Below are positions 1-33,606 of a stretch of DNA of 33,606 nucleotides, piece after piece. The notes beneath the pieces are model-generated. The model saw only the letters and a program-made list of their open reading frames with translations, was not told the DNA's origin and made no database searches. Position numbers and translations under genes: made by a program. How positions within the stretch are numbered: the first letter of the stretch is position 1; each line of letters begins with the position of its first letter. Origin of the DNA: a virus; IMG/VR virus record IMGVR_UViG_3300042516_005084, positions 1 to 33,606 of that record; one strand, given 5' to 3'.

Positions 1-127
1 TCGGACGCGAGCTAAGATTGGCCGGACTATTACTGCCAACCAAGGACAACGTCATAGTCGTAAACTGCATTTCAAGGTTCTTGTAGTCGTCGCTGTCGCG
101 TGGGAACACGGCCCGCACCGGTTTGCA
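1..127. repeat. Terminal direct repeat (assembly overlap), left copy
   Basis: These 127 bases are identical to positions 33480-33606. The large terminase gene runs in frame through the junction, so the molecule is circular or circularly permuted and the unique length is 33479. A length of 127 is a common assembler k-mer, so I infer an assembly overlap rather than a biological terminal repeat. Confidence 0.93.
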
Positions 128-490
128 TTTTTCAAAGATTGGGGTCAGCCGCGTTTCGCTGTAGCTGCGGGCAAGGTCGGCGTTGGGCATAACCAGTAGG
201 GCTGGCGCAGGGTCGTTGGCGATCCGATACGCCAGCCAGATCGCCAGCGTCAGCGTCTTTCCGGTTTGGCTGCCCCAGCAAAGCGTTACCGTATGGACGC
301 CAGGGTCCGTTAAGGCCTCCAACACCCCGCGCACGTATGGCGTGTAGGTCGTGCTGTAAAGACCGGGCCGAGCGGTCAGTCGTCCATCCAGATAGATGCT
401 TTGCTCCGCCCACTCAATAACGCTTGGCGGTTTTTGATAATGCCAGCGGACCTTGGCCCGCCGCCGGAGTTCTGCTTGCGCCTTGGTCAC
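1..490 (-). CDS. Terminase large subunit, GpA-like, N-terminal part (gene wraps through contig ends)
   Basis: This is the 5' part of a 593-codon gene that continues at 33479 and ends at 32188. TerL is the ATPase and nuclease that packages DNA into the prohead. The GTG start at 490 overlaps the TerS stop as GTGA, so the two are translationally coupled. A Walker A loop, GSQTGKT, sits at about residues 73-79, in an ATPase context (TLCWGSQTGKTLTLA). The rest of the ATPase and the nuclease are in the right-hand part. Codon counts on the two sides (124 plus 469) join without a shift. Family assignment to the GpA-type terminases is from recognised sequence style. Confidence 0.9.
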   Translation of the reverse strand, partial: MTKAQAELRRRAKVRWHYQKPPSVIEWAEQSIYLDGRLTARPGLYSTTYTPYVRGVLEALTDPGVHTVTLCWGSQTGKTLTLAIWLAYRIANDPAPALLVMPNADLARSYSETRLTPIFEKCKPVRAVFPRDSDDYKNLEMQFTTMTLSLVGSNSPANLSSRP

Positions 491-966
491 AGCGCGGCCT
501 CAACCTGCCGCATAATTTGCCCAACCTCGTTTTCAATTTCGCCTTCCACCTCGGCGGCCGGGCGGTTGCCGCAGATAGGAGCCAGCCGCTTGGCCATGCC
601 CTTAAGTAGGGGGACTAGCGCGTTGTCCCGCGCAGCCAGTATTTTGTCGGCTTCGTCCACGGTAACCATGGTACCTTCAGCCTTATCGATGTCCGGCCGG
701 TCGCCCTTCATCCGGCGCAAGGCCTCGACCACCTTAGTGTAGTTAGAGATCAGTTCAGATCTGTCCGCCCTGGTGCCATCTTTTGCACTTTCCCCGAGGC
801 TGGCGGCCAGGTCCTCAAGTCTTTTGATTTCAGCATCCAGCCCCCCACCTTTTGCGTCGACCAGAGGCTTGGCCTGAACGGATTTTTTGTTTCGATAAAC
901 CGTGCGCCTAGACTGGCCGGTTTCGCGGACAGCCCTCTCCACGTCAAAGTTTCTAAGCCGAGCCAT
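487..966 (-). CDS. Terminase small subunit (probable)
   Basis: 159 residues, immediately upstream of TerL and overlapping it by four bases. The N-terminus has a helix-turn-helix pattern (AVRETGQSRRTVYRNK, about residues 12-27), then a charged helical middle and an acidic C-terminus (EVEGEIENEVGQI). This is the expected layout of a small terminase: DNA recognition first, TerL contact last. No good Shine-Dalgarno precedes the ATG. TTGAAA, one base off the TTGACA element seen at other starts, lies 14 bases upstream. The call rests on position, size and HTH rather than on a recognised family match. Confidence 0.75.
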   Translation of the reverse strand: MARLRNFDVERAVRETGQSRRTVYRNKKSVQAKPLVDAKGGGLDAEIKRLEDLAASLGESAKDGTRADRSELISNYTKVVEALRRMKGDRPDIDKAEGTMVTVDEADKILAARDNALVPLLKGMAKRLAPICGNRPAAEVEGEIENEVGQIMRQVEAAL

Positions 967-1108
967 GGCACTTAATTATTTTTCAAAAAAACACGAAAAA
1001 ACAACGCAGGTCTTGGACCACGCGGGCAATTACGACAATTTAAAAGATTCCTTGCCCAAAAAAAATTTCTGGTCGCAAAATTTTTTGAGCGCGCAAAAAA
1101 ATTTTTTG
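967..1108. other. AT-rich intergenic region with phased A/T tracts upstream of terS (possible cos/pac or late promoter)
   Basis: No gene is visible in these 142 bases. Three A/T tracts, A8T3 (1058-1068), A4T6 (1077-1086) and A7T6 (1095-1107), have centres about 18-20 bases apart, close to two helical turns, so the DNA is probably bent. Two tracts share a flanking GC(G)C motif. In lambda-type phages the packaging site and its bent, IHF-bound segment lie next to the small terminase gene, so this is the best cos/pac candidate. A late promoter is an alternative. Confidence 0.45.
981..986 (-). promoter_or_regulatory. Degenerate TTGACA-like start element (TTGAAA) before terS
   Basis: TTGAAA ends 14 bases before the terS ATG at 966, at the same spacing as the exact TTGACA elements elsewhere. 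It has one mismatch and sits in an AT-rich stretch, so it may be chance. Confidence 0.35.
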
Positions 1109-1564
1109 TCATTGGCTCAGCTCCTCGTACGCGTCCACGATCGGCTTGGCTTCGCGCAGGAACTGCTTGCGTAGGTCCTCGTCTGCCTTGATGTAGCGCA
1201 GGCCACGGTTGGCCACCCACTGCGCCACGCGAATCACGGGCGCAAGGAACGGCTTGGGCTCGCTAGGTTCACTGGTGGTGATGGGGTCGGGCAGCATCTC
1301 GGACCATAGCAACAGCTGACGGATCACGCCCGGTTCCCCGCTATTGAGTTTATGCTGATGCGCGGCCACGCGCTCGTATCGCTTGGCCTGCTCGTCGGTG
1401 ATGCCGGCCAATCTAATTAGGTTGGCCACGTCATCGCCGTCTGACCTGGCTTGGCCGATGATCTGCCCAGCCTTGGCGGCTAGGCCGATCACCTCACCCA
1501 CTTGGGCAAGCGCGTCCTCCCGCTTCTTGTTTAGTTCTTTAATTACCGCTTTGAGGGTTTGCAT
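1109..1564 (-). CDS. Hypothetical protein, helical, DUF3102-like in style
   Basis: 151 residues, mostly helical and charged. The first half (about residues 10-75: GLAAKAGQIIGQARSDG ... DEQAKRYERVAAHQ) resembles phage proteins of the DUF3102 type, but I cannot confirm this. The ATG at 1564 has a good ribosome site (AAGGA, nine bases upstream). It overlaps the end of the upstream regulator by 22 bases, so it belongs to the same transcript, and it is the last gene before the terS intergenic region. Function unknown. Confidence 0.7.
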   Translation of the reverse strand: MQTLKAVIKELNKKREDALAQVGEVIGLAAKAGQIIGQARSDGDDVANLIRLAGITDEQAKRYERVAAHQHKLNSGEPGVIRQLLLWSEMLPDPITTSEPSEPKPFLAPVIRVAQWVANRGLRYIKADEDLRKQFLREAKPIVDAYEELSQ

Positions 1565-2028
1565 TTCTTTAGTCCTTTAGTGAGCGCAGATAGGTTGAAT
1601 TTGGGTGTCTCACGCCTGCGCTTGTCGTGATGTGCCCGTGCTCTTTGTTCGTAAGATTTGCGTGCCTTCTCTGACTTGGCTGACCGAAACCGGATCCCCA
1701 GCCGGTCTGCCACGTCCAAGGCCTTCTTGCTGACCGCCTGTTTGGTAATTCCAAACCGCTTGGCCACGTTGGTCATGCTTTCCGTGCTGCGGTTCAGCAC
1801 GATGGACAGCACCGCTTGGTCCAGCGTGTCCGTCATCTGCTGCATGGACGGGTGCTCCGGGGCCTTGGCCATGAGGTAGTCAATCACCAGCACCGTATTG
1901 GTGACCCCGCAGGTCGTAACCGTAATGGTCGAAAACGCCTCTTTTACCAAATCCCGCAGGCTGTCGATCCTCATGGAAGGATGGGGGTCTCCCGAGGGCA
2001 ATCTTTCGATTAATTCCTGGTCAATCAT
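1543..2028 (-). CDS. HTH DNA-binding protein, possible late-gene regulator
   Basis: 161 residues from the ATG at 2028 (a TTG at 2037 is possible). A clear helix-turn-helix lies in the middle: NVAKRFGITKQAVSKKALD, roughly residues 85-103. It is followed by a very basic tail (RRRETPKFN ... KGLKKCKPSKR) suited to nucleic-acid contact. It lies directly downstream of the AACTTGAAGG repeat array, whose nearest copy is 10 bases from the start codon, and upstream of the packaging genes. I infer a regulator that may bind that array, but no known family is recognised. Confidence 0.7.
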   Translation of the reverse strand: MIDQELIERLPSGDPHPSMRIDSLRDLVKEAFSTITVTTCGVTNTVLVIDYLMAKAPEHPSMQQMTDTLDQAVLSIVLNRSTESMTNVAKRFGITKQAVSKKALDVADRLGIRFRSAKSEKARKSYEQRARAHHDKRRRETPKFNLSALTKGLKKCKPSKR

Positions 2029-2037
2029 GACACGCAA

Positions 2038-2151
2038 CCTTCAAGTTGTTTTGAGCCGTCAGACTTCACCTTCAAGTTCCCCCTTAAAGGGGGGAACTTG
2101 ATGGTGGTACCGTCAACCGAACTTGAAGGTACCTTCAAGTTAATTTGAAGG
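2038..2151. repeat. Array of six AACTTGAAGG half-sites with a perfect palindrome and hairpin; candidate origin or operator
   Basis: The 10-mer AACTTGAAGG or its complement occurs at 2038-2047, 2069-2078, 2095-2104 (one mismatch), 2120-2129, 2132-2141 and 2142-2151 (one mismatch). Copies four and five form a perfect 22-base palindrome (2120-2141). Copies two and three flank an 11-bp stem (2073-2083 with 2090-2100) with a six-base loop. The array fills the gap between the primase-helicase gene and the HTH regulator. Iteron-like repeats beside a primase-helicase suggest a replication origin. An operator for the downstream regulator, or both, is equally possible. Confidence 0.8.
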
Positions 2152-4113
2152 TTAAAAAGGCTCATCGGTTTTTTCCTCCAAAACGTAGGTTCCATTGGCC
2201 TGTTTTTTGACGATTTTTAATCCCAAAGCTCGGGAAACGATGCGGTAGGCGGTGGACTCAGATATGCCGTCCGCCTGCTTAATTACCCAAGCCTCAAGGT
2301 CGGATCTGGTGCATGGGTAGCCCTTAAACCTGGTCAGATCGACCTGCTCTGGCTGTGGCCCGGACTTCTTTTTGACCGCCTCCCCAGCCTCAATCCACGC
2401 CATGCCGTGGTCGCTATGCTTTAGGTTTATATGCGGCTGGACTGAATTTTGAGCCACAATGCCGTTAGAATTGAGATTAGACCGCTTCCCGCGTTTGGTT
2501 ACTTCCAAGCGATACAAACGCTTTCCTTCCGCGTCCTCGCCGCATGGCGCCAACATTAAAACGGCTCTGGCCCAATTCGTCAGCTCGCTCGAACCAAACC
2601 CGCTGTAGGCCTTGTCGTGGCCCTGATAGCCCGTGCCCTCTTTCAGCGGCTTGGGCGTGTGGTGAATCAACTGCCAAGCAAACCCAGCCGACAAGGCCAG
2701 CGGGTTTAGCCGGTTGCGGAGAAAACCGCCGGCCGTCTCTTGGTTGGAAAGGTCGCCCCCGATAAAGGCCAAAAGCGGATCCATCCAAAACAGGTCAGGG
2801 CGGTGCTTCTCGGCCAGCCTCCGGGCGCGGTCCACAAAGGCCTCCCCGGTGCTGGTGCAATCGCGGACGATCGTGACGTTAGTCATGACCAGCGCCATCT
2901 CCTCCGGCGTCAGGTTCATGGCTTTAATGACCCCCTGCACCGCCTCCGCCACGTCCCCCTCGTCGTTCTCGGCCTGGACGATCAGGCTGCGCAGGCCGTC
3001 CCCCTTAGGCGTAATGCCAAAAAAGGAGCGCCCAACCGCCCACGTGATGGCGGCCTGTAGGCACAGGACAGACTTGCCCAGCCCGCTGGATCCTACCCAC
3101 AAGGCCGAGCCACCACGGCAGATCCACCGCCTGCCAAGAAGCGTGGTCGGATCCGCCTCCTCCTTGAAATTCATCAGCTGTTCCCAGCTGTAGGGCTCGG
3201 GAATGTCCCCATAGACCGTCCACTCCTTCCATTGCAGGTAGGTCAGCGTCGGCGCCCCGCACTCCACCAGCTCCTGCTTTTGGCCCGTGCTGGTGCGGAC
3301 AGCGCCCGGGAGGCGGCTTAACCGCCCCGGGTCCTTGTTGGCCACGTCCGGCTTGGCGTGAGCCAGGTGTTTGTAAATAAAGTCCACCCGCTCCCGGTAC
3401 TCGGGCTCGCTTTCCGCATCCACCCGCACCCAGCCGTGCAGACTGCGGCCGCCCGACCGGATGATGCAGCTGGTGGGTAGTCCGGCCTTTTTCAAAAAGG
3501 CCCACTGCTCGTCCAGCGTGCTTTCGTCGAACTCGACTAGGCAGTGCCGCCACTTGGTGATGTCGGCGGCTTTGCGGCTTTTGCCGTTGTTTGGATTGAT
3601 GGAGCAGTAAACGCCCACGGCGTCCCCCTGCCACTTGGCCAGCCCGTCCCCCTTGAACAGCTCGATCCACTCCTCCCGGGTGCGGGTCTCTCCGGCTCCG
3701 TCCGGCCTTTCCCGGTCGCCGTCGTTGATCGCCCGGCAGATGTTGATGGATTCGCCCAGCTCAAAACACGTGGCCAAAAACTTCTCGGCCGGCGTTTCGC
3801 CCACGCTCTGCGGCATGGGCGGGACGGGCATCTCGTTTTTGATAATCGTCAAATTGCGCAACTGGTACTTGGCGGCCGGCCTCCACGGATCGCGAGCTGG
3901 GCGGGCGTAGGCTGATCTGACCACGCTAAGACATTCGCGCTGCGTCAGTCCGTTCTGGATTCCCCACCCCTCTGCCTCGTTTTCGGCGTCGGCCATTGCC
4001 ATGCCGCCATCCCGAAGTTGGCACACGATGGCAAACAGCGTGGTGTTTCGCGTGCCTTCGGCCGCCCCGTTCTGCATGGCGGCCTTGGTGGCTGGGGCCA
4101 GATCGACAATCAT
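2152..4113 (-). CDS. Primase-helicase (AEP-like primase fused to RecA/RepA-like ATPase)
   Basis: 653 residues. The N-terminal part (about 110-300) has archaeo-eukaryotic-type primase features: EFDE at 194-197 and SGGRSLH at 220-226, matching the acidic and S-x-H motifs of that fold. The C-terminal part (about 325-560) is a RecA-like ATPase of the RepA/AAA_25 type, with Walker A GSSGLGKS (341-348), Walker B LFWMD (441-445) and an HHTPKP motif near 484-489. A winged-helix-like end follows (residues 590-650). It probably primes and unwinds phage DNA. The ATG overlaps the preceding stop as ATGA. The repeat array immediately downstream may be its target. Confidence 0.85.
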   Translation of the reverse strand: MIVDLAPATKAAMQNGAAEGTRNTTLFAIVCQLRDGGMAMADAENEAEGWGIQNGLTQRECLSVVRSAYARPARDPWRPAAKYQLRNLTIIKNEMPVPPMPQSVGETPAEKFLATCFELGESINICRAINDGDRERPDGAGETRTREEWIELFKGDGLAKWQGDAVGVYCSINPNNGKSRKAADITKWRHCLVEFDESTLDEQWAFLKKAGLPTSCIIRSGGRSLHGWVRVDAESEPEYRERVDFIYKHLAHAKPDVANKDPGRLSRLPGAVRTSTGQKQELVECGAPTLTYLQWKEWTVYGDIPEPYSWEQLMNFKEEADPTTLLGRRWICRGGSALWVGSSGLGKSVLCLQAAITWAVGRSFFGITPKGDGLRSLIVQAENDEGDVAEAVQGVIKAMNLTPEEMALVMTNVTIVRDCTSTGEAFVDRARRLAEKHRPDLFWMDPLLAFIGGDLSNQETAGGFLRNRLNPLALSAGFAWQLIHHTPKPLKEGTGYQGHDKAYSGFGSSELTNWARAVLMLAPCGEDAEGKRLYRLEVTKRGKRSNLNSNGIVAQNSVQPHINLKHSDHGMAWIEAGEAVKKKSGPQPEQVDLTRFKGYPCTRSDLEAWVIKQADGISESTAYRIVSRALGLKIVKKQANGTYVLEEKTDEPF

Positions 4114-4325
4114 GCCTTGGCCCTCTCCTTTAAATCCCGCTCCTGATATACCTCGGCGCGTTTCAAAAGCTCGCGAATGATCGTGTGGCTCAATTCAAAC
4201 TTCTCCAAAATCTTTTGGAGCTTCCAGTGAAGGCCGATCGGCATGTCCAGCTTCATCAGCTCCCGCAGGTCGCGGATCCCGCGTCTCTGGACGTCGTCGG
4301 TGCAGCGGATGCGCTTTACGGACAT
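4110..4325 (-). CDS. Hypothetical small basic protein
   Basis: 71 residues, basic and helical, with no recognised motif. It starts at 4325, overlapping the upstream HTH gene by 10 bases, and its stop overlaps the primase-helicase start as ATGA. The tight coupling to the primase-helicase suggests an accessory role in replication, but nothing in the protein shows it. Confidence 0.65.
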   Translation of the reverse strand: MSVKRIRCTDDVQRRGIRDLRELMKLDMPIGLHWKLQKILEKFELSHTIIRELLKRAEVYQERDLKERAKA

Positions 4326-4534
4326 GTCGCCTCACAACTTAAAAGGCCAGCCGTAACAATTTTTTCCCTAAACCTACGATCTGGCCTTTTTTTAAGGCCC
4401 AAAATGTCCCTGTAGTTTGCCGCCTTTTGGTAAACAGCCTGTCTGCTTACGTTAAATCTTTTTGCTATTTGAGATGCGGACTCGCTCCCACCGGCAGCAA
4501 AAAGCATGCACGATACTTCAAAATTATTTCTCAT
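4316..4534 (-). CDS. Small HTH protein
   Basis: 72 residues. A helix-turn-helix is evident (SASQIAKRFNVSRQAVYQKAANY, from about residue 19), similar to the resolvase/sigma-like HTH found in many small phage regulators. The rest is basic. I chose the ATG at 4534 because it overlaps the preceding stop as ATGA. The reading frame stays open further upstream but would overlap the preceding gene. Probably DNA-binding; target unknown. Confidence 0.7.
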   Translation of the reverse strand: MRNNFEVSCMLFAAGGSESASQIAKRFNVSRQAVYQKAANYRDILGLKKRPDRRFREKIVTAGLLSCEATCP

Positions 4535-4662
4535 ACCCACTGCCCCATTCCGTACCGCCCGCTGTTCGCCTTGATTTTCTCCAGCACCACGGCCCACTCG
4601 GCCGGCGACCAGGATGCAATGATGCGGGCGTCAAAGAATTGGATGAGCTGGGCAAAGGTCAC
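4531..4662 (-). CDS. Hypothetical 43-residue protein
   Basis: A short gene with a GTG start at 4662 overlapping the preceding stop as GTGA and a stop overlapping the next ATG as ATGA. The product is tryptophan-rich and helical (SWSPAEWAVVLEKIKAN). The double stop-start overlap is the main support. Function unknown. Confidence 0.65.
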   Translation of the reverse strand: MTFAQLIQFFDARIIASWSPAEWAVVLEKIKANSGRYGMGQWV

Positions 4663-4922
4663 AGCACTGCCTCCGGTAGCGGCCCCGTCAGTTTCCACTT
4701 GTAGTGCTGGCGGTCGTACTCGATTGGGTAATCAAAAAAGTCGCGCATCAGGTCGATGTCGCGGCCGATAGTTTTGTAAGAAACCTCGTATCGGACGCAC
4801 AGCTTTTGGCAGTTTGGGATCTCTCCTTTTTGGCGCAGCTCGCCCGCAATCCACCGCAGCCGGCGCAGGACCGGCTTGGTGCGGCAGCACTCCTCACGCT
4901 TGCGGACCTGCGCCCTGGTCAC
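4659..4922 (-). CDS. Winged-helix/HTH protein, DeoR/HTH_11-like
   Basis: 87 residues, GTG start overlapping the preceding stop as GTGA. The pattern LRWIAGELRQKGEIPNC then LCVRYEVSYKTIGRDIDLMRD (about residues 22-61) is the classic HTH_11 helix pair, in which S-x-x-T-I-x-R-D-I forms the recognition helix. It is followed by a wing (IEYDRQHYKWKL). It probably binds DNA as a small regulator. No effector domain such as WYL is present. Confidence 0.75.
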   Translation of the reverse strand: MTRAQVRKREECCRTKPVLRRLRWIAGELRQKGEIPNCQKLCVRYEVSYKTIGRDIDLMRDFFDYPIEYDRQHYKWKLTGPLPEAVL

Positions 4923-5092
4923 AGCCCCTCCCTAATCCTTTCCAAGATCAGACAGTTCTCCCGCTCCTCGGCGGCCCGCAGCGCCTCCCGGGTCTCCTGC
5001 AGCTGGCGCTCCAGGGACCGGCAGCGGTCGGCCAGCTGGCGGACCATTGTTTCGGTGGGTAGGACGGTGTAGTTGGCGATGGTTTCGCTCAT
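4919..5092 (-). CDS. Small coiled-coil protein
   Basis: 57 residues from the ATG at 5092, which overlaps the nuclease stop as ATGA. Residues 15-50 are a continuous charged helix (LADRCRSLERQLQETREAL) typical of a coiled coil. No function recognised. It sits between the RecB-like nuclease and a HTH protein. Confidence 0.65.
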   Translation of the reverse strand: MSETIANYTVLPTETMVRQLADRCRSLERQLQETREALRAAEERENCLILERIREGL

Positions 5093-5901
5093 TTGTTTTT
5101 CCTCGGGTCGTATTTCTTGATTTTCCGCCACAGGCAGCAGCAGGCCCGGAATGCCTCAAAGGCGTCGTGCACTTCCTCGGCCGTGTAAAGTTTCTCGTTG
5201 ATGGCTCCCGTCTTGCGGTCGATAAAGACGTTGCGCGCCGGCAGAGCCTCACCCGCCCAGGCAAACGAATAGGCGGAGAGCTGGAGCAGCTCCTTGAAAT
5301 CGGTCCACACCCTGTGCTCCTCGTCAGCCGTTGCGAACCCCGGCATGTCCGGGTGGAACGGCGCCACCTTGCTGAAATTCTTGCTCTTGAAGTCCACGAT
5401 CTCCGTCTGCCCGTCGATCTTGGCAATCAGGTCACAGCGTCCGGCGTAACCCTCGCCGTCATGCACCACCACGTCCTCCGACAGCACCACCTCGTCGATC
5501 GCCTTGGCCCAGCAGGTCAGCGATGCCAAGTGCGGCCGCAAGCCGTCATCAAGGTCCTTGTGCAGCGGAGCGTCGCCTGCGATCACCTGCTCGGCCAGCG
5601 TGTGGATCCGGGTGCCGGTGTCGGCCATCCCGGCCAGCTCTGCCCGGTTGGTTTCAATCACCCGGCGGGCGTAGTCTTGTTCCGACTCGCCGTCGTTCCT
5701 GGGCAGGGTCAGCGTCTGGACGATGGCCGCATCCACCTTGTGGCGGGTCAGCGCATCACTTTCCAGAATCTTCAAGATCGTGGTGACGCTGGGGAACGCC
5801 TTTGCCTTGCGAGCCTGGCGCAGATCCCCGTGGCACGGCTCGCCCGTGGACAGGTAATAATGCGCCGACTCGGCGTCGTATTTGACGACTACGTTGGCCA
5901 C
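5089..5901 (-). CDS. RecB-like PD-(D/E)XK nuclease
   Basis: 270 residues. The catalytic core is visible as GRCDLIAKIDG ... EIVDFKSK, with D157, D170 and K172 forming the metal-binding D-(x)n-D-x-K of PD-(D/E)XK exonucleases. An early helical segment (PSVTTIL ... ) matches the usual pre-nuclease region. Its place next to the SSB-like gene suggests a recombination or end-processing exonuclease. I chose the GTG at 5901, just after the stop of the small membrane gene. The frame stays open upstream to 6012 but would overlap that gene. Confidence 0.82.
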   Translation of the reverse strand: MANVVVKYDAESAHYYLSTGEPCHGDLRQARKAKAFPSVTTILKILESDALTRHKVDAAIVQTLTLPRNDGESEQDYARRVIETNRAELAGMADTGTRIHTLAEQVIAGDAPLHKDLDDGLRPHLASLTCWAKAIDEVVLSEDVVVHDGEGYAGRCDLIAKIDGQTEIVDFKSKNFSKVAPFHPDMPGFATADEEHRVWTDFKELLQLSAYSFAWAGEALPARNVFIDRKTGAINEKLYTAEEVHDAFEAFRACCCLWRKIKKYDPRKNK

Positions 5902-5903
5902 GG

Positions 5904-5996
5904 TTACGCCTTCCGGCCGCGCAGGGTGCTGAACGCCAGGGCAAACAGCCCAAGCATAAATACCGGCAGTGCGATTCTGATAATGGTTTCGGTCAT
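5904..5996 (-). CDS. 30-residue membrane peptide
   Basis: A very short gene with a good ribosome site (AAAGGA, five bases before the ATG). Residues 5-24 form one hydrophobic span (IIRIALPVFMLGLFALAF), followed by a basic end (RGRKA). The stop lies two bases before the nuclease start, so the two are coupled. It may act as a leader peptide or a small membrane protein. A strong hairpin lies just upstream. Confidence 0.6.
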   Translation of the reverse strand: MTETIIRIALPVFMLGLFALAFSTLRGRKA

Positions 5997-6012
5997 GGTT
6001 TCCTTTCCGCAA

Positions 6013-6045
6013 GGCCGGCGGCAGTTGGGGGAACTACCGCCGGCC
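6013..6045 (-). other. Strong RNA hairpin between SSB-like gene and membrane peptide gene
   Basis: A 9-bp GC stem (6013-6021 with 6037-6045), one mismatch, four further pairs and a G/C5 loop. No U-tract follows on either strand, so it is probably not a terminator. On the minus-strand mRNA it ends about 17 bases before the membrane-peptide start. It may stabilise or stage expression of the neighbouring messages. Confidence 0.7.
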
Positions 6046-6083
6046 CCGCTTATGGTTTCTTTCTCGTGGTTTCTCCGACAGGG

Positions 6084-6605
6084 TCAGAACGGAATGTCGT
6101 TGCCGTCCGCGTCTGTGGTCGTGTTACGGACTGCGGCCACAGCCACCGCCGGCTTGGGTTCGCGGTCCTTAAACCGGACAAAATCCGGATCAACCTTCAG
6201 CTTGATTTTGCCCGCCTTCAGTACGCTCTGTACGTTTGCGTACACCTGGCCGGGTTCCCGCTCGTTGTGGACGACGACGATCTGGCAGTTTTGGCCGATC
6301 AGTTTTTCGAGGTCGAAGTTGTCCGGGGGCGGCTTGCCGAACCACGTCTTGAGGTCTTTGAACAGACTGCTCTTTTCATGAAGCGTCAGCCCGTACCGGC
6401 GGCCAATGCTGTAGGGCCGGCCGTCCTCCATTTTGGTGCCCAGCTGCCAGACGATGCGCACCTTGTGCTGGGATTTGGTTTCGCCCTGCCAGGTGGTCTC
6501 GACAATGCCGAGATCCGCCACGTCACAGCAGACCGCGTCATGGACGCCCTCTGGGGCCGGGGTGTAGGTTCCGTTGCTTTGGGGTTTGCTTGCTACTATT
6601 GCCAT
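6084..6605 (-). CDS. Single-stranded-DNA-binding-like protein
   Basis: 173 residues. The body is beta-rich, in the style of phage OB-fold DNA-binding proteins. The end, DADGNDIPF, is the acidic tip with terminal D-I-P-F that SSB proteins use to recruit partners. The ATG at 6605 has an excellent ribosome site (AAGGAGAA). A second copy of GGAGAAACC lies about 16 bases further upstream. It lies close to two nucleases, consistent with replication or recombination. Exact family not recognised; a DUF669-type protein is an alternative. Confidence 0.7.
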   Translation of the reverse strand: MAIVASKPQSNGTYTPAPEGVHDAVCCDVADLGIVETTWQGETKSQHKVRIVWQLGTKMEDGRPYSIGRRYGLTLHEKSSLFKDLKTWFGKPPPDNFDLEKLIGQNCQIVVVHNEREPGQVYANVQSVLKAGKIKLKVDPDFVRFKDREPKPAVAVAAVRNTTTDADGNDIPF

Positions 6606-6644
6606 TTGGTTTTCTCCTTTTTGGTTTCTCCTTTTCGCGGGCGA

Positions 6645-6860
6645 TCACTCGTCGTCCGTGAAATCGTTGGTTTCGTGCGGGTAGGCCGCCGCAATCCGGT
6701 CCTCGTCCGGCCGGATCCAGCCCAGCTCATGGGCGCGGGCCAGTTGGCGAGCCTTGTATTCGTCGTGCTCGTTGATGGCCCGGACGGCCCGCTCGGCAGA
6801 CACGCGACGCGCCCTTTCCTCGGCCAGTTCGATGTGTAGAAAGGCGGGGGTGATGGTCAT
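6645..6860 (-). CDS. Hypothetical small protein
   Basis: 71 residues from the ATG at 6860, overlapping the nuclease stop as ATGA. A charged helix (about residues 8-45) is followed by an acidic tail (NDFTDDE). No motif recognised. Confidence 0.65.
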   Translation of the reverse strand: MTITPAFLHIELAEERARRVSAERAVRAINEHDEYKARQLARAHELGWIRPDEDRIAAAYPHETNDFTDDE

Positions 6861-7186
6861 TTGCCATGCTCCTTGATGCGCTTCCAAAACCACGCGACGG
6901 CTCGCCCGATGTTTTCAAAGGTCAGGCACTTGGTGGTGAAGGTGATTACGTTCCAGCCCAAGTAGGTGGCCTCCCGCATTTTCTCGGCGTCCTTGACCTG
7001 GCCCATGCCCCGGCTGTGCCGGCCGCCGACAAACACGCCGCCATTTAGCTCAATGGCCCCCATGGCGCAGTCGCTGGCGTAATCGAAACGCCACCGGCGA
7101 GACGGGTGGAACTTGACCTCCTTGGTCAGCGCCGGCCCCTTGTGCAGCGCCCACAGCTTTTCAAACTGGCTGGCTAGGCGGCTCAT
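6857..7186 (-). CDS. Small PD-(D/E)XK-type endonuclease (VRR-NUC/Vsr-like style)
   Basis: 109 residues. The central stretch (RRWRFDYASD ... AIELNGG ... GRHSRGMGQVKDAEKMREATYLGWNVITFT) is the recognisable core of a small phage nuclease family, with D35, E46 and a D-x-E-K at 66-69. The usual lysine two residues after the second acid is N48 here, so the catalytic details may differ. It may act on recombination or repair intermediates. It overlaps both neighbours by four bases or fewer. Confidence 0.75.
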   Translation of the reverse strand: MSRLASQFEKLWALHKGPALTKEVKFHPSRRWRFDYASDCAMGAIELNGGVFVGGRHSRGMGQVKDAEKMREATYLGWNVITFTTKCLTFENIGRAVAWFWKRIKEHGK

Positions 7187-7386
7187 TGGTCAATGCCTCC
7201 GGTATGCCACGTGCCCTTCACTTCAATGGGCGTCTGCCTGGCCTCAACCACGGCAAGCCGCTGGGACAGCTTCCGCAGCTCTGTCCTCATTTCCAAAATG
7301 GCCGACAAAACGCTGAACTCGCTGGCCCCAATGCTTGAGGCGTTGGCGGGAATGGCTCCCTCGGCTTCCAGGTCCCGCACGCTCAC
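7183..7386 (-). CDS. Small coiled-coil protein
   Basis: 67 residues from the GTG at 7386, which overlaps the preceding stop as GTGA. Residues 25-50 form an amphipathic helix (LSAILEMRTELRKLSQRLAVVEAR). Function unknown. Confidence 0.65.
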   Translation of the reverse strand: MSVRDLEAEGAIPANASSIGASEFSVLSAILEMRTELRKLSQRLAVVEARQTPIEVKGTWHTGGIDQ

Positions 7387-7535
7387 TTGCGGGCCTCCTC
7401 TTTGCACTTCTGCCAAAACCAGACGGCAAAAGATCCGGCAAAGGCCAGCAGCCCCCAGGCCGCGCCCACGATCAGCGCCCAGCCGGTCAGGACGGCCACC
7501 ATCTTGGCGATGTCCAGAAAGTCGGCGGGGGTCAC
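7383..7535 (-). CDS. 50-residue single-pass membrane protein
   Basis: GTG start at 7535 overlapping the preceding stop as GTGA; its own stop overlaps the next GTG the same way. A hydrophobic segment (about residues 12-40, MVAVLTGWALIVGAAWGLLAFAG) is followed by a short basic tail. Probably an early inner-membrane protein; role unknown. Confidence 0.65.
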   Translation of the reverse strand: MTPADFLDIAKMVAVLTGWALIVGAAWGLLAFAGSFAVWFWQKCKEEARK

Positions 7536-7753
7536 AGAAGGCCCTCCGGCGCGCCGTATTTGGCTATTTTCCCCGCGGTGAGCCCGCGGATCAAATCCAT
7601 CACCTCCCGGGCCTTTTTGGCCTCGTCGGGAGTTTGTTTTGTTACGGGCTTGTTACAGTCGCCTCGTAACTCGTTGACCTTTAGGGGTCGGAGCGGTGGG
7701 ATTTGAACCCACGAATGGGACTTTATGTGTAGATATGACTTATTAGTGTACAT
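7532..7753 (-). CDS. Hypothetical protein whose reading frame crosses attP
   Basis: Up to 73 residues. Only the last part (DEAKKAREVMDLIRGLTAGKIAKYG) looks like ordinary protein. The first half is translated from the tRNA-like attP core. If the start is really at 7753, integration would swap its 5' end. TAATAT touches the ATG at 7754-7759, so transcription could begin inside the frame. The true start is uncertain. The stop overlaps the next GTG start. Confidence 0.45.
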   Translation of the reverse strand: MYTNKSYLHIKSHSWVQIPPLRPLKVNELRGDCNKPVTKQTPDEAKKAREVMDLIRGLTAGKIAKYGAPEGLL

Positions 7754-7805
7754 ATATTACCCTTTATTTTGTTGCGTTTTTGGGTGATTTGTTACGATTG
7801 TTACG
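7639..7805. other. attP region with arm-type repeats
   Basis: TTGTTAC occurs as a direct pair on the left (7639-7645, 7650-7656) and on the right (7789-7795, 7798-7804). One inverted CGTAAC lies at 7665-7670. These flank a tRNA 3'-end fragment. Paired repeats on both sides of a tRNA-like core next to an integrase gene are the layout of a tyrosine-integrase attachment site, with the repeats as candidate arm-binding sites. Confidence 0.75.
7688..7720 (-). other. tRNA 3'-end fragment: attP core
   Basis: On the minus strand a T-arm (GTGGG TTCAAAT CCCAC, 7696-7712) is followed by a seven-base acceptor strand plus discriminator (CGCTCCGA, 7688-7695). No 5' half, D-arm or anticodon arm precedes it, so it is not a functional tRNA. 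Temperate phages carry such fragments to rebuild the host tRNA gene on integration. The isoacceptor cannot be told from this piece. Confidence 0.82.
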
Positions 7806-8965
7806 TGGCTGCGATCTACAAAAGAAAAGACAGTCCGTGGTACTGGATTCGGTTTAAAACCAAGGCCGGAACGTGGTCTGCCAAGCCCACGCGCTACCGG
7901 ACGGACAACACGCTGCACCGGGCCAAGGCCAGAAAAGAGGCCGCCAGCTTGGCGGTGGAAGAGCGGGAATCGTGTCGAGACCCCAGCCCGTGGGTGGAAG
8001 GCCTGCTTATGGCTCACCCGGTTTGCGAATCGACCAGAAGGCACTACCGAAACAGCTGGCACTGGATCTCCCGATTCTTGGAGGAACACAGCCTTAGTCT
8101 GCATGACTTTGCCCCCGCCCACGCGGAGCAGTACATCGCCTGGCGCACGTCCATTCCGCGAACCAATGGCAGGGCCGTCTGTCGCAATCTGGCGGCCGAC
8201 GACGTGAAGTTTGTGAAATGGCTGCACCGGCAGGGTCGCCTGTTGGGCAAAATCAGCACGGTAGCAATGCTCGACTACCGAACCAAAAAAACGCCCGTGG
8301 CCAAGCGGCCGGTCTTTACGGACGACGAAATCACGGCCGTGAGGCGCTGCCTTGCCAATCATCTGGCCATGGATCCGGCCAAAGAGTGGATGAGCATCTC
8401 GTTTGAAATCGGATACCACACCGGCTGCCGACTGCGCGAGACCAGGCTGGACCTGCGACTGGTCGATTTGCATGCCGGCACCATCACCTTCCCGTGCCCC
8501 AAGGGAGGCGTGACCCGAGCCTATACCATCCCGATTCCGGCCGGCATTCGTCCTCTGCTGGAAAAACTTAAGGGAGCTGGACGACGCTACGCCTTCGACT
8601 GGCCGGGACACGGTACCCGAATTTCCGTGGAGTGGCGCCTGATCTTTAATCTTTGCGGCATGTTTAAGCATACGTTTCACTCCCTCCGCGCAACGAGGGT
8701 GACAAATTTAAGGAAAGCCGGGATCCCACAGAGCGTGGCGATGCGCCTGGTGAACCATTCCTCGACCCTAGTGCATGAGATGTATCAGCGGCATTTTGTC
8801 GAGGATCTGCGCCGGCACGTGGACGCCGGGCTTTTGCCAGCCAGCGCTCAAAATCCTTCGGGAAAACCACCCCATGAGCCATGGGAAAATCCTCAGACAG
8901 AGCCAAGCTGCGAATTTTCCCGTACGCCATCCCGTACGCGGCAGCCAGTTCCCGCATATTCATAG
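7805..8965 (+). CDS. int: Tyrosine-family site-specific integrase
   Basis: 386 residues from the GTG at 7805 (GTG 7784 or TTG 7769 also possible). It has an N-terminal beta-rich arm-binding region, a SAM-like core-binding domain (about 75-160) and a complete catalytic domain: R209 (TGCRLRE), K233 (CPKGG), H292 and R295 (HSLR), H318 (VNH) and nucleophile Y327. It integrates phage DNA at the adjacent attP. No Shine-Dalgarno is visible. The last 45 or so residues are low-complexity, proline-rich and antisense to the excisionase gene. It is one of the few plus-strand genes. Confidence 0.93.
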   Translation: MAAIYKRKDSPWYWIRFKTKAGTWSAKPTRYRTDNTLHRAKARKEAASLAVEERESCRDPSPWVEGLLMAHPVCESTRRHYRNSWHWISRFLEEHSLSLHDFAPAHAEQYIAWRTSIPRTNGRAVCRNLAADDVKFVKWLHRQGRLLGKISTVAMLDYRTKKTPVAKRPVFTDDEITAVRRCLANHLAMDPAKEWMSISFEIGYHTGCRLRETRLDLRLVDLHAGTITFPCPKGGVTRAYTIPIPAGIRPLLEKLKGAGRRYAFDWPGHGTRISVEWRLIFNLCGMFKHTFHSLRATRVTNLRKAGIPQSVAMRLVNHSSTLVHEMYQRHFVEDLRRHVDAGLLPASAQNPSGKPPHEPWENPQTEPSCEFSRTPSRTRQPVPAYS

Positions 8966-9020
8966 GCTGGTTAAATCCGCGCTTCACGCGGGCTGCCTCC
9001 AGATACTTCTCGGGGGTCAT
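8664..9020 (-). CDS. Excisionase-like HTH protein (antisense overlap with integrase)
   Basis: 118 residues from the ATG at 9020, with a good ribosome site (GGAGG) and ATGA coupling to the upstream RHH gene. Residues 20-65 (NMRELAAAYGMAYGKIRSLAL ... GVVFPKDFERWLAKAR) have the MerR/AlpA-type excisionase pattern. Position beside int supports directionality control. The C-terminal half runs antisense through the integrase catalytic end for 302 bases, is Ser/Gly/Arg-rich, and may be only a fortuitous extension. Confidence 0.72.
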   Translation of the reverse strand: MTPEKYLEAARVKRGFNQPMNMRELAAAYGMAYGKIRSLALSEDFPMAHGVVFPKDFERWLAKARRPRAGADPRQNAADTSHALGSRNGSPGASPRSVGSRLSLNLSPSLRGGSETYA

Positions 9021-9190
9021 AGCGCTGCCTCCGGCTTGCCATCCATCGCCCTTTCCAGCAGGCGGGTAATCCACTTCGACAGGGAAATTCTTTTTTTGGC
9101 TGCGTGGCGAAAGGCGGCCCGTTTTACGAGCGCGGGGATGGTCAGCGTGGTTTTTTCCGCCCGGCTGTTGTTACGTGCTCCGCGTGGCAT
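9017..9190 (-). CDS. Ribbon-helix-helix regulator (minus-strand member of divergent pair)
   Basis: 57 residues. The pattern AEKTTLTIPALVKRAAFRHA ... ISLSKWITRLLERAM is a ribbon-helix-helix: a beta strand, helix A, a turn with S-L-S, helix B. It aligns closely with the plus-strand protein at 9290-9496 (both have EKTTLTI then a KR pair and SLS). It heads an operon with the excisionase. No Shine-Dalgarno is present; the promoter places the start of transcription within about three bases of the ATG. Likely an Arc/Mnt-like repressor. Confidence 0.75.
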   Translation of the reverse strand: MPRGARNNSRAEKTTLTIPALVKRAAFRHAAKKRISLSKWITRLLERAMDGKPEAAL

Positions 9191-9289
9191 GCGTCGTGAA
9201 TACGTATGGTATACGTGCAGTCAACATATTTTTTTATTTTTTTTTGATTTTTTTTTACTTGGGATTTTAGAGCGTATAATTAGGGGGTG
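9191..9289. promoter_or_regulatory. Divergent promoter/operator between two RHH genes
   Basis: Rightward: a perfect TATAAT at 9275-9280 lies only seven to ten bases from the GTG/ATG starts, with a weak -35. Leftward: TTGACT (9219-9224), a 16-base spacer and TATTCA (9197-9202), seven bases from the ATG at 9190. An inverted repeat, ACGTAT-GGT-ATACGT (9202-9216), fills the leftward spacer and is the obvious operator. Long A/T tracts lie between. Both messages should be leaderless or nearly so, as lambda cI is from PRM. Confidence 0.75.
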
Positions 9290-9496
9290 ATGAACAAGGA
9301 GAAAACGACGCTGACCATCGACCCGGTCATCAAAAGGCGGGCGGAGGAATATGCCAAGCGCACCGGCGTCAGCCTGTCTGCCTTGGTCACCATGCTTTTA
9401 GTGAGGGAAATGAACCTGGGAAAAGTCCTGATCGAGACCCGTGCGAAGTCTGCGGCCGGTCGTACACTGGCAAAAACTAGCCCTAAAAGGACATAA
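9290..9496 (+). CDS. Ribbon-helix-helix regulator (plus-strand member of divergent pair)
   Basis: 68 residues. KEKTTLTIDPVIKRRAEEYA ... VSLSALVTMLLVREM is a CopG/Arc-type ribbon-helix-helix, paralogous to the minus-strand protein. A GTG directly precedes the ATG (9287) and could be used. The first codon lies about at the predicted transcription start from TATAAT 9275-9280. It is followed after three bases by a zinc-ribbon gene. It is the best candidate for the lysogeny repressor, because int and this unit are the main plus-strand lysogeny genes. Confidence 0.75.
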   Translation: MNKEKTTLTIDPVIKRRAEEYAKRTGVSLSALVTMLLVREMNLGKVLIETRAKSAAGRTLAKTSPKRT

Positions 9497-9499
9497 CCG

Positions 9500-9694
9500 T
9501 TGCCCCTCAAGGTCACTTGCCCCAACTGCAACAAGCCCGTCCCACCCGAGCTTTTCTATTCGGCCATGGGCAAGGTTAGATCCAAAAAAAAGGCCGCCGC
9601 CTCGGTCCGTAACGGAGCCAAAGGCGGCGGGCCAGCCGGCAACAAGAACTGGAAGGGCCGGCTTAGATCTGCGTCGTCCAGGGGCCAAACATAA
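9500..9694 (+). CDS. Small zinc-ribbon-like basic protein
   Basis: 64 residues, TTG start preceded by AGGA. It has one CPNC knuckle near the N-terminus, then a basic glycine-rich region (KVRSKKKAAASVRNGAKGGG). A single C-x-x-C could bind zinc as a dimer. It probably contacts nucleic acid and is cotranscribed with the RHH regulator. Its end overlaps the convergent minus-strand gene by 32 bases. Confidence 0.6.
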   Translation: MPLKVTCPNCNKPVPPELFYSAMGKVRSKKKAAASVRNGAKGGGPAGNKNWKGRLRSASSRGQT

Positions 9695-9932
9695 AGTAAG
9701 AGAGCAGCTTTTCGCCGTCCTCCGTCAGGCGGTGTATCTCCTCCCCGCTCTCGGTTTCAATCGGATTGACCAGCTCATACAGGATGGCCACCTGCTCGTC
9801 GTGGGTGATGTCGTCAGGCAGGTAGCTCCATTTGAGCACGTACTCCAACACGTGCTTAAGCCGATCCGGGGGCATGTTTCCGTAGCTGTCCGGCGTTGAG
9901 GGTTGGATCAATTCCATGATGCGTTGCTTCAT
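9663..9932 (-). CDS. Tandem paralogue C, winged-helix-like
   Basis: 89 residues from the ATG at 9932, which has a strong AAAGGAGG site and ATGA overlap. The core (RLKHVLEYVLKWSYLPDDIT ... EQVAILYELV ... IHRLTEDGEKLLSYF) repeats the layout of the two upstream genes: helix, LP turn, helix, then hydrophobic-LT-x-x-G-x-x-(L/I)(L/V). The last element resembles a winged-helix wing and helix. Function unknown. Confidence 0.7.
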   Translation of the reverse strand: MKQRIMELIQPSTPDSYGNMPPDRLKHVLEYVLKWSYLPDDITHDEQVAILYELVNPIETESGEEIHRLTEDGEKLLSYFMFGPWTTQI

Positions 9933-10201
9933 ACCATCGCCTCCTTTCGTTGAGTGGTGCGTCTTGTGTCCAGCTCCATGAGGATTTCCTCCCCCCTGCC
10001 CGTCAGGCAGTAGCTGGCGCAGCCGAATCCATTGCCGTGGGGCAGGTGGCAAACCAGCTTCCCCACGATAAGAGCCTTTTCCCGCATCGTGATGCCCTCC
10101 GGCAACTGCCGGCAAAAGAACACGTGATGCAGGATGTGCCGGACGCGGCCTAGGTCCGCATGGGCACAGCGACAGCTCCGCCGTCGGTCACCATGCCTCA
10201 T
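9929..10201 (-). CDS. Tandem paralogue B, winged-helix-like
   Basis: 90 residues, ATG at 10201 with GGAGG six bases upstream and a 14-base overlap with gene A. The core (RVRHILHHVFFCRQLPEGIT ... KALIVGKLV ... SYCLTGRGEEILMEL) aligns with A and C. It is richer in cysteine (four) than its paralogues. Its first 18 residues, which lie partly in the overlap, are basic. Function unknown. Confidence 0.7.
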   Translation of the reverse strand: MRHGDRRRSCRCAHADLGRVRHILHHVFFCRQLPEGITMREKALIVGKLVCHLPHGNGFGCASYCLTGRGEEILMELDTRRTTQRKEAMV

Positions 10202-10472
10202 GGCCCGCCTCCATCAGGTGCCGCCCGTTGTTGGCCAGCAGGTCATAGACCAGATGGCCACGGATGGTCAGGTGGTAGGACGCGCGGCCGTCCTCCGCCT
10301 CGTACTCATACACCAGGAGGCCCAGCAGCATCTCCCGTTCATGGCCGTTGGCCCACTTGGGCAGGTGGTTGTGCACCAGAATCTCCCCTAGGAGATTTAC
10401 CAGGCGCCGGTCCGCGATTCCGCAGTAGTCGATCTGTGGTTGTTTGATTTCTTCTATGGTTTTCATGACCAT
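10188..10472 (-). CDS. Tandem paralogue A, winged-helix-like
   Basis: 94 residues from 10472, or 92 from the ATG at 10466. The core (RRLVNLLGEILVHNHLP ... EREMLLGLLVYEYEAEDGR ... YHLTIRGHLVYDLL) is the first of three tandem copies. GATAAT at 10473-10478 touches the first ATG, and would start transcription near the second (10466), so this may be another leaderless gene. An 8-bp inverted repeat upstream is a likely operator. Confidence 0.72.
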   Translation of the reverse strand: MVMKTIEEIKQPQIDYCGIADRRLVNLLGEILVHNHLPKWANGHEREMLLGLLVYEYEAEDGRASYHLTIRGHLVYDLLANNGRHLMEAGHEAW

Positions 10473-10584
10473 ATTATCGACCCAACCGATGGGCTAATTC
10501 ACAAGAAATTTTGATAAAATTGTGAATAAACAGAGTAATTTTGTCCTAAACAGGAGGGTTTTCCAAAACCCAGCGCGGAAGTTT
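10473..10584. promoter_or_regulatory. Intergenic control region: promoter, inverted repeat operator and palindrome
   Basis: No gene here. ATTCACAA (10497-10504) and TTGTGAAT (10520-10527) are inverted with a 15-base AT-rich spacer that itself contains AAATTTT/AAAATT. GATAAT (minus, 10473-10478) is a -10 candidate for gene A. GGGTTTT-CC-AAAACCC (10556-10571) is a near-perfect palindrome just after the winged-helix gene. It could be an operator, or a weak terminator since its loop is too short to fold well. Confidence 0.55.
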
Positions 10585-10869
10585 TTAGGTCTTTTTGTGT
10601 GTTTTGAGCAGCCGGTAATGCCGGTTTAGGCGGATATACCCGCGCCTGGGCCCGCGGGAGTCCTCACTGGGCTTGATCCAGGTGCGGAACTTCTTGGTCT
10701 CCGCCCTGCCCAGTTTCACCAGCAGGTTGAGCTCACGGCAGACGTGATATTTGTTTTTCTTCAGCTCCGCCGCGATCTGTTCCAGCGTCTGCCAACCGGG
10801 CGGGATCTCATCCGCCTCTTGGGAAAATGCTTTTTGGATCGCCTCTGCCCAGCCCACCTTGCCCTTCAC
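10585..10869 (-). CDS. Winged-helix DNA-binding protein
   Basis: 94 residues from the GTG at 10869, which overlaps the phosphoesterase stop as GTGA, with GGAG nine bases upstream. Residues 25-55 (WQTLEQIAAELKKNKYHVCRELNLLVKLGRAETKKF) are a winged helix of the type where Q-I-A-x-x-L is followed by a recognition helix. The tail (RGYIRLNRHYRLLKTHKKT) is very basic. A frame open further upstream is only the shadow of the phosphoesterase. Regulatory role inferred. Confidence 0.72.
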   Translation of the reverse strand: MKGKVGWAEAIQKAFSQEADEIPPGWQTLEQIAAELKKNKYHVCRELNLLVKLGRAETKKFRTWIKPSEDSRGPRRGYIRLNRHYRLLKTHKKT

Positions 10870-11603
10870 AGCGGGAATCTCCACTCCCCTTTCACCGGCG
10901 TGGCCAGCCAGGACACGCACGCGTCGTGGCAAAACTCCCCGTAGGCAAACCCGTGGCCCCAGCGGTACGTGGCCCGGCGCTGGCGGGCGTAGCCCATGGC
11001 CCCGATGTTGGCCAACGTGCCAGTGCAAATCCCCGTGGGCGAACCGATCACGCGGCCCCGGGCAATCTCCGGCCGGTGCAGATGCGCCATGACGATGGGC
11101 TTGCCCAAGGATTCGATCGTGTCCCGCACGGCCGCCTCGGAACACTGGAAGCCGTGCAAAAAGACCGTGTCGCCCAACAAGGACAGCCCACCCTCGATGT
11201 CGTAGGGGTACAGCTGGGCCTTAAGTTTTTTGGCTGCCTGTTCGATTGCCGCAACCCCCTGCTCCGCCGCATAGGCCACGACCGCGGAGGATGATCTAGT
11301 TAGGCCAAAAATTCGGTTCTCGTGGTTCCCGAGGTGGATCCGGGTCACTTCCAGTTCCTTGAGGTGGGTCATTCCGTGGAGATAATCGTCGGCAAAACTT
11401 GCGGTCTTGTCTGGGTCGTCAGGGCTGTGCCTTGCCCCCGCCCTCCAGGCTGCCGTGTCCAGGAAGTCGCCCAAGTGGATTGTCTCCACCGGACGCCAGC
11501 GGGATCTAAAGGATAGAACCTGCTCCCAGGCCTTGCGGTCGATGTGACCGGCGTGGGTGCATCCTACCGCCAGCCAGCGCCTCCACTTGCGGACGACGTT
11601 CAC
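10866..11603 (-). CDS. Calcineurin-like metallophosphoesterase
   Basis: 245 residues. Metal-binding motifs are visible in order: C-T-H (15-17), GDFLD (45-49), GNHE (92-95), H150 and the closing AHLHRPE (H174, H176). The first motif is normally D-x-H; here the aspartate is replaced by C15, which is unusual and may weaken one metal site. The substrate is unknown; phage members are often predicted to act on nucleotides or nucleic-acid ends. The GTG start lacks an SD but has a TTGACAC element 16 bases upstream. Confidence 0.82.
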   Translation of the reverse strand: MNVVRKWRRWLAVGCTHAGHIDRKAWEQVLSFRSRWRPVETIHLGDFLDTAAWRAGARHSPDDPDKTASFADDYLHGMTHLKELEVTRIHLGNHENRIFGLTRSSSAVVAYAAEQGVAAIEQAAKKLKAQLYPYDIEGGLSLLGDTVFLHGFQCSEAAVRDTIESLGKPIVMAHLHRPEIARGRVIGSPTGICTGTLANIGAMGYARQRRATYRWGHGFAYGEFCHDACVSWLATPVKGEWRFPL

Positions 11604-11619
11604 TTTACACGCGCCTATG

Positions 11620-11625
11620 TGTCAA
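11620..11625 (-). promoter_or_regulatory. TTGACAY start element before phosphoesterase gene
   Basis: TTGACA followed by C, ending 16 bases before the GTG start at 11603. No Shine-Dalgarno lies between them. Confidence 0.6.
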
Positions 11626-11629
11626 AAGT

Positions 11630-11956
11630 TTAGGCCTTGTCCTCGTACCCAGGCAGGCCTTGGAGGATCTGCAGGATCCGGACGCACGATTCCCGGGCAT
11701 CCGCGGCGGCCACGGTCTTGTCGTCCGCCCCCTTGAGCGCCAGATCGGCAATCACCGCCAGCTGCACTTTGTGCGTGTAGACGTAGGAAACCAGATCGAC
11801 CACCTCGCTGATGGCGTCCGCCCAGCACGGGCGCAGCCACAGTGCCCCGCCGTGCTCCTCCTGCCCCTTCCGGTACTTGCGGTCAAAATCGCGCAGAAAG
11901 GCGTCCTTGATTGAGGCCAGATGGAGCTCGTGCTCCTTGGACATAGGCGATTTCAC
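11630..11956 (-). CDS. MazG-like protein (tentative)
   Basis: 108 residues, GTG start overlapping the endolysin stop as GTGA. The segment KYRKGQEEHGGALW ... AISEVVDLVSYVYTHKVQL (about residues 27-67) resembles small all-alpha NTP pyrophosphohydrolase-like phage proteins, where E-E-H and the E-x-x-D pair would bind metal. It may clean up nucleotides. Assignment is from motif style only. Confidence 0.55.
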   Translation of the reverse strand: MKSPMSKEHELHLASIKDAFLRDFDRKYRKGQEEHGGALWLRPCWADAISEVVDLVSYVYTHKVQLAVIADLALKGADDKTVAAADARESCVRILQILQGLPGYEDKA

Positions 11957-12459
11957 GGCTTGCGCAGGCCCGCCTTACGGGCCGTTTTGGTAGGTTGTGG
12001 CGCGGTTGTGGCCACGCGGATGTTTTGATTGCCGGGAATATCCCGCCAGGTCTTGTAGCGGCCATCCTGCAGGTGGCCCGTCTCCCAGCTGATCGATGCC
12101 AGGTCAAACGTGTGGCCGCATTGTTCCCCCACCTTGTAGGCGGTGGCGTCATCCCAATCGGCCGAGAAAAGTTTGGGGTCCTTGGCCGTGGGTTTTACCG
12201 GCACCCAATCAAACGCCAGGCCGTAGTTGTGGTAGCTCTCCCCGGGCTTGGCCTTGGTGACGATCCGGCCGGGCTTGGTCCTGCCCTGGGCAAACAGCGC
12301 CAGCTGCTCCTCAAAGCTGCGGAACCCGCAGTAGATCAGCGGCCGGATCCCGGTCTGCACCATCTCATCCAGCCATTGCCGGACCCGCCGCTGAAAGTTC
12401 GCCTCCAGCGTGGCGATGGTTTTCAGCGTGCGGTTACTGATCTCCGCCAGCGTGTTCAC
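11953..12459 (-). CDS. Endolysin: M15-family peptidase (VanY-like)
   Basis: 168 residues. It has the M15 zinc-peptidase signature: SYHNYGLAFD (75-84, ligands H77 and D84), followed by WETGHLQD with H129 as third ligand. Early YCGFRSFEEQLALF matches the family's substrate strand and helix. It cleaves peptide cross-links in the host cell wall during lysis. No signal peptide, so it needs the neighbouring holin. GTG start overlaps the lipoprotein stop as GTGA. Confidence 0.9.
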   Translation of the reverse strand: MNTLAEISNRTLKTIATLEANFQRRVRQWLDEMVQTGIRPLIYCGFRSFEEQLALFAQGRTKPGRIVTKAKPGESYHNYGLAFDWVPVKPTAKDPKLFSADWDDATAYKVGEQCGHTFDLASISWETGHLQDGRYKTWRDIPGNQNIRVATTAPQPTKTARKAGLRKP

Positions 12460-12728
12460 TGGCGGGCCCGTTCCCGTGCTGTTTCCGCCAGGCTATTAAC
12501 AACAGTCGACAACGCGCGGGCGTACTGTTTTCGGAAGGCTTCCGGTGGCCGCCCGTATTCCTTTTCCAGGGCGTCCCATTCGTGCATGAGGGCCTGGACG
12601 CTTTCCCTTTCCGGAGCCGGGCCCGAAGCGACTTGGGAGACCGTCGCACAGGCTACCAGCAGGATCCCCAGACTAAGGACGCTTAAGCCACCAAGAATCG
12701 ATGTCGCGAAGGCGCTTTTGGCGGTCAT
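12456..12728 (-). CDS. Small lipoprotein, outer-membrane spanin-like
   Basis: 90 residues from the ATG at 12728, preceded by GAGGAG. A hydrophobic signal (about residues 7-25) ends in the lipobox LVAC. The mature part is helical (LMHEWDALEKEYGR ... SLAETARERARQ). Its start lies inside the gene for the 52-residue membrane protein in another frame, the classic overlapping layout of Rz/Rz1-type spanins. It probably acts in the last, outer-membrane step of lysis. Confidence 0.72.
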   Translation of the reverse strand: MTAKSAFATSILGGLSVLSLGILLVACATVSQVASGPAPERESVQALMHEWDALEKEYGRPPEAFRKQYARALSTVVNSLAETARERARQ

Positions 12729-12831
12729 GTTCGATCTCCTCAAAGCTGCGCTGGAGCGGGCTTTTGCGTTTTAAAAACCACAGGATCACCGCCACGATCC
12801 CGCCCAAGAGCGACAGGGCGGCCGTGAGCAT
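12673..12831 (-). CDS. 52-residue membrane protein, inner-membrane spanin-like
   Basis: ATG one base after the holin stop. An N-terminal hydrophobic span (about residues 3-20, TAALSLLGGIVAVILWFL) is followed by a charged helix (QRSFEEIEHDRQKRLRDI). It overlaps the downstream lipoprotein gene by 56 bases in a different frame. It is short for a known inner spanin (usually over 100 residues), so the role is inferred from layout only. Confidence 0.62.
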   Translation of the reverse strand: MLTAALSLLGGIVAVILWFLKRKSPLQRSFEEIEHDRQKRLRDIDSWWLKRP

Positions 12832-12832
12832 G

Positions 12833-13000
12833 TTATTTGCGCGAAAAGCGGCTGATGAAATCGACGATCTTTTGCAGAGTGCGCTCTGGCTCCTCGCCCG
12901 GGATCAGCGTGGCCAGAGCCACGGTCGCCGAAAGAAGGGCCACCAGAGCACCCAGAACGCCAAACCAATCGATCTTCAGAAGCGTGGAGATGATTTCCAT
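12833..13000 (-). CDS. Small holin-like membrane protein
   Basis: 55 residues. A hydrophobic helix (about residues 12-33, WFGVLGALVALLSATVALATLI) is followed by a Pro-Gly turn and an amphipathic basic helix (ERTLQKIVDFISRFSRK). This is the common look of a small phage protein found in lysis cassettes. It lies directly upstream of the spanin-like pair and near the endolysin. No SD is present, but a TTGACAT element lies 13 bases upstream. Confidence 0.7.
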   Translation of the reverse strand: MEIISTLLKIDWFGVLGALVALLSATVALATLIPGEEPERTLQKIVDFISRFSRK

Positions 13001-13013
13001 GCCATGGCCGGCA

Positions 13014-13019
13014 TGTCAA
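13014..13019 (-). promoter_or_regulatory. TTGACAY start element before holin gene
   Basis: TTGACA followed by T, ending 13 bases before the ATG at 13000. No Shine-Dalgarno is present. Confidence 0.6.
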
Positions 13020-13032
13020 AAGCCGTTGAAAA

Positions 13033-13296
13033 TCAGATGCCCAGCTTGCGGGAGATGACGGTACCGAAGGCGGAGGCGGCGGCTGTAACAATTACCCAAG
13101 CCAGCCACAGCTTGGTCTTGAGGGAGTGGGCGTCGGCCTCCAAGGCGGTGACCTGGGTGTCCAGGTGGGTCAGCTTGGTTTTGAGGAGATCGCGGATTTC
13201 GCCGATCTGTTCCATGATCCACTTCTGGTTGGCTTCAATCGTCACGATCCGCTTGTCCAGCCCGTGGATGTCGGCTGAAAGGTTCCTCGCCGGCAT
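13033..13296 (-). CDS. XhlA-like coiled-coil membrane protein (lysis-associated)
   Basis: 87 residues from the ATG at 13296, with GGAGA nine bases upstream. The N-terminal two thirds is a coiled coil (DKRIVTIEANQKWIMEQI ... LTHLDTQVTALEAD). A C-terminal membrane span follows (KLWLAWVIVTAAASAFGTVI). This is the XhlA/hemolysin-type arrangement seen next to holins. The frame is open further upstream to 13437, but that would overlap the small gene before it. Confidence 0.7.
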   Translation of the reverse strand: MPARNLSADIHGLDKRIVTIEANQKWIMEQIGEIRDLLKTKLTHLDTQVTALEADAHSLKTKLWLAWVIVTAAASAFGTVISRKLGI

Positions 13297-13300
13297 GGCG

Positions 13301-13441
13301 TTAGATCTCCGCGGTTTCCGCGCCTTCACAGATGCGGACGCACTCCGATCCGTCAGAATCAAAGAAGCGTTCGATGTAGCCCTCGGCTTCCAGATATTCC
13401 AACGCCGCAAGAAAGTCGCTGTATGTGTAGGCCGCACTCAC
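13301..13441 (-). CDS. Hypothetical 46-residue protein
   Basis: GTG start directly after the preceding TAA, with GGAGA eight bases upstream. The product (AYTYSDFLAALEYLEAEGYIERFF) looks like a compact helix-turn-helix or winged-helix fragment with an acidic end. Too short to name. Confidence 0.6.
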   Translation of the reverse strand: MSAAYTYSDFLAALEYLEAEGYIERFFDSDGSECVRICEGAETAEI

Positions 13442-13759
13442 TTACAGATTCTCCGGCACGCTCGGCGGCTGGAATTGCACGCTGTCGGCGGCCTCGTTGG
13501 AAGTGGCGGCGAGGATCAATCCCTTGCACCGCAGATATTCGTTCCGGCAGGCGGCGATGTAGTTCTTGATGGCCTCGCAACGCTCTGGTGAGTAGATGCC
13601 AAGGGCGGCGTTTTGCTGGGTGGATTGCGGACAAGTCTGACTTATGTGTTGCGTGGTAATTTCACGCAGAAACTCAATTCTCTCTGCTTGGGCTTGCAAT
13701 AAAGTTCTGTCATCAAAAACCTCGACCGTTCCGTCAGCTTTATGGAGAATTGATTTCAT
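13442..13759 (-). CDS. Hypothetical protein downstream of tail fibre (possible fibre accessory)
   Basis: 105 residues, ATG overlapping the fibre stop as ATGA. It begins MKSILHKADGTVEVFDDRT, has helical segments, three cysteines, and a Pro-rich end. Its coupling to the receptor-binding protein suggests a fibre chaperone or cap, but there is no motif to prove it. Confidence 0.6.
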   Translation of the reverse strand: MKSILHKADGTVEVFDDRTLLQAQAERIEFLREITTQHISQTCPQSTQQNAALGIYSPERCEAIKNYIAACRNEYLRCKGLILAATSNEAADSVQFQPPSVPENL

Positions 13760-14502
13760 ACTTTTCTGACAGCTATATGCACGAAGGCATTATTTATATT
13801 TTGAGAAATACTCAGATCGGCACGAACAAGAGAAGAGGGCCAATCAGTAATGGACGATCTTGTGTTTACCGTTAAAATTCGTAGCGCGTTTCTAGCAGCA
13901 CCACTCCATGGTTGATTTGTTCCAATAAAAGAAAATGTTTGATTGTTTTCAATTCTCCATGTTGGAACTGTTGAATCTGTCATAATTGCTGACCAGTACC
14001 ATCCTTGGCTTAACGACTGAGAAATAGTCCCCTCGACCGTTGCCGCTGATGCACTGCTTAAGCTATTTACATTAGTAACAAGATTTTCTGGCAAGCCAGT
14101 AGCCTCGTCTAAGGAATATAGTGCAAGGCTAAAAAGAGTTCCGGCAGACCCGGCGTTACAAGTAACGGCAATCCTTGTATATGTGTCTGTTTTGGGAATG
14201 TAAGTCGGGCAAAAAAGTGGCTTAAGCGAAGCTGGAACTGCCCCTGTCGAACCACCGGAAAGAAATGGACACCCAAAAAAAACTACCGAGCTTCCGTTCA
14301 CCGCTCCAACATCTTGAGTCTGCCCAGAGTCTTTTGATAAGATTGGAACTGCTGGAACCAAAAATGAGCCGCTTCCGCTTAAAAAAGCTGTTTGATCCCC
14401 CACCGCCGGAGCAGGAACCAGCCCCGCCGTGCCAGCGGCAGAACTGGTCGCTCCGACCATGTTTGATGCGCTCGCCCCGCCGCCGCCGAAGAAGAAAGGC
14501 AT
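13756..14502 (-). CDS. Tail fibre / receptor-binding protein
   Basis: 248 residues. A glycine-rich start (MPFFFGGGGASASNM) is a common virion-attachment tip. A linker rich in A, G, S and P follows, then a beta-rich C-terminal region (about 90-248) of jelly-roll style with many T, S, N and aromatic residues. GGAGG precedes the ATG. Base composition is clearly more AT-rich than in neighbouring genes, suggesting recent exchange of the receptor-binding part. Confidence 0.72.
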   Translation of the reverse strand: MPFFFGGGGASASNMVGATSSAAGTAGLVPAPAVGDQTAFLSGSGSFLVPAVPILSKDSGQTQDVGAVNGSSVVFFGCPFLSGGSTGAVPASLKPLFCPTYIPKTDTYTRIAVTCNAGSAGTLFSLALYSLDEATGLPENLVTNVNSLSSASAATVEGTISQSLSQGWYWSAIMTDSTVPTWRIENNQTFSFIGTNQPWSGAARNALRILTVNTRSSITDWPSSLVRADLSISQNINNAFVHIAVRKV

Positions 14503-14505
14503 CTG

Positions 14506-15504
14506 TTACGCCTCCAAGATGGTGAAGTTGGAGGCCGTCACGCTAGACAGGACGAAAATTTGGCCCGTAGGTATATAGGACGATTCAAAGGTGATCCCCG
14601 CCCCGGCGGTCAACTGGATGCCTTGGGTGGTGGTGGGCGTGAAGCCGATACCCACGGTAATCACATTTGACCCCGTGGTTACATTCTGGATCAGTAGATA
14701 TTTGCGGCTCGCATTGGTGACTGCGCTGGTGGCAAAACTGACATTTGCCGTAGTCGGCGTTCCAAACCGGGTGGTCAGCGAGCCGTTGGGAGCGGCCGCC
14801 GTTACCGTCCCAGCCACGCCTATATCTCCTGCAGAACCAGATAAGACTACACTTACAGAGCCGTAAGCATTTGATTCATCAATAAAGGCTTGCGCCATCG
14901 CATTTGCATTTTGAAGAATGGCATTCGCCGTCACCGTCCCGCTGATGGCTGGAAGAGAGCCGATGGTGACGGAGTTGCTGACGGTGACTGTGCCGGAAAT
15001 CGGCACATTTTCCGATAGCAACAAACCGGCATTTAGACTATTTACAAGTTGATCGTTCCCAAAAAGAGCATCTTGTACTTGATCTTGTATTCCATTCGCC
15101 GTTACCGTGCCGGAGATGCCCATTGGATATCCGGGGGTTCCTTGAACTCGGATAGCAACAGAGGCATCGCTCGTTGCGGCGTCCTCAAACGCTGATATTA
15201 AATAATTGTCTATGGCGTTATTAGTCGCCGTAACCGTTCCCGCCACGGTCTGGGTGGAGCCCTGATCGTCATAGAAAATGACCAGCGGGCTGGTCGTCGT
15301 CAGCCCGGCGGTGGAGGCGTTCAGCGTTACCCTTGTATCGGCCCCGGCGGAAACGGTCCCGGTGACGCTGGCGAAATTGTACAGGGTGCGCCCCACCTGG
15401 GGAGCCACGATCAACAAAAGCTGATCGGCATCAATGTTGACGCCGGTCAGGGTCACCACGTTGGTCGCGGGGCTGTAGCTGTAGTTGGAGACAATTTGCT
15501 TCAT
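14506..15504 (-). CDS. Tail fibre or baseplate protein with GTVTA repeats
   Basis: 332 residues. The motif (I/V)(S/A)GTVT(A/V) recurs at least five times between about residues 85 and 240, separated by variable segments. This is typical of beta-solenoid or trimeric fibre shafts. The N-terminal part (SPATNVVTLTG ... ADQLLLIV) looks like a virion-anchoring domain. A patch of AT-rich DNA (about 14820-15230) lies inside an otherwise GC-rich gene, suggesting mosaic exchange. GAGG precedes the start. Confidence 0.7.
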   Translation of the reverse strand: MKQIVSNYSYSPATNVVTLTGVNIDADQLLLIVAPQVGRTLYNFASVTGTVSAGADTRVTLNASTAGLTTTSPLVIFYDDQGSTQTVAGTVTATNNAIDNYLISAFEDAATSDASVAIRVQGTPGYPMGISGTVTANGIQDQVQDALFGNDQLVNSLNAGLLLSENVPISGTVTVSNSVTIGSLPAISGTVTANAILQNANAMAQAFIDESNAYGSVSVVLSGSAGDIGVAGTVTAAAPNGSLTTRFGTPTTANVSFATSAVTNASRKYLLIQNVTTGSNVITVGIGFTPTTTQGIQLTAGAGITFESSYIPTGQIFVLSSVTASNFTILEA

Positions 15505-15524
15505 GGCTTTACCTCAAAATCTTG

Positions 15525-15722
15525 TCATCCAAGGGCAATGGCGTAGGCAATGCCCTCGCCCACGGACAGGGCGCCGATGGAGGATGGGCTGACGGGATCG
15601 CTTCCGGTGGTGCTGTGGCTGCTGGCGTGGGGAACCACGCCGGCCTCGGCGTTGGCGATGGGAGTGCCCACGGCCACGCTGATTTGCGCCGGCCCGGCGA
15701 TGGTGGCGGAAAGATCGGGCAT
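15525..15722 (-). CDS. Short tail-fibre-type protein
   Basis: 65 residues, starting in a TAATG overlap. The stretch HASSHSTTGSDPVSPSSIGA is a well-known fibre signature (H-A-x-x-H-x-x-x-G-S-D-P-x-x-P-x-x-I-G-A). It may be a fibre adaptor, or a remnant separated from a longer fibre. Confidence 0.68.
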   Translation of the reverse strand: MPDLSATIAGPAQISVAVGTPIANAEAGVVPHASSHSTTGSDPVSPSSIGALSVGEGIAYAIALG

Positions 15723-16057
15723 TATTCGGTGACCTCGCCGCTGATGGTGACGGAGCCGTTAAGCAGCCGCACCTTGGTGCCGGCACTGGTCGTCAGCAGC
15801 AGATCCCACCTGCCCCCGGACAGAGGCAGGGAGCTGGCGGTGACGGCGGAAAGGGTCAGGGCCAGGACGCCGGCGGTGCCGGTGTTGGTGACGGCGGTGA
15901 AGCTGGCCAGCAGGGCGCCGTTATAGTCATCCCGGATCTGGGCGGCGGCGGTGGATCCGGCCAGGCTGTAGGTGGCCCCGGTGGAATCCTTGACGGAAAC
16001 CTGCAAAGCAAGATCCACGCCTTGTTCAACGGTTAGATTATAGACACCTGCGGCCAC
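15722..16057 (-). CDS. Tail/baseplate Ig-like protein
   Basis: 111 residues, GTG start, no Shine-Dalgarno but a TTGACAT element 13 bases upstream. All-beta pattern: VYNLTVEQGVDLALQVSVKDSTG ... GRWDLLLTTSAGTKVRLLNGSVTI, as in BppU N-terminal-like or Ig-like phage tail proteins that support fibres. Function inferred from fold style and position. Confidence 0.62.
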   Translation of the reverse strand: MAAGVYNLTVEQGVDLALQVSVKDSTGATYSLAGSTAAAQIRDDYNGALLASFTAVTNTGTAGVLALTLSAVTASSLPLSGGRWDLLLTTSAGTKVRLLNGSVTISGEVTE

Positions 16058-16070
16058 GGAGGCAGGCGCA

Positions 16071-16076
16071 TGTCAA
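16071..16076 (-). promoter_or_regulatory. TTGACAY start element before Ig-like tail gene
   Basis: TTGACA followed by T, ending 13 bases before the GTG at 16057. Confidence 0.6.
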
Positions 16077-16078
16077 GG

Positions 16079-16684
16079 CTAGGACGGGTCGCGGAAAGTT
16101 TCGGCCGTGATGGTAATGTCGCAGGTAATGACAACCTGGGTGGACGGATTTTGAGAGGATTTTGCATTGGTGGAAGTACGGGTAAACCCGCCAAAATCCA
16201 CCGTCAGGCTACCGGTCGTCGGCGGGCCGGCTGAAGCCTGGGTAAAACCGACATCTTTGTAGCCAGTCCTGATAAACAGATAGTACTGATCGTTAAAAAG
16301 GTAGATGGGGAAAACATCGTCAACAATTACGCTAAAAAGCCCACCGCCGTCGGGGCTGCCAACGAAGGTCCCCTCAAACGTCCAGGGATTTTCAAGGCAG
16401 ATAATCCTGCTCATGCGGTCAACCCCATAGGTGTTGGCCGGAGGAAAAAAAAATTTTTCCAGGGCCACATTTGTGGCCGAGGAGGTGGACGTGCCAAAAA
16501 GATCAGTGGCTGTGTATGTGGCCGAGGCCCGAACGGTGCAAAGCTTCCACATAATGTGCATGGCCTCCTCCAGCGAAAAGCCCCAAAGGTAGGGCTGCTG
16601 GCCGTCGACAATAATGGTGGTGGGATCGGTTTCGGTGTGCACCTCGCACCCAGAGGGAAAAAGCTGTGGGTAGATAAAGGCCAT
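16079..16684 (-). CDS. Hypothetical tail protein
   Basis: 201 residues, aromatic- and beta-rich, with no motif I recognise. It lies among the distal tail genes and is followed by the Ig-like protein. No clear ribosome site before the ATG. Structural role inferred from position. Confidence 0.62.
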   Translation of the reverse strand: MAFIYPQLFPSGCEVHTETDPTTIIVDGQQPYLWGFSLEEAMHIMWKLCTVRASATYTATDLFGTSTSSATNVALEKFFFPPANTYGVDRMSRIICLENPWTFEGTFVGSPDGGGLFSVIVDDVFPIYLFNDQYYLFIRTGYKDVGFTQASAGPPTTGSLTVDFGGFTRTSTNAKSSQNPSTQVVITCDITITAETFRDPS

Positions 16685-16699
16685 GAGGGCCTGCCCGGC

Positions 16700-17713
16700 C
16701 TACAGCTGCAGGTCTTTGCGGACGGTGGCGACGACCTGAAGAAGCGTCTGCTTGCGGGAGGATTCAGACAGCTCCACCTCCAGCACGCCGGTGCAGGTGT
16801 TGGCGCCGCTTTCCACAAACATCTGCTCCAGATCCATCCCGCCAAAGGTCACCACGCCCTCGTACCAGGAGGCATATTGGATGCCTGATTTATCCAGCGT
16901 AAGCGCGGTGGTGACGTTGGTCAGGGCCAGCCCGTTCACAAAGCTGATGATGTGGCCACGGCCGGCGGAAACGGCCTGCACGGCAATGTTGGCGCCCAGG
17001 CCGGTGACGGCGGAAAGAGCCGTCTGCAGCGCCAGGCTGGACGCGCCCAGGGACACGGCGGTGGTGGCGTTGGAGCCGTAGACCAGGCTGTAGGATCCGC
17101 CGACCGCATCGGATCCAAGGGTGAGCCGGTAGGTCTCGTTGGCCGAGGCGCTGCCCTCCTGCACCAGCGACAAGGTGACGACGCCGGCCGTGGCGGCGGC
17201 GGAAAACGTCAGGGCCGAGACGGCCGGCTGACGGACCAGCTCCACCAACTGAACGGCGGTGACGCCGGAAGCGGGCGCCTGCAGGGTGCTGACCCGGGCC
17301 GAACTGGACGGGAACATGGTGAAGGTAACCCCGGTAAAGGACAGGGCGGTGTTGGCGGTGGCGGCGGTAATCAGCCAGGCGGATCCGGAGCCCCCGTAGG
17401 TAACCACGGTGACGTTTCCGGCCACAGCGGAGACGGCGGTGGCCACGGCGGAGGTGGTGGCGTTGTAGGCAATGGCCTCGGATGTGCCGGTGGAGGTGGT
17501 GAGCTTAAACTGGCCCATGGCCGGACGGGTGCCGGCGGTCCCAAACACAACCTTGAACGACGGCGCGGAAAGAGAGGTGTCGCCGGCGCCATCCCGGCTA
17601 TCCACCACCCGCAAGCGAAGGTTGTAGCTGTCGTTGCGGGAAAAAATCTGGCCACCGCCGGAAATCAGGCCCAGACCGGAGCCGTCCAAGGTGAGATTAA
17701 GATTGGAAGGCAT
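16700..17713 (-). CDS. Tail protein with two related beta repeats
   Basis: 337 residues. Two segments look like copies of one domain: about 68-115 (FKLTTSTGTSEAIAYNATTS ... ALSAVAG-like) and about 190-255 (YRLTLGSDAVGG ... TALSAVTGLGANIAV). Both end in a hydrophobic-S-x-V helix and a beta strand. The C-terminus (GVLEVELSESSRKQTLLQVVATV) is more conserved-looking and may bind the tail. No SD, but TTGACAC lies 16 bases before the ATG. Confidence 0.65.
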   Translation of the reverse strand: MPSNLNLTLDGSGLGLISGGGQIFSRNDSYNLRLRVVDSRDGAGDTSLSAPSFKVVFGTAGTRPAMGQFKLTTSTGTSEAIAYNATTSAVATAVSAVAGNVTVVTYGGSGSAWLITAATANTALSFTGVTFTMFPSSSARVSTLQAPASGVTAVQLVELVRQPAVSALTFSAAATAGVVTLSLVQEGSASANETYRLTLGSDAVGGSYSLVYGSNATTAVSLGASSLALQTALSAVTGLGANIAVQAVSAGRGHIISFVNGLALTNVTTALTLDKSGIQYASWYEGVVTFGGMDLEQMFVESGANTCTGVLEVELSESSRKQTLLQVVATVRKDLQL

Positions 17714-17729
17714 AAATGGATGGGCCCGG

Positions 17730-17735
17730 TGTCAA
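17730..17735 (-). promoter_or_regulatory. TTGACAY start element before 337-residue tail gene
   Basis: TTGACA followed by C, ending 16 bases before the ATG at 17713. Confidence 0.6.
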
Positions 17736-17743
17736 AGCCGGGG

Positions 17744-18028
17744 TCATAAATCGGTAAATCCGATCGAATCGTAGCCCAGCACCTGGATGGTGCCCGGCGC
17801 GCCGTTGCGGCAGACATGCAGCTCGATGACGGAGAAGCCGTCCGGAACACCATTGCCCCCGGCCGTGCCAGTGCTTGAAATTTCTATGCCGTCCTCGGTT
17901 TCCCGGATGGAAATGTTGTCCCCGGCCAGCGGTTTGATGGCCTCAATCCGGCGGACGACTTTGCGGAAATGCTCGGCATGGATCTTGAGCTTGCCGGCAG
18001 GCAGGGGCGTAAGGCGCGGCTCAGGCAT
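17744..18028 (-). CDS. Hypothetical small tail protein
   Basis: 94 residues. A helical start (KLKIHAEHFRKVVRRIEAIKP) is followed by a beta-rich end. It sits three bases after the preceding gene. No motif recognised. Confidence 0.6.
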   Translation of the reverse strand: MPEPRLTPLPAGKLKIHAEHFRKVVRRIEAIKPLAGDNISIRETEDGIEISSTGTAGGNGVPDGFSVIELHVCRNGAPGTIQVLGYDSIGFTDL

Positions 18029-18031
18029 ACA

Positions 18032-18715
18032 TCAGAGGTTATAGGCAAAGATGTTGGTGTAGCTGCCGTTGGATTCCCGCCGGCTGGCATAGCCTGATTC
18101 CTGAAAACTTAAAACCACCACGGTGGCCCGGCCACGCTGCTCCGTGCGCACGGAGATGCAGATGAAGCCGCTGTAGTAACCTGTGATCACGTCCACATCG
18201 CCCTCGTAATTTTCCAGCGTGGTGGTGACACGAATCTCGCGGGGGCCGGAGGCGGGGACCGGCAGGGACAGCCCGCCAATGGATGCGGGCATGACGGCGC
18301 CCAGGTAATTCCCCACGACGGTGTTCACGGCGCTTTCGGCGGCGACGAAAGTCACCTCCACCGTGACGCCACGGCTGGGATGGTAGTACGGCACTCCTTC
18401 CGGAACGGCCGTCGGGGATAACCCGTAAATCTTGGGAGCCCCCGGAATGATCCGAACCCTGGGCTTGGCGGTGGCATCGGGCCCGGCCGCGGTGATGTTA
18501 ATCTTGGCAAAACCGTCGGAGGAGTAGGAAAGATCGGACTGGGTGACCCACAGATTGGAATCCAGCGAGTAAGCGGATCCGATGGCCGGCACCAGGCTGG
18601 GGCCGCAGACGGCCGTGGCGGTGATCAGCATGCTGGAAAACTTCACCCCATCCTGATCCACATAAGTGTTGGTCTCCCGGGTGACGGGAAGATTGCCAAG
18701 GTAGGACGCGCTCAT
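18032..18715 (-). CDS. Distal-tail-type structural protein (tentative)
   Basis: 227 residues, beta-rich throughout, starting in an ATGA overlap with the tape measure stop. Its position directly after the tape measure is where distal tail or baseplate hub proteins usually lie, but no family motif is seen. Confidence 0.6.
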   Translation of the reverse strand: MSASYLGNLPVTRETNTYVDQDGVKFSSMLITATAVCGPSLVPAIGSAYSLDSNLWVTQSDLSYSSDGFAKINITAAGPDATAKPRVRIIPGAPKIYGLSPTAVPEGVPYYHPSRGVTVEVTFVAAESAVNTVVGNYLGAVMPASIGGLSLPVPASGPREIRVTTTLENYEGDVDVITGYYSGFICISVRTEQRGRATVVVLSFQESGYASRRESNGSYTNIFAYNL

Positions 18716-20016
18716 GTGGCGTGGGCGTAGGCTTTCAACTCGTTCAGAATGTCCTGCACGGACTGCATATATTTAATAATTTCAGACTGCTGATTCTTGG
18801 CGGCCTGGGCCGCCTCAAAGGGGGCTCTGGCAGCCTGCCTGGCTTGATCCTCTCGCTTTTTCTGGATTTCACGGTTGACCTTGTACGCATCGGCTCCCGG
18901 ACCCAGCTCGGCCTTGATCTGATCCCGATATTCGCGGGAGCTTGCAATGGTTTGCTGGTTAAATGCGCGGTCCACGGCCCGGTTGATGCCGATCTCCATG
19001 CTGGTCATGCGCTGGCCGGGGCCGCGGGCGCTGCCGAAAACGCCCTGGGCGATCTTGGCGGCGGCGGCATCGGTTTCAATGACCCGGCGATCGACCTCCT
19101 TTTTGCGCTGCTCGGCCTCGTCCAGGGCGGACTGGGCCTCCACGATCTGCATGGTGTTGAGGTTCATCTCCTCGGTCTGGCGGGCGCGGGCCATGTCCTC
19201 GGCCTGCCGCTGGGCTTCCTTTAAGCCGGCCTGAAACTCCGCCCGCATGCGTTCCCGAGCGCGGTCGCGCTGGCGGTCGTACAGATCGCCGTCAAAGCCG
19301 GCCCTGGCCGCCTTGCGGTCGGGATCGGTTTCGCGGAAAAATTTGTCCTGGGCCTCCACGTCCTCGCTGGCAAAGCGTTCCCGCAGGGCCTGCACGGTGC
19401 GCCGGCGGCGCTCCTCGTTGGTGATTTTGGACGCGGCGTCCAGCTGGCTTTGCCGGGCGGCCTGCAGGTCAAAATCCCGCACCTGTTCGGGCGACATCCG
19501 GGAGCGGCGCAGGGCGTTGACGGCGCCCATGGCCATTTCGGATTCGGCGGCGTCGCGCAGGGATCCCTGCAGGTTTTCCAGCACATCGGCCCCGCCGAAA
19601 ATCCTGAAGATGGCGGCGTTGACGGGGCTGGCGTTCTGCAGTTCCTCCAGGCTTTTGGCGACGCCGGCGGCGGCGGCGTTGAGCTTTTCCGCTCGGGCCG
19701 CGCCCTCCTCAAAGGACTGGGCCAGGCCCTTGATGCCGTTTTGGGCATCGGCCGCGATCTGGGCGGCGGAGCCGATCTTGCTGCCCACGTCGCGCATGGC
19801 GTCGCTCAGCGCGCTGGCGGCTCCGATGGCGATGGTGCCGCCTAGGGTCTTGACGAACACTTTCTGCAGGGCCTCGGCGCCGCGCATGGCGGCATCCGTG
19901 GCGTCCTTGACGCTGGTCAGCTGCTTGGAAAACTCGCGGAAGGAGGAGTTGGCCTGTTTATCAAACCCGGTCGCGTCCAGGCGCAACCTTGCGACGGCTT
20001 CGGCGGCTTCGGCCAT
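18712..20016 (-). CDS. Tail tape measure protein (short)
   Basis: 434 residues, almost entirely helical. The N-terminal region (VARLRLDATGFDKQANSSFREF) is the usual tape-measure opening. A small hydrophobic stretch (LGGTIAIGAASALSDA, about 58-73) is followed by long charged helices (ERMRAEFQAGLKEAQRQAE). Using the known rule of about 0.15 nm per residue, the tail would be near 65 nm, short for a siphovirus. It lies after the frameshifted chaperone, as expected. Confidence 0.82.
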   Translation of the reverse strand: MAEAAEAVARLRLDATGFDKQANSSFREFSKQLTSVKDATDAAMRGAEALQKVFVKTLGGTIAIGAASALSDAMRDVGSKIGSAAQIAADAQNGIKGLAQSFEEGAARAEKLNAAAAGVAKSLEELQNASPVNAAIFRIFGGADVLENLQGSLRDAAESEMAMGAVNALRRSRMSPEQVRDFDLQAARQSQLDAASKITNEERRRRTVQALRERFASEDVEAQDKFFRETDPDRKAARAGFDGDLYDRQRDRARERMRAEFQAGLKEAQRQAEDMARARQTEEMNLNTMQIVEAQSALDEAEQRKKEVDRRVIETDAAAAKIAQGVFGSARGPGQRMTSMEIGINRAVDRAFNQQTIASSREYRDQIKAELGPGADAYKVNREIQKKREDQARQAARAPFEAAQAAKNQQSEIIKYMQSVQDILNELKAYAHAT

Positions 20017-20022
20017 AAATTC

Positions 20023-20889
20023 CTACAGGCCGGCTTTTTTCGCCTCGGCGGCGGCGATGATGCCCAGGCGCTTGATCATGGCTAGGATCTGAATGTCAAT
20101 GGTTCGCCGGATGGTATCAGGGCTGATGACCTGAAAGATGTAACGCACGCGGTTGCGCAGCTCCACAAAGGGCTTGTCCTTGGCATCGGCATAATCGGCG
20201 GCGTCGCCGGTCTGGTATTTTTTGACGTGCCGCCGCACCCACCCGGGGATGCCGCGCATGCCGGCCTTGATTCCGCCGGCCGCGCTGATGGCCTCCGCGG
20301 CCATGGCCCAGCCGGATTTGGCCACGCCAACGCGGGCCTCGCGCTCGCGGATGTACTTTTCCAGCTTGGCAGGATCGGTGACCACCTGCCGGACGTACTG
20401 GTTTTTGGGGACGCGCTGGGCCTTGCCAAAACGGGCGGCCTTATGGGCCACGCCGGCATCGAACCGGCTGACGAGCGTGCCGATGAGGGGCTTGACCTGC
20501 AGGCGTTGCAGCAGCAGATCGGCATCCACCAGGCCGCGGTACTTGCGCTTGCCGGAGGCTTTCTGCGCCCCCAGCACGAGGCTGGAGAAGGCCCGGGCCG
20601 CCTGGCGCGGATTCTGGGTGGGGCTTTTGCCGGGGGATTTGGATGAGCGCGCAATGATGGAGGAGGCCAGCCACGTGGGCATGTAGACGCGGCCGATTTC
20701 GGTGCGGATCTTTTTCTCGGACCGTTTTCTGACGTCCTCGGATTCCCCAAAGGGCTGGGTGGCGTTGGCCAGGCGCACGGCCAGGTTGCGGGCCTGGATG
20801 CGCATCTCCTGGGCGGCCTGCAGGCGGGTCTGCCCGACAAAGGCCTTCAGCGCGCGCTCCAGCTTGGTGGCATCCACTTGTAGTCCCAT
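20023..20889 (-). CDS. Hypothetical basic tail-region protein
   Basis: 288 residues, strongly basic and helical (ARAFSSLVLGAQKASGKRKYRG; IRRTIDIQILAMIKRLG). It sits between the chaperone fusion and the tape measure, where no standard family is expected. It may be a tail assembly or minor tail protein. An internal TTGACAT with an in-frame ATG 14 bases later lies near its 3' end (20094-20099, ATG 20079). Confidence 0.6.
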   Translation of the reverse strand: MGLQVDATKLERALKAFVGQTRLQAAQEMRIQARNLAVRLANATQPFGESEDVRKRSEKKIRTEIGRVYMPTWLASSIIARSSKSPGKSPTQNPRQAARAFSSLVLGAQKASGKRKYRGLVDADLLLQRLQVKPLIGTLVSRFDAGVAHKAARFGKAQRVPKNQYVRQVVTDPAKLEKYIREREARVGVAKSGWAMAAEAISAAGGIKAGMRGIPGWVRRHVKKYQTGDAADYADAKDKPFVELRNRVRYIFQVISPDTIRRTIDIQILAMIKRLGIIAAAEAKKAGL

Positions 20890-20891
20890 GG

Positions 20892-21481
20892 CTAGATTCC
20901 CAGTTTTTTGGCGATGTCAGCGCTATCGACGCGCCCGCGGCGCGCCCGGCGCAGCCGACTGCCGTTGGCCCACAGGACGTAGGCGTGGGCCTGATGCAGC
21001 AGGGCCATGGGCAGCTCCCATAAAATGTACTCCACGGACCAGCCAAAGGCCTTGGCCAGCGGGAACACGCCCAGGGCGGCGCCCGCCGGCGTCACGCGTT
21101 TCCCGGCGGGGCCGGCCTCCCGGTGGCCTGCACCTCGGTCTCGGCCTGGGCGGCCTCGTCCAGCATGGCGTTGACGACGGCGGCGGCGGAATCCCGATCG
21201 GCGATGGTCATGCCGGAACTGAAATCCAGCACGGCCTCGCGGAAGGCCTCGCGGTTCCAGCACAGGCGGATGGCGTTTTTGCGGTCTTTCCTGAGCTCCA
21301 GGTGCAGGTAGAGAAAAGCCCAGATAAAAAACAGGCCGGCGTCATCCTCGCTGCGCACTTGCGCCATGAGCAGGCGGGATCCTTCGGTATAGGGAGCCAG
21401 GGGCTGGCCTTTCCACGTCCTTTCCCCGGACACAAAAGCCCCGTCCAGCTCGGCGGAGAGGTCGGTTTCCTCGGCCATCAC
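20892..21481 (-). CDS. Tail assembly chaperone GT fusion produced by -1 frameshift
   Basis: The first 128 residues are read as the G-like protein. The ribosome then slips back one base at GGGAAAC and continues for 68 residues (RVTPAGAALGVFPLAKAF ... ADIAKKLGI), ending at 20892, giving 196 residues in all. Join: complement of 21481-21098 and 21098-20892. Lambda makes gpG and gpGT the same way, from GGGAAAG. The T part lies just upstream of the tape measure region, as in lambda. I infer that it binds tape measure and tail tube. Confidence 0.82.
21067..21104 (-). promoter_or_regulatory. Programmed -1 frameshift signal
   Basis: The heptamer G GGA AAC (21104-21098) is in the exact X XXY YYZ phase relative to the G frame. 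Five bases later a GC-rich stem-loop begins: ACGCC pairs with GGCGT and GGCGG with CCGCC around a GCG loop, with a three-base bulge (21092-21067). Slip site, short spacer and stem form the full textbook signal. Confidence 0.85.
21092..21481 (-). CDS. Tail assembly chaperone G-like protein (unshifted product)
   Basis: 129 residues, GTG start overlapping the preceding stop as GTGA (an ATG follows at once). Helical, acidic protein (LFFIWAFLYLHLELRKDRKN). It ends at TGA only two codons after the slip site. Most ribosomes should make this form and a few percent the fusion, if it behaves like lambda. Confidence 0.75.
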   Translation of the reverse strand: MMAEETDLSAELDGAFVSGERTWKGQPLAPYTEGSRLLMAQVRSEDDAGLFFIWAFLYLHLELRKDRKNAIRLCWNREAFREAVLDFSSGMTIADRDSAAAVVNAMLDEAAQAETEVQATGRPAPPGNA

Positions 21482-21849
21482 ATTTTGCTCAAAAGGGATT
21501 TTTTCAGCTCGGGCTTGGCGCGCTCGGGCACCAGCAGGGTCTGCTCGCCCCGCTGGATGACCATGATGGGCTCGGCCCGCTTGACCAGCCCCAGCAGGGT
21601 TTCCCGGTTTTCCAGGGCGGCGCGGACGTAGCGGATGGGGCTTTCGGCGGCGGACTGCATCTCGGACCAGCTGCGCTCCATCTCGGCCCGGGCCTCGTCC
21701 CCTCCCCCGGAAAACCAGAACGTGTACTGCCGGCGGCCGTCCTCACTGACGGTGCAGGTGCAGGGGTCGTATTTGCGGATCTGGGCGCCAAAGGCGGCCG
21801 CGGCGGCGGCGACCTTGATGTTGGTGGTGCCCCAGAAGCTATCGATCAT
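21478..21849 (-). CDS. Hypothetical protein between tail tube and chaperone
   Basis: 123 residues. Starts MIDSFWGTTNIK, has a beta segment (RRQYTFWFSGG) and a helical C-terminus. No ribosome site is evident. No family recognised; position implies tail assembly. Confidence 0.6.
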   Translation of the reverse strand: MIDSFWGTTNIKVAAAAAAFGAQIRKYDPCTCTVSEDGRRQYTFWFSGGGDEARAEMERSWSEMQSAAESPIRYVRAALENRETLLGLVKRAEPIMVIQRGEQTLLVPERAKPELKKSLLSKM

Positions 21850-21884
21850 TTTTGGAGGATCTCATGAAGGCCGCGGGTGGCGGC

Positions 21885-22232
21885 TTAGGACATGTTCGGA
21901 TAGCGGGTGGCGGAAACGTTGACGGTCACAAAGGAATCGGGGGCCTTGGTGAAGGACACGGAATCCACCACGATGCGTCCGCCGGTGCTGGTGGCGTTGG
22001 CCAGCGTGGAAAGCACGGCTCCGGCGGTGGTGCTGTAGGTGCCGGTGACGGTGCCGGACCAGGACAGGGTGTCGGTCTGGTTAAAGAGGGCCAGCCCGAC
22101 CACGTCGCCCTGGTTGTTGCGCGCCTCGGCTTTTTCCGTGTTGCGCGTCTCGCTGAAAGATTGAACCAACATTCCGCTCTCTGCAGACAAGCCGAAGGAG
22201 AGCCCTGATTGACCGATGGTGGTGGCTGGCAT
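21885..22232 (-). CDS. Major tail tube protein (probable)
   Basis: 115 residues, all-beta: FGLSAESGMLVQSFSETRN ... GDVVGLALFNQTDTLSWSGTV ... IVVDSVSFTKAPDSFVTVNVSATRYP. Small beta-barrel proteins of this size, placed between the tail terminator and the chaperone, are usually tail tubes. No SD; TTGACAC lies 14 bases before the ATG. Confidence 0.7.
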   Translation of the reverse strand: MPATTIGQSGLSFGLSAESGMLVQSFSETRNTEKAEARNNQGDVVGLALFNQTDTLSWSGTVTGTYSTTAGAVLSTLANATSTGGRIVVDSVSFTKAPDSFVTVNVSATRYPNMS

Positions 22233-22240
22233 GACAGACG

Positions 22241-22267
22241 AAAAAGTGTCAACTCCCGATGGAGTTG
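22241..22267 (-). terminator. Weak intrinsic terminator candidate after tail terminator gene
   Basis: On the minus strand CAACTCC-ATCG-GGAGTTG (22267-22250) forms a 7-bp stem, followed after four bases by five U. The stop codon of the tail terminator gene lies in the 3' arm. The stem and U-run are short, so it may only attenuate, or act as an RNA end between tail genes. Confidence 0.4.
22247..22252 (-). promoter_or_regulatory. TTGACAY start element before tail tube gene
   Basis: TTGACA followed by C, ending 14 bases before the ATG at 22232. It overlaps the 3' arm of a hairpin and the stop codon of the preceding gene. Confidence 0.6.
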
Positions 22268-22695
22268 GGGTAGGCTAGGACCGTCAGGCTAAGCGTGCGG
22301 GTGAAAAGCCGCTCGTCCCCCTCCACCCCGGCTTGGCTGCCGGTGACGTCGCAGCGGTAGGCCCGGGCGGACCCGATGGCGGTGGTGGCGTTCAGCCGGC
22401 TGACGGTGGAGCTGTCATGGTAAAAAGCCTGCAGAAGCTGGGCGCTTTTCACATTAAAAGCCTGGGCGGTGGTGTCGTCCGCACCCGCGGCCAGCACGAT
22501 CTCCACGGGCACCTCAAAGACGCCGGAGCCGGGCACCGGCACCTCCGCGCCCATGGTGGCGCGGATGGCCAGAAAGGGCGGATCCTTTTCCATGGTTTCC
22601 TGCGACAGGTGGTAGGTGACGCCGGTGACGGCGGAGGACAGCAGTTCCTTGAGTCCGGCCTCGATCAGGCGATCCAGCATGGTGACGGCGGCCAT
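22249..22695 (-). CDS. Tail terminator / completion protein (probable)
   Basis: 148 residues: an N-terminal helix (TMLDRLIEAGLKELLSSAV), then beta-alpha elements (PPFLAIRATMGAEVPVPGSGVFEVPVEIVLAA ... LLQAFYHD ... RLFTRTLSLTVLAYPN). This alternation is like gpU-type tail terminators. It lies just before the tail tube gene. GTGACA, one base off the TTGACA element, ends 16 bases before the ATG, and AGGA lies three bases from it. Confidence 0.62.
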   Translation of the reverse strand: MAAVTMLDRLIEAGLKELLSSAVTGVTYHLSQETMEKDPPFLAIRATMGAEVPVPGSGVFEVPVEIVLAAGADDTTAQAFNVKSAQLLQAFYHDSSTVSRLNATTAIGSARAYRCDVTGSQAGVEGDERLFTRTLSLTVLAYPNSIGS

Positions 22696-22699
22696 AATC

Positions 22700-22948
22700 C
22701 TAAGCCGGCAATGTCACCGCCGGCCATTTGCCGATGGGACAGGCGGATTTTGGAAAATGCAGTTTCCAGCAGCTGCAGCCGCACTTGCGGCACCGGCCGG
22801 TGCCGGCAAAAGCTTGGGCGTCCCAATGTTCGCACACCTGGCATAGGGATTGGCGGTGGGACAGCACATCCTCCGGCACGCGGCGAAAGCCCCCGCCGGC
22901 AAATCCGGCCACGGCCCGGCCGGCCTGCATGACCTGGCGGAAGATCAC
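22700..22948 (-). CDS. Small zinc-ribbon protein
   Basis: 82 residues from the GTG at 22948 (GTGA overlap with the E1-alpha-like gene). Cysteines CQVC ... CRKCGC ... C ... CPIGKW fill residues 37-75. This Cys-rich pattern ending in CP-x-G-K-W is common in small phage proteins near structural genes. It probably binds one or two zinc ions. It is coupled to the enzyme cassette but could be an independent tail-module gene. Confidence 0.7.
   Translation of the reverse strand: MIFRQVMQAGRAVAGFAGGGFRRVPEDVLSHRQSLCQVCEHWDAQAFAGTGRCRKCGCSCWKLHFPKSACPIGKWPAVTLPA
22712..22717 (-). promoter_or_regulatory. Degenerate TTGACA-like element (GTGACA) before tail terminator gene
   Basis: GTGACAT ends 16 bases before the ATG at 22695, within the spacing range of the exact elements. 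One mismatch. Confidence 0.4.
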
Positions 22949-23568
22949 GGCTGGTCCCACACGGGCCGGATGGCGGGGTCAAACGTGACCATCTCCTTCA
23001 GCCCGGCGCCGCCGTGGGGATAGACGGGCTCGTAGTGGTAACGCCGGACGCACGGCGGCCAGCCGATCCGGCCCCTGCCCCGCTGGGCCTTGGAGGTGTC
23101 CACGCTGCGGTCATTGTCCTCGATGACGAACGTGCAGGGCAGGCCGTGCCCGTCCACGTAGTTCACGGCCTCGTAAAAGTGGCCCTCGTCCTCCGCGCCG
23201 TCGCCCACAAAGCACCAGACGTGGCGGGCTTCCCCGGCTTCCTTGATGCGGTGGGCCACGCCGGCGGCGATGCCGCAGGTGCCGGCCAACACGCTGGAGC
23301 TGTAAAAGTTTAGCCGGTGGTCAAAGACAAACATGCTGCGCCCCTCCCGGATCATCTGCTCCAGGGCGTCCGGATCCCCTCCGTGCAACAGGTAGTGATA
23401 GTGGGAGCGGTGGGTGGAAAACACCCAGTCCCCTCGCCTAATTTCCCCAAACAGCCTGACCAGCTGCACCTCGTTGCCGCCGCAAAGGTGAATCAGGTAA
23501 GGCAGCTTGCCATCCTTAAACAGCCGGCGGATGCGCAGCTCAAAGTTGATCAGATCGTGCTCGTTCAT
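22945..23568 (-). CDS. Thiamine-diphosphate-dependent E1-alpha-like subunit (short)
   Basis: 207 residues; typical 2-oxoacid dehydrogenase E1 alpha is over 320. The family landmarks are present in order: RRGDWVFSTHRSHYHYLLHGGD (45-65), FYSSSVLAGTCGIAAGVA (about 89-105), and the TPP/Mg motif GDGAEDEGHFYEA (122-134) ending with EDN (150-152). The C-terminal third is missing. ATG overlaps the radical SAM stop as ATGA. It should pair with the E1-beta-like protein two genes upstream to bind thiamine diphosphate. Substrate unknown. Confidence 0.82.
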   Translation of the reverse strand: MNEHDLINFELRIRRLFKDGKLPYLIHLCGGNEVQLVRLFGEIRRGDWVFSTHRSHYHYLLHGGDPDALEQMIREGRSMFVFDHRLNFYSSSVLAGTCGIAAGVAHRIKEAGEARHVWCFVGDGAEDEGHFYEAVNYVDGHGLPCTFVIEDNDRSVDTSKAQRGRGRIGWPPCVRRYHYEPVYPHGGAGLKEMVTFDPAIRPVWDQP

Positions 23569-24656
23569 ACAAAGGCGTCGTGGCTGTCGGACGCCAGACT
23601 TTCAAACAGGGCCACCTTGTTGTGGTTGGCACACTCATGCAGGCAGCTGACGCCGGGGTTGAAGGTCTTGTGCCAGGCCCGGGCCTCCGGGCTGAACCAC
23701 GCCTGCCGGAACGACTGATCCCTGAAGGACGCGATCCGGCCGTGGGCGCTGTAGGCGGTGTTGTGGCAGGCGTAGATGTTCAGGTCAGCTGCGGCCACGC
23801 AGACGGCCTGCGCGTACAGGCAGCGGGCAAACGGACGGACGGGGCTTTTGGACGGGCTGTCCAGATCGTAGGTGCTGTTGACGCTGAAGGTGTCGTCGAC
23901 CAGGGCCTGGCATTCGGCCAGCTGTTCGCGCACGCGCACGGCAATGTCCTTGTGATAATCCTTGAAGCCCTGCACGTAGACGGGCGAGAAGCGCACGTTT
24001 TCCACGCCGCACTCCTTGAGGGTTTGGGCAAACGGGGTGATGCCCTCGTAGTTGTAGCGGGTGACGATGAAGTTGACCCCCAGGTCGCACGTGGCGGTCT
24101 TGGCGGCGGCAAAGGTTTTCATGTTTTTCAGCACGGCCTCAAAGCTGGCCGGAGGCACGGCGCGGCTCTGGTGCATCTGTTCGGCGCTGGTGTAATCGAT
24201 GGACACGCGCACCCACTTGGCCCGGGTGAGAATTTCGGCGCGCTCGCCGGTGAGCAGCTGGCCGTTGGTGATGATGGACAGATCGATGCCGGAGGACAGC
24301 GTGGCGGTCATGGCTTGGGTGATGGCGGGATGGAACAGCGGCTCGCCCCCGCCGGAAAAGGTGACGGCCCGGACGTTCATCTCGCGCAGGTCGTCCATCA
24401 GCTCCAATAGCTTCCACGTGGGCATGACGTCCTGCTCCTTCATTTCGGTGTGCATGGCGGACTGCAGGTGCAGGTCCGGCCGGTCCTTGGGCCGGGTGGT
24501 GCCGTCGCTGTAGGTGCAGAACCGGCAGGCGTGGTTGCAGCGGTTGGTGGGCTTGATGCGGACGTAGAGCGGGGCGGTGAGCGTCTGGGTGCGGAAACTT
24601 TCCACCTTTTCCGGAAAGCTGAAGATCTTGTAATCGCTGTACTTGTTTTGGCGCAT
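23565..24656 (-). CDS. Radical SAM / SPASM-type enzyme
   Basis: 363 residues. The cluster motif CNHACRFC (C40, C44, C47; C-x3-C-x2-C) binds the 4Fe-4S that cleaves S-adenosylmethionine. TFSGGGEPL (97-105) is the SAM-binding GGE motif. C277, C284, C295, C336 and C340 near the end (SCLHEC) suggest a SPASM-like auxiliary cluster site. Such enzymes modify peptides or sugars. It starts in a TGATG overlap and sits between the two thiamine-enzyme halves. Substrate not predictable. Confidence 0.88.
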   Translation of the reverse strand: MRQNKYSDYKIFSFPEKVESFRTQTLTAPLYVRIKPTNRCNHACRFCTYSDGTTRPKDRPDLHLQSAMHTEMKEQDVMPTWKLLELMDDLREMNVRAVTFSGGGEPLFHPAITQAMTATLSSGIDLSIITNGQLLTGERAEILTRAKWVRVSIDYTSAEQMHQSRAVPPASFEAVLKNMKTFAAAKTATCDLGVNFIVTRYNYEGITPFAQTLKECGVENVRFSPVYVQGFKDYHKDIAVRVREQLAECQALVDDTFSVNSTYDLDSPSKSPVRPFARCLYAQAVCVAAADLNIYACHNTAYSAHGRIASFRDQSFRQAWFSPEARAWHKTFNPGVSCLHECANHNKVALFESLASDSHDAFV

Positions 24657-25183
24657 CAGATCAGGTCCTTGTGCTCGACGAGCATGGTGCTGCGGCCGCA
24701 GTGCAGCCCCTCGTGGGCCTCAAAGTAGGCCGGGGCGATCTGGTGCGGCTCGGTCAGGCGCACGACGGGAAAATCCACCATCAGGCGGATGGCGTGGGTG
24801 AAGTCCTGCACGTGGGTGGGCCCGGTGTAGAGGGGCTTGTGCCGGTTGCCGACGACCACGCGCAGGATGGCGGCGGGCCGGAACTGGCCGCGGCTGATCG
24901 TCTGGGCCGCGCCCAGGTGGTTCACAATGGCGTCCAGCGCGTTGAGGATGAAATCCATGCGCTCGATAAAGACCACGGGTCGCAGGCCGGCCAGCGACAG
25001 GCCGGTGGCCAGGCCGACCATCAGGTTTTCCGCCACGGGCGTCTCGATCAGCTGCGCGTCGGGCACGTTTTTCAGCGTGCCCAAAGCGCGGCCGCCGATT
25101 TTCACGCCATACCCGATGAAGCGGGTGGCCTTGTCTGCGGCCAGATTGTCCATGGCCAGAGTGAGTTCGTCCCGGTAGGTCAC
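24656..25183 (-). CDS. Thiamine-diphosphate-dependent E1-beta-like / transketolase pyrimidine domain (single domain)
   Basis: 175 residues. It contains only the pyrimidine-binding domain of E1-beta: RFIGYGV, then IETPVAENLMVGLATGLSLAGLRPVVF (about 46-72) with E52 at the position of the conserved Glu that activates the thiamine ring, then MDFILNALDAIVNHLGA. The usual C-terminal transketolase domain (about 150 residues) is absent. GTG start overlaps the preceding stop. With the E1-alpha-like protein it could form a minimal heteromeric enzyme. No E2 or lipoyl protein is encoded. Confidence 0.82.
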   Translation of the reverse strand: MTYRDELTLAMDNLAADKATRFIGYGVKIGGRALGTLKNVPDAQLIETPVAENLMVGLATGLSLAGLRPVVFIERMDFILNALDAIVNHLGAAQTISRGQFRPAAILRVVVGNRHKPLYTGPTHVQDFTHAIRLMVDFPVVRLTEPHQIAPAYFEAHEGLHCGRSTMLVEHKDLI

Positions 25184-25944
25184 AGGATCCCCTCGCCCTC
25201 CAGCAGATGGATGGCGTGATAGACGCTCTTGGCCATGCGGGTGCGCGGCGTGAGGATGACTTGCTCGACGTCCGCGCAGAGGATGATGGGCTTGGCCTGG
25301 TTGTGGATATTCAGGCAGGGCCAGCTGGGGCCGGTGCTGGTGCCCACGATCGCTTTGGCCTTGGTGGAGGCGGCGCCGATGAAGGTGACGTTTCTGTTTT
25401 CAAAATGCGGGCACAGGCCGGTGGGCGCGGTGGAGATAACGCGGTGGCCCTTAAGCACCAGCCGGGCAATCAGGTCGCGGAAATCCTGTTCCTTGTAATT
25501 TAAAAACTGTCCGGAAAGTCCGGGCGAGTTGATGACCAGCACGTCACACTCCGGCGCCATGGGAATGAAGGAGTCCAGCGTGGGATAATCCAGCAGCAGG
25601 TCCGCCACGGAGCGGACGGGGTTGGGTAGGCCCATTCTGCCGGCCAGCTCCTCAAACCACTGGAGGTGGAAGGCGGCAAAATCCAGCCGGTCGGGATGGC
25701 GTTCCCACCAGCCGCCGGCGTTGCGCCAGCTGTCGACGCTTTCCGGCGGGGCCTGATCGATGGGCCGGATCCGCAGGCGTGTTGAGATGTCGGACCGCAA
25801 GGCGTCGATCTCCTCAAACTTGCACAGCTCGGGCTGATGGTAGTGGGTGATCTCCAGCGCGGGATCGGCCAGACAGGCGCGGCGCAGGAAGTTGAGCTGA
25901 ACCAGGTTATCGCCCAGCCGCAGGGCGTTGTGGGTGTGGATCAT
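25180..25944 (-). CDS. GT9-like glycosyltransferase
   Basis: 254 residues. The start (ALRLGDNLVQLNFLRRA) matches the N-terminal loop of GT9 (heptosyltransferase-type) enzymes. The C-terminal half has FIGAASTKAKAIVGTSTGPSWPCLNI, the nucleotide-sugar site region where a G-x-S-G-P-x-like turn occurs. It is shorter than typical GT9 (about 330). It is coupled to both neighbours (ATGA and GTGA). Role: sugar transfer to a lipopolysaccharide, virion protein or small molecule; not decided by sequence. Confidence 0.72.
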   Translation of the reverse strand: MIHTHNALRLGDNLVQLNFLRRACLADPALEITHYHQPELCKFEEIDALRSDISTRLRIRPIDQAPPESVDSWRNAGGWWERHPDRLDFAAFHLQWFEELAGRMGLPNPVRSVADLLLDYPTLDSFIPMAPECDVLVINSPGLSGQFLNYKEQDFRDLIARLVLKGHRVISTAPTGLCPHFENRNVTFIGAASTKAKAIVGTSTGPSWPCLNIHNQAKPIILCADVEQVILTPRTRMAKSVYHAIHLLEGEGIL

Positions 25945-27635
25945 CGGGCCGACGGGTTGCGGGCCTCAAAGATTTTTTTACCGATCTCGTAATTGGTGGC
26001 GGCGTTGTGGCGCAGGAACTCCGCGTCCGGTTTTTGGCCGGTGAACATGGGATTGTTGTGGGTAAAGACGACGTCGCGGGCCTCGACCACGCACCCGTCG
26101 GCGTAGGCGCGGGCGGTGAACTCGTTATCGGAAAAGATGCCGGAGCTGGCGTCGTACTCCGGCGCAAACAGCTGGCCCTGCTTCAGGTAACGGTTGCGGG
26201 TGAGGATGGCCAGGCACAGCAGCTGGTCCTGGCGGTGCCCGTCGCTGACGGCCAGAACGGATTCGCGGGTGGTGTCGCCGATGCGGTCGGCGACGATTTT
26301 GTCCCACCACAGCGGCGGATCCCAATCGTCGCTGCCTTGGATGATGATCTCCCCCCTGGCCTTTTCGGCGGCGCGGTTCCAGGCGGCAATGCAGCCGCCT
26401 TTTCCGGTGACGGTTCCCCAAGGCTTGAGGGCGGCGGCCTTGTCGTCGTCCTCGTCGGTGGCGTAGATCCATTCAATGCTTCCCGGATCGGCCGCTTTTT
26501 TCATCCACAGGATGCGGGCGTTGATGGCCTCCTGCGGCCGGCCGCGGGTGGCGTGGCAGACGGTGATCTTGACGGGCTTGGTTTTGCGCCACTGGGCCTC
26601 GATTTTTTCGGCCTCGGCCGTGTCGCCCACGGCGCGGGCGGCGGCGATGTACAGGTCAATGCACTCAAAATCATAGATCTGCCGCTGGGCGTTCCACTGG
26701 GTGATGCCTGGATCCGGCTGCACCATGGCGGCTTTCAGCAGGTGGAAGGCCGCGCCCCATTTGCCGGCGGACGCCTCCTCCCGGGCCATGTAGTAAAGCG
26801 CCTCCCGGCGGCCGGGGCTGGCCTGATGCGCCCGGGCGTAGGCGGCCATGCGCTGTTCCGTGGCGGCCTGGACGGCGCCGTAGTTGCACCAGCTCTCGTA
26901 CCGCAAGGTGGGCTCCTGGCTGGGCCAGAGCGCGGAGACGTGGGACCAGGCGGAGGACTTGTCCCGCTGGCCGGAAAGAAACAGCTCCTGCTGCAGGTAG
27001 TACGCATACTTGCCGGCCTCGCCCAACTGGCTTTCCAGGATGCGCATGTTTCTGTCCGCGCTGGCGGGCTTGTAGCCGTCCACGTGGTGTTCGACCCACG
27101 GGTTCTGCTCGCCGACGACCTCGTATCCGGGGAGCGGCAACAGGGCCTCGTGCACGGCATAGTGCCAGCGGCCGGACCACGATCCGTCGGGCAGGCGTTT
27201 GACCAGGCGTTCCCTGACGGGGTTCAGCTTGGCGTTAAGCACGGCGTAGACGCCGGCGTAGATCCCCAGCTTTTCGCGCTCCTGCAGTGCCTTGATTGCG
27301 TTTTTCAGGCGTTCCTTGAGGCCGGCGGCAGGAAGGTCATCGGCATCGACCCACATGGCAAACTGCCCGGTGCAGGCCTCTAGGGCCGTCTGGCGGGCTT
27401 TCCCGAAATGATCGACGTGGGGCCAGCCGGCGTTGGCCGGATCGTTTTTGTAGTGGACGATCTTGGCGCCCTTGCTTCTGGCGATCTCCTCGGTGCCGTC
27501 GTCGTTCAGGCCGCCGCGGGCGATGCAGACGACGAGCTCGTCCGCGTATTTTTTAAAGGCGTCCAGGCAGCGGCCGATGTATTTGGCCTCGTTGCCGGCG
27601 ATGAGATAGATGGAAAGTTGAGGATCTCGGGGCAT
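25941..27635 (-). CDS. Double-domain GT2-type glycosyltransferase
   Basis: 564 residues. The N-terminal GT-A domain (1-220) begins LSIYLIAGNEAKYIGRCLDAF and has DADD (97-100) as the metal-binding D-x-D. The middle (about 220-350) is helical, TPR-like. The C-terminal part (from about 360) begins VKITVCHATRGRP and has GSDDWDPP, a second GT-A-like fold. Two-headed enzymes of this sort can make a disaccharide or polymer. It opens the cassette, with GAGGG before its ATG, right after the head-tail joining gene. Confidence 0.82.
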   Translation of the reverse strand: MPRDPQLSIYLIAGNEAKYIGRCLDAFKKYADELVVCIARGGLNDDGTEEIARSKGAKIVHYKNDPANAGWPHVDHFGKARQTALEACTGQFAMWVDADDLPAAGLKERLKNAIKALQEREKLGIYAGVYAVLNAKLNPVRERLVKRLPDGSWSGRWHYAVHEALLPLPGYEVVGEQNPWVEHHVDGYKPASADRNMRILESQLGEAGKYAYYLQQELFLSGQRDKSSAWSHVSALWPSQEPTLRYESWCNYGAVQAATEQRMAAYARAHQASPGRREALYYMAREEASAGKWGAAFHLLKAAMVQPDPGITQWNAQRQIYDFECIDLYIAAARAVGDTAEAEKIEAQWRKTKPVKITVCHATRGRPQEAINARILWMKKAADPGSIEWIYATDEDDDKAAALKPWGTVTGKGGCIAAWNRAAEKARGEIIIQGSDDWDPPLWWDKIVADRIGDTTRESVLAVSDGHRQDQLLCLAILTRNRYLKQGQLFAPEYDASSGIFSDNEFTARAYADGCVVEARDVVFTHNNPMFTGQKPDAEFLRHNAATNYEIGKKIFEARNPSAR

Positions 27636-27640
27636 GGCGG

Positions 27641-27940
27641 CTAACCCTCGCGCAGGCCGATGACGTAGCAGGCGTGGTTGGTATCCAGGCTGATGACGCG
27701 GTAGGTGACGCTGTTGACCAGCGCGGTGGTGCCGATGGACGGCGGCGTGGCCATGACGGCCTTGTCGGCGGTAAAGGTGGCGTTGAGGTCCAGATCGTAG
27801 CCGTGGAGCTCAAGGTTTTCCCGGCGGGTGATGGTGGAAAGGACGCCGGTGACGGAGGTGGCGCCGAAGGTGGCGGCGGTGCCGAACTGGTCGTAGGCGA
27901 CGGCCAGGGCGTCTTTGAGGCAATCGGTGAACTCGGACAT
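27641..27940 (-). CDS. Head-tail joining protein, gpFII-like
   Basis: 99 residues, beta-rich (ATFGATSVTGVLSTITRRENLELHGYDLDLNATF ... NSVTYRVISLDTNHACYVIGL). It matches the size and order of lambda gpFII-type connectors that finish the head and accept the tail. It follows the capsid gene. In lambda the tail terminator would come next; here the enzyme cassette intervenes. Confidence 0.72.
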   Translation of the reverse strand: MSEFTDCLKDALAVAYDQFGTAATFGATSVTGVLSTITRRENLELHGYDLDLNATFTADKAVMATPPSIGTTALVNSVTYRVISLDTNHACYVIGLREG

Positions 27941-28008
27941 GTTAGGATCTCAGGTAAGGAGAAAGGGCGGCGGACTGATTGCTCAATCCGCCGCCCCTTC
28001 CAAGGAGG

Positions 28009-28899
28009 TTAGGCTCCGTTGATCCGCACGAGGCTGGAAGTCTCGCCGGCCTTCACGCCGTAGATCAGCGCGTAGGTCCGCTGCAGCTTACCGGTTTGCA
28101 CCGAGTAGGCTTCGCGCACCTGGACGGACAGGCCCGTCCGGGGCTCGGTGACGACCGAGATGTCGCCCGGGATGGTGACGTTGGACGGCACTTCCGGAAC
28201 GCGGGCCGCGATGAGCAGGGCTTCCCGCTGGGCGAAGAATCCGCCGAGGGTGATGCTGTTGCTGGGGATCGCGGAGTACTGGTTGATGTTGAATCCCGCC
28301 ACGCTGCCGAGGCCGGCATTGCGGACGGCGTCGCCGCTGATCTGCGGATTCGCCACCACGTTGCTGTCCTTGAGGAGCGTGCCGAAGAACGCGGGCGAGA
28401 GCACCGCGTAGCGGTCGTTGGTCGGGACCTTGTTGTTGTTGAGGATCACGCCGGCCGAAACCGCCCAGGCGTAGCTGAACGAGGCCGAGCTGACGGTGAT
28501 CGCGCTGGTGTAGCTGGAGCTGGTGACGAGCGCGAGCAGGTCGCCCACCATCTGCAACCCGAGGGCGTGAGCGGCGGCGCCGGCGAAACGCTCGATCAGG
28601 TTGATGTTGGAGGTGGTGCGCTCCTGGTCGTCCACGTCGTAGGAAACGTGCTTGAATTTGTCCAGGGTGATCTGCACGTCGGTCTGCGTGGCGGCGGTGG
28701 CGACGTAGCCATTGGCTTGGCTGTAGTCTTGGGCCGTCAGGGCACTGACGCGGTGGGTGTAGATGGAGGCGTTGAACTTCGCCGCGGAGTCGGAGAAGTC
28801 GGTGACGCTATTGCGGAGGAACGAGTAATCCGAAACCAGGATCTCCAGCGCGCGCTGGGCGATCACATTGGCATTGGTCGTTCCGAGTGTGTTGGCCAT
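28009..28899 (-). CDS. Major capsid protein (HK97-fold, P22-coat-like style)
   Basis: 296 residues. A helical N-terminus (NVIAQRALEILVSDYSFL) is followed by beta and loop regions, including ITLDKFKHVSYDVDDQERT and a C-terminal strand region (ISVVTEPRTGLSVQVREAYSV). It follows the protease/scaffold gene and has a good ribosome site (AAGGA), fitting high expression. No separate decoration gene lies next to it. Exact capsid family uncertain. Confidence 0.82.
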   Translation of the reverse strand: MANTLGTTNANVIAQRALEILVSDYSFLRNSVTDFSDSAAKFNASIYTHRVSALTAQDYSQANGYVATAATQTDVQITLDKFKHVSYDVDDQERTTSNINLIERFAGAAAHALGLQMVGDLLALVTSSSYTSAITVSSASFSYAWAVSAGVILNNNKVPTNDRYAVLSPAFFGTLLKDSNVVANPQISGDAVRNAGLGSVAGFNINQYSAIPSNSITLGGFFAQREALLIAARVPEVPSNVTIPGDISVVTEPRTGLSVQVREAYSVQTGKLQRTYALIYGVKAGETSSLVRINGA

Positions 28900-28917
28900 G
28901 TTATTGTCCTTCGGGCG

Positions 28918-29394
28918 TTAGACGCCCAGCTTGCGGAGAAGCTCCACGCGCTTGGCGTGGTTTTTCTCCTGGTTGAACTGCGTGAGGATCTCGGCGCGCG
29001 ACACTTTGGCGTCCGCGTGTTGGGCCGGGACGGGCGCCGCACCCGCGGCATCCTTCTCGACCTTTTCTGAAAGTTGGGTTTTTTCCTCGACGGGCTGGGC
29101 GGCCATCTCGGACTTCTCGTCCTTTTTGGCGCCCATGTCCTCGACGGCGTCCTCGACCACGTCCTTTTTCATGTAGCCGAGGATTTCGGCCAGCATGCCG
29201 GCGATGTCGCCCAGGGTGGGCTCGGCGGCCTTGGTTTCCACGGCGGGAGCGGGTGCCTCGGCGGCGGGCGCCTCGGCCAGCTCGGCCTTGGGGGCTTCCG
29301 TCGCGGCGACGGCGGGGGTTTCGGCCTTAATTTCGGGGGCCGGAGCGGGGGCGCTCAGCTCCTCTTTTTTCGTTTCCACAATGGGTGTGTCCAT
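28918..29394 (-). CDS. Scaffold protein from internal in-frame start (predicted, Nu3-like)
   Basis: 158 residues if translation begins at the ATG at 29394 (MDTPIVETKKEEL), exactly where the protease domain ends and the Ala/Pro-rich coil begins. Lambda makes its scaffold Nu3 the same way within the protease gene. TTGACAC lies 17 bases upstream of this ATG, as at other non-SD starts in this phage. No other scaffold gene is present. Confidence 0.62.
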   Translation of the reverse strand: MDTPIVETKKEELSAPAPAPEIKAETPAVAATEAPKAELAEAPAAEAPAPAVETKAAEPTLGDIAGMLAEILGYMKKDVVEDAVEDMGAKKDEKSEMAAQPVEEKTQLSEKVEKDAAGAAPVPAQHADAKVSRAEILTQFNQEKNHAKRVELLRKLGV

Positions 29395-29850
29395 TTGAGG
29401 TTTTGAAAAGGTGTCAACTGGTAGACGGGAAAAGGCGCTGAACATGCCGGCGGGGTTGGCGGCCGGGGTGGTGACCACGGAGACGTCGTAGATCTCGGTG
29501 ACCCGGGCGTAGCGGTAGCCGTCCTCCTTGTCCTCGGGCACGCCGGAGAACGTCAGGCTGAGGCCGAACTGGTCGGGCATGATGTTGGCCAGGCTGGCCA
29601 CGTAGCTGGCCTTGTCGTTATCCAGCAGCGTCAGGTCGCCGAGCAGGCGGTTGCCCTGGATCTTGAAGTTTTCGACGTAGCCCAGGATGTCCATGACCTG
29701 CTGGGCGCCGTGGCCGTTGGTGACCTTGATCCGGCCCATGGACTGGGCGACGGCCAGGGCCTGCTGCAGGCTGGTGTCGTCGATAAGGAGGTTGTGACCC
29801 TTGGCCTCGCCGGCCGTCAGGATGGAGACGTTGTTGAGCTTGGTGGCCAT
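28918..29850 (-). CDS. Prohead protease fused to scaffold-like domain
   Basis: 310 residues from the ATG at 29850. The N-terminal part (about 1-140) has the prohead protease pattern: TNGHGAQQVMDILGYVENFK, then IMPDQFGLSLTFSG and a VTEIYDVSVVTTPAANPAGMF ending. The C-terminal half is Ala/Pro/Glu-rich and coiled, as in scaffolds. A longer start at 29964 (TTG) would run over a hidden lipoprotein gene. The 29850 start has TTGACAT 14 bases upstream, which supports it. Confidence 0.8.
   Translation of the reverse strand: MATKLNNVSILTAGEAKGHNLLIDDTSLQQALAVAQSMGRIKVTNGHGAQQVMDILGYVENFKIQGNRLLGDLTLLDNDKASYVASLANIMPDQFGLSLTFSGVPEDKEDGYRYARVTEIYDVSVVTTPAANPAGMFSAFSRLPVDTFSKPQMDTPIVETKKEELSAPAPAPEIKAETPAVAATEAPKAELAEAPAAEAPAPAVETKAAEPTLGDIAGMLAEILGYMKKDVVEDAVEDMGAKKDEKSEMAAQPVEEKTQLSEKVEKDAAGAAPVPAQHADAKVSRAEILTQFNQEKNHAKRVELLRKLGV
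29412..29417 (-). promoter_or_regulatory. TTGACAY element before internal scaffold start
   Basis: TTGACA followed by C, ending 17 bases before the in-frame ATG at 29394, at the domain boundary. Confidence 0.55.
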
Positions 29851-29864
29851 ACGGGCCACGAAAA

Positions 29865-29870
29865 TGTCAA
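29865..29870 (-). promoter_or_regulatory. TTGACAY start element before protease gene
   Basis: TTGACA followed by T, ending 14 bases before the ATG at 29850. It overlaps the stop codon of the hidden lipoprotein gene. Confidence 0.6.
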
Positions 29871-29995
29871 TGGCTGGGGGTTTGTCCGGCGTCGGCCGCG
29901 GCGCCCATGTCGGAATAGGCAGGCAGGCCGGTGGAGATGTTTTTTGGTTTTTCGCACCCGGCAAAAAGCAGGCAGACCAGCGCCAGCCGAATCAC
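29867..29995 (-). CDS. 42-residue lipoprotein between portal and protease
   Basis: GTG start overlapping the portal stop as GTGA. The product opens with a short lipoprotein signal (MIRLALVCLLFAGC, lipobox LFAGC, C14), then a short hydrophilic tail with KPKNIS and AADAGQT. It ends at TGA 16 bases before the protease ATG. It is easily missed because the protease frame is open across it. An exported lipoprotein inside a head operon is unexpected; superinfection exclusion or a lysis aid are possible roles. Confidence 0.68.
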   Translation of the reverse strand: MIRLALVCLLFAGCEKPKNISTGLPAYSDMGAAADAGQTPSH

Positions 29996-31626
29996 TTTTT
30001 CTTTTTGGCGGGCTTGTTCTTTAGGCCGACGGCCTTGGTGACCATGTCCAGCTCCTTGTCGGAAAGCTGGTAATCCGGATCGTCCTTCATGGTAAAGGCC
30101 TCGGTCTTGGCCGGCAGCACTTCCACCTTGGCCTGCATGGCGACGGTCTCGGTCACGTTGGCCACGAGCTCCTCCGGGGCGGCCGGGGTCTGCACGGGCT
30201 CGGGCTGGGCGTTTGGCTCCCCTTGCCCGGCATCGGAAACAGCCGCTTGTTTGGGAGCCGGGCTCAGTGCGGCAATAAACTTTTTCTCGCGGTCCATCTG
30301 CTCGATCTGTTCCTGCCAGTCCAAGCCCAGCTCACCGAAGTAGTCCTGCAAGGTGGACAGGCCGGCCTTGTAGTCCTCGCGGGCTTGCATGGCCTCGCGG
30401 CCGGCGTCCACGGTAAGGCTCTTGGGCGTCTGCCAGGAGACGCGGTCGTAGTCCTCCACCTCGGGCAGATCCCCGGCGGCGATGGCTCGGGCGATGAAGT
30501 AGCGCCAGGCCTTGTTGCAGAAGCGGTCGATGAGCAGGCGTTGACGCTGCTCAAACCGGCGCTGGGCCTTGGCCACCACGAAACGCATGCCGGCCCCACC
30601 GACGGACGCGGGGTCGTAGACAAACTCGGGCGGAAGATTCAGACCCAGGGCGATGTCGCGGATAAGGAACTTGGCGAATGGCTCAAAGCTGGATCCGGGG
30701 CGGGACGGCGCAAGGTTCTCAATCTTTTCCCCGGGGGCCAGGCGCGGGATGTTGGCGGAGCTGGTGATCTCCTCGCGGGCGACATCGTTCTCGGAATCGC
30801 GGGCCTGGATCTTGCCGAAGAATCCGCCGGTGTTGGCCAGCGGGTCGCCCTCATGGCTGGTGATGACGGCGGCAATGGAGCTCTGCACCTTCAACGCGTC
30901 TTTTTCAAATTCGGTGACGAGTTTGAGATCGCGGAGGTGATTGAGGGCGCGGGACAGGCCGGACGCGCCGCGGATCTGGTCGGGCCGCTCGATCTCCATG
31001 AGGTGGATGACGAGGTCGGCGGCGAGCTTGCGGTAATTGTCGTTGGCCTCGATGAGGTAGGCGGTGGGCTCGCCTAGCTTGCCTAGGAACACGCCGTCGG
31101 TGGTGCCGTAATCGTCGCCCTCGCAGACGCGGTGGGCCTCGACCACCTGCAGTTTTCCGGAATCGGTCATGACGACAAAGACGTCGCCGTCGATGTCGAT
31201 GGAGCGGGACAGGGCCATGAGGAGATCGGTCCAGGTCATGCGGCCGGTGACTTCGGGAGCCGGGGCGATGACGTCGCGCCAGTAGGCCTCGGCCAGCTGG
31301 CCGAACTCGCCGTCGGTGCCGCGGTACTGGGGGCGCAGGCCGGGCCCGATGGAGTAGGCGGCGATGGAGTCGACGGCGCCTTTGACGATCCCGATGTTGC
31401 GGTACATGTGGCGGGCCAGCTTAAGGAGCTCGGTCCGGGTGGATTCGTTCAGGTCGATCTTGGAATCGCGGGCGTGGGCGCCGTAGATGATGGGCCGCTT
31501 GCGGGAGAACCCGGCACCCTCGTAGGGTTGAAACGTGGAGATGCCGGCACCGTAGCCGGCGGCAAAGGCCTTCACCCCTGCCCCGATGCGGCCGACGAGG
31601 GAAAGTTTTTTAGGAGTCGTAGACAT
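29992..31626 (-). CDS. Portal protein, lambda gpB-type
   Basis: 544 residues from the ATG at 31626 (another ATG in frame at 31683 adds 19 Pro-rich residues and overlaps the gpW-like gene more). It contains the recognisable portal core: ARHMYRNIGIVKGAVDSIAAYSIGPGL, then GRMTWTDLLMALSRSIDIDGDVFVV, and LGLNLPPEFVYDPASVGGAGMRFVVAKAQRRFEQRQ. The C-terminus is lysine-rich. It forms the dodecameric vertex through which DNA enters. No clear ribosome site; coupling to the upstream gene is likely. Confidence 0.88.
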   Translation of the reverse strand: MSTTPKKLSLVGRIGAGVKAFAAGYGAGISTFQPYEGAGFSRKRPIIYGAHARDSKIDLNESTRTELLKLARHMYRNIGIVKGAVDSIAAYSIGPGLRPQYRGTDGEFGQLAEAYWRDVIAPAPEVTGRMTWTDLLMALSRSIDIDGDVFVVMTDSGKLQVVEAHRVCEGDDYGTTDGVFLGKLGEPTAYLIEANDNYRKLAADLVIHLMEIERPDQIRGASGLSRALNHLRDLKLVTEFEKDALKVQSSIAAVITSHEGDPLANTGGFFGKIQARDSENDVAREEITSSANIPRLAPGEKIENLAPSRPGSSFEPFAKFLIRDIALGLNLPPEFVYDPASVGGAGMRFVVAKAQRRFEQRQRLLIDRFCNKAWRYFIARAIAAGDLPEVEDYDRVSWQTPKSLTVDAGREAMQAREDYKAGLSTLQDYFGELGLDWQEQIEQMDREKKFIAALSPAPKQAAVSDAGQGEPNAQPEPVQTPAAPEELVANVTETVAMQAKVEVLPAKTEAFTMKDDPDYQLSDKELDMVTKAVGLKNKPAKKKK

Positions 31627-31906
31627 TGGTAAAGGCGCCGGTGGTGCGGGAGACGCGGGCTCCGTTAAGGAAATCGATGGCATCCTGAAACAGGACCACG
31701 CGGTCGGAGGGCTTGAGGTCGATCTGAAAGCTGGCGGACTGGCCGCCGGCGGAGCTGCCCACGACGGCGCGGCCGGAATCGACGCCGGTCATTGCGTTGT
31801 CGCGCATGGTTTCCAGGCTACGGATGGCGGAGGCCGTGACCCCCGAGGCTGACTTGAGCTCGTTGAGGGCAACAGCCCGCGAGAGAGCGCGGGGAAAGGA
31901 GGCCAT
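31610..31906 (-). CDS. gpW-like small head protein
   Basis: 98 residues. A helical start (RALSRAVALNELKSAS) is followed by a Gly/Ser linker and a folded end (SFQIDLKPSDRVVLFQDAIDFLNGARV). Its place between TerL and portal is that of lambda gpW, which completes heads, but sequence likeness is not clear. No SD; TTGACAC lies 16 bases before the ATG. Confidence 0.62.
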   Translation of the reverse strand: MASFPRALSRAVALNELKSASGVTASAIRSLETMRDNAMTGVDSGRAVVGSSAGGQSASFQIDLKPSDRVVLFQDAIDFLNGARVSRTTGAFTNVYDS

Positions 31907-31922
31907 CGAAAAGGCTTGAAGG

Positions 31923-31928
31923 TGTCAA
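31923..31928 (-). promoter_or_regulatory. TTGACAY start element before gpW-like gene
   Basis: TTGACA followed by C, ending 16 bases before the ATG at 31906. Confidence 0.6.
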
Positions 31929-31949
31929 CGGTGGGGCAAGAATAATGGC

Positions 31950-32246
31950 ATGAAAATCACAGACATCACGGTCCCGGTGTTACAGGCCATCAGTGACTTT
32001 TTCAGTGACGACACAAACTACGTCCTGGCTGTTTTTGCCATCTTTGTGCTGATCTGCGTTTGGGCGGGAATCCAGGTCCGGGATTGGCGGCGGGCGTTGC
32101 GCCTGAAAAAAGAGGGAGACGTCAGCCTGCAGGCCGCGCAACTAGAGGTGCAGCATGCGATTCTGGAGCGGCTTAACGACCAGTCGATCAGCGAGGAGGA
32201 GCGGACGGTGCTTCTCCAGCAGTTGTCCCGCCCAGGGCGGAACTAG
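31950..32246 (+). CDS. Plus-strand single-pass membrane protein (moron candidate)
   Basis: 98 residues: a short N-terminal part, one membrane span (about 24-43, YVLAVFAIFVLICVWAGIQV), a basic RDWRR patch (positive-inside), then a charged coil (LEVQHAILERLNDQSISEEERTVLLQQL). The protein reads well, and no minus-strand gene competes in this gap. It is the only plus-strand gene in the late region, is somewhat AT-richer than its neighbours, and overlaps the TerL 3' end by 59 bases. It looks like a moron expressed in the lysogen. The promoter is unclear. Confidence 0.6.
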   Translation: MKITDITVPVLQAISDFFSDDTNYVLAVFAIFVLICVWAGIQVRDWRRALRLKKEGDVSLQAAQLEVQHAILERLNDQSISEEERTVLLQQLSRPGRN

Positions 32247-33606
32247 CCTCGCTGGCAGCTGTTGGCGTAATGATGCGGCCGTACACGGCCCACCCGGCTA
32301 GGTAGGTTTCGCAGTCGTATAAGTGATCTTGCCGCTGTTTGATTCGCACCCATTCGTAAAGATCGCGGCCGGTTTTGCGGTTAATCCGGTGAACTTTTTT
32401 ATGGGAGGACATGTGCTCGCGGTACTGCGGGCTAACGTCGTGGGGAATTTCCCAAAGCGGCCCATGCCCTCGCCTTAGCCAAGCCAGCAGGTCCTGGCAT
32501 CCTGGCGAACTTAACAGGATCAGCATGCAACCGGCGTCGGTCGGCTGCGGGGAGCTGTGCACGGATTTCATGCGGCCGCGTGGCGTTTCAATAAAATAAT
32601 TGGCCCGCTCCTCCCCCTTGATTGCCGTCCATCGGTAACGGGCGCAGATGCGGTAGCTGTCCTGCGTCTCGTAGCCTGAATCCATGCAAACGTGCTCGGG
32701 CCGGACGCCTTGCGCGTCAAGGTGGTGAGCTAAGTCCTCAATGGTTCTGACGTGCCCCTCGTCCCAAAGCCGGCTGGATCCGTCCGGCATAAAGGCACGA
32801 ACGACGAACCAATAGCCGTCAATCTGGCGGTCGATGGCTGCAAGTTTTAGGTGCTCCTGCGGCCACTGCTGCTTTTTGGCAAAGCCGCCAACCGGAATCT
32901 GAACACTGGCGTCGTCATCAAACTGATCGTCCCACGGCTGGGCGGCCCATCCATTAACCCACCCCTGCAGGCCGTGCAGGTAATGCTTTTCCGTAAGGAA
33001 CTTTTTACAAACATCGGCAAAGGTGACGGTCGGGCTGTACCACGACGGAAGGCGCATGCTGCGCCTTCCGGACTCGGCGCCCGGATTGCCGGCCACCCAC
33101 CTGCCCTGCTCCACGGATTTCCTGCGGTTACCCTCGCCCCACTTTGCCTTGCAGGACTCGCACTCGTAGTGCGCTGATTCGGACACTCGCCGCAGATCCC
33201 ATTTGCCGTCGGGCAGCCGCGCGTCCTGGTCCCAGCGCATTTGCGAGAACTCCATCGGCTGCATGTGGCCGCAGGCATGGCAAGGCACGTGAAAAAGTTC
33301 CTGAGTCCCCGCAATGTAGTTCTGCCAAATGTCCCCGGTGGCCAGCGTAGGTGTGCTGGTCAGGACGTGCTTTCGCTGTGGAAAGGACTTGGTCCGCTCC
33401 AGCGCCAGGCTGTAGGCGCTGGCGTTTTTATCGTCGGCGGGGGCAAAGGAATCCAATTCGTCTAAGACTCCTATGCAAATCGGACGCGAGCTAAGATTGG
33501 CCGGACTATTACTGCCAACCAAGGACAACGTCATAGTCGTAAACTGCATTTCAAGGTTCTTGTAGTCGTCGCTGTCGCGTGGGAACACGGCCCGCACCGG
33601 TTTGCA
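32188..33606 (-). CDS. Terminase large subunit, GpA-like, C-terminal part
   Basis: Continuation of the gene that starts at 490. Numbered on the joined 593-residue protein, a Walker B acidic pair follows a hydrophobic strand (IGVLDE, D171/E172). A zinc-finger-like pair, CHAC (C230, C233) and CESC (C270, C273), is typical of the GpA family. The C-terminal half carries the nuclease region with conserved acidic residues. The last 59 bases overlap the end of a plus-strand gene (31950-32246) tail to tail. The 127 bases at the right end duplicate positions 1-127. Confidence 0.9.
   Translation of the reverse strand, partial: CKPVRAVFPRDSDDYKNLEMQFTTMTLSLVGSNSPANLSSRPICIGVLDELDSFAPADDKNASAYSLALERTKSFPQRKHVLTSTPTLATGDIWQNYIAGTQELFHVPCHACGHMQPMEFSQMRWDQDARLPDGKWDLRRVSESAHYECESCKAKWGEGNRRKSVEQGRWVAGNPGAESGRRSMRLPSWYSPTVTFADVCKKFLTEKHYLHGLQGWVNGWAAQPWDDQFDDDASVQIPVGGFAKKQQWPQEHLKLAAIDRQIDGYWFVVRAFMPDGSSRLWDEGHVRTIEDLAHHLDAQGVRPEHVCMDSGYETQDSYRICARYRWTAIKGEERANYFIETPRGRMKSVHSSPQPTDAGCMLILLSSPGCQDLLAWLRRGHGPLWEIPHDVSPQYREHMSSHKKVHRINRKTGRDLYEWVRIKQRQDHLYDCETYLAGWAVYGRIITPTAASEASSALGGTTAGEAPSAPPR
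33480..33606. repeat. Terminal direct repeat (assembly overlap), right copy
   Basis: Exact second copy of positions 1-127, lying inside the large terminase gene. Any feature here is the same physical sequence as at the left end and should be counted once. Confidence 0.93.

Follow-up and report, generated by a model that had tools for sequence, protein, structure and literature searches.

We find that a six-copy repeat array directly following a primase-helicase gene in an uncultured phage genome is best explained as an iteron-type replication origin, read by the C-terminal winged helix of the primase-helicase itself (probability about 0.78). The original prediction had offered either an origin with iterons and a hairpin primase start site or a multi-site operator. 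Of these readings, an iteron origin with a hairpin has the best support, as the array is unique in its genome, conserved in layout and tied to the primase-helicase's own DNA-binding domain. Judged from sequence comparison, the array is probably a replication origin.

The window, meaning the whole stretch of viral DNA analysed here, is 33,606 nt long and carries an exact 127-bp repeat (1-127 and 33480-33606) inside the terminase gene. Because these ends overlap exactly, the record can be closed into a complete 33,479-bp circle. The minus strand carries most of the long ORFs that have family matches; even so, the cumulative GC skew curve changes direction at ~12.8 kb and ~32.4 kb. An A/T-rich stretch at 1001-1108 (41% GC) with A- and T-runs, located between two minus-strand genes, is a possible unwinding or regulatory region, and the phage genome also encodes a radical SAM domain protein (23565-24656).

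The array, with a palindrome and a G/C hairpin, fills a 123-bp gap between the stop codon of the primase-helicase gene (TAA, 2152-2154) and the start codon of the HTH gene (ATG, 2028), both genes being on the minus strand (Table 1). Six copies of AACTTGAAGG occupy the 114 bp of 2038-2151, four of them exact and two with one mismatch. The coordinates bear out what had been described from the letters: repeats in both orientations after the primase-helicase gene and before the HTH gene, and a perfect 22-base palindrome made by the fourth and fifth copies. The G/C stem-loop placed between the second and third copies is also real, with both copies lying inside it as an outer stem; the hairpin scored 26.0, and none of 20 shuffles scored above 15.1. 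A search of the full 33.6 kb record for AACTTGAAGGT (11-mer, at most one mismatch) gave the six array sites only. Counting copies of any 10-mer with at most one mismatch gave six in the gap, against a maximum of three both in 1000 dinucleotide shuffles of the gap and in the other 123-nt tiles of the window.

Table 1. Features of the array and its flanking genes in the window.
Feature	Position	Strand	Description
HTH protein P0001 (161 aa), next gene	1543-2028	-	word similarity independent of its identity; not the repeat reader
Iteron copy 1	2038-2047	-	AACTTGAAGG, exact
Central hairpin	2067-2106		C/G-run core, A/T-rich loop; copies 2 and 3 form the outer stem; proposed initiation/priming element
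Iteron copy 2	2069-2078	-	AACTTGAAGG, exact; arm of outer hairpin stem
Iteron copy 3	2095-2104	+	AACTTGATGG, one mismatch; opposite arm of outer hairpin stem
Perfect 22-bp palindrome	2120-2141		copies 4 and 5; longest palindrome of the window
Iteron copy 4	2120-2129	+	AACTTGAAGG, exact
Iteron copy 5	2132-2141	-	AACTTGAAGG, exact
Iteron copy 6	2142-2151	+	AATTTGAAGG, one mismatch; adjoins the primase-helicase stop codon
Primase-helicase (653 aa)	2152-4113	-	PriCT-1-like helices, AEP-type primase region, RecA-family (AAA_25) helicase, C-terminal winged helix
C-terminal domain (CTD, ~80 residues)	2155-2391	-	winged helix, recognition helix ~SESTAYRIV; proposed repeat reader, protein half of the swapped block

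Pfam matches of the primase-helicase are to AAA_25 (E 4.6e-19) and, at the N terminus, PriCT_1 (E 0.002), with no Pfam match to TOPRIM or SF3, and its PHROG match is 2597, DNA primase (E 7e-50). The [DE]hD and sxH motifs of AEP primases are present as E194-F195-D196 and S224-L-H226 (S224-x-H226) and are invariant in 39 relatives; the primase region thus appears to be of AEP type, with catalysis predicted from these motifs. An AlphaFold2 model of the protein (mean pLDDT 80.8) has as its best PDB structure match the RSF1010 RepA helicase (1nlf, TM-score 0.74 by target length), a likeness of fold only, and a PDB sequence search returned only weak RadA-like matches and one NACHT match. When modelled alone, the CTD adopts a winged helix (helix-helix-strand-strand, with its folded part at a pLDDT near 90) whose PDB structure matches, all with weak E-values, are mostly winged-helix regulators of the Fur, IclR and MarR families. 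We found no replication or binding experiments in the literature on this primase-helicase family.

Scanning IMG/VR and GTDB with both neighbouring proteins yielded ~190 loci, some of which share a contig, and the named GTDB organisms among them are mainly Verrucomicrobiota. A similarly laid-out array occupies the same gap in ~140 distinct relatives, chiefly Verrucomicrobiota phages and genomes. The repeat word itself is wholly different between lineages: at least a dozen unrelated words directly follow the primase stop codon, among them CCTTCAAG, CAGACAAATT, TAGTGCAGTA, ATGTACGAAAA, CTATCACC, CTTGGGGG, CTGACA, GCTGCAAA and GTGTTCC. The most repeated 8-mer reaches at least four copies in 131 of 143 distinct loci, compared to mostly two or three in shuffles. 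Left copies usually share mostly one orientation; next comes a G/C hairpin whose loop is A/T-rich, then inverted right copies, at similar spacing. Each of 14 related records searched has a single word cluster, with few isolated single matches elsewhere. Distant relatives in which an unrelated gene follows in place of P0001 still keep the array.

A further viral scan with query A3 added almost nothing to this set of relatives, and P0001 was without relatives among the GenBank phages. Repeats also occupy the space behind the homologous primase-helicase gene of Streptococcus phage Javan355 (30% identical). Such repeat-filled gaps span 300-400 bp in Javan355 (L351:3376-3774) and in Streptococcus phage Javan173 (L353:3439-3740), and these are possibly the origins of both phages too. 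Enterococcus phage EFC-1 has after its primase just a short three-copy AAGCTATTTA run and a palindrome. Relatives with different words, some of them near-isogenic sisters, occur within one metagenome (L004 and L006 in 3300046011; L033, L036 and L042 in 3300032225; L016, L069 and L346 in 3300014050), which suggests that origin types coexist in one community.

Using Mantel and partial Mantel tests on 56 non-redundant loci, with the CTD taken as the final ~72 residues of the primase-helicase, we found that word similarity correlates with CTD identity (rho 0.72) and continues to do so once core and P0001 identity are removed (partial 0.70, p=0.001). The corresponding partial value for the primase-helicase core was only 0.08, and P0001 identity had no significant relation to the word (-0.015, p=0.69, to -0.04). 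Words are common to 98-100% of pairs with CTD identity above 60% and to none below 25%. A second, independent clade, the Akkermansiaceae elements with ~35% core identity to the window, gave a CTD partial of 0.57 (p=0.001) and a core value of -0.30. Similar recognition helices accompany words that are shared in part: VGHTKSRD with CTATCACC, IGETKSRD with CTATCCA, and IGEKKSSE (L346) with CTATCCGCA. As the CTD and the array are adjacent, hitch-hiking adds to their association. Adjacency alone is nevertheless a poor explanation, because P0001 starts ~10-40 bp from the other end of the array and has no such association, and because words stay constant across CTD identities of just 60-75%. From these comparisons we consider it very likely that the CTD binds the repeats. 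P0001 was rejected as the array binder: its sequence is 99-100% identical between the window and L006, L050 and L051, and L036 and L034 despite unrelated words.

DNA alignments of closely related pairs (window/L006, L050/L051 and L077/L060) reveal that the CTD and the array are replaced as one block between highly identical flanks. DNA identity is 82-98% until ~240-300 bp before the stop codon, the CTD and array are then barely alignable, and 84-100% identity resumes at the start of P0001. The repeats and the protein tail predicted to read them thus appear to be swapped together, like a lock and its key. In a separate clade comprising many loci (L293-L343), the first ~380 residues are as in the Akkermansiaceae primase-helicase and the remainder is different, which marks a second exchange point inside the protein; there the gene is followed by TTTGAACC repeats and more direct repeats.

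Comparison of arrays also distinguishes the central hairpin from the other possible pairings. Of 194 arrays, 129 contain a G/C stem that closes a short A/T loop, compared to 47 of 970 shuffled sequences; arrays that have none come mostly from distant relatives, some of which carry CTCTC-type stems. Within the TAGTGCAGTA class, two-sided changes affect four of the six pairs of the central stem and 0 of 216 cells are broken, and in the window's own word class two central stem pairs have two-sided changes. Pairings between other copies had none in these two best-sampled word classes. The central hairpin covaries independently of the word and would fit a priming site; we give even odds that it serves as one. 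These observations bear on whether the array instead acts as a structured RNA, in which copies 6:5, 4:1 and 3:2 would pair in a transcript and control expression of the HTH gene or mRNA decay. The predicted fold of the array transcript is indeed strong (-61.7 kcal/mol versus -36.6 in shuffles, z -5.9) with all six copies paired. However, the partners of the 4:1 pairing vary independently at an A/T position, and a fold of this kind is out of reach for distant arrays in which four direct repeats precede the hairpin. Rfam matches at the gathering threshold were absent for both the window and the array, the sub-threshold ones looking like chance hairpin resemblance, and an RNA would leave the correlation between word and winged helix unexplained. 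We regard this reading as very improbable: since in the best-sampled classes the central stem alone covaries, double-stranded repeats flanking one real hairpin describe the array better than a single folded RNA does.

A multi-site operator, in which the CTD or P0001 bound to the repeats would repress transcription or translation of P0001 and later genes, draws on the position of the array directly ahead of the P0001 start codon and on an AAGG in copy 1 that could be a ribosome-binding site. Initiators also often autoregulate. The part of the original prediction that made the array an operator of the HTH protein is contradicted by the change of words at near-complete P0001 identity and by the arrays of distant relatives that have another gene behind them. 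Further, we found no sigma-70-like promoter in 1900-2400, and the array comes after, not before, the gene that encodes its apparent reader, leaving an operator as the main function unlikely. The terminase large-subunit gene starts ~1.5 kb downstream of the array, as might suit a packaging (pac) site, which we considered along with partition and recombination sites; the word nevertheless tracks the primase-helicase CTD, and the layout stays beside the primase in distant relatives with other downstream genes, so a function of this kind is hardly to be expected. We therefore favour an iteron-type origin, to which the same binding may add an autoregulatory role.

Some observations count against an origin. 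No pronounced AT-rich unwinding element was found, the array having 43-45% GC compared to ~58% on one side, and among distant relatives are some without the G/C hairpin or with just two or three copies. GC skew, proposed with the original prediction as a check, showed no extremum at the array in any of ten genomes; the extremes lie 3.4 to 16 kb away, which is weak evidence either way.

Phage P4 encodes an SF3 helicase in its alpha protein and has a second repeat region, crr. Like the system described here, P4 alpha and its origin combine a primase, a helicase and a winged-helix origin reader in one polypeptide with origin repeats, whereas the P4 primase is of the TOPRIM kind and the window's protein has AEP-type motifs, a RecA-family helicase and a single array (PMC4234260). 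In staphylococcal pathogenicity islands (SaPI) and in SCCmec, the initiators Rep and Cch2 each recognise, through their CTD, repeats that follow the gene encoding them (PMC7581432), and the likeness extends to an initiator helicase, short repeats directly downstream of its gene and specificity in the CTD, which here is a comparative result. Their helicases are DUF927 or D5-like, in contrast to the RecA/RepA kind (AAA_25) in the window (PMC7581432), and the central G/C hairpin belongs to the window's array.

The plasmid pRN1, with its ORF904, and Bordetella phage BIP-1 share with the window an AEP primase, a helicase and a C-terminal winged helix (PMC4234260). A stem-loop downstream of the primase-helicase gene is essential in pRN1, a counterpart has been proposed in BIP-1, and within the pRN family its sequence varies while the fold is kept (PMC4234260). 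The window shares this trait, a hairpin after the primase-helicase gene whose structure is kept through sequence change; unlike the window, pRN1 and BIP-1 have an SF3 helicase and a large stem-loop without iterons (PMC4234260). Among solved structures, the hexameric helicase RepA of RSF1010 comes nearest in fold to the helicase part, and the oriV of RSF1010 has iterons and hairpins recognised by a primase; its functions are divided among separate RepA, RepB' and RepC, with RepC as a dedicated iteron reader and two hairpins, ssiA and ssiB, in contrast to one fused protein and one hairpin in the window (PMC4234260). Because at least one defining feature of each is missing, we do not file the array under SaPI, P4 or RSF1010 origins. 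Most likely, to judge by these shared features, it works like them, as a variant.

In the mechanism that we propose, the winged-helix domains would bind the repeats as double-stranded DNA, and the bound protein would load rings of its RecA-family helicase around the hairpin. Unwinding would bare the hairpin, where the fused primase domain would lay the first primers, and a polymerase would then elongate them. One polypeptide would thereby take the roles that RSF1010 assigns to RepC (iterons), RepA (helicase) and RepB' (hairpin primase).

From sequence alone, these results assign to a large group of uncultured phages a likely origin together with the domain that probably reads it. They supply many natural pairs of domain and site, including near-isogenic swaps, as material for a winged-helix recognition code and for the study of origin compatibility. 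A one-gene initiator of this design could switch origin specificity through a single recombination step. More tentatively, Verrucomicrobiota phages may carry a self-contained replicon in which an AEP primase, a RepA-like helicase and an origin reader are fused, and in which reader and array form an exchangeable cassette that sets origin-compatibility groups, with competition among co-infecting sister phages maintaining their diversity.
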